IMG/VR virus record: IMGVR_UViG_3300027719_000036
Coordinates: 1-36,410 of that record
Origin: a virus
DNA length: 36,410 bases
Reading direction: 5' to 3' (one strand)
The notes under the pieces were generated by a model. That model ran no database searches. It saw only the letters and a program-made list of their open reading frames with translations, and was not told where the DNA came from. Positions 1-36,410 of this stretch are shown here, piece after piece (position 1 is the first letter of the stretch; each line of letters opens with the position of its first letter). Position numbers and translations under genes: made by a program.

Positions 1-1366
1 CACTTTCATAGATATCAAAGCTGGTGTTAGGGGTAATAGTCAATGTCCTATCAGGGCTTGTATTAGTAAAGGTTATTGTGCTTGAGGTTCTATTAACAAA
101 GCCAGTTGGTTCAAACATATCATCAAACTTTTCTCCTATCTCTTGTAATGCCACTTCAACATCCTCGCCAGTATAGTAATCACCCGAATCCGTTATATTA
201 ATATTAGTAGCATCCAATTCAGTTGGGATTGTTCCATCGAAGCTTACTATTGGGTTGGCGGGATCTGTTGCATCTACTGATATATCTGTACCCGCTACTA
301 TACTTTGAATTCCAGAGCCCCCACTTTGTACATCTGCACTCAATACCCCATTCTGATCCATGGTCAATCTACTTCCAACTTTGATACCACCTAAAACTGT
401 ATCCGAAGCGATAGGCAATGAATATTGTGTATCAATGAAACCGCTATCATTCTCCAAATCACTGGTCTTTGTAGGAATAGCGGGGATATCATTTGATGTT
501 ATAAATCCAGCGTTGTTGGTTAAATCCCCTGTATCTAGGGGTATGATTCCTGTATTATCTGTTAAATCAGAGATATCACTTGGAACTTCTGGCAAGTCAT
601 TAGCTGTAAGATACTCACCCGCAGGTTGGAATCCTGTATGGCCACTATTAGCATAGGCTAGGTTGTCCAAGGCACTATGATCCGTTGTACCTTCACCACT
701 ACCACCAGCACCAAACACCAAACCCTTTTCATTCGTAGCCACTTTGACTACTTGCCCTGCCTTGCCCTTGTATGTCTTTGGGGTATCATCTAACTCAATA
801 AACTTTCTTAACCCATTACTTCCTATTCTCTGAATACCACTAGGGAGGTTTTTGATAGCTTTAGCGTCTAATCTCTCATCACCCTTTAATGTTTCTAGTT
901 TACCTTTAATCTCTATAGGCAATAGTGGAACTTCTTTTAGAACTGTTTGTAATGTAGTAATACCGTCTCCCCCTTTTTCCCCTTTCTCCCCCTTTTCTCC
1001 CCTTTTTCCATCTTTACCATTTTGGCCGTCTTTTCCATCCTTGCCATCCAACCCATTCTTACCGTCTATCCCATCAGCACCATCCTTACCATCAACATAA
1101 TCAATTCCCTTTCTTGGGGTATACCCATCCTTGAGTTTTAGCTTCTCAATCTTCTCTACCCTTGTTTCTATACCAACAACCCTCTCGAAGACCTCCTGTA
1201 AGCCCTTGTAAGCCCTCTGAAATCCCTCGGTCGTGCTTTTAGTAAGACTATCTAGCCTACCTGATATTTTGATAATGGAATCTGTAAGGGCTTCAAATAT
1301 GGCCGTGTTCTCAAGCTCCTTTTTCGCTTCTGCGATTGTGCTTTTTAACCTGTCAAAAGGGTTCAT
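1..1366 (-). CDS. Collagen-like virion fibre protein, N-terminal part (runs off left edge)
   Basis: Open from an ATG at 1366 to the window edge, 455 codons without a stop. Residues about 1-80 are helical and charged. About 93-133 form a run of Gly-X-Y triplets rich in GKD and GEK (collagen-like triple helix). Later residues are beta-rich fibre repeats of the type DISDLTDNTGFI and LPIASDTVLGGIKVG, common in phage fibres. The ATG overlaps the portal stop by one base (TAATG), so translation is probably coupled. Its place between portal and minor head protein, not among tail genes, suggests a fibre on the head or neck (inference). The broken end continues naturally into the gene at 35180-36410: together about 864 residues if the contig ends overlap by two bases. 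Fibre nature is firm; location on the virion is not. Confidence 0.85.
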   Translation of the reverse strand, partial: MNPFDRLKSTIAEAKKELENTAIFEALTDSIIKISGRLDSLTKSTTEGFQRAYKGLQEVFERVVGIETRVEKIEKLKLKDGYTPRKGIDYVDGKDGADGIDGKNGLDGKDGKDGQNGKDGKRGEKGEKGEKGGDGITTLQTVLKEVPLLPIEIKGKLETLKGDERLDAKAIKNLPSGIQRIGSNGLRKFIELDDTPKTYKGKAGQVVKVATNEKGLVFGAGGSGEGTTDHSALDNLAYANSGHTGFQPAGEYLTANDLPEVPSDISDLTDNTGIIPLDTGDLTNNAGFITSNDIPAIPTKTSDLENDSGFIDTQYSLPIASDTVLGGIKVGSRLTMDQNGVLSADVQSGGSGIQSIVAGTDISVDATDPANPIVSFDGTIPTELDATNINITDSGDYYTGEDVEVALQEIGEKFDDMFEPTGFVNRTSSTITFTNTSPDRTLTITPNTSFDIYES

Positions 1367-2754
1367 TACTGTCCTATAAAATCGGATAGTTTCTCCAATA
1401 CTGATTTCTTTTTAGTCTTAACCTCTTCACCTACTTTGTTTGACGCTTTGTCTACTGTCTCATTCAATGTTCCGAATTCCCCAACCTCACTATTATATTT
1501 TTCTGTTTGTTCGTCTTTAGCGTCTTTCGCTTCTTGTTCTGCATCATCTATGAATGGGAGTAATCCGATAAGTGTCTTCTCTGTTAGCGTACCTTTAAGC
1601 AATGAAATCGTTTGTGCGATCTCTAGGTCGTTTTGAGGTAGGTTTCTAGTGAAGGTAATGTTTAACTCATACTTTGGAACAAAGGACATCTTGGAAATAC
1701 TTACCAAATAGTTATTGTACAATTCAAATCTGTCCGCTAATCCCTTTTCAAAATACCTCTCCTTGTTCTTTGTATTCTGCTCAAATGAAAGTAGTTTGTA
1801 TCTGATAGCAACACCACTAGAATTACCAACAAACTCTTGATCTGCCATGTTAGGTACTTGTGAAATCTTGTGAATGTCAGCCTCAATGGTTTTTCTTAAT
1901 ATATCTATCTGACCCTCGTCTAATGCTTTAATCAAGTATTCCATCTTTGAATCTATAGGCAATCCGAATGCAGTTCTATTAGCAAGTAGTTCCTCCATCT
2001 GTGCCTTTTCAAGTGTTACACCATACCCAACAAGAATAGCCTCGACTAACTGCTCTTTATCATTGATTCTATCTGACTGTAAGATATTGTAAGCGTCTAT
2101 TAGGGATATAACCTGTTTGAAATCTCCTTGCTCTTCACTGTTGTTTCTATATTCAATAATAGGTACAGCCAAGAACTTGTGCGTGTTAGGCAACCCAATG
2201 GTTATATTCCCATTACCATCGGTGCAGTTGTATGAGTAGTTCTTGTCATAAACAACAACATCGGTATACTTTTCAAATGCTTCAGACTTCTTATAGATGA
2301 TTCCGAACATCTTGTCATGATTTACAGTATCATCATAAACACAAACGCAGTTTCTAACATCTATATCCTTACTTCTGATGTTATTGTCTATGTTATAGAC
2401 CAATTCATACTGCTTTCCGAATATAGAAAGGTCTTTAGCAATCTCGTGATCTACATCTGCAATGGTCTGTTGTTTGTACTGGTTCTTAACCTCATCAATA
2501 TTGAAATCACCTGCGTCATAATCAACAGGGTTTCCTAGCAAGTACCCAATGTTCGTATCAGTGATATATTTAGCATGATTTACAACTATTCTGTTGTTTT
2601 TAGCTGTTATAGGTTTGTTTCTGTATAGGATATTGTGGTCTCCAAGGTAATAGTTTTCTAGTTGGTTAAAATCTTCCCTCTTCTCCTCGTTATATTTAAT
2701 CGCATTCTTAATCAATTCAACGCTTAAAGGCGTGTCTTTTGTTACAGTGAACAT
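1366..2754 (-). CDS. Portal protein, SPP1 gp6-like
   Basis: A 462-residue protein of the usual portal size. The N-terminal third carries the SPP1 Gp6 family pattern: LENYYLGDHNILYRNKP, then NNRIVVNHAKYITDTNIGYL and LGNPVDY at about residues 31-80. The middle contains long helices (about 215-300) and the C-terminus is acidic and lysine-rich. Portals form the dodecameric ring at one capsid vertex through which the terminase pumps DNA. It follows the large terminase after a 49-base gap holding a repeated late-promoter-like element, and its stop overlaps the fibre start. No strong Shine-Dalgarno sequence precedes the ATG. Assignment rests on the motif pattern and the terminase-portal order. Confidence 0.93.
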   Translation of the reverse strand: MFTVTKDTPLSVELIKNAIKYNEEKREDFNQLENYYLGDHNILYRNKPITAKNNRIVVNHAKYITDTNIGYLLGNPVDYDAGDFNIDEVKNQYKQQTIADVDHEIAKDLSIFGKQYELVYNIDNNIRSKDIDVRNCVCVYDDTVNHDKMFGIIYKKSEAFEKYTDVVVYDKNYSYNCTDGNGNITIGLPNTHKFLAVPIIEYRNNSEEQGDFKQVISLIDAYNILQSDRINDKEQLVEAILVGYGVTLEKAQMEELLANRTAFGLPIDSKMEYLIKALDEGQIDILRKTIEADIHKISQVPNMADQEFVGNSSGVAIRYKLLSFEQNTKNKERYFEKGLADRFELYNNYLVSISKMSFVPKYELNITFTRNLPQNDLEIAQTISLLKGTLTEKTLIGLLPFIDDAEQEAKDAKDEQTEKYNSEVGEFGTLNETVDKASNKVGEEVKTKKKSVLEKLSDFIGQ

Positions 2755-2775
2755 TCCGCTTATGGTGATTATAAC

Positions 2776-2803
2776 TTATATTTAATTGTAACATAAAAGT
2801 AAC
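2776..2803 (-). promoter_or_regulatory. Late-promoter-like repeat element A (before portal)
   Basis: On the minus strand two GTTAC boxes lie 11 bases apart (plus-strand gtaac at 2799 and 2788), followed by AATTAAATATAA; a TATAAT-like hexamer lies just downstream. The same arrangement occurs at 30715-30740 and 18711-18731. Direct repeats spaced one helical turn suggest an activator site or phage-type promoter. The function is inferred from recurrence and position. Confidence 0.6.
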
Positions 2804-4018
2804 TTACAAACCAAACTTGCTACGGTTAAAGCTCTGGAAGTGGATAGTAGTTTTAACTGCACTCCATGCTAAACACAATGCCATTACAATATCATCATGG
2901 AAGCCCTCTGGTGCTGAATAAGTAACATTACCCGATTTGCTTACACTGTATTCGTATAACTCCAACTCATCAATGACCTGTGGATCGTTTGGAAGCCATA
3001 TCTCTTTATTCTCAATAGCGACAGATAAGTTATTAATAATTTCTGCCTTACTACTGCTCGTAAACTTAAATGGTGTTACTCTCATACCCATAGCCACTAG
3101 ATCATCGTAAATACTATCCCCATTCCCTGTGCTATCCAATACAACCTGCCCCTTGTTCCACTTCTCCCACGCTGCTTTGATCCTGTTCTTTTGTAACACC
3201 CAATCTATCTGATTAAACCTGTCTTTATACACAACCTCATGCGTTACATCATCAATAACAATAATGACGGTGAAGTCCACATGCTTTGCTAGGTCAATAC
3301 CCAATATGTATCTCCTACCCGCTTCTGGTTCTCTGTAAGTATCTTTAACAACATCCCTAATCTTCCTGAACACCATACCTTCACCTTCAATGAACTCTGC
3401 CATATACTCTTGTTTGAATACCAACTCTGGCGAAAGCTCTCTGGCTACCTTAATCTGGTCTTCTGTCCAATATGGTGAATCGTAGACGGTATAGTGATAT
3501 GTCGCATAGTCTGGATTACCACTTCTACCCAACACCGCTAACTCATGGAATTTGTTTCTCCCCTTTGGTGTTCCTATTATCTTACCTCTAACATTATCTC
3601 CCTTAATCATAGGGTATAGCGTGTTATCCCAAAGGCTAGACTTCTTTAATATGATACCACCTTCATTAAGAACATATCGTGGATAGTTAAACCCTTCCAA
3701 GTTCTCTGGCTTCTGTGCTGATCCAAAATCTATCTCCCCACTAGGCAATTTCAATATCTTCCTTTGTGCATTCCAAGTACAGTTCTTCCACACCTCCCCT
3801 AGAATAGGTCTGAAATACCAATCAACATACTTGTCTATGTTAGCGTGGACTGTATCAACCCACAAAGACCTACAGCCCTGATCGATGGTTTCTTCTACTA
3901 GCCATTGTGCTGTGTTATATGTCTTCCCTGTTTGTCTTCCTGCATGAATGACGGTGTGCTTAACATCGTTAAATAGTGCTGGACATATAAAACTAGGATA
4001 CTTCAGGTGTAGATCCAT
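2804..4018 (-). CDS. terL: Terminase large subunit
   Basis: Packaging motor with ATPase and nuclease domains, 404 residues. The ATPase part shows Walker A GRQTGKT at 27-33 and a Walker B-like YVLNEG with the catalytic Glu near 119. The RNase H-fold nuclease shows its acidic clusters at GIDLAKHVD (Asp242), VVLDSTGNGD (Asp295) and FHDDIV (Asp375/376). The start is preceded by a good ribosome site (GGGAG) and lies inside the end of the small-terminase gene (26-base overlap). The protein docks on the portal encoded next and cuts concatemeric DNA into genome units. It is short for the family but every catalytic element is visible. Confidence 0.96.
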   Translation of the reverse strand: MDLHLKYPSFICPALFNDVKHTVIHAGRQTGKTYNTAQWLVEETIDQGCRSLWVDTVHANIDKYVDWYFRPILGEVWKNCTWNAQRKILKLPSGEIDFGSAQKPENLEGFNYPRYVLNEGGIILKKSSLWDNTLYPMIKGDNVRGKIIGTPKGRNKFHELAVLGRSGNPDYATYHYTVYDSPYWTEDQIKVARELSPELVFKQEYMAEFIEGEGMVFRKIRDVVKDTYREPEAGRRYILGIDLAKHVDFTVIIVIDDVTHEVVYKDRFNQIDWVLQKNRIKAAWEKWNKGQVVLDSTGNGDSIYDDLVAMGMRVTPFKFTSSSKAEIINNLSVAIENKEIWLPNDPQVIDELELYEYSVSKSGNVTYSAPEGFHDDIVMALCLAWSAVKTTIHFQSFNRSKFGL

Positions 4019-4364
4019 TTATTATCTCCCTTGTTATTTTTAATTCCATATCACCACCCATGATAACCTCTTGAGGTGCTTTGCTAATATGTCTATCTAA
4101 ATAATCAACAGTAAACTTTTTCTCCATTAGGTAGTTCGCTATCTTAACCTCTCTTAAAGTATGATTCTCTGGGTGTACTTTAATATCATCTAGCAAATCT
4201 TTAATCTCTTTGTAACTCATACTTGTTAAAGACAACATCTCGTCCATTATTTTCTGTGCTTCTTGTTTCCTTTGCCAACCCTTGCTCTTCTGTTCTGGTG
4301 TAGGTTGGTTCTCTGGTGAAAACGGAACATTATTTGGTATGGGGTTTTTATTGGCGTTTTCCAT
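3993..4364 (-). CDS. terS: Terminase small subunit (probable)
   Basis: A 123-residue protein directly upstream of and overlapping the large terminase. The polar N-terminus (NNVPFSPENQPTPEQKSKG) resembles the flexible leader of small terminases that carry an N-terminal PFKPG-type segment. It is followed by helices around SLTSMSYKEIKDLLDD (about 46-62), suitable for DNA binding and oligomerisation, and a region ending MGGDMELKITREI, which is often seen just before the C-terminal end in this group. Small terminases recognise the packaging site. It has a clear GGAGAT ribosome site. The call rests mostly on position and size. Confidence 0.78.
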   Translation of the reverse strand: MENANKNPIPNNVPFSPENQPTPEQKSKGWQRKQEAQKIMDEMLSLTSMSYKEIKDLLDDIKVHPENHTLREVKIANYLMEKKFTVDYLDRHISKAPQEVIMGGDMELKITREIINGSTPEVS

Positions 4365-4367
4365 ATT

Positions 4368-5579
4368 TTAATCTCCTAATTTAATCACTTCTTTTCCTGT
4401 AAACTTCTCCCACCTATCAATTATAACTTGGCAATAGTGTGTGTCTAATTCCATCATATAACATTTTCTATTTGTTTGTTCACAAGCTATTAGAGTTGAA
4501 CCACTACCACCAAACAAATCTAGTATAATATTCTCCTTAATGGAACTGGTTTCAACAAACGGGACTATCACGCCAACGGGTTTCTGTGTCGTATGCAAAT
4601 TCAATCCTTCCGAACCACCATTGAACCATTTATTTCCGCTATCATCTATGCTTTTTGCACTTTGTATTGATGCAACCTCTATGACAGAATTGCCTTTTGT
4701 TCTATACGAATTACATTTGAATCCAATCTTGTTACAATAAAACAAATTTTCGTGCTGTTGTCTGAACTCAATATTTGTATAACTCGGAATGTCCTTAACC
4801 CAAATAATCTGATTTCTCACCTCATAACCCGAAGTATTCAATGCTAACTCAAAATTTCTCTGTTCACGATAGCTATGCCATACATACAGAGGTGATTCAT
4901 CTTTCGACGATATAAAAATATTTCCAATTGCTTGATTAAGGAAGCGAAGGAACTCTTCATCACCCATATCATCGTTCTTAATCTTCCCTAGTCCTCTCTT
5001 CTTACTCCTGCTGTCAATGTCTACATTATATGGTGGGTCTGTAAACACCATATCGGCTTTCTGTCCATCCATTAACTTCTCAACATCTTCTATCTTCGTA
5101 CTATCCCCACACATAAGGCGGTGCTTTCCTAGTTGCCACACCTCTCCCTTTTTAACTTTAACTTCTAAATCCTCTGGCTCTTCGTAGTCATCTTCTTTTA
5201 CATCTAACTCCACCTCTGGCATTAAATCATCAAACCCTAGTTCTGTTAATACATCTTCAAACTCATTGGCTAGTTTATCCATATCCCATTCTCCACTATG
5301 CCTATTACTTATAACACCAATCTTTTTAATCTCTTGTTCCGTTAGTTTCCTTTCTGGTACACTTACTTCAACTTCTGTTTGTCCTAGTTTTTGTGCTACC
5401 CTCAACCTCTGATTCCCTGCTATAACTGTTCCATCAGTATCTATTACAAGTGGTTCAAAATTCCCCAAGTCGTCTATACTTGATACTAACTCTTCAAAAT
5501 GTTCCTCTGATATAATTCTTGGGTTGCTTTCCCAATTCTTTAACTCGGACAGCTTCCTAATCTCTGTTCTCCACTTCAT
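4368..5579 (-). CDS. ParB-like domain fused to DNA methyltransferase
   Basis: A 403-residue fusion. The N-terminal 110 residues are a ParB/Srx-type domain with DTDGTVIAGNQRLRVAQKLG at about 48-67. A DNA methylase of the N4/N6 beta class follows: catalytic DPPY at 181-184, HTTQKPV at about 329 and the SAM-binding LDLFGGSGST at about 354-362, in the order DPPY then FxGxG. Such fusions are common in phages near terminase genes and modify adenine or N4-cytosine, probably shielding phage DNA from host restriction or marking it for packaging. It starts 17 bases after a 45-residue gene and ends three bases before the small terminase start, so it is probably co-transcribed with packaging genes. Target sequence unknown. 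Confidence 0.93.
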   Translation of the reverse strand: MKWRTEIRKLSELKNWESNPRIISEEHFEELVSSIDDLGNFEPLVIDTDGTVIAGNQRLRVAQKLGQTEVEVSVPERKLTEQEIKKIGVISNRHSGEWDMDKLANEFEDVLTELGFDDLMPEVELDVKEDDYEEPEDLEVKVKKGEVWQLGKHRLMCGDSTKIEDVEKLMDGQKADMVFTDPPYNVDIDSRSKKRGLGKIKNDDMGDEEFLRFLNQAIGNIFISSKDESPLYVWHSYREQRNFELALNTSGYEVRNQIIWVKDIPSYTNIEFRQQHENLFYCNKIGFKCNSYRTKGNSVIEVASIQSAKSIDDSGNKWFNGGSEGLNLHTTQKPVGVIVPFVETSSIKENIILDLFGGSGSTLIACEQTNRKCYMMELDTHYCQVIIDRWEKFTGKEVIKLGD

Positions 5580-5596
5580 CTATTTAATTCGTTAAT

Positions 5597-5734
5597 TTAT
5601 TTCTTTTTACTAACTTTCTTTACTTTAACCTCTGGTACTACTATCTCACTGAAGTCTAATTCGTAAACATGACCATAGATCTTAATAGTCTGCTTACCTC
5701 TCACCAACTGCACTTTAAGTCTTGGAAGTTCCAT
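5597..5734 (-). CDS. Small basic protein of unknown function, 45 residues
   Basis: Begins MELPRLKVQLVRGKQTIKIY and ends in a lysine-rich tail (VKKVSKKK). Its ATG lies 20 bases inside the end of the glycosyltransferase gene and its stop is 17 bases before the ParB-methyltransferase start, so it fills an otherwise empty slot in a tightly packed operon. Its composition suggests a short beta-rich body with a positively charged tail. No family recognised. Confidence 0.6.
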   Translation of the reverse strand: MELPRLKVQLVRGKQTIKIYGHVYELDFSEIVVPEVKVKKVSKKK

Positions 5735-6851
5735 TCTCATAATTGCTTAACTTAACTACCACACCTGTAGCAACAAGAGTATTTGCTCGTGATCTTGAAA
5801 CCTCAAGCATTTCTCCCTTGTTTACTCTCCTATTTAATATTATATCATTATATCTCTTGAAACATCTAACTGTGACCTTGTCTGATTCTATTATCTTGGT
5901 CTTTTTACGCTTCCCATCTGGCTTACCCAACACATCTATCCAAGCCTGTTCTGTTCCTATTTCCTTAAACTCAAACTTCGGTCTCTTCTCGTATAGCTTC
6001 TTTATGAATTTGTCGTCAAAACATTCAAGATTGAAATCTACGATGTACCCATTCTTACCGTCTTGTATCTGCTCTCTAGCATTTGGGAAGTCTGTAGCTA
6101 TAACAGGCGTGTTGTAAGACAAGGCTTCGTGTATTGAAAACGCATAGCCCTCTGTATCGGACAATTGTACCAGATAATCAGCGTCAGCTACGAAACTATC
6201 TAATCCTGTTCCGTACCCTCTAAAGGACACCTCTGGTACATTCTCTAACTGTCTTTTAATCTTGTTCACATACCCCTCATCAAATCCATCTCCCCATATA
6301 TCCCAATTGAACTTATACCCACCATCTTTTAACTTTTTAGCCATTTGTACAACCCTCTGAAAGCCCTTCTCCTTTCCTATTCGTGAGGTCGTTATCAAAT
6401 GCAATACTGGTTTAATCTTCACCTCTTTGTCCAACATATAGTGGACAACCTGACAATCCCATTGGAATCTCTCTTTGAAAGTATCAGCTATGACCTGCCC
6501 TCCTCCAATATGCTCTGTAACCTCGTCTAGTTTCTGGTATGCGAAATTCCAGAACTTCTCTAACCCTCTGAAGTCTGCATGAACCATTTGAATATATCTC
6601 TTGGCTTTGATGTTTTTAACAGGTCGCTTACCCCATGCACTTGAAAAGATACAAATGTCGGTTTCAAACATCTGGTCATCAAATACAACCACTGGTACAT
6701 ACTTCCCTATCCTTGCTAACTGCTGTGGATCACCTGCGTCACATAAAAAGGTAATATCGTAGAACTTGGATAGCCTTTGGCAGAAGGTGTAGTTGAACTG
6801 CTCCACTCCACCACACTTTGTTTGATTAGCTTGATATAGTATTATTCGCAT
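5715..6851 (-). CDS. GT4-type glycosyltransferase with C-terminal extension
   Basis: A 378-residue GT-B fold protein. The N-terminal domain begins with a strand and loop holding CGGVEQF (13-19). The C-terminal Rossmann half has the TSRIGKEKGF donor-binding signature (155-164) and the E-x7-E motif (Glu234 in SDTEGYAF, Glu242 in HEALSYNTPV). Residues about 323-370 are an extra small domain (RCFKRYNDIILNRRVNKGE) found as a C-terminal module in other phage proteins. The enzyme should transfer a sugar from a nucleotide donor to a glycan or protein. It overlaps the ParB-like gene by 10 bases and closes the sugar cassette, whose dehydratase and epimerase probably make its donor. Confidence 0.9.
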   Translation of the reverse strand: MRIILYQANQTKCGGVEQFNYTFCQRLSKFYDITFLCDAGDPQQLARIGKYVPVVVFDDQMFETDICIFSSAWGKRPVKNIKAKRYIQMVHADFRGLEKFWNFAYQKLDEVTEHIGGGQVIADTFKERFQWDCQVVHYMLDKEVKIKPVLHLITTSRIGKEKGFQRVVQMAKKLKDGGYKFNWDIWGDGFDEGYVNKIKRQLENVPEVSFRGYGTGLDSFVADADYLVQLSDTEGYAFSIHEALSYNTPVIATDFPNAREQIQDGKNGYIVDFNLECFDDKFIKKLYEKRPKFEFKEIGTEQAWIDVLGKPDGKRKKTKIIESDKVTVRCFKRYNDIILNRRVNKGEMLEVSRSRANTLVATGVVVKLSNYENGTSKT

Positions 6852-7282
6852 TTGTATATGTCTAAAGTTACTTTGTCATACCCTAGCATTATCATTATAC
6901 TCACCCTATGTGTTCCATCAATAAGTAATACCTTTCCGTTTTCTCTTACTGCTGTAAGACCACCATACTTTTTATCTTCTATCCATAATGTAGCGTCTTC
7001 TTGCACTTCATCATACCCACCCTCCAAACTATCTATTAACCACTTGAACCTCTCAACTCTGGCTATTATATCTTCTTTGGTCTTTATATATCCCCATACG
7101 CAACTGTGTTTTTCTACCAAGTCCTCAATCCATTTGTAATACATGGTGTCTTCTGGTTTGATAGCCCTGTTATCGTATATCTCTTTAGCAAACCCTACAA
7201 AAGGACAGCTTGTCATTGGTACAGCCTCACCAACCACTAGGTTCATTGTGTATATCTCATTTATATTTACTGATTCCAACAT
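6842..7282 (-). CDS. ParB/Srx-like nuclease-fold protein
   Basis: A 146-residue stand-alone ParB-like domain: the C-terminal LIDGTHRVSIMIMLGYDKVT (about 119-138) matches the family's DGxHR nucleotide-binding segment. Members range from CTP-dependent partition proteins to ADP-dependent amino-acid kinases and small-molecule enzymes. Sitting between a methyltransferase and a glycosyltransferase with overlaps of 16 and 10 bases, a role in making or modifying a glycan substituent is more likely than DNA partition (inference). It has a GGAAGG ribosome site. Distinct from the ParB domain fused to the methyltransferase at 4368-5579. Confidence 0.75.
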   Translation of the reverse strand: MLESVNINEIYTMNLVVGEAVPMTSCPFVGFAKEIYDNRAIKPEDTMYYKWIEDLVEKHSCVWGYIKTKEDIIARVERFKWLIDSLEGGYDEVQEDATLWIEDKKYGGLTAVRENGKVLLIDGTHRVSIMIMLGYDKVTLDIYKCE

Positions 7283-7785
7283 TTGAATACCTTCCTTGTG
7301 CTCTTTGGATCATGTGGGCTAGGTGATACACCATAGCACAACACATTCTCAAAGAATTGTTTAGCTAAAAATATATTAGTCTCCTCGTCTCTTGTGTAAT
7401 ATATCGGTGCTGTGCCTATAACTGGAACTTCAAATATAAATGTCTTACATTGTTTAGAATACTTTTCCAATGCCTTTTCAAACTCATTGTCATCAAGAAT
7501 ATGAAGTGTAGACAGGGATATTCCTATATCATAATTGCCTTCAAAGGTTTTCAGATCGGCCAAGAAGAAATCAACATCTGGATAGTTGCTTTTTGCATCA
7601 TAAATATACTCCATACTTAAATCTATTCCTGTATAACTCTTAATCCCACACTCTTTTAGAAGTGGGTACAACATACCAGAACAACAACCTATGTCTAATA
7701 CTGTCTTGCCCTTCCAGAATTCTTTAGGCTCTTTAATAGCGTCAAACTTCAACTTAATCTTCTCTGGTGTTTGGTATGGTGTCAT
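7267..7785 (-). CDS. Class I SAM-dependent methyltransferase
   Basis: A 172-residue Rossmann methyltransferase. Motif I VLDIGCCSG at about 29-37, the acidic ribose-binding loop TGIDLS at about 53-58, and an FFLADL segment at about 75-80 are all visible. DNA-methylase catalytic motifs such as DPPY are absent, so the acceptor is probably a small molecule, sugar or lipid. It overlaps the SDR gene by 4 bases (ATGA) and the ParB-like gene by 16, so it belongs to the glycan cassette. The ribosome site AAAGGA precedes the ATG. Methylation of a sugar is the natural guess, unproven. Confidence 0.85.
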   Translation of the reverse strand: MTPYQTPEKIKLKFDAIKEPKEFWKGKTVLDIGCCSGMLYPLLKECGIKSYTGIDLSMEYIYDAKSNYPDVDFFLADLKTFEGNYDIGISLSTLHILDDNEFEKALEKYSKQCKTFIFEVPVIGTAPIYYTRDEETNIFLAKQFFENVLCYGVSPSPHDPKSTRKVFKCWNQ

Positions 7786-8567
7786 AGTTTTAATCCTTTC
7801 TCGGGTACTTCCCCGAATACCTTTTTTAATTTAGTATTGTCCGACCAACTCACCGTACACTCTCCATCATCAATTCTCTTATACCTTGGGTTGCACCCCG
7901 TGTCTATCATCTCCTCTATCAACTGGTTAGTAGTTCTTACCTCTCCACTACCTAGATTAAACACAACCCCCTGCGTTTTGACATCTAAAGCCCGAATGAT
8001 AAAGTGAATGACATCTGACACATGAATATAATCTCTGTAATAGCTATCAGGGTTCACAATAGTCAGTTCTTCACCGCTTTTTAATTTATTGATTAACGAA
8101 TTTTTGAATCCATCTCCGTATAGATTAAATATCCTGAATATGGTCAATTTACAAGTAGCATTCCTTAAAAGCACCTGTTCTGCCATGTACTTTGAAATGC
8201 CATACATATTTTTAGCACCAATGTTGTCTAACTCTGTTGTTGGTCTAATCTCCATCTGATCGTACACAGCACAAGTGGATGTAAATATGAACCTCTCTAG
8301 CCCATACTTTTGTCCTACCTTGAGTAGGTTAAGCGTTGCACATACATTAACCTGCATTGCCAAGTCTGTATCGTTACAAGCCGAACCTAACAACGCTGCT
8401 AAATGAATTATAATCTCTGGCTTTTCCACCGAGATCAACTCCTCTACCGCCCCGAAATCTGTTATGTCCAATGTTTCCCTATCGGTTCGTATTATTCTAT
8501 ATCCTTCTATCTCCGGAATAAGACTACCTAAACAACCTTTCGAACCAGTCACGAGAATAGTTTTCAT
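7782..8567 (-). CDS. NAD(P)-dependent sugar epimerase/reductase (extended SDR)
   Basis: A 261-residue extended short-chain dehydrogenase. The cofactor loop TGSKGCLG (7-14) has GxxGxxG, the central strand reads IIIHLAAL (about 52-59), Ser97/Thr98 lie in FTSTCAVYD, and the catalytic pair is Tyr122 and Lys126 in MYGISKYMAEQ. The family covers UDP-sugar 4-epimerases, 4-keto reductases and dehydratases. Placed directly after a 4,6-dehydratase (4-base overlap), it may reduce or epimerise the 4-keto product. It is short for the family because the C-terminal substrate lobe is compact. Exact substrate unknown. Confidence 0.9.
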   Translation of the reverse strand: MKTILVTGSKGCLGSLIPEIEGYRIIRTDRETLDITDFGAVEELISVEKPEIIIHLAALLGSACNDTDLAMQVNVCATLNLLKVGQKYGLERFIFTSTCAVYDQMEIRPTTELDNIGAKNMYGISKYMAEQVLLRNATCKLTIFRIFNLYGDGFKNSLINKLKSGEELTIVNPDSYYRDYIHVSDVIHFIIRALDVKTQGVVFNLGSGEVRTTNQLIEEMIDTGCNPRYKRIDDGECTVSWSDNTKLKKVFGEVPEKGLKL

Positions 8568-9610
8568 CTTTTTACATTGTAGCCGAGACTTCTTATCATA
8601 AAGAACATCTCATGCTCCGTCAGTTCATAATTTAATGTTTTAGGAATAGCCCGTCTGATAGCGTCTTCTATTTCCTTGCCGTCAGGGTCATTCTTCACTA
8701 TGAATATTTTATCCTCTTCTGTTCTTGCCATGGTTTGTGGGTTGTATGTAAGTTCTTCAAACATCTTTTCACCTTTTCTCAATCCCGTTATTTTGATTTT
8801 ACTCTTTGATTTGAGAGCTTTTATAATACTTTGGGCTAATTCAATGATTTTTACTGGTTTTCCCATGTCCAATAAAAATATATCCCCATTTCTGGCTATA
8901 GTTGCAGATAATAAGATCAATTCAACCGCTTCCTTTTTAGTCATAAAGTATCTTGTGATGTTCTTATCTGTTACTGTAAGGGGTTCACCTTGTGAGGCCT
9001 GTCTCATAAAGGTATTAACCACTGATCCATTGCTTTGAATAACGTTCCCAAACCTAACGGCATTGAATATCGTGTCTCCTGTTCTCTGTTGCATAAGTAC
9101 CTCACATATCCGCTTTGTAGCCCCCATGATACTGCTAGGATTAACCGCCTTATCCGTAGATACCAATATGAAGTTCTCACACCCGTATTCAACTGCGGTC
9201 TCCATCATATTTAATCCGCCCCATACATTGTTGTTGAAACAATCAACTGAATTATCCTGCATTAAAGGGCAATGTTTATATGCTGCCGCCTGTATGATAA
9301 TTTGTGGCTTGTATTTTGCGAGTATCTTCTCTACCCTTCTTGTCTTAACATCTCCAACAAAATATGTGACTAATTCAGATTGCAAAGACTGCTCCAAGAA
9401 AAATATTCCATTCTCCCACCAATCAAAGGCCAATACTTGTTTTACTCCCAAGGTGATTAATAATCTAACTAACTCGCTTCCGATTGATCCTGCCGCACCT
9501 GTAACCATTACCGTCTTATTCTCATAGAAGGATTTTAGTTTATCCATATCTCTATGTACTGGTTCACGGCCTATCATTTCGAGTATCTGGTCATCTGTAT
9601 ATTCAGACAT
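8564..9610 (-). CDS. UDP-GlcNAc 4,6-dehydratase-like enzyme (CapD/FlaA1/PglF type, soluble)
   Basis: A 348-residue SDR lacking the N-terminal membrane domain of full-length CapD. It begins with the family lead-in IGREPVHRD (13-21), then the NAD loop VTGAAGSIGSE (36-46). The catalytic block STDKAVNPSSIMGATKR runs from 151 to 167: Thr152, Asp153, Lys154, with Met162 in the position where classic SDRs have Tyr, as in the PglF branch, and Lys166. Such enzymes convert UDP-GlcNAc to a 4-keto-6-deoxy sugar, the first step to bacillosamine, QuiNAc or similar. It overlaps the NinG-like gene by 8 bases and the SDR by 4. Activity inferred from intact catalytic residues. Confidence 0.92.
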   Translation of the reverse strand: MSEYTDDQILEMIGREPVHRDMDKLKSFYENKTVMVTGAAGSIGSELVRLLITLGVKQVLAFDWWENGIFFLEQSLQSELVTYFVGDVKTRRVEKILAKYKPQIIIQAAAYKHCPLMQDNSVDCFNNNVWGGLNMMETAVEYGCENFILVSTDKAVNPSSIMGATKRICEVLMQQRTGDTIFNAVRFGNVIQSNGSVVNTFMRQASQGEPLTVTDKNITRYFMTKKEAVELILLSATIARNGDIFLLDMGKPVKIIELAQSIIKALKSKSKIKITGLRKGEKMFEELTYNPQTMARTEEDKIFIVKNDPDGKEIEDAIRRAIPKTLNYELTEHEMFFMIRSLGYNVKR

Positions 9611-10001
9611 TCAAAAGGTTGTTTAATTTATTTTTGAATCTATCGTATATCTCATCATAATCAAGATCAACTGCTAATTGGTGGCTTAATCTAACCTTCT
9701 CTTCCCATTTCTCTATCCCGTGTTTGTTTATGAACCATAGAGAATAGTCCGCATATCTTCCGTTTCCATAGCCATTACATCCCCTACATTGAGCATTCAC
9801 AAGTTCCTCATCAAATAAAATGGAGTTATTTCTACCACCGATAGCGTGACCAGCCTGAAGTTCTGCAATAGGGAATTTTCTGTTACAAGTTACACAATAT
9901 CCTTCTGTTGTGCTTTTGGCGGTATTTATGCAATCTCTAGTTCTAATATACTTGGAGAATACAGACCAACAAGCTTTCTTGGACTTCTTACATTTGGGCA
10001 T
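9603..10001 (-). CDS. NinG/Rap-like recombination nuclease
   Basis: A 132-residue zinc nuclease resembling lambda NinG. The Cys pair CVTCNRK (about 36-42) is followed by LQAGHAIGGRNNSILFDEE (about 48-66) and QCRGCNGYGNGRYADY (about 71-86), the HNH-like metal site and second Cys pair of the family; NinG proteins also share the WFINKHG segment. They cleave branched recombination intermediates. A ribosome site (AAAGGAA) precedes the ATG, while the end overlaps the sugar dehydratase by 8 bases, so a recombination gene leads the glycan operon. A general HNH endonuclease is the alternative. Confidence 0.85.
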   Translation of the reverse strand: MPKCKKSKKACWSVFSKYIRTRDCINTAKSTTEGYCVTCNRKFPIAELQAGHAIGGRNNSILFDEELVNAQCRGCNGYGNGRYADYSLWFINKHGIEKWEEKVRLSHQLAVDLDYDEIYDRFKNKLNNLLNV

Positions 10002-10023
10002 ACTTATATATATTCCTTTTTAA

Positions 10024-10548
10024 CTACTTTGTAAAGGGTCTTAAATCTCTATTCAAAATAACATAATCATCACACTCTAAAATGAAACTAGATCCATCAT
10101 CCTTGAACTGCGGTTCGCCTTTTCTGCATAGTTTAGAAACACTTTCTAATTCTTTTTTGAATATCCAACCGCATATCTCCAACACTTTTCGCTTCTTATT
10201 CAGGCTACAAAATATGAGAATATCGCATGGGTAGTCTTTTTGTGTAGCGTAGAAGTTATTGGCATAATACGAAAGGGCATTACAGTTTCTCCCCATTGTC
10301 TTCACATCAATCGTATAGCCTCCATACCTGATATCTACACCTCCATCAAACCCATCTAACTTCTCATTGAGATCAGGATATGCTTTCAAGAGCCTGTGAT
10401 ACACCATACACTCACCAATCAACCCTGTTACCTGTTGTTCATAGTTGCCATCGTCATGTCCCCTATTTCCCATATTGTGGGTTTTTAGATACAGTCTGAC
10501 ATCTTCTTCTAATTGTTGTGATATCGGTATTGGGACAGGTTTGAACAT
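10024..10548 (-). CDS. PD-(D/E)xK-like nuclease (probable)
   Basis: A 174-residue protein with a strong AGGAGG ribosome site. The core GLIGECMVYHRLL (about 42-54) followed by DGFDGGVDIRYGGYTIDVKTMG (split as DGFDGGVDIRYG and GYTIDVKTMG, about 66-87) gives the E...D...DxK arrangement of restriction-like nuclease folds. Later residues (PCDILIFCSL) look like a core strand. Lambda exonuclease-like or Holliday-resolving activity would suit its place beside the NinG-like gene, but the subclass cannot be fixed by eye. No Cys clusters or coiled coils are seen. Confidence 0.65.
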   Translation of the reverse strand: MFKPVPIPISQQLEEDVRLYLKTHNMGNRGHDDGNYEQQVTGLIGECMVYHRLLKAYPDLNEKLDGFDGGVDIRYGGYTIDVKTMGRNCNALSYYANNFYATQKDYPCDILIFCSLNKKRKVLEICGWIFKKELESVSKLCRKGEPQFKDDGSSFILECDDYVILNRDLRPFTK

Positions 10549-10560
10549 TATTAATCCTCC

Positions 10561-10821
10561 TTAATAATAGAATATCTTACATATCATTCCGCTCTCACCA
10601 TATCTTCCTGTTTCTATATTCACAACGCCTTTGTAGTCAACCCTCCCGTGGAAATCATCAAGTGAATCACTGATCCAATCGTACATCTTCCCCTCTTCTA
10701 CTATCTCCTGTGTGTATATAGACATATGGACATAGGGCTTCTTCTTGAACCTTCTCCTATCTAGTATTAAGCTAATCTTCTCAAAAATATTAACCTCAAA
10801 TGGTATATCCCTATCTCTCAT
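10561..10821 (-). CDS. Hypothetical protein, 86 residues
   Basis: Not recognised. A charged N-terminus (MRDRDIPFEVNIFEKISLIL) with a basic patch RRRFKKK at about 22-28 precedes a mixed strand/helix region. It starts 12 bases upstream of the nuclease gene's leader and belongs to the same run of early genes. No membrane segment, Cys motif or signal peptide. Confidence 0.6.
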   Translation of the reverse strand: MRDRDIPFEVNIFEKISLILDRRRFKKKPYVHMSIYTQEIVEEGKMYDWISDSLDDFHGRVDYKGVVNIETGRYGESGMICKIFYY

Positions 10822-10839
10822 TTTATTTTGTATCTAAAT

Positions 10840-11241
10840 TTAATTACTCCCCAGTCTGTATATAATCTCAATACCCCAACTGTCTTCATTAACAATAGTG
10901 AACTTCTCAATCTTATTCTCATTAAGAAACTTTATAAGTTTGTCTATTGCATAAGGTTCTCCAAAAATCCATTCTGGAGAACCAGAACATAGTACCTCAT
11001 GCTTGAACTCTGCCTTTTCCCACTCCTCTGTGTTATTCTCAACTTCCCTTTTGGCATTTTTCATTCTCTCATTAAAATCCCCATATATCTCGTCTCTACT
11101 TTTTGTCTTTACCTCTGGCTGTGATACTGATTGATTTAACCTGTCTATAATCTCGTTTACTTTATCTGCAATAATTCCAATTCCAAGTAAGTACCTTTCT
11201 TCCGAGCAACTAGAATTATCTAATTTTTCTATCTTCTTCAT
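10840..11241 (-). CDS. Hypothetical charged protein, 133 residues
   Basis: Not recognised. Residues about 45-85 are strongly charged and probably helical (DFNERMKNAKREVENN). The C-terminus (KFTIVNEDSWGIEIIYRLG) looks like a small beta sheet. Placed among early genes with an 18-base gap on each side. The start follows an A/T-rich leader without a clear ribosome site. Confidence 0.6.
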   Translation of the reverse strand: MKKIEKLDNSSCSEERYLLGIGIIADKVNEIIDRLNQSVSQPEVKTKSRDEIYGDFNERMKNAKREVENNTEEWEKAEFKHEVLCSGSPEWIFGEPYAIDKLIKFLNENKIEKFTIVNEDSWGIEIIYRLGSN

Positions 11242-11259
11242 TATTCTTTAGCTTAAAAT

Positions 11260-11427
11260 TTAAGTAACCCTCAACTGTTCTTCTGTTTTTTCTTTTAATC
11301 CGATTTTACGGCTTTCCCTCTTAATCATGTCAACTAGCCATTTAACAACCTCTTCTCTAGGGGCATAGTGCTTTGATTCAAGGATACCCTTTGTTAAGGA
11401 CTTCCAAATAATTACATTTAATCTCAT
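11260..11427 (-). CDS. Small protein, 55 residues, unknown function
   Basis: A short open frame that exactly fills the space between two flanking small genes (18 and 16 bases to its neighbours). The product begins MRLNVIIWKSLTKGILESKH and has a lysine- and glutamate-rich C-terminus (KIGLKEKTEEQLRVT). It reads as one amphipathic helical protein with a tryptophan at 8 and another mid-protein. Supported by position and protein-like composition. Confidence 0.5.
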   Translation of the reverse strand: MRLNVIIWKSLTKGILESKHYAPREEVVKWLVDMIKRESRKIGLKEKTEEQLRVT

Positions 11428-11443
11428 TTTCTTCTTCGTTATA

Positions 11444-11737
11444 TTAAATACACTTACTTCTTATTAGTTTAATCGCCTTCTCTAGTAACACCTTTTCTTG
11501 CTTTAGTTTTTTCACACTATTCTTGAGTTCAACCGTTTCCTTTTCTAAAGATTCTTTTATGTTCAGCATATTTGCCACATGCACTATATTTTCAGAGTAC
11601 TCAAAATCTGCCTCTATTGTCATACATACAATATTATTCCCATCAAAATAGAGATTAACTATCTCCCTAGGGGAATCCAACTTGGATAGTATCTTGATAA
11701 TCGCATTACGAAGTTCTTTATCTAGTTTCTTTTCCAT
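11444..11737 (-). CDS. Hypothetical coiled-coil protein, 97 residues
   Basis: The N-terminal half is a compact alpha/beta segment with a beta hairpin (IVNLYFDGNNIVCMTIEADF, about 22-41). The C-terminal half (about 60-95) is a coiled coil with heptad-spaced Leu and Val (VELKNSVKKLKQEKVLLEKA). No family recognised. Part of the early gene run. Confidence 0.6.
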   Translation of the reverse strand: MEKKLDKELRNAIIKILSKLDSPREIVNLYFDGNNIVCMTIEADFEYSENIVHVANMLNIKESLEKETVELKNSVKKLKQEKVLLEKAIKLIRSKCI

Positions 11738-11758
11738 ATATATAATTACTTTAATAAT

Positions 11759-11917
11759 TTAGACTGAATCCGACAATAGGACACCGTATGCGAGTATTGC
11801 TAACAACCCCACTAGCAAGAATACAAATGCCCAAAAATTGAAGAGGGCTACAAGCACTAGAAATGCCACAAAAAGAATTATTAGGTATATTCCTGCAAAG
11901 AGTTTTGCCTTTTTCAT
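11759..11917 (-). CDS. Small two-helix membrane protein, 52 residues
   Basis: MKKAKLFAG leads into two hydrophobic helices separated by a short FNFWAF turn (about 10-27 and 31-47). It fills the gap between the coiled-coil gene and the 76-residue gene. Such early membrane peptides in phages often block superinfection or alter the host envelope; nothing here shows which. Confidence 0.55.
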   Translation of the reverse strand: MKKAKLFAGIYLIILFVAFLVLVALFNFWAFVFLLVGLLAILAYGVLLSDSV

Positions 11918-11946
11918 ATATTCTAATACTAAAAATTATTTACTAA

Positions 11947-12177
11947 TCAACTAAACGATTGATAACCCATTTCTTCTTCGTTCAGTTCTTTGTGCCTTAC
12001 TTTATATCTCTCAACCTCGTCTTCGTGATACTCTTTAATGGAATTATAACTTCTGACATAAACCTCATAATAGAAACCCTGCTTCTCGTGTTTTGATTCT
12101 CTCTTATCCCAAGTCTTCACAACTACACCTATCAAATCCTGCTCTATAACCACAATGTCTCCAAATAAGAATTTCAT
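11947..12177 (-). CDS. Hypothetical protein with SH3-like N-terminus, 76 residues
   Basis: The N-terminal half, MKFLFGDIVVIEQDLIGVVV, followed by an aromatic strand FYYEVYVRSYN, resembles the small beta-barrel of YorP/KOW-type proteins in phages (FGD-V-V pattern). The C-terminus is charged. It ends in TGA, showing TGA is a normal stop here. No partner is visible; a nucleic-acid or protein binding role is only a guess. Confidence 0.6.
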   Translation of the reverse strand: MKFLFGDIVVIEQDLIGVVVKTWDKRESKHEKQGFYYEVYVRSYNSIKEYHEDEVERYKVRHKELNEEEMGYQSFS

Positions 12178-12203
12178 TTTAGTTGTTGTTCTTAATTTAT
12201 ATA

Positions 12204-12338
12204 CTAATCCCCGAATACTTTTTGTATAGTAATCCAGCTATATATCTCTTTTGCAGTTTTGTTATTATCGTTCAATACTTTAAGTTTTCTCTTCAAATAA
12301 ATCCACAAAGCCTTCTCTACTGTAATATCTTTCTTCAT
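12204..12338 (-). CDS. Small basic protein, 44 residues
   Basis: Translates as MKKDITVEKALWIYLKRKLK followed by a short C-terminal helix ending VFGD and a TAG stop. Basic and aromatic, compatible with a single DNA-binding helical hairpin. First gene after the structured RNA region. Below the usual length cut-off, so support is from position and composition only. Confidence 0.5.
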   Translation of the reverse strand: MKKDITVEKALWIYLKRKLKVLNDNNKTAKEIYSWITIQKVFGD

Positions 12339-12385
12339 CTTAATTAAAAATAATAATTTATATACACCACTCTAAACTACTCTTA

Positions 12386-12532
12386 TGACACTTGCTGGAT
12401 TTGAACCAGACCACCCTCTCGGGTATGCCATCACACCATGCTTCGTATTACTAAACACAGGATTCACACCTGTACAGCTTCCTCTTTTTCAATGTTCAGC
12501 CTAAATATTCCGCATAGTACACTTCAAGCGTC
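12386..12532 (-). ncRNA. tRNA-like structured RNA, about 147 nt
   Basis: Non-coding on the minus strand. The ends can form a 7-bp acceptor-like stem, GACGCTT at 12532-12526 with AAGTGTC at 12393-12387. A T-arm-like hairpin (CTGG, loop TTCAAAT, CCAG) sits next to the 3' half. A second T-arm-like hairpin (ACAGG, loop TGTGAAT, CCTGT) and an ACCC-GAGA-GGGT tetraloop hairpin lie inside. It is too long for a normal tRNA and I cannot find a proper anticodon arm. It could be a degenerate or interrupted tRNA, or one domain of a larger RNA. Confidence 0.4.
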
Positions 12533-12568
12533 TAATCATTAAAAGAACTCTTATTAAATACTAAAATA

Positions 12569-12678
12569 TGTGGAGGTTACACCGCACAGGCTATCTTGCA
12601 ACCTTACCTGTTGTTTGGCTCGAACCCAGTCCTCTCTACTAGAATTGAGGCGTTATGTCCGACTTGTATTACTCCACA
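12569..12678 (-). ncRNA. Structured RNA with closing 7-bp stem and pseudoknot, about 110 nt
   Basis: The minus strand begins TGTGGAG (12678-12672) and ends CTCCACA (12575-12569), a perfect 7-bp closing stem. Inside is the tRNA-like word GGGTTCGAGCC. Nearer the 3' end, ACAGG (12611-12607) pairs with CCTGT (12590-12586) while GGTTGCA (12603-12597) pairs with TGTAACC (12581-12575), a crossing pattern that makes an H-type pseudoknot. TTCTAGT could look like a CUA anticodon loop, but its flanks do not form a stem. Class unknown. Confidence 0.42.
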
Positions 12679-12719
12679 AATTATAATATTCAATTTTCAA
12701 AGAACCCTAAAAGACTATT

Positions 12720-12809
12720 CCTATCCTTACCAGCAGAATCAACTAACTCCACTAGCAGGGATAGGCTCACGATATGTCAGAAACTGCCCGAAACCAACAA
12801 TCATGAGCC
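12720..12809 (-). ncRNA. Two adjacent long hairpins of the structured RNA region
   Basis: Two hairpins share their border: 12764-12809 closes with a 10-bp stem (GGCTCATGAT with ATCGTGAGCC, one G-U pair) and 12720-12765 closes with CCTATCC and GGATAGG and has an inner CTGCT/AGCAG helix. They lie just after the stop of the 65-residue membrane protein and before the 110-nt unit, so 12.39-12.81 kb may be one composite RNA transcribed from the promoter at 13114-13142. Confidence 0.4.
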
Positions 12810-12820
12810 GATCTAAAGAG

Positions 12821-13018
12821 CTAATTCAACATCATCTCGCAATATTCCTTACTGTTTCCACCATCAATACATCCGTTTAATGCCTTGTTGTAGCTGTTCT
12901 TCATAGAAACCAGTGCTATCAGGATCAGCAACATTCCCATCAAGATCAAAGCAAATCCGATGTCTAATCGGTTGTCCTTCATACTCTCTCTCTTGGGTAA
13001 TTTGTATAAGTTCTTCAT
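12821..13018 (-). CDS. Single-span membrane protein, 65 residues
   Basis: One hydrophobic helix at about 23-40 (LDIGFALILMGMLLILIALV), with a basic N-terminus and a small C-terminal domain containing two cysteines (NGCIDGGNSKEYCEMMLN). An internal ATG at 12982 has a purine-rich GAGAGAGAG leader and may be the true start, giving 53 residues. First gene downstream of the promoter at 13114-13142. Could be an early envelope-modifying protein; no family recognised. Confidence 0.6.
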   Translation of the reverse strand: MKNLYKLPKRESMKDNRLDIGFALILMGMLLILIALVSMKNSYNKALNGCIDGGNSKEYCEMMLN

Positions 13019-13113
13019 TCATTTAACACTAAACTTAACTATGAAAAAGAAGTAGGGCGTAATCCCTGAAAAGGTGCTGTTTGTCCTGCTACCTCTTCTT
13101 CATTATGTTTACA

Positions 13114-13142
13114 ATTGTATATTATTATATATAATATGTCAA
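13114..13142 (-). promoter_or_regulatory. Sigma70-type early promoter
   Basis: Minus strand: -35 TTGACA (13142-13137), 17-base spacer, -10 TACAAT (13119-13114). The stretch CTATTGACATA and the TATATATAAT spacer core are nearly identical to the promoter at 14632-14660. It precedes the 65-residue gene and the structured RNA region. The leader from about 13107 to 13019 is non-coding and can fold locally. Confidence 0.8.
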
Positions 13143-13166
13143 TAGATAATAAACCCGCTAACAACG

Positions 13167-13382
13167 CTACTTTTCAAACACTGGTCTCCCAACATATCTA
13201 ACTCCACTCTTCCACAAATCAAGCTTATCTTCTGGAACATATTTGGTGATAGATCCATCTGCTCTCTTCCTAGTAACTACACCCCACCTCTCCTTTGCGT
13301 ATGGCGAAGCGAACCTCTTGTAGACGGTTATTTTATTCATATCAAACATCAGGGCTAGTTTTTCTCTTGTGTATTTCTCCAT
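13167..13382 (-). CDS. Small HTH-like DNA-binding protein (possible), 71 residues
   Basis: MEKYTREKLALMFDMNKITV followed by YKRFASPYAKERWGVV suggests a helix-turn-helix at about 5-25 (TREKLALMFDMNKITVYKR), then a beta hairpin rich in basic residues. Could be a small regulator of the early promoters. It lies between the promoter at 13114-13142 and a zinc-ribbon membrane gene. Family not recognised. Confidence 0.6.
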   Translation of the reverse strand: MEKYTREKLALMFDMNKITVYKRFASPYAKERWGVVTRKRADGSITKYVPEDKLDLWKSGVRYVGRPVFEK

Positions 13383-13399
13383 TCCTTATACTCTCTAAA

Positions 13400-13576
13400 T
13401 TAAATCTTCCACTTCGCACCACAATCCTTACAGACTGCAATTCGTGGTAGGAAAGGCCACATAATCAAACCCAAACCACAAGACACGAAGAAGAAGATCA
13501 TCCAAAAACAACCCACTTCTCTAGTGATTCTTATGTTGTGGCTTTTACACTCTGGACACCTGTTTAATGTTCCCAT
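13400..13576 (-). CDS. Zinc-ribbon membrane protein, 58 residues
   Basis: A short gene just under the usual length cut-off. It begins MGTLNRCPECKSHNIRITRE, then a membrane helix at about 24-44 (FWMIFFFVSCGLGLIMW), then a second Cys pair VCKDCGAKWKI. Two CxxC knuckles flanking a membrane segment would bring a zinc ribbon together across a hairpin, or hold a dimer. It ends 17 bases before the HTH-like gene and starts 2 bases below its upstream neighbour. Function unknown. Confidence 0.65.
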   Translation of the reverse strand: MGTLNRCPECKSHNIRITREVGCFWMIFFFVSCGLGLIMWPFLPRIAVCKDCGAKWKI

Positions 13577-13577
13577 T

Positions 13578-13865
13578 CTAATTAAATATATAAATTAAAT
13601 CGCAATGCTCATCACAATCCCTACAAGTTCCATTCTCCCTTACATGGGCTGTGCAACAGTTACTCGCTATCTCTGGAACTCCTAAATAAAAGACTACATA
13701 ATCAAACGCCTCTTGATCTAGGTGGTATTCCTTATTGTTTATCCAGCACTCCTTGGCTTCATTAATCTCCAATACCTTCTTCATAGTATCTTCGACTATC
13801 TCCAATCTCCTCTCATTAAACTCTCTAAATATCTGCTCTAATTTCTTTGAAACTTCTTCCTTCAT
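13578..13865 (-). CDS. Hypothetical protein with Cys-rich C-terminus, 95 residues
   Basis: The N-terminal half is a charged helix (about 1-45). The C-terminus carries NCCTAHVRENGTCRDCDEHC at about 68-87, a dense Cys/His cluster that could bind zinc. The ATG lies 41 bases inside the upstream gene in another frame and is followed closely by the zinc-ribbon gene. Not recognised. Confidence 0.6.
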   Translation of the reverse strand: MKEEVSKKLEQIFREFNERRLEIVEDTMKKVLEINEAKECWINNKEYHLDQEAFDYVVFYLGVPEIASNCCTAHVRENGTCRDCDEHCDLIYIFN

Positions 13866-14046
13866 CTCTTTTGTCTATTGAACTTAAATATTCGGTCATT
13901 TCCTTATTGATTTTATCAACAAGCTTTTTTGTCTTCTTAATACCCTTACTCTCAATCCACTCCTTTTCTAGTTGTAGCTTAACCTGCTCTCGTGATCTCT
14001 TCTCCCTTTCCATTTGGTTAAAGAATGCCATTATTTCGTTTTTCAT
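13825..14046 (-). CDS. Charged helical protein, 73 residues
   Basis: Almost entirely Lys/Glu-rich helix (QMEREKRSREQVKLQLEKEW) with coiled-coil character from residue 8 to about 60. It overlaps its upstream neighbour by 4 bases (ATGA) and its downstream neighbour by 41. Likely a small adaptor or nucleic-acid-associated protein; no family recognised. Confidence 0.55.
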   Translation of the reverse strand: MKNEIMAFFNQMEREKRSREQVKLQLEKEWIESKGIKKTKKLVDKINKEMTEYLSSIDKRDEGRSFKEIRADI

Positions 14047-14249
14047 TTGATTATATCCTCTCTAATCTCCTCAAATTTAACTAACTGTTTAACCAACTCG
14101 ATCAACTCATAATTATCTATACATGAGAAGCGTAAAAATGTTGGTGAGCAACTCAACTGTACTACCACATAATACCTTTGATCTTCTGCAAATGTTATCT
14201 CAATCTTTTCAATGTTTCTTAAATATCCTTCTATGTTTTTGTATTCCAT
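14043..14249 (-). CDS. Hypothetical protein, 68 residues
   Basis: A compact alpha/beta protein: helix, then a strand pair around DQRYYVVVQLSCSPTFLRFS (about 22-42), then a C-terminal helix (YELIELVKQLVKFEEI). Follows the ERF/Rad52-like candidate by 17 bases. Not recognised. Confidence 0.55.
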   Translation of the reverse strand: MEYKNIEGYLRNIEKIEITFAEDQRYYVVVQLSCSPTFLRFSCIDNYELIELVKQLVKFEEIREDIIK

Positions 14250-14266
14250 TGTTTTGATGGTTAAAG

Positions 14267-14602
14267 TTAATCTAATTCCTCAACACTACACATTCCAATA
14301 TTGTTGTAGTCTCTCAATGCCCTAGCCTTTGCTCTTGTTTCGGCCATTCTCATCATGTGTTTAACGATCATCTGACCTACATTTCCTTTACAAGCGTCAC
14401 CATATCCTGTAAATGTACCCTTCTCTCCAGAAACTACAGCCTTAAATACGAAAAATGTCTCTTCGTTAAGATTAGTCTGGATCAACTCCGTGGTGATTTC
14501 CTTTCCTCCGTTTTGGTGAAAGGCATTTAACAACCCCTCGTACTTTACGAACTCTTTACCCTGTATGTTCTGTATGAACTCCCTAGGTATTGATGTATTC
14601 AT
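14267..14602 (-). CDS. Possible ssDNA-annealing/recombination protein (Rad52/ERF-like)
   Basis: A 111-residue protein led by the best promoter in the window. The end GYGDACKGNVGQMIVKHMMR and then MAETRAKARALRDYNNIG (about 66-103) resembles the conserved helix of phage single-strand annealing proteins of the Rad52/ERF superfamily, where a MAETRAxARAL segment recurs; such proteins anneal phage DNA ends during recombination. The protein is short for an annealase, so it may be a reduced relative or a different family sharing this helix. Three overlapping ATGA words precede the start (14610, 14606, 14602); only the last opens this frame. Confidence 0.5.
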   Translation of the reverse strand: MNTSIPREFIQNIQGKEFVKYEGLLNAFHQNGGKEITTELIQTNLNEETFFVFKAVVSGEKGTFTGYGDACKGNVGQMIVKHMMRMAETRAKARALRDYNNIGMCSVEELD

Positions 14603-14631
14603 TCATTCATTATTTATAATTTATATACCCA

Positions 14632-14660
14632 ATTATATAGAATTATATATATTATGTCAA
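14632..14660 (-). promoter_or_regulatory. Perfect-consensus sigma70 promoter
   Basis: Minus strand: -35 TTGACA (14660-14655), 17-base spacer, -10 TATAAT (14637-14632), all consensus. Start of transcription would fall near 14625, about 23 bases before the ATG of the annealase-like gene. The -35 context matches the promoter at 13114-13142. Confidence 0.88.
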
Positions 14661-14669
14661 TAGATATTA

Positions 14670-14891
14670 TTACAGTTCCAGCAACCCTTTTATCAAACCC
14701 TTACGATCAATCCTCTCTGGTTTCTCTATCTCCCCTTTCAGATATTTAGATACTGATTCCAACTCATAAGACTTCTTGCCCTTCGCTGTTAGTCTCCAAA
14801 AGCCTGCTACACACTCAACCAACCTAAACTTTACGAAGATATCCCATCTCTCCTTCTCAATATCTCTAAATGGTGTTCTAGTTATTTTCAT
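14670..14891 (-). CDS. Hypothetical wHTH-like protein, 73 residues
   Basis: Residues 9-45 (FRDIEKERWDIFVKFRLVE, then FWRLTAKGKKSYEL) have the shape of a winged helix, with RLTAKGK as the wing and recognition region typical of small transcription factors. The ATG overlaps the stop of the 49-residue gene (ATGA). It is the last gene before the promoter at 14632, so a regulatory role is plausible but unproven. Confidence 0.55.
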   Translation of the reverse strand: MKITRTPFRDIEKERWDIFVKFRLVECVAGFWRLTAKGKKSYELESVSKYLKGEIEKPERIDRKGLIKGLLEL

Positions 14892-15037
14892 TTCTTTTGG
14901 GCTTTTAATTCTTTGACCTGTTTATCCATCCATATATTCTTGATACACTCTTCAAAGTGATACAATTCTGCGAGTATCTGGTGAGGAAGTTTTACATTCC
15001 CAAATAATTCAAGTGGTTTTAATTCTTTTCTTTTCAT
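14888..15037 (-). CDS. Small protein, 49 residues
   Basis: Reads MKRKELKPLELFGNVKLPHQ, continues as a helix with acidic and aromatic residues (LAELYHFEECIKNIWM) and ends KAQKK with TGA overlapping the next ATG. Too short for standard calling, but the stop-start overlap and the neat filling of the gap support it. No function recognised. Confidence 0.55.
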   Translation of the reverse strand: MKRKELKPLELFGNVKLPHQILAELYHFEECIKNIWMDKQVKELKAQKK

Positions 15038-15064
15038 ATCTCTGTATAACTAAAATTTAATTAA

Positions 15065-15400
15065 CTACACCATGTTTATATCTGTATCTAGGTCATCAAT
15101 AAAATCACGCCATAGTCTGCACTTGTAATCATAATCAATAGGGGCTTCTCTGAAGAAGTTCTCAATTGCTTCCATATTCTCACTTGTCGATAACTTCGCT
15201 ATCTCACTCAACTCGCCATCTTCAAACCCTTCTTTCTTTGCTTTCTCTACTTCACTCTCTATAAAATCTAAAAACTTCTTAATATCCTTTTCATCCATCA
15301 TAAATCCCCATGAGGTTACATTATCCTTCTGTTTTATTTCGCCTCGGGTTGCCTTTCTTAATATTTCTCTGAATTGTTCTTCTCTTTGTTCTTTTGTCAT
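15065..15400 (-). CDS. Hypothetical acidic protein, 111 residues
   Basis: Helical and highly charged: MTKEQREEQFREILRKATRG at the start and DFIESEVEKAKKEGFEDGEL at about 45-64. C-terminus acidic (RDFIDDLDTDINMV). Starts 2 bases after its upstream neighbour ends. No motif recognised. Confidence 0.55.
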   Translation of the reverse strand: MTKEQREEQFREILRKATRGEIKQKDNVTSWGFMMDEKDIKKFLDFIESEVEKAKKEGFEDGELSEIAKLSTSENMEAIENFFREAPIDYDYKCRLWRDFIDDLDTDINMV

Positions 15401-15402
15401 TT

Positions 15403-15615
15403 CTATTTAGATATTAAATTATGTCTCTCCTTTAGAATATGCATCATCTCTTTTATCTTACCTGTTCCAACAATATCAACATCTTCTATAGAGCAGTCTG
15501 TTTGGGACTTTCTTTCGTCAATGTTCCCATACAAAATCTCGTCGTGCATTTTGTGTAATGTGATAGTTATTCCTATCGTTGCAAAAAATTGATTCTTTTT
15601 TCTGTCCTTTTTCAT
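15403..15615 (-). CDS. Hypothetical basic protein, 70 residues
   Basis: Starts MKKDRKKNQFFATIGITITL with a short hydrophobic strand pair, then a polar helix and a basic C-terminus (MMHILKERHNLISK). No family recognised. Placed in the early operon driven from 16769-16797. Confidence 0.55.
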   Translation of the reverse strand: MKKDRKKNQFFATIGITITLHKMHDEILYGNIDERKSQTDCSIEDVDIVGTGKIKEMMHILKERHNLISK

Positions 15616-15634
15616 ATATTATTTAATAAATAAA

Positions 15635-15859
15635 TTAGATAGCTTTCAAATATCTTCTTGCATTTTTATTCATAGCCCTTATAAACCTTCTCCGTCCCTT
15701 ATCTGTAGGCTCTGTAGTACTAAACTCAAGACTATCAATAGTATCCCCTTGTAATAGGCTGATTCGAGCTTCAGCCATTCTCTTTTTAAGAAAGTTCGTT
15801 CGGGATAATGGTTTCTCAACAAGTAAATAATGCTTTAATTTTCCATTGCTCTGTTTCAT
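15635..15859 (-). CDS. Hypothetical basic protein, 74 residues
   Basis: Rich in Arg and Lys, with two helical blocks: SRTNFLKKRMAEARISLLQG (about 19-38) and DKGRRRFIRAMNKNARRYLK (about 53-72). Such composition suits RNA or DNA binding. Not recognised. Confidence 0.55.
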   Translation of the reverse strand: MKQSNGKLKHYLLVEKPLSRTNFLKKRMAEARISLLQGDTIDSLEFSTTEPTDKGRRRFIRAMNKNARRYLKAI

Positions 15860-15881
15860 TCTTTTTAATAAATAAATTTAA

Positions 15882-16106
15882 CTACTTAATTGCCTTACCC
15901 TTCTTGATCATATAATCAACATAGGTTTTCGCAAACGCCTCATATTTAGATCCGTACTGCTGTTCGATTGTCATGTCTACCGCAGCCATCATTCTCATAG
16001 CACATTCACAAGTAAAACACATTTCTTCTCTCAACTCTCCTGTAACATCATAACTAGGTAACAAGTATCTTTTGCCACACACCTCACACTTATTTGTCTT
16101 TTTCAT
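15882..16106 (-). CDS. Zinc-ribbon protein, 74 residues
   Basis: The N-terminus holds CEVCGKRY (8-15) and MCFTCECAMRMM (30-41), two Cys pairs that should form one zinc knuckle or ribbon, followed by a C-terminal helix (SKYEAFAKTYVDYMIKKGKA). Immediately downstream of the replication-initiator-like gene. Probably binds DNA or a replication protein; family not recognised. Confidence 0.65.
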   Translation of the reverse strand: MKKTNKCEVCGKRYLLPSYDVTGELREEMCFTCECAMRMMAAVDMTIEQQYGSKYEAFAKTYVDYMIKKGKAIK

Positions 16107-16122
16107 ATCTTTATAAATAAAA

Positions 16123-16647
16123 TTATTCCTTTTTGCTCTTTTTCAGCATTTCCTGTGTTTTTTGGTAATCTCTCTCCATTCTCTCGTTATAGAGTTTTGA
16201 CTGTTCTTCTGTGCTTAAAAAATCTCCTATCTTATTCTTATCATTCTTTACATTCTTGTCTGTGTACCTTCTGATGTCCTTCTGTTGTCCTTCTGTTGTA
16301 TCGTTTGATGTATCGCTTTGATACTGGCTATACTTAATTATCGTGGTAATACTGGTTATCTTGTACACTGTCTGTTGTTTAATCTGTTGTTCCGATTTTA
16401 GCCATTTTAGAAAGTTTCTCACCTTGTTCCTACTCCACTTCCATCTTTTTGACATTGTAATCTCACTCCAACCTATCTGCCCTCTCTTAATGGGGATTAT
16501 ATTACCTCGTATCTCCATAACTGAATCTTTATGATTAGCATTGAGAATTAGATCAACCCACGCTTGTCCTTTGGTGAATGGTTCTAAAAGCCATAACTTG
16601 GAGTTATTCAGCTTCCTATGTAACTTGATCCATCCGATATCTTCCAT
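16123..16647 (-). CDS. Phage replication-initiator-like protein (winged helix N-terminus)
   Basis: A 174-residue protein. Residues 4-100 follow the N-terminal pattern of phage replisome organisers and conserved DnaD-related proteins: DIGWIKLHRKLNNSKLW, then GQAWVDLILNANHKDSVM, then IKRGQIGWSEITMSKRWKWS with a helix-turn-helix, and a basic helix WSRNKVRNFLKWLKSEQQI. The C-terminal third is low-complexity and charged (about 110-174), a likely linker or partner-binding tail. These proteins bind origin DNA and recruit host helicase loaders. First gene of the early operon; its leader holds repeated GACCAAGC words. Confidence 0.75.
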   Translation of the reverse strand: MEDIGWIKLHRKLNNSKLWLLEPFTKGQAWVDLILNANHKDSVMEIRGNIIPIKRGQIGWSEITMSKRWKWSRNKVRNFLKWLKSEQQIKQQTVYKITSITTIIKYSQYQSDTSNDTTEGQQKDIRRYTDKNVKNDKNKIGDFLSTEEQSKLYNERMERDYQKTQEMLKKSKKE

Positions 16648-16650
16648 TTT

Positions 16651-16756
16651 GCTTGGTCTTAAATTAAATACCTATACCAGAGAGTGGGCGACCAAGCGAG
16701 GAAACCCACCCCCTGATATAAACATCTAACTTCTTTGAAAAATCTTTTGCTTGGTC
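16651..16756 (-). promoter_or_regulatory. Leader with three GACCAAGC repeats, candidate RNA switch or iterons
   Basis: On the minus strand GACCAAGC occurs at 16756-16749 near the predicted transcript start and at 16658-16651, ending 3 bases from the ATG of the replication gene. The complement GCTTGGTC occurs between them at 16697-16690, in the loop of a GTGGG/CCCAC hairpin (16684-16709). The middle copy can pair with either outer copy; pairing with the downstream one would cover the ribosome entry region. Alternatives are an operator or replication iterons. Confidence 0.5.
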
Positions 16757-16768
16757 TCTCATGCTCTA

Positions 16769-16797
16769 AACATACAATACCTAAACACGGATGTCAA
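16769..16797 (-). promoter_or_regulatory. Sigma70-type early promoter for the replication operon
   Basis: Minus strand: -35 TTGACA (16797-16792), 17-base spacer, -10 TATGTT (16774-16769; four of six consensus bases). It lies between the last lysis gene and the replication gene in a stretch with no other gene, and would start transcription near 16762, just before the first GACCAAGC repeat. Confidence 0.75.
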
Positions 16798-16825
16798 TAA
16801 TCCTATAATATCGTATATCAACACA

Positions 16826-17056
16826 CTACTTTTTAGCCTTCTCTTCCTTCAAATCCTCGTATATTAGCTTGATTTCTGGTATTAGGGAGATGTAGGTGTT
16901 GAATAATAAATTGAGTTCAGAAGGAGAGGCTGTTTCTATATCGTAGGCTTGTTCCATCTTGTTAATATTCCAAGATAACTGTTGTACTCGTTTGAACTTG
17001 CCCCTCATACGAAGCACATCTGTATATGATTCTATTTTCTCCTTCTGATCTTCCAT
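16826..17056 (-). CDS. Hypothetical helical protein at end of lysis operon, 76 residues
   Basis: Charged N- and C-termini (MEDQKEKIES; EDLKEEKAKK) around amphipathic helices. No membrane helix. It begins 3 bases after the holin gene stops and is the last gene of the late transcript. Might modulate holin timing or be a small virion or accessory protein; no family recognised. Confidence 0.6.
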   Translation of the reverse strand: MEDQKEKIESYTDVLRMRGKFKRVQQLSWNINKMEQAYDIETASPSELNLLFNTYISLIPEIKLIYEDLKEEKAKK

Positions 17057-17059
17057 AGT

Positions 17060-17293
17060 CTATTTTTTATCTTTTCCTTCTATGAATTTTGCAACTGCAA
17101 ATGTCAACACGTTGATTACTAATACACTTACCAATAATGCCCACTTTGGTAAATCAAATTGTGGTATTAAAGTTAGCAACTCATCCAACGCATAGGTCAA
17201 CACGCCTGATAATGCCATCCACTTGACCGCATTACCTACTTTGCCAGAAGCAAACTCCAATCTTTCGACTGCTGTTATTTCTTTCGTAGCCAT
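17060..17293 (-). CDS. Holin candidate, two membrane helices, 77 residues
   Basis: Two hydrophobic segments at about 23-41 (VKWMALSGVLTYALDELLTL) and 50-68 (WALLVSVLVINVLTFAVAKF), separated by a short loop with proline, and a charged tail GKDKK: the profile of a class II holin. It is located two genes downstream of the M23 endolysin. Holins assemble membrane holes that release the lysin and time lysis. Ends in TAG. Confidence 0.75.
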   Translation of the reverse strand: MATKEITAVERLEFASGKVGNAVKWMALSGVLTYALDELLTLIPQFDLPKWALLVSVLVINVLTFAVAKFIEGKDKK

Positions 17294-17294
17294 T

Positions 17295-17471
17295 TTATAT
17301 ATTAGATAAAATTAATTTAACTGCACACGCCAACATCAATATTATGGCACTTATAGTCATTACTACAAAACTAACATTAATAATTGTGTTTACTACAACC
17401 ATAATTTTCCTTTTATTATTGCGTATATTTGTAAATGTATCTCGAACTTCTAAATGTTTAATAAAAAACAT
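17295..17471 (-). CDS. Small membrane protein in lysis cluster, 58 residues
   Basis: Start chosen at an ATG preceded by TTAGGA, giving MFFIKHLEVRDTFTNIRNNK. A longer form starting at 17525 would run into the lysin gene by 32 bases. One strong membrane helix near the C-terminus (VSFVVMTISAIILMLACAVK) follows a basic segment. Between lysin and holin, it could be an antiholin or a spanin-like helper; neither can be shown. Confidence 0.6.
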   Translation of the reverse strand: MFFIKHLEVRDTFTNIRNNKRKIMVVVNTIINVSFVVMTISAIILMLACAVKLILSNI

Positions 17472-17493
17472 TCCTAATAATTTAAGGACAGTC

Positions 17494-18255
17494 CTATTTC
17501 CGAGGAAACAGCTTATCCAACACATTGACTACCCATTCAAATCTTCTCTTCTTCATTTTGTTTAACTTATCCACCGCTAGTTCCAGATCAATCTTTTTAG
17601 CTTCTAATTCTTCTGATAGTCTAGTATTTTTCTTCTGTTCTTCTTTTAATAGCTTGTTTGATGTACCCAACAGGTCTACTGACTCCTTGAGTGCCGCCTG
17701 TGAGGCCGTGTAATCGGCTGTAATCTTTGTGAGTTGCCCGTTTAGTATGTTTATATCATTTCGTAGTTTTTCAATTTCTAGGGCTTCTGGCGGGGTCGTT
17801 TTATATTCCAAATCCTTGAACAAATTCCAATTCAAATCTGCTCCGTTAAACCAATCAGCTCGTATGTCGCTATATCCTGTTCTAAATACAATTGACCTAT
17901 CCATATAGTCCATCAAGTTGTGGTTTAAGTCCGTTCCAAGGTGTAGGTGAGTAGGGAAGCCACCGTTTAATGTCTTTGGTGCTATATAACAGATAACCTG
18001 TCCTTTCTTAACATGAGTACCAACAGGAAGCCATTTATAAGTATGAACATAAAAAGCTCTTATATCAGAACCATCAATACTTTGAACACAATATGAGTTT
18101 CCCGTAGGAGTTGCAGTTGTCATATCACCATCGGCAAGTGCGTATACAGGTCGGTCTTGTGCGGCTGAAATATCTACTGCCCTGTTGGAGGAATTTGCAT
18201 GATAGTTTTGTGTTATCCACAATTCGCCATCAAGGGGCCTCCCAAGCTTATTCAT
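17494..18255 (-). CDS. Endolysin-like M23 peptidase with coiled-coil tail
   Basis: A 253-residue protein. Residues 1-115 follow the LytM/M23 fold: NRAVDIS (24-30), PVYALADGDM (36-45), FYVHT with His71, GTHVKKGQVI (79-88) and THLHLG with His103/His105. The expected first zinc-ligand His in HxxxD is Asn24, with Asp28 kept, so activity may be altered or another His (His19) used. Residues about 150-235 form a coiled coil, unusual for a lysin, ending in a basic tail RRFEWVVNVLDKLFPRK. It cuts, or once cut, peptidoglycan cross-links. No signal peptide, so export would need the holin. Confidence 0.82.
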   Translation of the reverse strand: MNKLGRPLDGELWITQNYHANSSNRAVDISAAQDRPVYALADGDMTTATPTGNSYCVQSIDGSDIRAFYVHTYKWLPVGTHVKKGQVICYIAPKTLNGGFPTHLHLGTDLNHNLMDYMDRSIVFRTGYSDIRADWFNGADLNWNLFKDLEYKTTPPEALEIEKLRNDINILNGQLTKITADYTASQAALKESVDLLGTSNKLLKEEQKKNTRLSEELEAKKIDLELAVDKLNKMKKRRFEWVVNVLDKLFPRK

Positions 18256-18272
18256 TTTAATTCATTCTTAAT

Positions 18273-18689
18273 TTATTTCCCAAACCACCCATTGAACCAG
18301 CCGATCACTAGAATTATTGAACTAGCGAAGGCTATTATTCCCGCCCAGCTTCCTAATCCAAAAAACACCTTCATTCTAGTAGTTATTACATTATCAAGTA
18401 TCATCTTGTTTAGTATCTCCCAATTTCCATTATCCTTCCAATCTTCAAACATTTCAACGACTTTCAATCCCCTGTTTGCTATGTCGGTTATCTTGTTTTT
18501 CTCAATATAATCATTGTGGCTTTGTACTGTAGCGACCAATCCTGTCCTGTTGTAGTCATTTCCTAAAAGAGCCTTTTTGATATCCTTAACATCCGAGGAT
18601 ATCTCTTCAAAACAAACCTTTATTTCTTGTTGTACTATCGCCCTAATCTCCATCTTATCGACCATCTGGCTTTCTGTTTGTTTTGGCAT
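18273..18689 (-). CDS. XhlA-like membrane-anchored protein of lysis cluster, 138 residues
   Basis: A long polar helix (MVDKMEIRAIVQQEIKVCFE, about 9-28; later KDIKKALLG) and one C-terminal membrane span (SWAGIIAFASSIILVIGWF, about 116-134). A coiled region before a single span with a GWFGK end is the layout of phage XhlA/hemolysin-type lysis accessories. First gene of the lysis block, with the repeat element at 18711-18731 upstream. Could instead be a pinholin partner. Confidence 0.6.
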   Translation of the reverse strand: MPKQTESQMVDKMEIRAIVQQEIKVCFEEISSDVKDIKKALLGNDYNRTGLVATVQSHNDYIEKNKITDIANRGLKVVEMFEDWKDNGNWEILNKMILDNVITTRMKVFFGLGSWAGIIAFASSIILVIGWFNGWFGK

Positions 18690-18710
18690 AATCTATATTT
18701 AATCTATTCT

Positions 18711-18731
18711 TAATTGTAACATATAAATAAC
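18711..18731 (-). promoter_or_regulatory. Late-promoter-like repeat element C (before lysis genes)
   Basis: Minus strand GTTAT then GTTAC exactly 11 bases on (plus-strand ataac at 18727, gtaac at 18716), then AATTAAGAATAG and TTAAATAT. Matches the elements at 2776-2803 and 30715-30740 except for one base in the first box and an insertion before the TTAAATAT word. Confidence 0.5.
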
Positions 18732-18743
18732 ATAGTCGACTAC

Positions 18744-19202
18744 CTAAATTAGTCTCATACAACTCCACTGCATTGTTAATGTAATTCCAGAGCCCTGCGT
18801 TATTGTTACATTAAGATTACTCATACCAATAGTGACAGCTGTCCCGTCTTGTAATATGGTAACTTTACTCCTAGTCGTTCCATCGGTAGATATTAGAGCC
18901 GTTTCACAGTATGGGTTGTTTGCCTCATTTGCAGAATAGTAAGTCGTGAATATATACACACCGGGTGCAGCAAGGGCAAGTACTGTTGTAGGTGTTGCTG
19001 TTGCACAGTTTGTCGCATCTCTAGTCCAGTAGAAGCCTGTTGAGGAAACAGCATCCCCATTTGCATCCCAATACAATATGTTTTGTATCGAACCTGCTGT
19101 CCCCGTTACAAGTTTAGCGTCAGCACCAGTCCTACTCGTAGACGCGATAGCTGCATAAGATAGATCATCAATTTGTTTTTCTTTTATTGTCGTTTGTGCC
19201 AT
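18744..19202 (-). CDS. Probable virion (tail or fibre) protein, 152 residues
   Basis: Starts MAQTTIKEKQIDDLSYAAIA, a lead-in common to small phage fibre-associated proteins, then a Thr/Ala/Gly-rich beta sandwich (LQDGTAVTIGMSNLNVTITQ near the end). No membrane segment. It lies after the large fibre gene, separated by 19 bases, and ends in TAG. Probably a fibre tip or decoration protein; exact role unknown. Confidence 0.6.
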   Translation of the reverse strand: MAQTTIKEKQIDDLSYAAIASTSRTGADAKLVTGTAGSIQNILYWDANGDAVSSTGFYWTRDATNCATATPTTVLALAAPGVYIFTTYYSANEANNPYCETALISTDGTTRSKVTILQDGTAVTIGMSNLNVTITQGSGITLTMQWSCMRLI

Positions 19203-19221
19203 AGGTTGTTTAGTTAATAAA

Positions 19222-21510
19222 TTATACTGTTCTTCTGTATCGGTATACTACTATGTAAGGTTGTAGATTATTGTGTGCAGAGGATGCGTTTGCTGTGCTA
19301 TTGCTATCGGTTGCTGTTGGCCCATCTCTCCTGATATTTAACCCCGCTGCCGAAGCGGCATTGTTATACCCAGTCTGATTTGTTACTACACTATAACCGC
19401 CAAACCCGTGTGTGTGTGCTGGTACTCCTGACTGTGCAGAGGTCAGAGTGACCGTCTTTGCACCGCCAGTTTCACCGATAGTATCAAACTCTGTATCTGC
19501 GGATTTTGCCACTAGAACCTGTCCTGCACCATAAGCTTCCCATGTACCTCCAAAATGTGTACCCATTTTAGTTGTAGTATCCAAGTCTGTAGATGTAGTT
19601 TCATAGATTGTTCCAACCGGATAGAACATATCGAGTAAACCAGATAAGTGTACCCCGTCTAGTGTGTCAGCATTCCCTGTAGTACCAGTGGTGAATTGAT
19701 ATACAGCAGTCACAATTTCTCCCGTTGCTGGTGCTGTTGCAAATGTGAATGTCCCTGAAGCGGGGGTTGTTTCTACCCAATCTTCACCGCTGCCTTGCGT
19801 TTCCAACCGACCATTTAGATATACTCTTAAAGAACCCGATATATAACTTCCTAAAGAAACCGTATAGACTGTGTTTGAGCTATTAACCAACCCGCCCAAA
19901 ACCCCATAAGTATCTGAAGTCCCACCACTACAATCGACTTGGAGTGAATTCCCACTACTTCCAACGGGTAATCCATCGACTTGCAGAGAGCCCCCAACTC
20001 CCACATCATACTTTCCCATTATTGCGATTCCATCCTTCGTAATATCTATTACTGGCGTACCAACTGATAGTGTTTGTTCAATAATTGTTTGTGATATCTT
20101 ATCAAATGCCCGAACCTCTATGTCAAAAGACTTGTCTACATCGAATCCACTAACCCCCAGATCACCTTCAATATACTCATCATAGGAAAGGTTACCACTT
20201 CCATCATCAGTTGCTGTTATCGCTGTCCATGTTTGAGCTCCCCAAGCCTCTGTGGTTAGTTTATATCTCCAATGGCATGTTACGGTATTAGCTACACCAT
20301 TTGCACCACCACCAAAATATTCCTTCCAGAGTAGTCCAGAGAATGCCAACTTTGTTTCACTATCTACCCCGTTATCTCTAGTCAATGTAAGACCCCATAA
20401 GGAAATAGGAGTTGGCTCTACCATATTAGCAAGGGAAGCAGTTACGGTTGTAACCAAACTCCTACTGTCTATTGCGGCTACTGAAACATCCTTGGTCAAA
20501 GCATTATCAATATCAAGGTTTACGGTAGATCCAATAGACAGTAGGAGTTTGGTTTGTAATGCTCCTGCCACAAACCTGTATTTAATTGGAGTTGCAGAGT
20601 TAAGAGCCACCATTTTGTTCGCAGTAGTTACAACCGCCCTCAACTTGGAGTACCCTTTAATCATCTTTGTATCAGAACCAAGCAATGTTGAGGTTGAGCT
20701 CGTTACCAAGGCGTTGGCATATTTATCAACAACAGCGATATTTTTATCAAGATTTCCAACTGTAAATGTTGTGAAGGTAGGGTTGTTGATCGCCTGATTC
20801 ACATATATAGTACCTGCTTTGTCATAATCACTACCAACCTGTGTTGAATATCCAGAATCAGAATATGTTTTTGCTCTTAATATACAAGCCCTACTCGTGG
20901 TGTTTGGCATTGCCGCATACATGATATTATTCTCTGTAGCACCCATTGTAATTGTTCCACTACTTCCAGTCCCCTCATTTGAGGTTGAAACCAAATCCCA
21001 ACTCGCACCGTCGTAGACATAGTATTCTAATTTCACATACAAACTTCCTGCGTTTGAAAGTGTATATGCTAGGTTGTTTCCTATTGTTAAATCTGAACTG
21101 CTGGTAATACTTGCAGCCCTAGGAATTGTGGTTAGTGCTACTGTTGCACTTAATGTACCGCTTGTTGGCCCATATCCGCCGCCTGTCGGTAATGACCCAA
21201 GGGCACTTATTGTTATTGATTTACTACCATCGGCACTGTGGGTAATTGTCTTTGTTCCAGAGTTACAAAGTCTAGGAGTAGTCTCTGGGTTCATATCAAT
21301 AGCGTTATTGTCACTAAACGCTGTTCCGTCTATATATAATGTTTGTGGATTACTAGCAGCCTCTGAATTATATGTAGATATCTTCTGAACATAGACCTCA
21401 ACTGTTACATCAGAGGTATTATTGACAATACTAACATTGGATTCACTCCACACTGCATAGTAGGAATATCTTGTTGGGTTTGTAGAACATGTACCATATA
21501 TTGTTGCCAT
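19222..21510 (-). CDS. Tail fibre/spike with T4 gp12-like C-terminal collar domain
   Basis: A 762-residue Ser/Thr/Gly-rich protein. The N-terminal part (about 1-480) has repeated beta-sandwich character and resembles siphophage proteins of the DUF859 type. Near residue 625 it switches to the baseplate and short-tail-fibre type C-terminus: MFYPVGTIYETTSTDLDTTT, then GVPAHTHGFGG with the metal-binding HTH, and HNNLQPYIVVYRYRRT at the end, as in T4 gp12/gp10 family domains. It probably contacts the host surface. It follows the tail-tip gene by 6 bases. Confidence 0.85.
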   Translation of the reverse strand: MATIYGTCSTNPTRYSYYAVWSESNVSIVNNTSDVTVEVYVQKISTYNSEAASNPQTLYIDGTAFSDNNAIDMNPETTPRLCNSGTKTITHSADGSKSITISALGSLPTGGGYGPTSGTLSATVALTTIPRAASITSSSDLTIGNNLAYTLSNAGSLYVKLEYYVYDGASWDLVSTSNEGTGSSGTITMGATENNIMYAAMPNTTSRACILRAKTYSDSGYSTQVGSDYDKAGTIYVNQAINNPTFTTFTVGNLDKNIAVVDKYANALVTSSTSTLLGSDTKMIKGYSKLRAVVTTANKMVALNSATPIKYRFVAGALQTKLLLSIGSTVNLDIDNALTKDVSVAAIDSRSLVTTVTASLANMVEPTPISLWGLTLTRDNGVDSETKLAFSGLLWKEYFGGGANGVANTVTCHWRYKLTTEAWGAQTWTAITATDDGSGNLSYDEYIEGDLGVSGFDVDKSFDIEVRAFDKISQTIIEQTLSVGTPVIDITKDGIAIMGKYDVGVGGSLQVDGLPVGSSGNSLQVDCSGGTSDTYGVLGGLVNSSNTVYTVSLGSYISGSLRVYLNGRLETQGSGEDWVETTPASGTFTFATAPATGEIVTAVYQFTTGTTGNADTLDGVHLSGLLDMFYPVGTIYETTSTDLDTTTKMGTHFGGTWEAYGAGQVLVAKSADTEFDTIGETGGAKTVTLTSAQSGVPAHTHGFGGYSVVTNQTGYNNAASAAGLNIRRDGPTATDSNSTANASSAHNNLQPYIVVYRYRRTV

Positions 21511-21516
21511 ATGTTT

Positions 21517-24036
21517 TTAGCTATTATTAACTACTATCATTGAACCAGTCGCTGTTGGTATAAATCTAGTGCTACTTGCGGAATTCTGGTATCTTTGCAA
21601 AATAAATTCATCCTGTGCTGTTAATTGCGTAATCAAAGAAGCATCCTTACCAAACAATGCCATGATTCTATCCGCTCCACTACTCGTATCGTATATACCC
21701 AGTTTTACATTATCCAAAACAGCCTTAAAGTAATCTGTTAGCGAAGTTACACTGAATCCGTCCTTATCAAACTTAAAGTTCTTACCATAGACTTCGTTTG
21801 GGGCTTGTACCCAACCGTTTACATCTCCAATCTTACAGACCATGTCTGCTAGTATGCAGTATGCACCAGCACCAGAACTTACATTTGAGATGTTTATTGT
21901 TGTCAATGCTGTTGTAGCCGTGAATTGATATTTGAATACAGCCCAAGTCTCATCAACATAGCTTCCCGCTGTAATAGGAATAGCACCTGCAATACCAGAA
22001 ATAGCAAGATCGCAATCTTCTAGTTTGTTAAACCTACAATAGAAAGTATAAGTATTATCAACCAAAGTTGGGATTGTTTGCGTTATAAATTGCTCGTCTA
22101 TCTGAATAGCACTTCCACTTTCACTGTTGTTTTCAACATCTGTAGTCTGTACTACCGTTCCATCATTATCAGCGTCTATTAAAGCCCCTGCCTCATCAAA
22201 CTCCTGCCATTCCTCTATTGTTCCCTTTAATCCAGTTGAGTTCTTTAAGAGGTTACTACCACCAACACCCGTAACGGCTATGTCCAAACTATCCACATCA
22301 AGGTTGAGTTGTGTTACATCACTTTGTATAACCACTATGTCTTCACTGTTAGTATCTGCTTGGGATAATGCCGAGTTTGCAACAGTTTGCACCGCTTGAA
22401 CGGATAGATTGATCTGATCAGCTGTAAGTGTTATTTGTGCAATGGTCTCATCCTTTGTGTAGTAATCGGCTAGGGAGGCAGGATCTATCGATGTAGGTTG
22501 CCATTCTGATCCATCCCATATATATATGATGTTGTTGTCAGTATCTAACCATAAATCATTCACCTCTGGATCAGCAGGGGCATCCGCTTGTCTTGGAATA
22601 CCACCTTCTGCAACTGCTGCTGTTAAGATATCTATTTCACCTTGTTGTCTATCTACAATTATCTGCGTATTTTTGATTGTTTGTCCTATAATCCCCGCTG
22701 TATCGTATGGGGTCGTACTTTTATCTGGTGCCCTGCTCTTTAAGGTTTCTGTAAATCCACCGTCAATCGTAATCTCTACATCGGTTATCAAAACGCTTCG
22801 AGTAGTCGCTTCCAAGTCTGTTACACTGACCATATCCCCAACCTCGTAATATCCCAAGCCTATGGTTTGGCTTTCAAATGGGTAGTATTTAAGACCTAGC
22901 AAATCAGTGTATATATCCCCAATATAGGTTGCCCTATCACCATCTAAAATGGCATTGTTTATTATCTTAAACTCATTTAAGCCATAAGTTACAATGGAAG
23001 CGTCATCCTTTTGTACAATATTGTCCTCCTGTGGCATTCTGGACAGTACAACACTGTTCAATTCTCCCCACTCTGGTTCTAGCTTAAAGTTTATCATTTC
23101 ACTTGGGGTTATCGTATCAACAGGGGTATTTGTAATTGTCTTTAGTATCAACTCGTCACTGGTGTTAAAATACATAACTGTTGCACTTGCTTCCGCTATC
23201 TGTTCTAGTATCTGTCTATATGTCAAACCCTGTCCTCCAAATAGCTCGGCAGTTATAGATAAATCATCATGTGTAAAACTAGAAGTACCTAAAGTCCAGC
23301 CTAGCTCCGTACAAATTGCCTCTAAAAATGCCTTCATCGTAAGTGGATAAGTAGGCGTTAATGTGTATAACTGCAAACTCTCGTACATTTTATCAAATAG
23401 CTTCAAGGTTTTTTTCTCGTTCTCCATATCCACCTTCTCCTCCACAACCTTGAATGTTCCGTAGTCTATCTCCTCATATGTACTACTGGAAGCCCCTGTA
23501 ACGAGTTCTAACCCATGTGTTCCCGACTGACTACCAGTTGTGACTATCTTTGTTCCTTCAATTGCATTAGCGTATGAAGTGGCTATATAGAAAGCGTCTA
23601 CATCCAATACTTGCTCATCATCGACAGTGTTGTATTTATTGATTACATAATATTCAACACCCTCTGTAATTCCAGTTGGCAATGTTTCCGTAGTTGAGAA
23701 TCTAACAACCGCCCCTGTGGTCAAACCATGAGCATTAAGAGAAACTACGCAAGGGTTAGCAATTGACATTGTAACCGCACCTTTGTCCACAACTTCTGGC
23801 AAGGCTACACCAAACCCAATATTTACATAGCTGTCTAGGTATGAGTTAGCTCCCCAATAGACAACTTCAGCCTGTCTCATAACAGTTCTACAAAGACCAC
23901 CACTAGAAGTGAGTTTGAATGATCGTAAATCATCAGCACCTGTTATTTCATTTACACCATCGGTAACATAGGCACTGATAGTTCTTGAACTTGCTTTGAT
24001 TGCACTTTTGAAATCATCCGTTACTGTTAGCATTGT
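21517..24036 (-). CDS. Large tail-tip (tail-associated) protein
   Basis: Start chosen at MLTVTDDFKSAIKASSRTIS, 5 bases after the previous stop; a longer frame from 24084 overlaps the previous gene by 43 bases and adds an unlikely lead (MGREPHTIQEDN). About 839 residues. The N-terminal 400 or so residues resemble the baseplate-hub or prophage-tail protein class of siphophages. A linker GGIPRQADAPADPEVNDLWL and DNNIIYIWDGSEW (about 475-505) is typical of fibre-hub joints. A helical coil precedes a C-terminal carbohydrate-binding-like domain. Forms the tail tip; receptor contact inferred. Confidence 0.82.
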   Translation of the reverse strand, partial: TMLTVTDDFKSAIKASSRTISAYVTDGVNEITGADDLRSFKLTSSGGLCRTVMRQAEVVYWGANSYLDSYVNIGFGVALPEVVDKGAVTMSIANPCVVSLNAHGLTTGAVVRFSTTETLPTGITEGVEYYVINKYNTVDDEQVLDVDAFYIATSYANAIEGTKIVTTGSQSGTHGLELVTGASSSTYEEIDYGTFKVVEEKVDMENEKKTLKLFDKMYESLQLYTLTPTYPLTMKAFLEAICTELGWTLGTSSFTHDDLSITAELFGGQGLTYRQILEQIAEASATVMYFNTSDELILKTITNTPVDTITPSEMINFKLEPEWGELNSVVLSRMPQEDNIVQKDDASIVTYGLNEFKIINNAILDGDRATYIGDIYTDLLGLKYYPFESQTIGLGYYEVGDMVSVTDLEATTRSVLITDVEITIDGGFTETLKSRAPDKSTTPYDTAGIIGQTIKNTQIIVDRQQGEIDILTAAVAEGGIPRQADAPADPEVNDLWLDTDNNIIYIWDGSEWQPTSIDPASLADYYTKDETIAQITLTADQINLSVQAVQTVANSALSQADTNSEDIVVIQSDVTQLNLDVDSLDIAVTGVGGSNLLKNSTGLKGTIEEWQEFDEAGALIDADNDGTVVQTTDVENNSESGSAIQIDEQFITQTIPTLVDNTYTFYCRFNKLEDCDLAISGIAGAIPITAGSYVDETWAVFKYQFTATTALTTINISNVSSGAGAYCILADMVCKIGDVNGWVQAPNEVYGKNFKFDKDGFSVTSLTDYFKAVLDNVKLGIYDTSSGADRIMALFGKDASLITQLTAQDEFILQRYQNSASSTRFIPTATGSMIVVNNS

Positions 24037-24041
24037 TCGTT

Positions 24042-24413
24042 TTAATAAGTTATCTTCTTGTATGGTATGAGGTTCACGCCCCATGGTGCATACAATCCTT
24101 TTTCTTTGTCAAATAGCGGATAGCTAAAATCCCCTGCATAGTAAACACCTGTCTTATATGTTCCTGTTCTACTCTCCCAATAAGATACATTAAATGAAGC
24201 AGGTTGTAATAATATCAATACCACTTTCAATTCTAGTTCTGACAAGTACCCAAATTCAAGCATTAACTTCGGGAATGTTCCTATATAAGTCGATTGTAAA
24301 TCACCTGACATATTCCTGTCGGCATCCTTCCATAGTTTTGCAGGTTGTACCTCAAACTTGGTCAGTTTTGTTAATTGTGTTGCTCCAATTTGTACTTGGT
24401 ATGTCATAGCCAT
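24042..24413 (-). CDS. Small tail-tip protein (DUF6711-like), probable
   Basis: A 123-residue protein between tape measure and tail-tip genes, with DADRNMSGDLQSTYIGTFPK at about 30-49 and YYAGDFSYPLFD at about 89-100. This resembles the small RNAxGxL-type proteins found at this place in siphophages, a minimal distal-tail-like protein. It begins 2 bases before the tape-measure stop and ends 5 bases before the chosen next start. Confidence 0.65.
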   Translation of the reverse strand: MAMTYQVQIGATQLTKLTKFEVQPAKLWKDADRNMSGDLQSTYIGTFPKLMLEFGYLSELELKVVLILLQPASFNVSYWESRTGTYKTGVYYAGDFSYPLFDKEKGLYAPWGVNLIPYKKITY

Positions 24414-24415
24414 AG

Positions 24416-26647
24416 TTATATTCCTAAAATGTTAATTCCTGTGGTCATCTGTTTGTCTTTGATATACTCAATTGTCTTCTCGTATACCTTTTCACCACCG
24501 AGATAGATTGTAATAGGTTGTCCACCATTTCCGTTCAACTTTGCAGCCAAATCATCCATCCAACCTGTATTGTTCTCCAATGGTAAAACTGCTTCTTTTC
24601 CAGCTTCTCCAATTGTTGCAAGGGAAGCCCCATTAGTAATCCCACCTGTAGCCCATGCCCCACTATAACCTCTTGCCTTTTCAAGTGAGACATACCCTAT
24701 CGTTCTTATATTCATGGACTTGTCTCCAATCTTTATGCTATTGATATCCCCAATCATCTTATTGAGAATCCAGATGAATCCATTAACAACAGAAGTTATA
24801 ACTCCGAGAATTCCGTTAAATATGCTCGTGAAGATAGAAACCACTCCTTGCCATGCCCCTCTCCAGTTGCCAGTGAATACCCCTGTTAAAAAGGTTATGA
24901 TTCCGTTTAATGCTCCCATAACACCTTGTACCACATAGCCAACTACTGACAGAACTGTCCTCAATATGTTTCCGAAGGAATCCCCAAGTTTAGTAAATAT
25001 TGGACCGAGAATGGTAATAACCCAACTCACTATTGGTGAAATAACATTATTCCATATAATCAACACAAGGTTTATCAGCTTCCCAACAAATTGTACAACA
25101 GAATCCACTGCACCCTTCAAACTTGTATTCCAAGCCTCTCTGAAGGCGTTGAGGAAAGGTGTTATTATTGGTTCTAATATCTTCGACCATAACAAATTGA
25201 ATATCGTCACAAGGTTGTTTATTCCTTCCATGACACCATTCGCTATGTTCGCCCCCTGTTCATCCCACATTCTTTGTACAGAAGCAAGATAATCAAACCA
25301 CATCTGCTTTGATATTGCCAAGTATGGCTGAATAGCGTCTCTGTTTATAGAAACCATTAGTTTCTTCACATTTTCGGTTATTATTGGACTCCATGTGATA
25401 GTAGCATTGTTAAAATCGTTCAATACTGTACCCCAGAAATATGCAACCCTATCCAATCCTAGATCCGTTACGATATTTCCCCATATTCTCAATATCTCTG
25501 ACTTCATCCATGTAAATTTCTCAATTATTCCATCCACCTTACTATTTATTCCTGTGATATCCATCTCTGGCAACTTAAAGTCTAATCCAGATCCAACACT
25601 GCCACCAGTTCCACCTCCACCACCGCCTGATTCTGGTGCTTTCAAAACATTCATCTCATCAAATGAAGCTAATCCAGCAAGTTCCTTTTTCAAATTTCCA
25701 ACACTTGCAGCAGAACCATCGGCACTGTCTCCTATTCCAGATACAGAATCACTAACGCTTTGACCTGCCGCTTGAATACCAGCGATATTGAACAGCTTCC
25801 CTATTGCAGTTACCGCTCTTCCTATCATCGTTACAAAGGCCTGTATGTACGGAAGTATTGCATTTAATGCAGGAATGAATATAGCTCCAAGTGAGGTTGC
25901 TATCTGTTCTATCCTAGACTTTAATATCCTTAATTGGTTTGCAGGGCTATCAATAGTTCTTGCCAAGTCTCCCTGTGCAGTTTTGGTTTGTTCCATGATG
26001 GTCATGTACCTAGCTAGTACCTTCTCCTGATTTGATAATTCGTTTCCAGTTTTAGCTATTCCTAGTCTGTAAGCGGTCTGTTTAATAGTGGTATCATCAA
26101 CAACAATACCCAACTGTTTCAATGGTTCTGTCTCCCCTGTAATACCCGCCCTCAACTTCACCATAGCCTCTTCATCACTGATATTGTAGAAGGAAGCCAT
26201 GTCGCCTGATAATTGAACCAATCCCTTTGAAAGTGTCATAGCATTGTCATTACTCACTCCCAGTGCGTCTGCTATGTTATAAAATACCCCAGCATTTTTT
26301 CTCAATGTATAAGCATTAAGACCAAGTGCCGAAGATAATTTGTCACTCCATGCCACTATCTCACTCGTTGAATTCTTAAACACCACACTCACAAGATTTT
26401 CACTCTCAATAGCGGACATTGCTAACTTTGTTGAGCTTGTAATCATCTTGCTTACTGCATATGCAACCGCAGTAGCCGCTATCCCAACAGCAATACCCAA
26501 CTTTGAAAAAGACGCACTCGTTCTGGCTGTTCCAGTTTGTGCGTTTTTACCCATTACACCAAGCCTATTGTTTACATCATTAAGCTCTTTACGGAACTGA
26601 TCCGCATTTGCTTTGATTAAGACTTCAAGATTTCCTATTTGTGGCAT
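24416..26647 (-). CDS. Tape measure protein
   Basis: A 743-residue protein in the standard place after the tail chaperones. The helical N-terminus (LEVLIKANADQFRKELNDVN) is typical for tape measures. A hydrophobic segment lies at about 52-75, a Gly-rich hinge (GGGGGGTGGSVG) near 345, and the C-terminal half has amphipathic and hydrophobic helices around VIWNNVISPIVSWVITILGP. Tape measures set tail length and are ejected into the host. At roughly 1.5 angstrom per residue it would fit a tail of about 110 nm (inference). Overlaps the chaperone T frame by 23 bases. Confidence 0.92.
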   Translation of the reverse strand: MPQIGNLEVLIKANADQFRKELNDVNNRLGVMGKNAQTGTARTSASFSKLGIAVGIAATAVAYAVSKMITSSTKLAMSAIESENLVSVVFKNSTSEIVAWSDKLSSALGLNAYTLRKNAGVFYNIADALGVSNDNAMTLSKGLVQLSGDMASFYNISDEEAMVKLRAGITGETEPLKQLGIVVDDTTIKQTAYRLGIAKTGNELSNQEKVLARYMTIMEQTKTAQGDLARTIDSPANQLRILKSRIEQIATSLGAIFIPALNAILPYIQAFVTMIGRAVTAIGKLFNIAGIQAAGQSVSDSVSGIGDSADGSAASVGNLKKELAGLASFDEMNVLKAPESGGGGGGTGGSVGSGLDFKLPEMDITGINSKVDGIIEKFTWMKSEILRIWGNIVTDLGLDRVAYFWGTVLNDFNNATITWSPIITENVKKLMVSINRDAIQPYLAISKQMWFDYLASVQRMWDEQGANIANGVMEGINNLVTIFNLLWSKILEPIITPFLNAFREAWNTSLKGAVDSVVQFVGKLINLVLIIWNNVISPIVSWVITILGPIFTKLGDSFGNILRTVLSVVGYVVQGVMGALNGIITFLTGVFTGNWRGAWQGVVSIFTSIFNGILGVITSVVNGFIWILNKMIGDINSIKIGDKSMNIRTIGYVSLEKARGYSGAWATGGITNGASLATIGEAGKEAVLPLENNTGWMDDLAAKLNGNGGQPITIYLGGEKVYEKTIEYIKDKQMTTGINILGI

Positions 26648-26906
26648 TTACTGTACCATTAAACAATTTATTTAACCCTTTGATTCTCCTCTCCATCTCT
26701 TCGCCTGTCATCACCTTTGGTTCAACTGTTTCCGTTAGGTATGGTTTACTAGGATACTTCTCTGGCTTATTAACCGCATACGATATGTATTTCCCTAATA
26801 TCCAATTAAGAGAATCGTTTTCTCTAACTCTATTCTCATTTTCCCTTTTCCTTACACTACAATACTTTTCAAACAATATCGGTGTCATATGCCAATACTG
26901 ATCCAT
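26625..26906 (-). CDS. Tail assembly chaperone, T part (made by -1 frameshift)
   Basis: Coordinates give the 93-residue frame from its first ATG (MDQYWHMTPILFEKY). The reading frame stays open far upstream of that ATG (TWNRTFKSQWQDG, EETAISLGLSMDQYW) back to a slippery site at 27017-27023, so the T domain is probably made only as a fusion to the G protein, like lambda gpG-T. The fusion would be 217 residues. LSMDQYWHMTP matches the hydrophobic, Trp-containing T-domain pattern. It recruits tail-tube subunits to the tape measure. Confidence 0.8.
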   Translation of the reverse strand: MDQYWHMTPILFEKYCSVRKRENENRVRENDSLNWILGKYISYAVNKPEKYPSKPYLTETVEPKVMTGEEMERRIKGLNKLFNGTVNATNRKS

Positions 26907-26914
26907 TGACAGCC

Positions 26915-27277
26915 CTAGACTGATGGCTGTTTCTTCTCCATCTTGCCATTGGCTTTTGAAAGTTCTGTTCCATGTTTTAGTTTCTGGTTCACTTGAGGGT
27001 TCTCCTCCGCTACTGGTAAAAAATGCACCTCCTGAAGAGCTGTTACTACCTCTTCAAAAATCTCACCTTGATTTCTACCCTTGGCTAACTCTTCCATAAG
27101 AACTTTGTTTCCCATTTCCAAGTCATTGTTATATCCAGCACTGATTAACGCTAACAATCTTCTCATAGACATTACTGTCTTTTTAATAGCGTCTTCATCC
27201 ATGAACAACTCTAATAGCTTAATATCTAGCTCGTCTTCCAAGTTTGCTATGGTTATTGCATTGTATTGTAATTTCAT
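26915..27277 (-). CDS. Tail assembly chaperone, G part
   Basis: A 120-residue acidic alpha protein located between tail tube and tape measure, the usual place of the lambda G-like chaperone. The frame contains a TTT-TTA codon pair at positions 86-87 inside a U6A heptamer; normal decoding ends in KKQPSV, while slippage feeds the T frame. It coats the tape measure before the tube forms. Acidic N-terminus (LEDELDIKLLELFMDEDAIK). Confidence 0.85.
   Translation of the reverse strand: MKLQYNAITIANLEDELDIKLLELFMDEDAIKKTVMSMRRLLALISAGYNNDLEMGNKVLMEELAKGRNQGEIFEEVVTALQEVHFLPVAEENPQVNQKLKHGTELSKANGKMEKKQPSV
27017..27023 (-). promoter_or_regulatory. Programmed -1 ribosomal frameshift site TTTTTTA
   Basis: The heptamer T-TTT-TTA lies in frame in the chaperone G gene (codons CAT TTT TTA CCA). 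The -1 frame downstream is free of stops and joins the T frame: TSSGGEPSSEPETKTWNRTF and so on to the stop at 26625. The same heptamer is used in other well-studied -1 frameshift genes. Confidence 0.85.
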
Positions 27278-27303
27278 TCTTTTGTTTCTTAAATTAGATA
27301 AGT

Positions 27304-27325
27304 TGGGTGAGCTTTACCCCACCCA
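27304..27325 (-). terminator. Hairpin after tail tube gene
   Basis: TGGGTG pairs with CACCCA around a 10-base loop, five bases after the tail-tube stop; the following stretch ACTTATCTAATTT is only weakly T-rich, so a partial terminator or mRNA-stabilising hairpin is likely. Confidence 0.5.
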
Positions 27326-27330
27326 TTGAC

Positions 27331-27762
27331 TTATACACTAGCCTCAACTGCGGTATATTCAGGAGCACCAGAAACTCTGATTGAACCTGTAAATCCTCTT
27401 ACACCCTCAACGGTTGCTTCTGCTTCTTTGAAGATTTTTACAAATCCATCAAATACCCATGTAGAACCTGTTGTGGTTTCAATTGTCCACTCTTCGATAG
27501 CTTGGCTCTCTGCTAACGCTAACATTGCTTCCATTGCATCCTCACTCTTAATGATTCCTGCAAGAGAAACTTCTCCAGCGTCTTTGAACCCTGCTATGTA
27601 CTCTTTATATCCACCTGTAGAATCTAAAGTAGTGACATCTATTTCGGAACTCTCAACACCAATCTCTCCGATAGAAGTTAAATCAGCAATCAATAGATCT
27701 GCTTCTTCTCCTCCACTCATTGACTTGGTTAGAGTTGTTCCTAAACTCTTTACTGCTGCCAT
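27331..27762 (-). CDS. Major tail (tube) protein
   Basis: A 143-residue beta-rich protein with the tail-tube profile: EIGVESSEIDVTTLDSTGGY (about 32-51), then KEYIAGFKDAGEVSLAGI and a C-terminal VSGAPEYTAVEASV. It sits between the tail terminator and chaperone genes and is followed by a hairpin, as expected for a highly expressed gene. No Shine-Dalgarno sequence; A-rich leader. Forms the tube rings. Confidence 0.9.
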   Translation of the reverse strand: MAAVKSLGTTLTKSMSGGEEADLLIADLTSIGEIGVESSEIDVTTLDSTGGYKEYIAGFKDAGEVSLAGIIKSEDAMEAMLALAESQAIEEWTIETTTGSTWVFDGFVKIFKEAEATVEGVRGFTGSIRVSGAPEYTAVEASV

Positions 27763-27766
27763 TTTA

Positions 27767-28099
27767 CTAATAGCTTAAATTAAATCTTGTTGTTATATGG
27801 CTCTTCGTGTCCTCTGGTACATCACTACCAAAGACCATTCTGTAGCCATTTTCTAACATTTTACTCTCAAGAGCGACCAACAATTCTCCGCTCTCAATAC
27901 TTGTGTTAGCATATATATCAATTACCACCTCTATTGCTTGAGATCCTATCCCATCATCAAGAGTATATTCTGGCGTGTTTCCAGTTACATAGAAGGTAAT
28001 ACAAGGAAAGGTTGTGATGACTTCTGGTCGAGCCTGATATACAGTTACATCCTCTAATGAAGATAGCATTGTGTATATATCTTTTTTAGGTTCGTACAT
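27767..28099 (-). CDS. Tail terminator/completion protein (DUF3168-like)
   Basis: A 110-residue alpha/beta protein before the tail tube gene. VTVYQARPEVITTFPCITFY (about 18-37) followed by IEVVIDIYANTSIES matches small tail-completion proteins (SPP1 gp17-like). It would cap the tube and join it to the head. Starts 5 bases after the preceding gene ends. Confidence 0.78.
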   Translation of the reverse strand: MYEPKKDIYTMLSSLEDVTVYQARPEVITTFPCITFYVTGNTPEYTLDDGIGSQAIEVVIDIYANTSIESGELLVALESKMLENGYRMVFGSDVPEDTKSHITTRFNLSY

Positions 28100-28104
28100 T
28101 TCCT

Positions 28105-28464
28105 TTATTTTCCTAGTTTAAGTAATTGATCCTTTATATATGTCTTCGCTCCACTCTGTATGTCCTTTGTATGCCTCTGCAATGCAGGGAACATAAACGG
28201 TTGGGCTCTCATCTTAACTGTTCCAAACTCTTGGTATGGAGCATATTCTGTAGATGTATAAACCCTTCCTGTAACATCAGATCCTTTTCCGTAGGTATCC
28301 CTTTTTATGCTCCTTTTGAGATACCCTGTATCTTCTGGAGACATATCTTTTGCTGTCCTCTGCACTAACTGCGTGGCTTTGGTGATAAAAGGTTTCATAT
28401 CCACCTTACCGATGGCGTCAAACTTCTTTATGCACTTATTAAGTCCGAGGACTTGGATAACCAT
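28105..28464 (-). CDS. HK97 gp10-like head-tail/tail-completion protein
   Basis: A 119-residue protein with the gp10 family signature: SPEDTGYLKRSIKRD (about 42-56), then VYTSTEYAPYQEFGT (about 68-82) and MRAQPFMFPALQRH (about 85-98). Its ATG lies 37 bases inside the previous gene. It fits between the head-closure protein and tail terminator. Confidence 0.88.
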   Translation of the reverse strand: MVIQVLGLNKCIKKFDAIGKVDMKPFITKATQLVQRTAKDMSPEDTGYLKRSIKRDTYGKGSDVTGRVYTSTEYAPYQEFGTVKMRAQPFMFPALQRHTKDIQSGAKTYIKDQLLKLGK

Positions 28465-28790
28465 TTTGTACCTATTAACAAATTATGCGAATCGAATGGA
28501 ATTGCTTTCATTACCCTGTAAAGAACATTCTCATACTCTAGTATCGTTCCTACCTCGATATCTGTATCCGTTGTGATAGAGATATCTATAACCTCTTCAA
28601 GACCGTAATTCTCTTGGAGTTCTGCAAGATTATCAAATCTCACATTCCCATTAAAGGTTGTTTCGGTCTCTGTTTCTTCTTCGTATGCAAACCCTTCTTC
28701 ATCTACCACACTTGTTTTGGTGTAGATGGTTACTACTTTATCGTAGAATGCGTTTGCTACTTGGGTTGTAAATGAAACTGGTATTCTCAA
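28428..28790 (-). CDS. Head-closure protein (SPP1 gp16-like)
   Basis: A 120-residue beta barrel with VTIYTKTSVVDEEGFAYEEE (about 20-39), strand repeats and LYRVMKAIPFDSHNLL near the end, the profile of phage head-tail joining proteins. It overlaps its upstream neighbour by 53 bases and its downstream one by 37, so starts further downstream are possible. Confidence 0.78.
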   Translation of the reverse strand: MRIPVSFTTQVANAFYDKVVTIYTKTSVVDEEGFAYEEETETETTFNGNVRFDNLAELQENYGLEEVIDISITTDTDIEVGTILEYENVLYRVMKAIPFDSHNLLIGTKWLSKSSDLISA

Positions 28791-29229
28791 CGATGGTTGG
28801 TATTCTGAATTTATTTAACAATTCCCTAACTGAAGAGAATATCTCACTGTCGGACACCGAAGATAGATAAGTTGCTATTCCTGATCCATAACTTATACTC
28901 TGACCATTGTCCGAGATACTCGTTATCGCCCCTGTGGTGGCTGTAGGAAGATCCGTAACCGTTTTGAATACTCCAACTACCACACTAGCCAAAGGTCTAT
29001 TTAACTGAACAGGAATAGGGTAGACATAATCTTCCTCTTCAACTGTTGTATCAGCTACATCTTCCTCAAACTGTGCTACTAATTGGCCTCTATTCATATA
29101 GATTAAGGCTCTATCCATTACATCGCTTACTACGAAGTCTAATAGGGCAGAATCCTCGTTATAGCCAACCTGTAAGGCTGGGTTCAGGATCAAGGCATAT
29201 TCCATTATCAAATCTTTTGTATCATTCAT
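28738..29229 (-). CDS. Head-tail connector/adaptor protein
   Basis: A 163-residue protein directly after the capsid gene. The helical N-terminus (MNDTKDLIMEYALILNPALQ) with FVVSDVMDRALIYMNRGQLV (about 32-51) suits the DNA-packaging/adaptor fold (SPP1 gp15/HK97 gp6 type), which sits below the portal. The middle part (RPLASVVVGVFKTV) and a C-terminal domain ending FIYNPSSKRI are longer than in minimal adaptors. Confidence 0.75.
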   Translation of the reverse strand: MNDTKDLIMEYALILNPALQVGYNEDSALLDFVVSDVMDRALIYMNRGQLVAQFEEDVADTTVEEEDYVYPIPVQLNRPLASVVVGVFKTVTDLPTATTGAITSISDNGQSISYGSGIATYLSSVSDSEIFSSVRELLNKFRIPTIVENTSFIYNPSSKRILR

Positions 29230-29251
29230 AATTCTCTATCTAAAATTAGAT

Positions 29252-29275
29252 GAGCCTCCCTATTAAGAAAGGCTC
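29252..29275 (-). terminator. Hairpin after capsid gene
   Basis: GAGCCTTTC pairs with GGGAGGCTC (nine pairs, two G-U) around a TTAATA loop, nine bases after the capsid stop. The following ATCTAATTTT is a weak T-run, so it may be a leaky terminator that keeps capsid mRNA above connector mRNA. Confidence 0.6.
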
Positions 29276-29283
29276 TTAACTAA

Positions 29284-30123
29284 TTAAGCACTTATTTCAC
29301 TAAAAGTTGCATACTGAATCAAGTCAGCCATTACTGCTTGTGTTCCAAATGAATAGAACAACTCTACTGCCATTGAGTTTGAAAGAGGAATTCTCTCAAC
29401 TGCATAAGGCGTAGCAATTACTGGTTGTGCAACACTTCCAACCACCATACAGATTGCATCTGCCGTCTGTCTGTTGTTAGAGAATATTCTTACACCGTGG
29501 TAACTATCAACATTTACCCCACCGTTTACTGGATTTGGAAGAGAATCAATATAGGTTCTCAATTGTCCAAATATAGCTGGTTTGACTGTCAATACAATCA
29601 TGTCTCTATCAACACCATCGACATTGCTGTTAGATGTAGTTTCAACTTCCTGTATTAATTCCTCAACCTGATCTTGAATTGTTGAAGAGGTGATCGTAGC
29701 TTCTGTACCTGCTGATTCTGCTTCTGTGAAGAATGCGGTATCTAATTCTCTGATCATTGCCTTTTCGTGGTTCAATTTTCTCTTACCAAGAATATCAGAT
29801 ATTCCATATAATTGAACATCTTTGAACTCAACTTCCTCAACGATTTCCTTATCCGTATCAAGATTAATAGTAACACCGTTATTGCTAACTTTGTCACCTT
29901 CTCCTGCTGTTCGTGCTGTCCCGTATGCCTGTGAAGCAGCTGTCATCAATCTCTTGACTTCAACACTTCCACCTTGAGGATCACCACTTAAATTTACGTT
30001 CTTTATCTGTGAAGATATAGCACCTTTTTGTACCATATCGATCACTTCTGCGTATGTTTCCTGTAGTTTATCAGCTGTTACGCCGTTTGACAGAAATACG
30101 CTTAATGCGTCTTCTTTTGCCAT
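29284..30123 (-). CDS. Major capsid protein (HK97 fold)
   Basis: A 279-residue protein following the scaffold. The N-arm ends near residue 45; KEIVEEVEFKDVQLYGISDI (about 91-110) resembles the E-loop/spine transition. VDGVDRDMIVLTVKPAIFGQ (about 167-186), then VNVDSYHGVRIFSNNRQ and AVERIPLSNSMAVELFYSFG show the P-domain and A-domain pattern of small HK97-fold capsids. It assembles the icosahedral shell on the scaffold. No Shine-Dalgarno sequence, only an A-rich leader. Confidence 0.9.
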   Translation of the reverse strand: MAKEDALSVFLSNGVTADKLQETYAEVIDMVQKGAISSQIKNVNLSGDPQGGSVEVKRLMTAASQAYGTARTAGEGDKVSNNGVTINLDTDKEIVEEVEFKDVQLYGISDILGKRKLNHEKAMIRELDTAFFTEAESAGTEATITSSTIQDQVEELIQEVETTSNSNVDGVDRDMIVLTVKPAIFGQLRTYIDSLPNPVNGGVNVDSYHGVRIFSNNRQTADAICMVVGSVAQPVIATPYAVERIPLSNSMAVELFYSFGTQAVMADLIQYATFSEISA

Positions 30124-30145
30124 TATACTAAATTATTAAGTTATT

Positions 30146-30667
30146 CTAAAAGCTCGTTACAACCTTTGCAGGTTCTGTTTTAGAATTGATACTTATATCT
30201 TTAGGGGGATTTCCTTTTAACTGGTCTGCTACCTTTTGGGCTACAGATTCATTATAGTTTTTAATAAATACTTCAGCGTTCTCTAAAGTCTTTTCCTTGT
30301 CAGGGTCGATAACATAAGTCACTAACTCAACAGGGATATTTGCTTTTGCGAACATATCGGAGGCATCGAGTTTATTTTCTCTAATTGCCAATTCCTTCGC
30401 CTTTGTATCTAACTCTCCTTTAAGTTTAGATGTCAATTCCTTTTCTTTTTCCTCTGAAGACAGTAGAGCCATTTTCTCTGTTTCTTCACGAACTTCTTTA
30501 ATCTTTGCGTCTATCTCTTTTTGAGATTTGAGATGTTCCCTTTCGAGCCTCTCCTTTAGAGCACGATCAAACTGTTCTTGAGTTAAAAGTTTTTCCTCCG
30601 CTTTGCCCTCTATAACTGGTGTTTCTGGAGTTTCTACACCAAGAGTGGTCTTTTGTTCATCTGACAT
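30146..30667 (-). CDS. Capsid scaffold protein (DUF4355/gp20-like)
   Basis: A 173-residue, highly charged, helical protein: QEQFDRALKERLEREHLKSQ at about 26-45, a long coiled-coil body, a hydrophobic motif ANIPVELVTYVIDPD (about 109-123) and EKVFIKNYNES-like end segment. This is the classic layout of phage scaffolds that guide capsid assembly and then leave. Just before the capsid gene (22-base gap) and after a late-promoter-like element. Confidence 0.9.
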   Translation of the reverse strand: MSDEQKTTLGVETPETPVIEGKAEEKLLTQEQFDRALKERLEREHLKSQKEIDAKIKEVREETEKMALLSSEEKEKELTSKLKGELDTKAKELAIRENKLDASDMFAKANIPVELVTYVIDPDKEKTLENAEVFIKNYNESVAQKVADQLKGNPPKDISINSKTEPAKVVTSF

Positions 30668-30714
30668 AATGTCATTTGATTAAATTATCAGTACTACGCT
30701 CTGCAGCTGTATCC

Positions 30715-30740
30715 ATATTTAATAGTAACATAAAAGTAAC
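30715..30740 (-). promoter_or_regulatory. Late-promoter-like repeat element B (before scaffold/capsid)
   Basis: Minus strand GTTAC-TTTTAT-GTTAC then TATTAAATAT (plus-strand gtaac at 30736 and 30725, 11 bases apart). Identical to element A over the GTTAC pair and TTTTAT, and follows the strong terminator at 30777-30836, so a new transcript must start here. Confidence 0.65.
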
Positions 30741-30776
30741 ATATACAACAAGGGAAAGGATAAAAAGAAAACTAAA

Positions 30777-30836
30777 GAGGGGGTATCATGTATGACGGAC
30801 AAAGTGTCCAGACGTATGATTTATTTTGACCCCCTC
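30777..30836 (-). terminator. Strong hairpin terminator after 110-residue gene
   Basis: GAGGGGGT (30784-30777 partner) pairs with ACCCCCTC to close a 60-base hairpin containing ATCAT/ATGAT and GGACA-CTT-TGTCC inner stems; minus-strand TTTAGTTTTCTTTTT follows. It ends the transcript of the 110-residue gene 8 bases after its stop. Confidence 0.82.
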
Positions 30837-30844
30837 AATAGGTA

Positions 30845-31177
30845 TTACATGAACTGTAGGACAGAATAACCCAAATTGGTTATCCTATCGTCTGGCAATA
30901 AAACTATCCCCCTTGTTGAGTTCTCTAAATGCGGAGATTGTGTAGTGATGATACTCTCACCTATCAATGTTCCAATCTCTCCTGTTAAGGTTATCCGTAC
31001 ATTACGATATTTCCCCTCTGGCCAGAAAACGTAGCATAATGGGTGTCGCTGTCCCCGAAATAACACGCCATTGAGTGCCACGTCAAACTCTTCTTTGGAT
31101 AGCCCCACATAGCTTTTCAATTCTGCTATGTAACGAAAGTCAATATTGCGATACTTTTTATTCGCCTTGATTTTCAT
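30845..31177 (-). CDS. Moron-like protein of unknown function, 110 residues
   Basis: Not recognised. Unlike its neighbours it has a strong GGAGG ribosome site, its own upstream region with an inverted repeat (31213-31227), and a strong terminator. Sequence is basic at the start (MKIKANKKYRNIDFRYIAEL), with a helix KSYVGLSKEEFDVAL, a beta-rich middle (VRITLTGEIGTLIGESIITT) and ends GYSVLQFM. This isolated cassette inside the head gene block has the marks of a moron: an extra gene that can be expressed separately, possibly for host interaction or defence. An anti-defence role is only speculation. Confidence 0.7.
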   Translation of the reverse strand: MKIKANKKYRNIDFRYIAELKSYVGLSKEEFDVALNGVLFRGQRHPLCYVFWPEGKYRNVRITLTGEIGTLIGESIITTQSPHLENSTRGIVLLPDDRITNLGYSVLQFM

Positions 31178-31212
31178 TTATGCCTCCATGTATACCTAGT
31201 TTTTAACGAACA

Positions 31213-31227
31213 TAGTCTTAAAGACTA
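31213..31227 (-). promoter_or_regulatory. Perfect inverted repeat, candidate operator
   Basis: TAGTCTT-A-AAGACTA (plus strand), a perfect 7-bp inverted repeat about one base centre, 36 bases before the 110-residue gene. A second weaker palindrome (CCTTGCAAGG) and an inverted pair TGTTTTGA/TCAAAACA (31236-31286) lie just upstream. The remaining 31287-31393 stretch holds no gene I can see. Confidence 0.45.
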
Positions 31228-31393
31228 AATAGAGATGTTTTGAATTCGCCTTGCAAGGATTAGAGCCACCTCAATATGTCAAAACACCCCTATTCAATTT
31301 TTAAGAACAACCCCTTGTAAGTCATCCGACAAATTGGGTTTAAGAACTAATTAGTGATGGGTATTGGAAAGATATAACCACCACTATCAGGCC

Positions 31394-31546
31394 TTAACTT
31401 TGTTGCAAAACTGTCCCAGACGGCCACATCTTAAATGTTTTTCTATCTCTAAACTCTGCCTGTTTCCCTGGATTCCATTGGCTAACTGGTCTTATATATC
31501 CTACTACCCTAGAATATACCTCACATAATTGTCGTTTTATTCTCAT
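31394..31546 (-). CDS. NrdD C-terminus-like glycyl-radical mini-protein, 50 residues
   Basis: MRIKRQLCEVYSRVVGYIRP then VSQWNPGKQAEFRDRKTF matches the C-terminal end of anaerobic ribonucleotide reductase NrdD, where the Gly in RVxGY carries the radical (here Gly16) and the downstream WNxGKQxEF...RKxF is conserved. Only this tail is present; there is no catalytic barrel in the window. Its ATG overlaps the phosphoesterase stop (ATGA), so it is expressed. It may act like the YfiD/GrcA spare part for a damaged host enzyme, or simply be a domain reused for another job. Confidence 0.75.
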   Translation of the reverse strand: MRIKRQLCEVYSRVVGYIRPVSQWNPGKQAEFRDRKTFKMWPSGTVLQQS

Positions 31547-32574
31547 TTTGCTATCTCCTTAATTATATCAGATACAGCCGTTGGCTTTTTAGACTTCAAC
31601 TTCCCTGTAAGATAAGGTTCAATCCTTTCTCTGGCACTTTCTAAACTCCAAAAGGCTTCAACTTCTTTTCTGTAAGGGTGTAATACTAGCCATACCGCAC
31701 CAACCGTGGATTCGTTCGATTGATCCTTCTTACCATACCCTTTCTTTGCACTGTATGAATCAGTTAGTTTGTATGGGCCACCTGCAACAAAGGTCTGCAT
31801 TTTAGAACCCTCTCCTGCGATAGATACTGACTGTTGAGATAATGCTTTCTTGTGGTTATGGAAACCTGCATATATATCAGCCCCTTGTCTTCCGAATTTA
31901 CTCTCTCTGTTTTCTGGATGACTATCGTTATATATAGAATTCCCTGGTAATTGGTGAGCACATACTATTCTGTAAACAACATCCCCTACTTTAAGCATGA
32001 TTACACTTGAACCCCTCATTAAAGGTGTCTTATATCGTTCTCTGAAGCTATTGTATAGAGTTGGGCCACTCTTCTCACTCCACATATCATGATCACCCTG
32101 TAGGGCCGCTAATATACTTCCCTTGCCTAACATATCAAACATCTTGAGAGCCATTGTAGTCTCTTCTGTGAATGAGGCTATCTTGTCATCTTGTGCGGGA
32201 TTGAACGCAGCACCGTCCACTACATCTCCACCAAGTATTGTATAGCACTTTGGATTCTCTGCTATGAAGTGTACATCTCTTCTCAACATCTCATAATCAA
32301 CTTCCTTCCCCGCCATGTGCTGGTCTCCAAACAAGCCAATCACAATAGGGGTGTCAGATTTTATTTCTATCTCTATACTGTCGGGAATACCCTCAATCTC
32401 TCTTCGGGCTTCTCTTCTTCTTATCATCTCGTCCATCATCTGATCGAATGTAACTTCCTTGTACGGGTCTTCTTTGTATATAGGTTCACTCTTATCCATA
32501 CTCTCATAAACCATTTCATTAACACTCTTGAAATCTCCCTTGCTATTAATAATTAATCCTTCTTGATTAGGCAT
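31543..32574 (-). CDS. Calcineurin-like metallophosphoesterase
   Basis: Start chosen at MPNQEGLIINSKGDF, overlapping the previous stop by 8 bases; an alternative start at 32613 adds 13 residues. Motifs in order: VIGLFGDQH, TILGGDVVDG, ALQGDHDMW (Asp in place of the usual Asn in GNHD), AHQLPGN and AGFHNHK, the metal-binding set of the family. These enzymes cleave phosphomonoesters or diesters. Finding one in the head gene block between minor head protein and scaffold is unusual; it may act on nucleotides or host signals. Confidence 0.88.
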   Translation of the reverse strand: MPNQEGLIINSKGDFKSVNEMVYESMDKSEPIYKEDPYKEVTFDQMMDEMIRRREARREIEGIPDSIEIEIKSDTPIVIGLFGDQHMAGKEVDYEMLRRDVHFIAENPKCYTILGGDVVDGAAFNPAQDDKIASFTEETTMALKMFDMLGKGSILAALQGDHDMWSEKSGPTLYNSFRERYKTPLMRGSSVIMLKVGDVVYRIVCAHQLPGNSIYNDSHPENRESKFGRQGADIYAGFHNHKKALSQQSVSIAGEGSKMQTFVAGGPYKLTDSYSAKKGYGKKDQSNESTVGAVWLVLHPYRKEVEAFWSLESARERIEPYLTGKLKSKKPTAVSDIIKEIAK

Positions 32575-32818
32575 TCTTTTTGCTACTGAATTTATATGGT
32601 GGATGGTCTGCAAATAGTCTTCGTTTTATTCTTAATATTGTAGAATCAGACGGTGCGTTCATATACCCAGAATAGTTCATAATATATTCTGTGGCATAAC
32701 CCAATTTAACCCAAACACACCATACGAGCCTTTGCTCATCTTGGCGTAAAGTAGGAAATTCATCGACTAACTCACGGATAATTTTGTATAAACCTGACCT
32801 TGGACAGTAGGTTTTCAC
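32567..32818 (-). CDS. Hypothetical protein, 83 residues
   Basis: Helical and basic: TYCPRSGLYKIIRELVDEFP at the start, then LRQDEQRLVWCVWVKLGYAT and ILRIKRRLFADHPPYKF. Two cysteines and several aromatics. Resembles a small DNA-binding helical domain, but no family is recognised. Its start follows the coiled-coil gene by 1 base and it overlaps the phosphoesterase. Confidence 0.6.
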   Translation of the reverse strand: MKTYCPRSGLYKIIRELVDEFPTLRQDEQRLVWCVWVKLGYATEYIMNYSGYMNAPSDSTILRIKRRLFADHPPYKFSSKKNA

Positions 32819-32819
32819 T

Positions 32820-33107
32820 TTATTCCCCTAAAAACTTAAATGTTTTCTTCTTTTTAGGTTTAACTTCGAGTTGTTTAACTCTCTGGTCTATATTCTCTAG
32901 TCTATTACTTATCTCCTTAATGTCAATGGCTACATTTATCCTTTCTTTAAGGGATAATTTGTTAAATCTCCTGTTAATCAGTATAGTTTCTTTAAGCTCT
33001 TCGTTCTCTTGCTCTAGTGTATCAATCTTGTTCCTTTGTTTAACAGTCTTTTCTTCAAGATCAAACATTGTTCGGGTAATAAGATTAACTATATTCACCG
33101 TTACCAA
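32820..33107 (-). CDS. Coiled-coil protein, 95 residues
   Basis: Heptad-rich: VTVNIVNLITRTMFDLEEKT then LEQENEELKETIL and IKEISNRLENIDQRVKQLEV. The C-terminus is very basic (KPKKKKTFKFLGE). Likely an oligomeric adaptor or virion-internal protein. Preceded at 33116-33129 by an inverted repeat GTAAC-ACTT-GTTAC in the short gap after the minor head protein. Confidence 0.6.
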   Translation of the reverse strand: MVTVNIVNLITRTMFDLEEKTVKQRNKIDTLEQENEELKETILINRRFNKLSLKERINVAIDIKEISNRLENIDQRVKQLEVKPKKKKTFKFLGE

Positions 33108-33134
33108 CAGTTAGGGTAACACTTGTTACATACA

Positions 33135-34178
33135 CTACTTGTTACGCTTCCAACCATCCGATACAAGACCTCCGATGTTGGCTTCATAAATTTCTTTGAA
33201 CATATCGGTTGTCTCTGGATTGAGTACATCTTCCTTTTTAGGTTGTGGAGTAGGGGCTTTCTCAACTTCTCTCGCTTTTACTTCGTTATCAAACACGATT
33301 TGCGTTCCCGATCTACAATTAGGATGTAATGGAGGAAAGTTCTCACCAACTGTGGCATCTTCTACCCTGTACACCTTACCATCGTGTTCCTCGCATATAT
33401 TGGAAGTTCTATTATCCATAACAGCGTCAAACTTATAGAATCTAATGCCCTCGTCTCTGTAGCTTTGTAGTTCCCCTTGATTCTGAAAGTAATCGGTTTC
33501 TGTTCTGATTAACCTAGTAGCATTAAACTTTCCAACATCCATTCGCTCTTGTATCATTCTGATCATTTTATCCTGTGATATACCTGTGGTTAGTCCCGCT
33601 CCTAGAACCTCTTGTAAGTTCATTGATAATCTTGAAGTATTAGTCCATATCCTCGTTGAATAATTACCACCTTCCCATTGGTTAGCCAATATCTCCTTGA
33701 TACCCCTGTCGTCTATAGTAGAAAACCCGCTACTAGCTCCCATCTGCAATCTAATATCTTCTCTTTGGGAATTGTAAGCGTCAAAGACTATCCTCGCATA
33801 CGCCCCTGTGGTGGTGTTTATTTCCTTTGGGGCTATACGCTGTATCTGCCAGTATACCTGCTGTTTGAGAGCCTCTAGGCGTGTCAAACGGGCTATGTAG
33901 TTCTTATCATAGATGTCAGATACATTGAATCCCAACGCCCTCATATCAGCCTGAATGTTTTTGATAAAATTACTCTTGTCAGCACCAGATAGAACCCTGC
34001 TTAATTCACCAACATCTAATCCAACCTTATTGGCGTAGTTTACATATATACTGTTGATCTCTTTATTAATGTTTCGCAGTGCAAGGTCATACATAGGCAA
34101 TACCTTGTTCATTGCAGCTAATCCTAGCCTTTCACTGTGTAACAGTCTTCTGCTTTGTCTATCTGACCAATAACTCAT
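33135..34178 (-). CDS. Minor head/morphogenesis protein, MuF (SPP1 gp7)-like
   Basis: Start chosen at MSYWSDRQSRRLLHSERLGL, overlapping the preceding stop by 4 bases (ATGA); a longer frame starts at 34196. About 347 residues. The C-terminal domain carries the MuF metal-binding set: FDAVMDNRTSNICEEHDGKV, then VGENFPPLHPNCRS. SPP1 gp7/MuF proteins bind the portal and are ejected with DNA. A tail (PTPQPKKEDVLNPETTDM) follows the MuF domain. Confidence 0.9.
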   Translation of the reverse strand: MSYWSDRQSRRLLHSERLGLAAMNKVLPMYDLALRNINKEINSIYVNYANKVGLDVGELSRVLSGADKSNFIKNIQADMRALGFNVSDIYDKNYIARLTRLEALKQQVYWQIQRIAPKEINTTTGAYARIVFDAYNSQREDIRLQMGASSGFSTIDDRGIKEILANQWEGGNYSTRIWTNTSRLSMNLQEVLGAGLTTGISQDKMIRMIQERMDVGKFNATRLIRTETDYFQNQGELQSYRDEGIRFYKFDAVMDNRTSNICEEHDGKVYRVEDATVGENFPPLHPNCRSGTQIVFDNEVKAREVEKAPTPQPKKEDVLNPETTDMFKEIYEANIGGLVSDGWKRNK

Positions 34179-34294
34179 ATATGAAAGAATAACCAAATAA
34201 ATACACTACCTAGTAATAAACAAATCTGTTTTGCGAATAAAACAAGAACGAGAGCCAATATTAAGGCCATAACCCACTTTATGATCTTCTTCAT
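34175..34294 (-). CDS. Single-span membrane peptide, 39 residues
   Basis: MKKIIKWVMALILALVLVLF then AKQICLLLGSVFIWLFFHI, one or two membrane passes with a basic N-terminus. The TGA stop overlaps the minor head ATG. It sits 12 bases after the 285-residue protein gene. Similar tiny hydrophobic genes occur beside virion genes; role unknown. Confidence 0.6.
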   Translation of the reverse strand: MKKIIKWVMALILALVLVLFAKQICLLLGSVFIWLFFHI

Positions 34295-34305
34295 TTAATT
34301 AGTTG

Positions 34306-35163
34306 TTAAATTACTTGTAACCATTCAACAAAACTACCCTGTTTAGCAGTGATAGCAGAGTTGGCAGCTTCGGAAGCGAACCTTGCTTGTACATATCCAT
34401 CTTCTGTAGGTGTTATAAATCCTTCCATTACACACATATTACCTGTAGTTGAACCATTTCCAAGTGAAGTTGCATTTGATGCAGCTGGTATGTCGTTAGC
34501 TATGATATTGTTTGGCGTGTTTGAAGTCGCTGTTAGAGTATAGTTTGAAGTCATGGCAAAATAGTTGTTCGCTGGTACAAATACGCTCCATCTTGAACCT
34601 GTTGTAGTAGCCTGTGCCGTATAGGTTATATGGAATCTAAACCAGTATCTATTTCCCGCTGTTATAGGCACGGCCAATCCGTCTACATCTGCGATGGTGT
34701 TTAATGTGGCATTATTGTTAACTACATCCGCTGCTAGGGTAACGATATTTAATACACTACTTGCTGGTGAGGTTGCATTCATTACAGCTGTCTTTTCAAC
34801 TCCACCATTACTAATTAATCTGAATCCAGAACCTTCTGCGTACTCCACTTTTTCATTTGGTAATAACACCCCTTTCCATAGTGTAAATGTACCACTGCCA
34901 TCATTGAATTGTATGGTTACTGTGGCATTAGCAGTATCAGAATTAAATACGGATATAAAGTCTACAACCCTTTGGTTGTCTGTATCGGGGGCTGGAACTA
35001 TTGACACGGCCGTTGTGTCGCTAGTGAGTATCATGTTTCTACTAGGAATAAATGTCGTGGTCGTTATATCTCTATAAGAACTGGCACATTGAAGTTGATT
35101 AACAGCAGCAGCACTTGTTAATACTGCTTCTACTGCATCACTTGTTGTATTGAGAATTATCAT
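34306..35163 (-). CDS. Virion protein (fibre-associated), 285 residues
   Basis: Beta-rich. Residues 40-115 (VSIVPAPDTDNQRVVDFISV then ATVTIQFNDGSGTF and GVLLPNEKVEYAEGSGF) match a module seen in phage structural proteins, and the second half holds GNRYWFRFHITYTAQATTTG and WSVFVPANNYFA, another recurrent fibre module. It follows the collagen-like fibre by 16 bases and precedes a small membrane gene, so it probably forms part of the same head-side fibre complex. Confidence 0.75.
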   Translation of the reverse strand: MIILNTTSDAVEAVLTSAAAVNQLQCASSYRDITTTTFIPSRNMILTSDTTAVSIVPAPDTDNQRVVDFISVFNSDTANATVTIQFNDGSGTFTLWKGVLLPNEKVEYAEGSGFRLISNGGVEKTAVMNATSPASSVLNIVTLAADVVNNNATLNTIADVDGLAVPITAGNRYWFRFHITYTAQATTTGSRWSVFVPANNYFAMTSNYTLTATSNTPNNIIANDIPAASNATSLGNGSTTGNMCVMEGFITPTEDGYVQARFASEAANSAITAKQGSFVEWLQVI

Positions 35164-35179
35164 ATTAAGTTTATTAAAA

Positions 35180-36410
35180 TTAAATTGTTCTTGTTAATAC
35201 TTGAGCCTGTGATAAACCAACGTCATCAAGCATAGCTACTGTTCCATCTTTGTCAGGGAAGGTAACTGTCCTATCCGAACTGTTGGCATTATCTATTATA
35301 GTATATGCACTTCTACTTGCTCCACTTGCTATTTTTACTTGCCCATTCTCCCAATTCAATACTATTGGCCCACTCTCTGTGTTAGACATTAACTGTCTAT
35401 TCTCTAGGTCTATTGATTGAAGTGCTGCTTGGTCTGTATATGTACCAAACCCGTCAAGCTCGGCTACTGTGGCCTGTTGTGCCGCTGTAAGATGATAATA
35501 CTCTCCTAAAGTGCCGCCCTGCTTTCCTGTTAGAGAGTTGTGGTCTGTTGTGCTTAATTCTACTCTGGATATTGAATCATCTCTCCAATCTACATAATTA
35601 TTTCCATCGGCTGTAGTAACAATTTTTGCCTTCATAGCATTAGCATAAGAATCATTTGTTTGGAATATCAAAGTTGCTATTGGCCTTATCTCTGGCAATG
35701 GTAACTCACTTAATACTAGGTTTCTAATCTCCGTATCTGCTCCTGTTCTTGCATTCACCACATTGTTGTATTCATTTTGCCCCATTACAGCTATCATGGG
35801 TTTATCCTTCTCTGTAGTAGCGAACACATGACACAATACGTAATCACCATCAGTTACTTCTTTAAGTTCCCAACTTGCACCATTTAAGAAGTTGTACGCC
35901 AACCTATCCTCACCAACTGTTCCTGTTTTAGTTACACTATAGCCACTTACTACATCTCTACTCCATTCTTCATCTCCTAACATATAGTAAATTGGAAGCC
36001 CTGTTGTATATAACACGGGCTGTATTAAGTCGTATATGTCTTCATCGGTAACGTCTCCAATATCAACTCCGAATTGTGCGTGGGTATTTGAACTACCATT
36101 ACCAATAACAATACTGTTTAATCCTAATCCACTTATGTATCTTAATCCTTCAGTGAAATGTAGGTAAGCATGGGTATTACCATCCATCTGAATACCATGT
36201 CTTTCCTCTCCGATGTATATAGCTTCGCCATCTGTAGAATTCCAATACAGGTACGATACAATAGGTTTTGTTCTGATTACTAGAGAATTTTGTGCATCAG
36301 TCGGATTAGCCATTTCAGTTAATACTCCTTCATCATAATAAACAACGTGGATTCCTGTTACATCTGATATTGGAACAGATTCTGCGACTGTTTTGGTGTA
36401 TTTAACTCCA
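35180..36410 (-). CDS. Collagen-like virion fibre protein, C-terminal part (enters from right edge)
   Basis: Open from the right edge with no need for a start: codons before the first ATG at 36313 are in frame (GVKYTKTVAESVPISDVTG then IHVVYYDEGVLTEMANPTDA). It ends with TIIDNANSSDRTVTFPDKDG and VAMLDDVGLSQAQVLTRTI, a common phage fibre C-terminus. The edge fragment continues the left-end gene: left end ...TSFDIYESG, right end GVKYTKTVAE..., a known recurrent fibre module when joined. The join is in frame if the terminal dinucleotide ca is shared; total about 864 residues. Confidence 0.85.
   Translation of the reverse strand, partial: GVKYTKTVAESVPISDVTGIHVVYYDEGVLTEMANPTDAQNSLVIRTKPIVSYLYWNSTDGEAIYIGEERHGIQMDGNTHAYLHFTEGLRYISGLGLNSIVIGNGSSNTHAQFGVDIGDVTDEDIYDLIQPVLYTTGLPIYYMLGDEEWSRDVVSGYSVTKTGTVGEDRLAYNFLNGASWELKEVTDGDYVLCHVFATTEKDKPMIAVMGQNEYNNVVNARTGADTEIRNLVLSELPLPEIRPIATLIFQTNDSYANAMKAKIVTTADGNNYVDWRDDSISRVELSTTDHNSLTGKQGGTLGEYYHLTAAQQATVAELDGFGTYTDQAALQSIDLENRQLMSNTESGPIVLNWENGQVKIASGASRSAYTIIDNANSSDRTVTFPDKDGTVAMLDDVGLSQAQVLTRTI

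Follow-up and report, generated by a model that had tools for sequence, protein, structure and literature searches.

The window analyzed here is a 36,410-base virus contig (IMG/VR record IMGVR_UViG_3300027719_000036) taken at its full length, and derives from a small tailed phage in which genes for an SPP1-like portal, a large terminase, a tape measure protein, a baseplate-like protein and an M23 peptidase are seen. All likely genes are carried on the minus strand, where many start codons lack a clear Shine-Dalgarno sequence and instead follow a TAATTTAA/TAAATTAA-like motif, and where promoters of the TTGACA/TATAAT type are present. A DNA methyltransferase whose N-terminal domain is ParB-like and joined to an N6/N4 methylase domain is encoded at positions 4368-5579, and a sugar-gene block consisting of a glycosyltransferase and two nucleotide-sugar epimerase/dehydratase genes spans 5715-9610. 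The predicted structured RNA that is the subject of this study lies on the minus strand within a series of small genes, between an upstream open reading frame (ORF) of 65 amino acids (12821-13018), with a hydrophobic stretch read from the sequence, and a downstream ORF of 44 amino acids (12204-12338). The 65-amino acid ORF separates the RNA from a sigma70-type promoter, TTGACA-17-TACAAT (13114-13142), which is a consensus match at 11 of 12 positions with a predicted transcription start at ~13108; a near-identical twin, TTGACA-17-TATAAT, is located at 14660. No terminator was found at the 3' end of the RNA.

Folding of the minus strand of 12360-12820 (461 nt) yielded -136.2 kcal/mol (z -3.0), with none of 100 shuffled sequences folding as well, while the plus strand of the same region folds in an ordinary manner (z +0.22). 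The structural elements described in an earlier note on this DNA, which did not state a strand, are present where it had placed them, but on the minus strand only. Upon scanning with a sliding window, the region ranks among the lowest-energy windows of the phage, other windows being more extreme by z.

The 3' end of the RNA is formed by an oversized tRNA-like domain of 147 nt (12386-12532). It is closed by GACGCTTG/CAAGTGTC, an 8-bp acceptor-like stem (12525-12532 paired with 12387-12394), whose 3' strand runs straight into a T arm (12395-12409), CTGG-TTCAAAT-CCAG, with 4 bp and the 7-nt consensus T loop of tRNA. Together, stem and arm stack 8 + 4 = 12 pairs, as in the acceptor/T half of tRNA, and are followed by a discriminator-like A12386; CCA is not encoded. 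The acceptor pairs have probabilities of 0.96-0.98 in the whole-region ensemble, confirming the 147-nt unit with an acceptor-like stem that had been proposed, and the exact unit folds modestly better than its shuffles (z -2.33). In place of a D arm and an anticodon arm, both of which are absent, the interior harbors a long arm (12434-12519) and a GAGA-tetraloop hairpin (12410-12428), the latter flanked by the long arm and the T arm, where a variable arm would be; without D and anticodon arms the domain is therefore unable to decode. A second minihelix is nested at 12449-12500, in which GCTGAAC/GTTTAGT (7 bp) and ACAGG-TGTGAAT-CCTGT (5 bp; T arm 12457-12473) again make 12 pairs, with a looser T loop, TGTGAAT, and a following A12449. 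Its acceptor-like stem also has a probability of 0.96-0.98, and its T arm one of 0.30-0.45, that is, under half of structures. Two of three T-arm words singled out previously thus make T arms, at 12395-12409 and 12457-12473; the third, GGGTTCGAGCC, pairs within another helix and was rejected as a T arm.

Upstream of this domain lies a unit (12553-12694) bounded by 23-nt arms, 12553-12575 and 12672-12694, that are 83% complementary. The 7-bp closing stem TGTGGAG/CTCCACA of its 110-nt core (12569-12678) is part of these longer arms. A possible pseudoknot at 12574-12611 combines S1, ACAGGT/GCCTGT (6 bp), with S2, AGGTTGCA/TGTAACCT (8 bp), the last two pairs of which compete with the closing stem of the 110-nt unit. 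A comparable pseudoknot occurs in 58 of 1000 shuffles and in two of 328 other 111-nt windows, so that of the 110-nt unit with H-type pseudoknot described before us the closing stem stands, and the pseudoknot, common enough in shuffles, exists on paper and is suggestive only. With its flanks, the 110-nt unit folds modestly better than shuffles (z -1.69).

The 5' end consists of two abutting hairpins, the first (12764-12809) with a 10-bp lower stem GGCTCATGAT/ATCGTGAGCC and the second (12722-12763) with 5 + 13 bp, corresponding to a hairpin that had been noted with 7 bp and is in fact longer. Taken together (12722-12809), they are the best-folded part of the RNA (z -4.94). Such an arrangement is what the main alternative to a tRNA mimic would draw upon, namely a cis-acting intercistronic structure between the 65- and 44-amino acid genes that controls termination, decay or translation, for instance an attenuator or a put-type antiterminator of two adjacent hairpins, in which only the 5' hairpins matter and the resemblance to tRNA is incidental. 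Consistent with it, the abutting hairpins lie ~300 nt past the expected transcription start, and the RNA sits between two same-strand ORFs with no terminator found at its 3' end. However, a cis-acting structure leaves unexplained the acceptor/T minihelix, its rarity and its recurrence in intergenic gaps of a related phage (see below), and we regard it as a real possibility, if an unlikely one.

Standard tests returned no canonical tRNA. ARAGORN found no tRNA, tmRNA or tRNA island in the window, and the tRNA covariance model, whose cut-off is 29 bits, detected only the two T arms (9.9 and 7.7 bits), in agreement with the earlier observation that no part folds as a normal tRNA. Searches of Rfam gave no match at gathering thresholds and nothing meaningful at E ≤ 10. 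At E ≤ 10 there was no match to tmRNA (RF00023), for which all 14 control genomes were positive, nor to YrlA (RF02553), for which no control genome rose above the cut-off either. Group I and group II introns had no Rfam support, and a hand search for a permuted or intron-split tRNA gave no parse with D and anticodon arms; interrupted tRNAs, one of the suggestions of the earlier note, are not supported, as no intron family matched and the D and anticodon arms are absent rather than split. A related idea, that the region is a decayed phage tRNA-gene cluster whose broken tRNAs retain their T arms, could draw on the two good T arms and third T-arm-like word, and on an intact tRNA-Ile elsewhere in the genome of the relative G015. 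Decay, however, would not be expected to keep contiguous acceptor stems of 7-8 bp paired over non-tRNA stretches of 20 and 115 nt, nor to nest one acceptor stem in the other, and with the D and anticodon arms gone and only T arms visible to the tRNA model we consider this origin improbable.

Membership in ROOL or GOLLD, the large ornate phage RNAs to which a likeness had also been suggested, would fit a phage-encoded, multi-domain RNA of several hundred nucleotides with a possible pseudoknot, and these families are often found near tRNA islands (PMC12286853). Yet neither Rfam model matched even at E ≤ 10, the architecture is different, the RNA is shorter than most members and the window contains no tRNA island, making membership extremely improbable.

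The rarity of the minihelix was assessed with a strict scan requiring a tRNA-consensus T loop and 12 contiguous acceptor/T pairs. In the 36-kb window a single site, the outer minihelix, satisfies this rule, and relaxing the T loop adds just the nested site. Among 4000 dinucleotide shuffles of the region, one contained a strict match and four a loose match; the rule was drawn up after the stems had been seen, which weakens the argument from rarity and does not remove it. In the other DNA that we retrieved (3.04 Mb, both strands summed), every strict match overlaps a tRNA called by ARAGORN. A group rule (12 pairs, a 7-nt T-like loop, gene strand, tRNAs removed) identified four distinct non-tRNA T arms, two in the window and two in the relative G006, in 23.7 kb of gaps of the phage group, while the group's 294 kb of coding DNA yielded none (Fisher p 3e-5, to be taken as a guide and not as a clean test, the rule having been tuned on the same genomes). 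In unrelated phages the same rule gave one match in gaps and three in coding sequence over 1.09 Mb. T-loop hairpins of the pattern GGT[GT]NRANYCC plus stem, which was partly shaped by the window itself, occur on the gene strand six times in the gaps of the window, G006 and the relative G009 versus once in coding sequence. That an AT-rich gap merely folds in the ordinary way and bears a coincidental tRNA-like motif is a view favored by the lack of homologues, by two units with z-scores near shuffle levels, by the post hoc motif rule and by the more extreme z-scores of other windows of the phage. It is at odds with a strict motif that is unique genome-wide and found in one of 4000 shuffles, with the strand specificity of folding, and with the four group matches in gaps versus none in coding sequence, and we therefore hold chance to be quite improbable. 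The structured, tRNA-like, non-coding RNA that had been postulated is borne out by the fold z-scores and by this rare minihelix of tRNA geometry.

Searches for the RNA in other genomes recovered no sequence homologue. Alignment of portal proteins collected 19 contigs, 17 of them new and several of 33-36 kb, all of which lack the RNA sequence, and blastn against phages and plasmids gave short chance matches only. Two IMG/VR pattern scans retrieved unrelated sites without the flanking RNA, the second being in a coding region. Utilizing protein scans, a terminase scan of genome contigs and the portal alignment, we reached loci via the glycosyltransferase, terminase, tail gene, DnaD-like loader and portal (including ~20 related-phage contigs), and the RNA is absent from all of these. 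A covariance model of the 147-nt unit, run with default filters on 44 loci, matches only itself. Without filters, its best match in T4 is a tRNA (13.2 bits), which was not counted as chance matches elsewhere score as high, and its top match in G015 consists of terminator-like hairpins beside the tRNA-Ile.

Two RNAs of G006 nevertheless share the geometry. The first (L123:4384-) lies in a non-coding gap with a TTGACA promoter just upstream and forms a 7 + 5 minihelix around a 205-nt insert; it is a fold outlier (z -3.8), was folded as such before the widened scan reached it, and its minimum-energy structure already included both the closing helix and the 5-bp arm. The second (L124:13617-), also in a non-coding gap, has a 7 + 5 minihelix around an 83-nt insert (z -1.98). 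Like the window RNA, both occupy gene-strand non-coding gaps and possess a non-tRNA acceptor/T minihelix of 12 pairs; in contrast, they have no sequence similarity to it, occupy other genome positions and carry looser T loops (TGAGAGC and TGCAAGT), and neither was detected by a covariance model of the window RNA. In G009, a TTGACA promoter and a 65-amino acid ORF are followed, in the same arrangement as in the window, by a structured gap (L125:12930-13254, z -3.24), without homology. A second structured gene-strand gap of G009 is found at L125:14360-14770 (z -3.0). A separate gap of G006 (L123:3794-3899) matches Rfam rli48 weakly (29.4 bits, E 0.23) and, on the other strand, the Pistol ribozyme (23 bits, E 4.9), both below the gathering score.

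The closest known RNA is T4 RNA C (species 1 RNA; NC_000866 70908-71046, minus strand; 139 nt, z -4.57), a puzzling RNA known for decades. In this RNA a CGATTCG/CGTTTCG stem with two U-U mismatches continues into CCGGG-TTCGAAT-CCCGG, and a long arm and a 10-bp variable-like hairpin precede the T arm, the hairpin immediately 5' of it. It thus shares with the 147-nt unit a similar length and the order of acceptor-like stem, long arm, variable-like hairpin and T arm with a consensus loop, the long arm in both replacing the D and anticodon arms. Since there is no sequence homology between the two (7.5 bits and E 0.45 for the model of the 147-nt unit, no better than chance matches elsewhere), the resemblance is one of layout and not of membership. 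T4 RNA C differs further in the mismatches of its acceptor-like stem, its 5-bp T stem and its location in a tRNA cluster, and, as far as tested, has no preceding hairpin or pseudoknot domains and no nested minihelix. Together with RNA D, it is one of two small stable T4 RNAs encoded beside tRNA genes (PMC3014915), both late RNAs validated by Northern blot (PMC9697503), and no role has yet been assigned to it (PMC3014915, PMC9697503). The possibility of a new class, raised by the earlier note, is accordingly to be qualified: no known family was matched, but the architecture resembles that of T4 RNA C, which the note did not name. The tRNA-like domain of tmRNA likewise keeps the acceptor and T arm, has a long helix for an anticodon arm and belongs to an RNA with a pseudoknot, whereas in the window RNA there is no model match and no tag reading frame was identified, and the acceptor closes 147 nt and not the whole RNA. 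A longer non-coding RNA with a tRNA-like end is also known from MALAT1, for whose terminal mascRNA maturation by RNase P, as suggested for the window RNA, has been proposed (PMC11693755). However, mascRNA is eukaryotic, small and canonically cloverleaf-like, and for the window RNA processing is only inferred.

We propose that the locus encodes an oversized phage tRNA-mimic RNA, expressed from a sigma70-type promoter and probably matured by host tRNA-processing enzymes, a reading to which we give about an even chance of being correct. RNase P, RNase Z and the CCA-adding enzyme recognize tRNA by its acceptor/T minihelix, and the simplest reading of the tRNA-like domain is that it would mimic a substrate of the enzymes with which the host matures its tRNAs. 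A minus-strand RNA of ~425 nt, presumably transcribed from the promoter at 13142 along with the 65-amino acid ORF, would comprise, from 5' to 3', the two abutting hairpins, the pseudoknot domain and the oversized tRNA-like domain. RNase P would cleave 5' of G12532, and the 3' end would be finished after A12386 by RNase Z or exonucleases and CCA addition. Maturation would free a stable tRNA-like RNA, parted from the mRNA of the downstream small genes. The mimic would then probably occupy or divert a host tRNA-handling protein; that it is a decoy, and that its targets are tRNA-handling or tRNA-cleaving host proteins, is our conjecture. The strand-specific fold, the rarity of the minihelix, its recurrence in the gaps of G006, the layout of T4 RNA C and the promoter argue for a tRNA mimic. 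Against it we count the lack of a homologue, and with it of covariation, the post hoc rule, the modest z-scores of the 110- and 147-nt units, the unencoded CCA and the failure of the covariance model of the window RNA to detect the G006 RNAs. More broadly, and tentatively, the window RNA, the G006 RNAs and T4 RNA C could belong to a widespread class of phage tRNA mimics, unconstrained in sequence and conserving only the acceptor/T-arm minihelix, that serve as decoys for tRNA-targeting host defenses or have regulatory roles and are processed by tRNA enzymes, a generalization we think unlikely. A second, unrelated phage group with an oversized, RNA C-like tRNA layout, along with a simple motif rule whose strict matches in other phages were here all tRNAs, would turn an isolated oddity into a searchable and testable class.

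Other parts of the phage also contain predicted structures. Close to the head genes, the folds of two non-coding gaps (30668-30844 and 31178-31542) are far more stable than those of shuffled sequences (z ~-5), and the corresponding stretch between the head genes of G015 is where its tRNA-Ile is encoded. A further gap (16648-16825), upstream of the gene for the DnaD-like helicase loader, has a long hairpin (z -4.2). Within the gene for a 762-amino acid tail protein, a 35-nt inverted repeat (20452-20486 and 20520-20554, 86% complementary, with 33 nt between the arms) gives rise to the strongest hairpin predicted anywhere in the window (z -8.8), which may represent an invertible or regulatory element.
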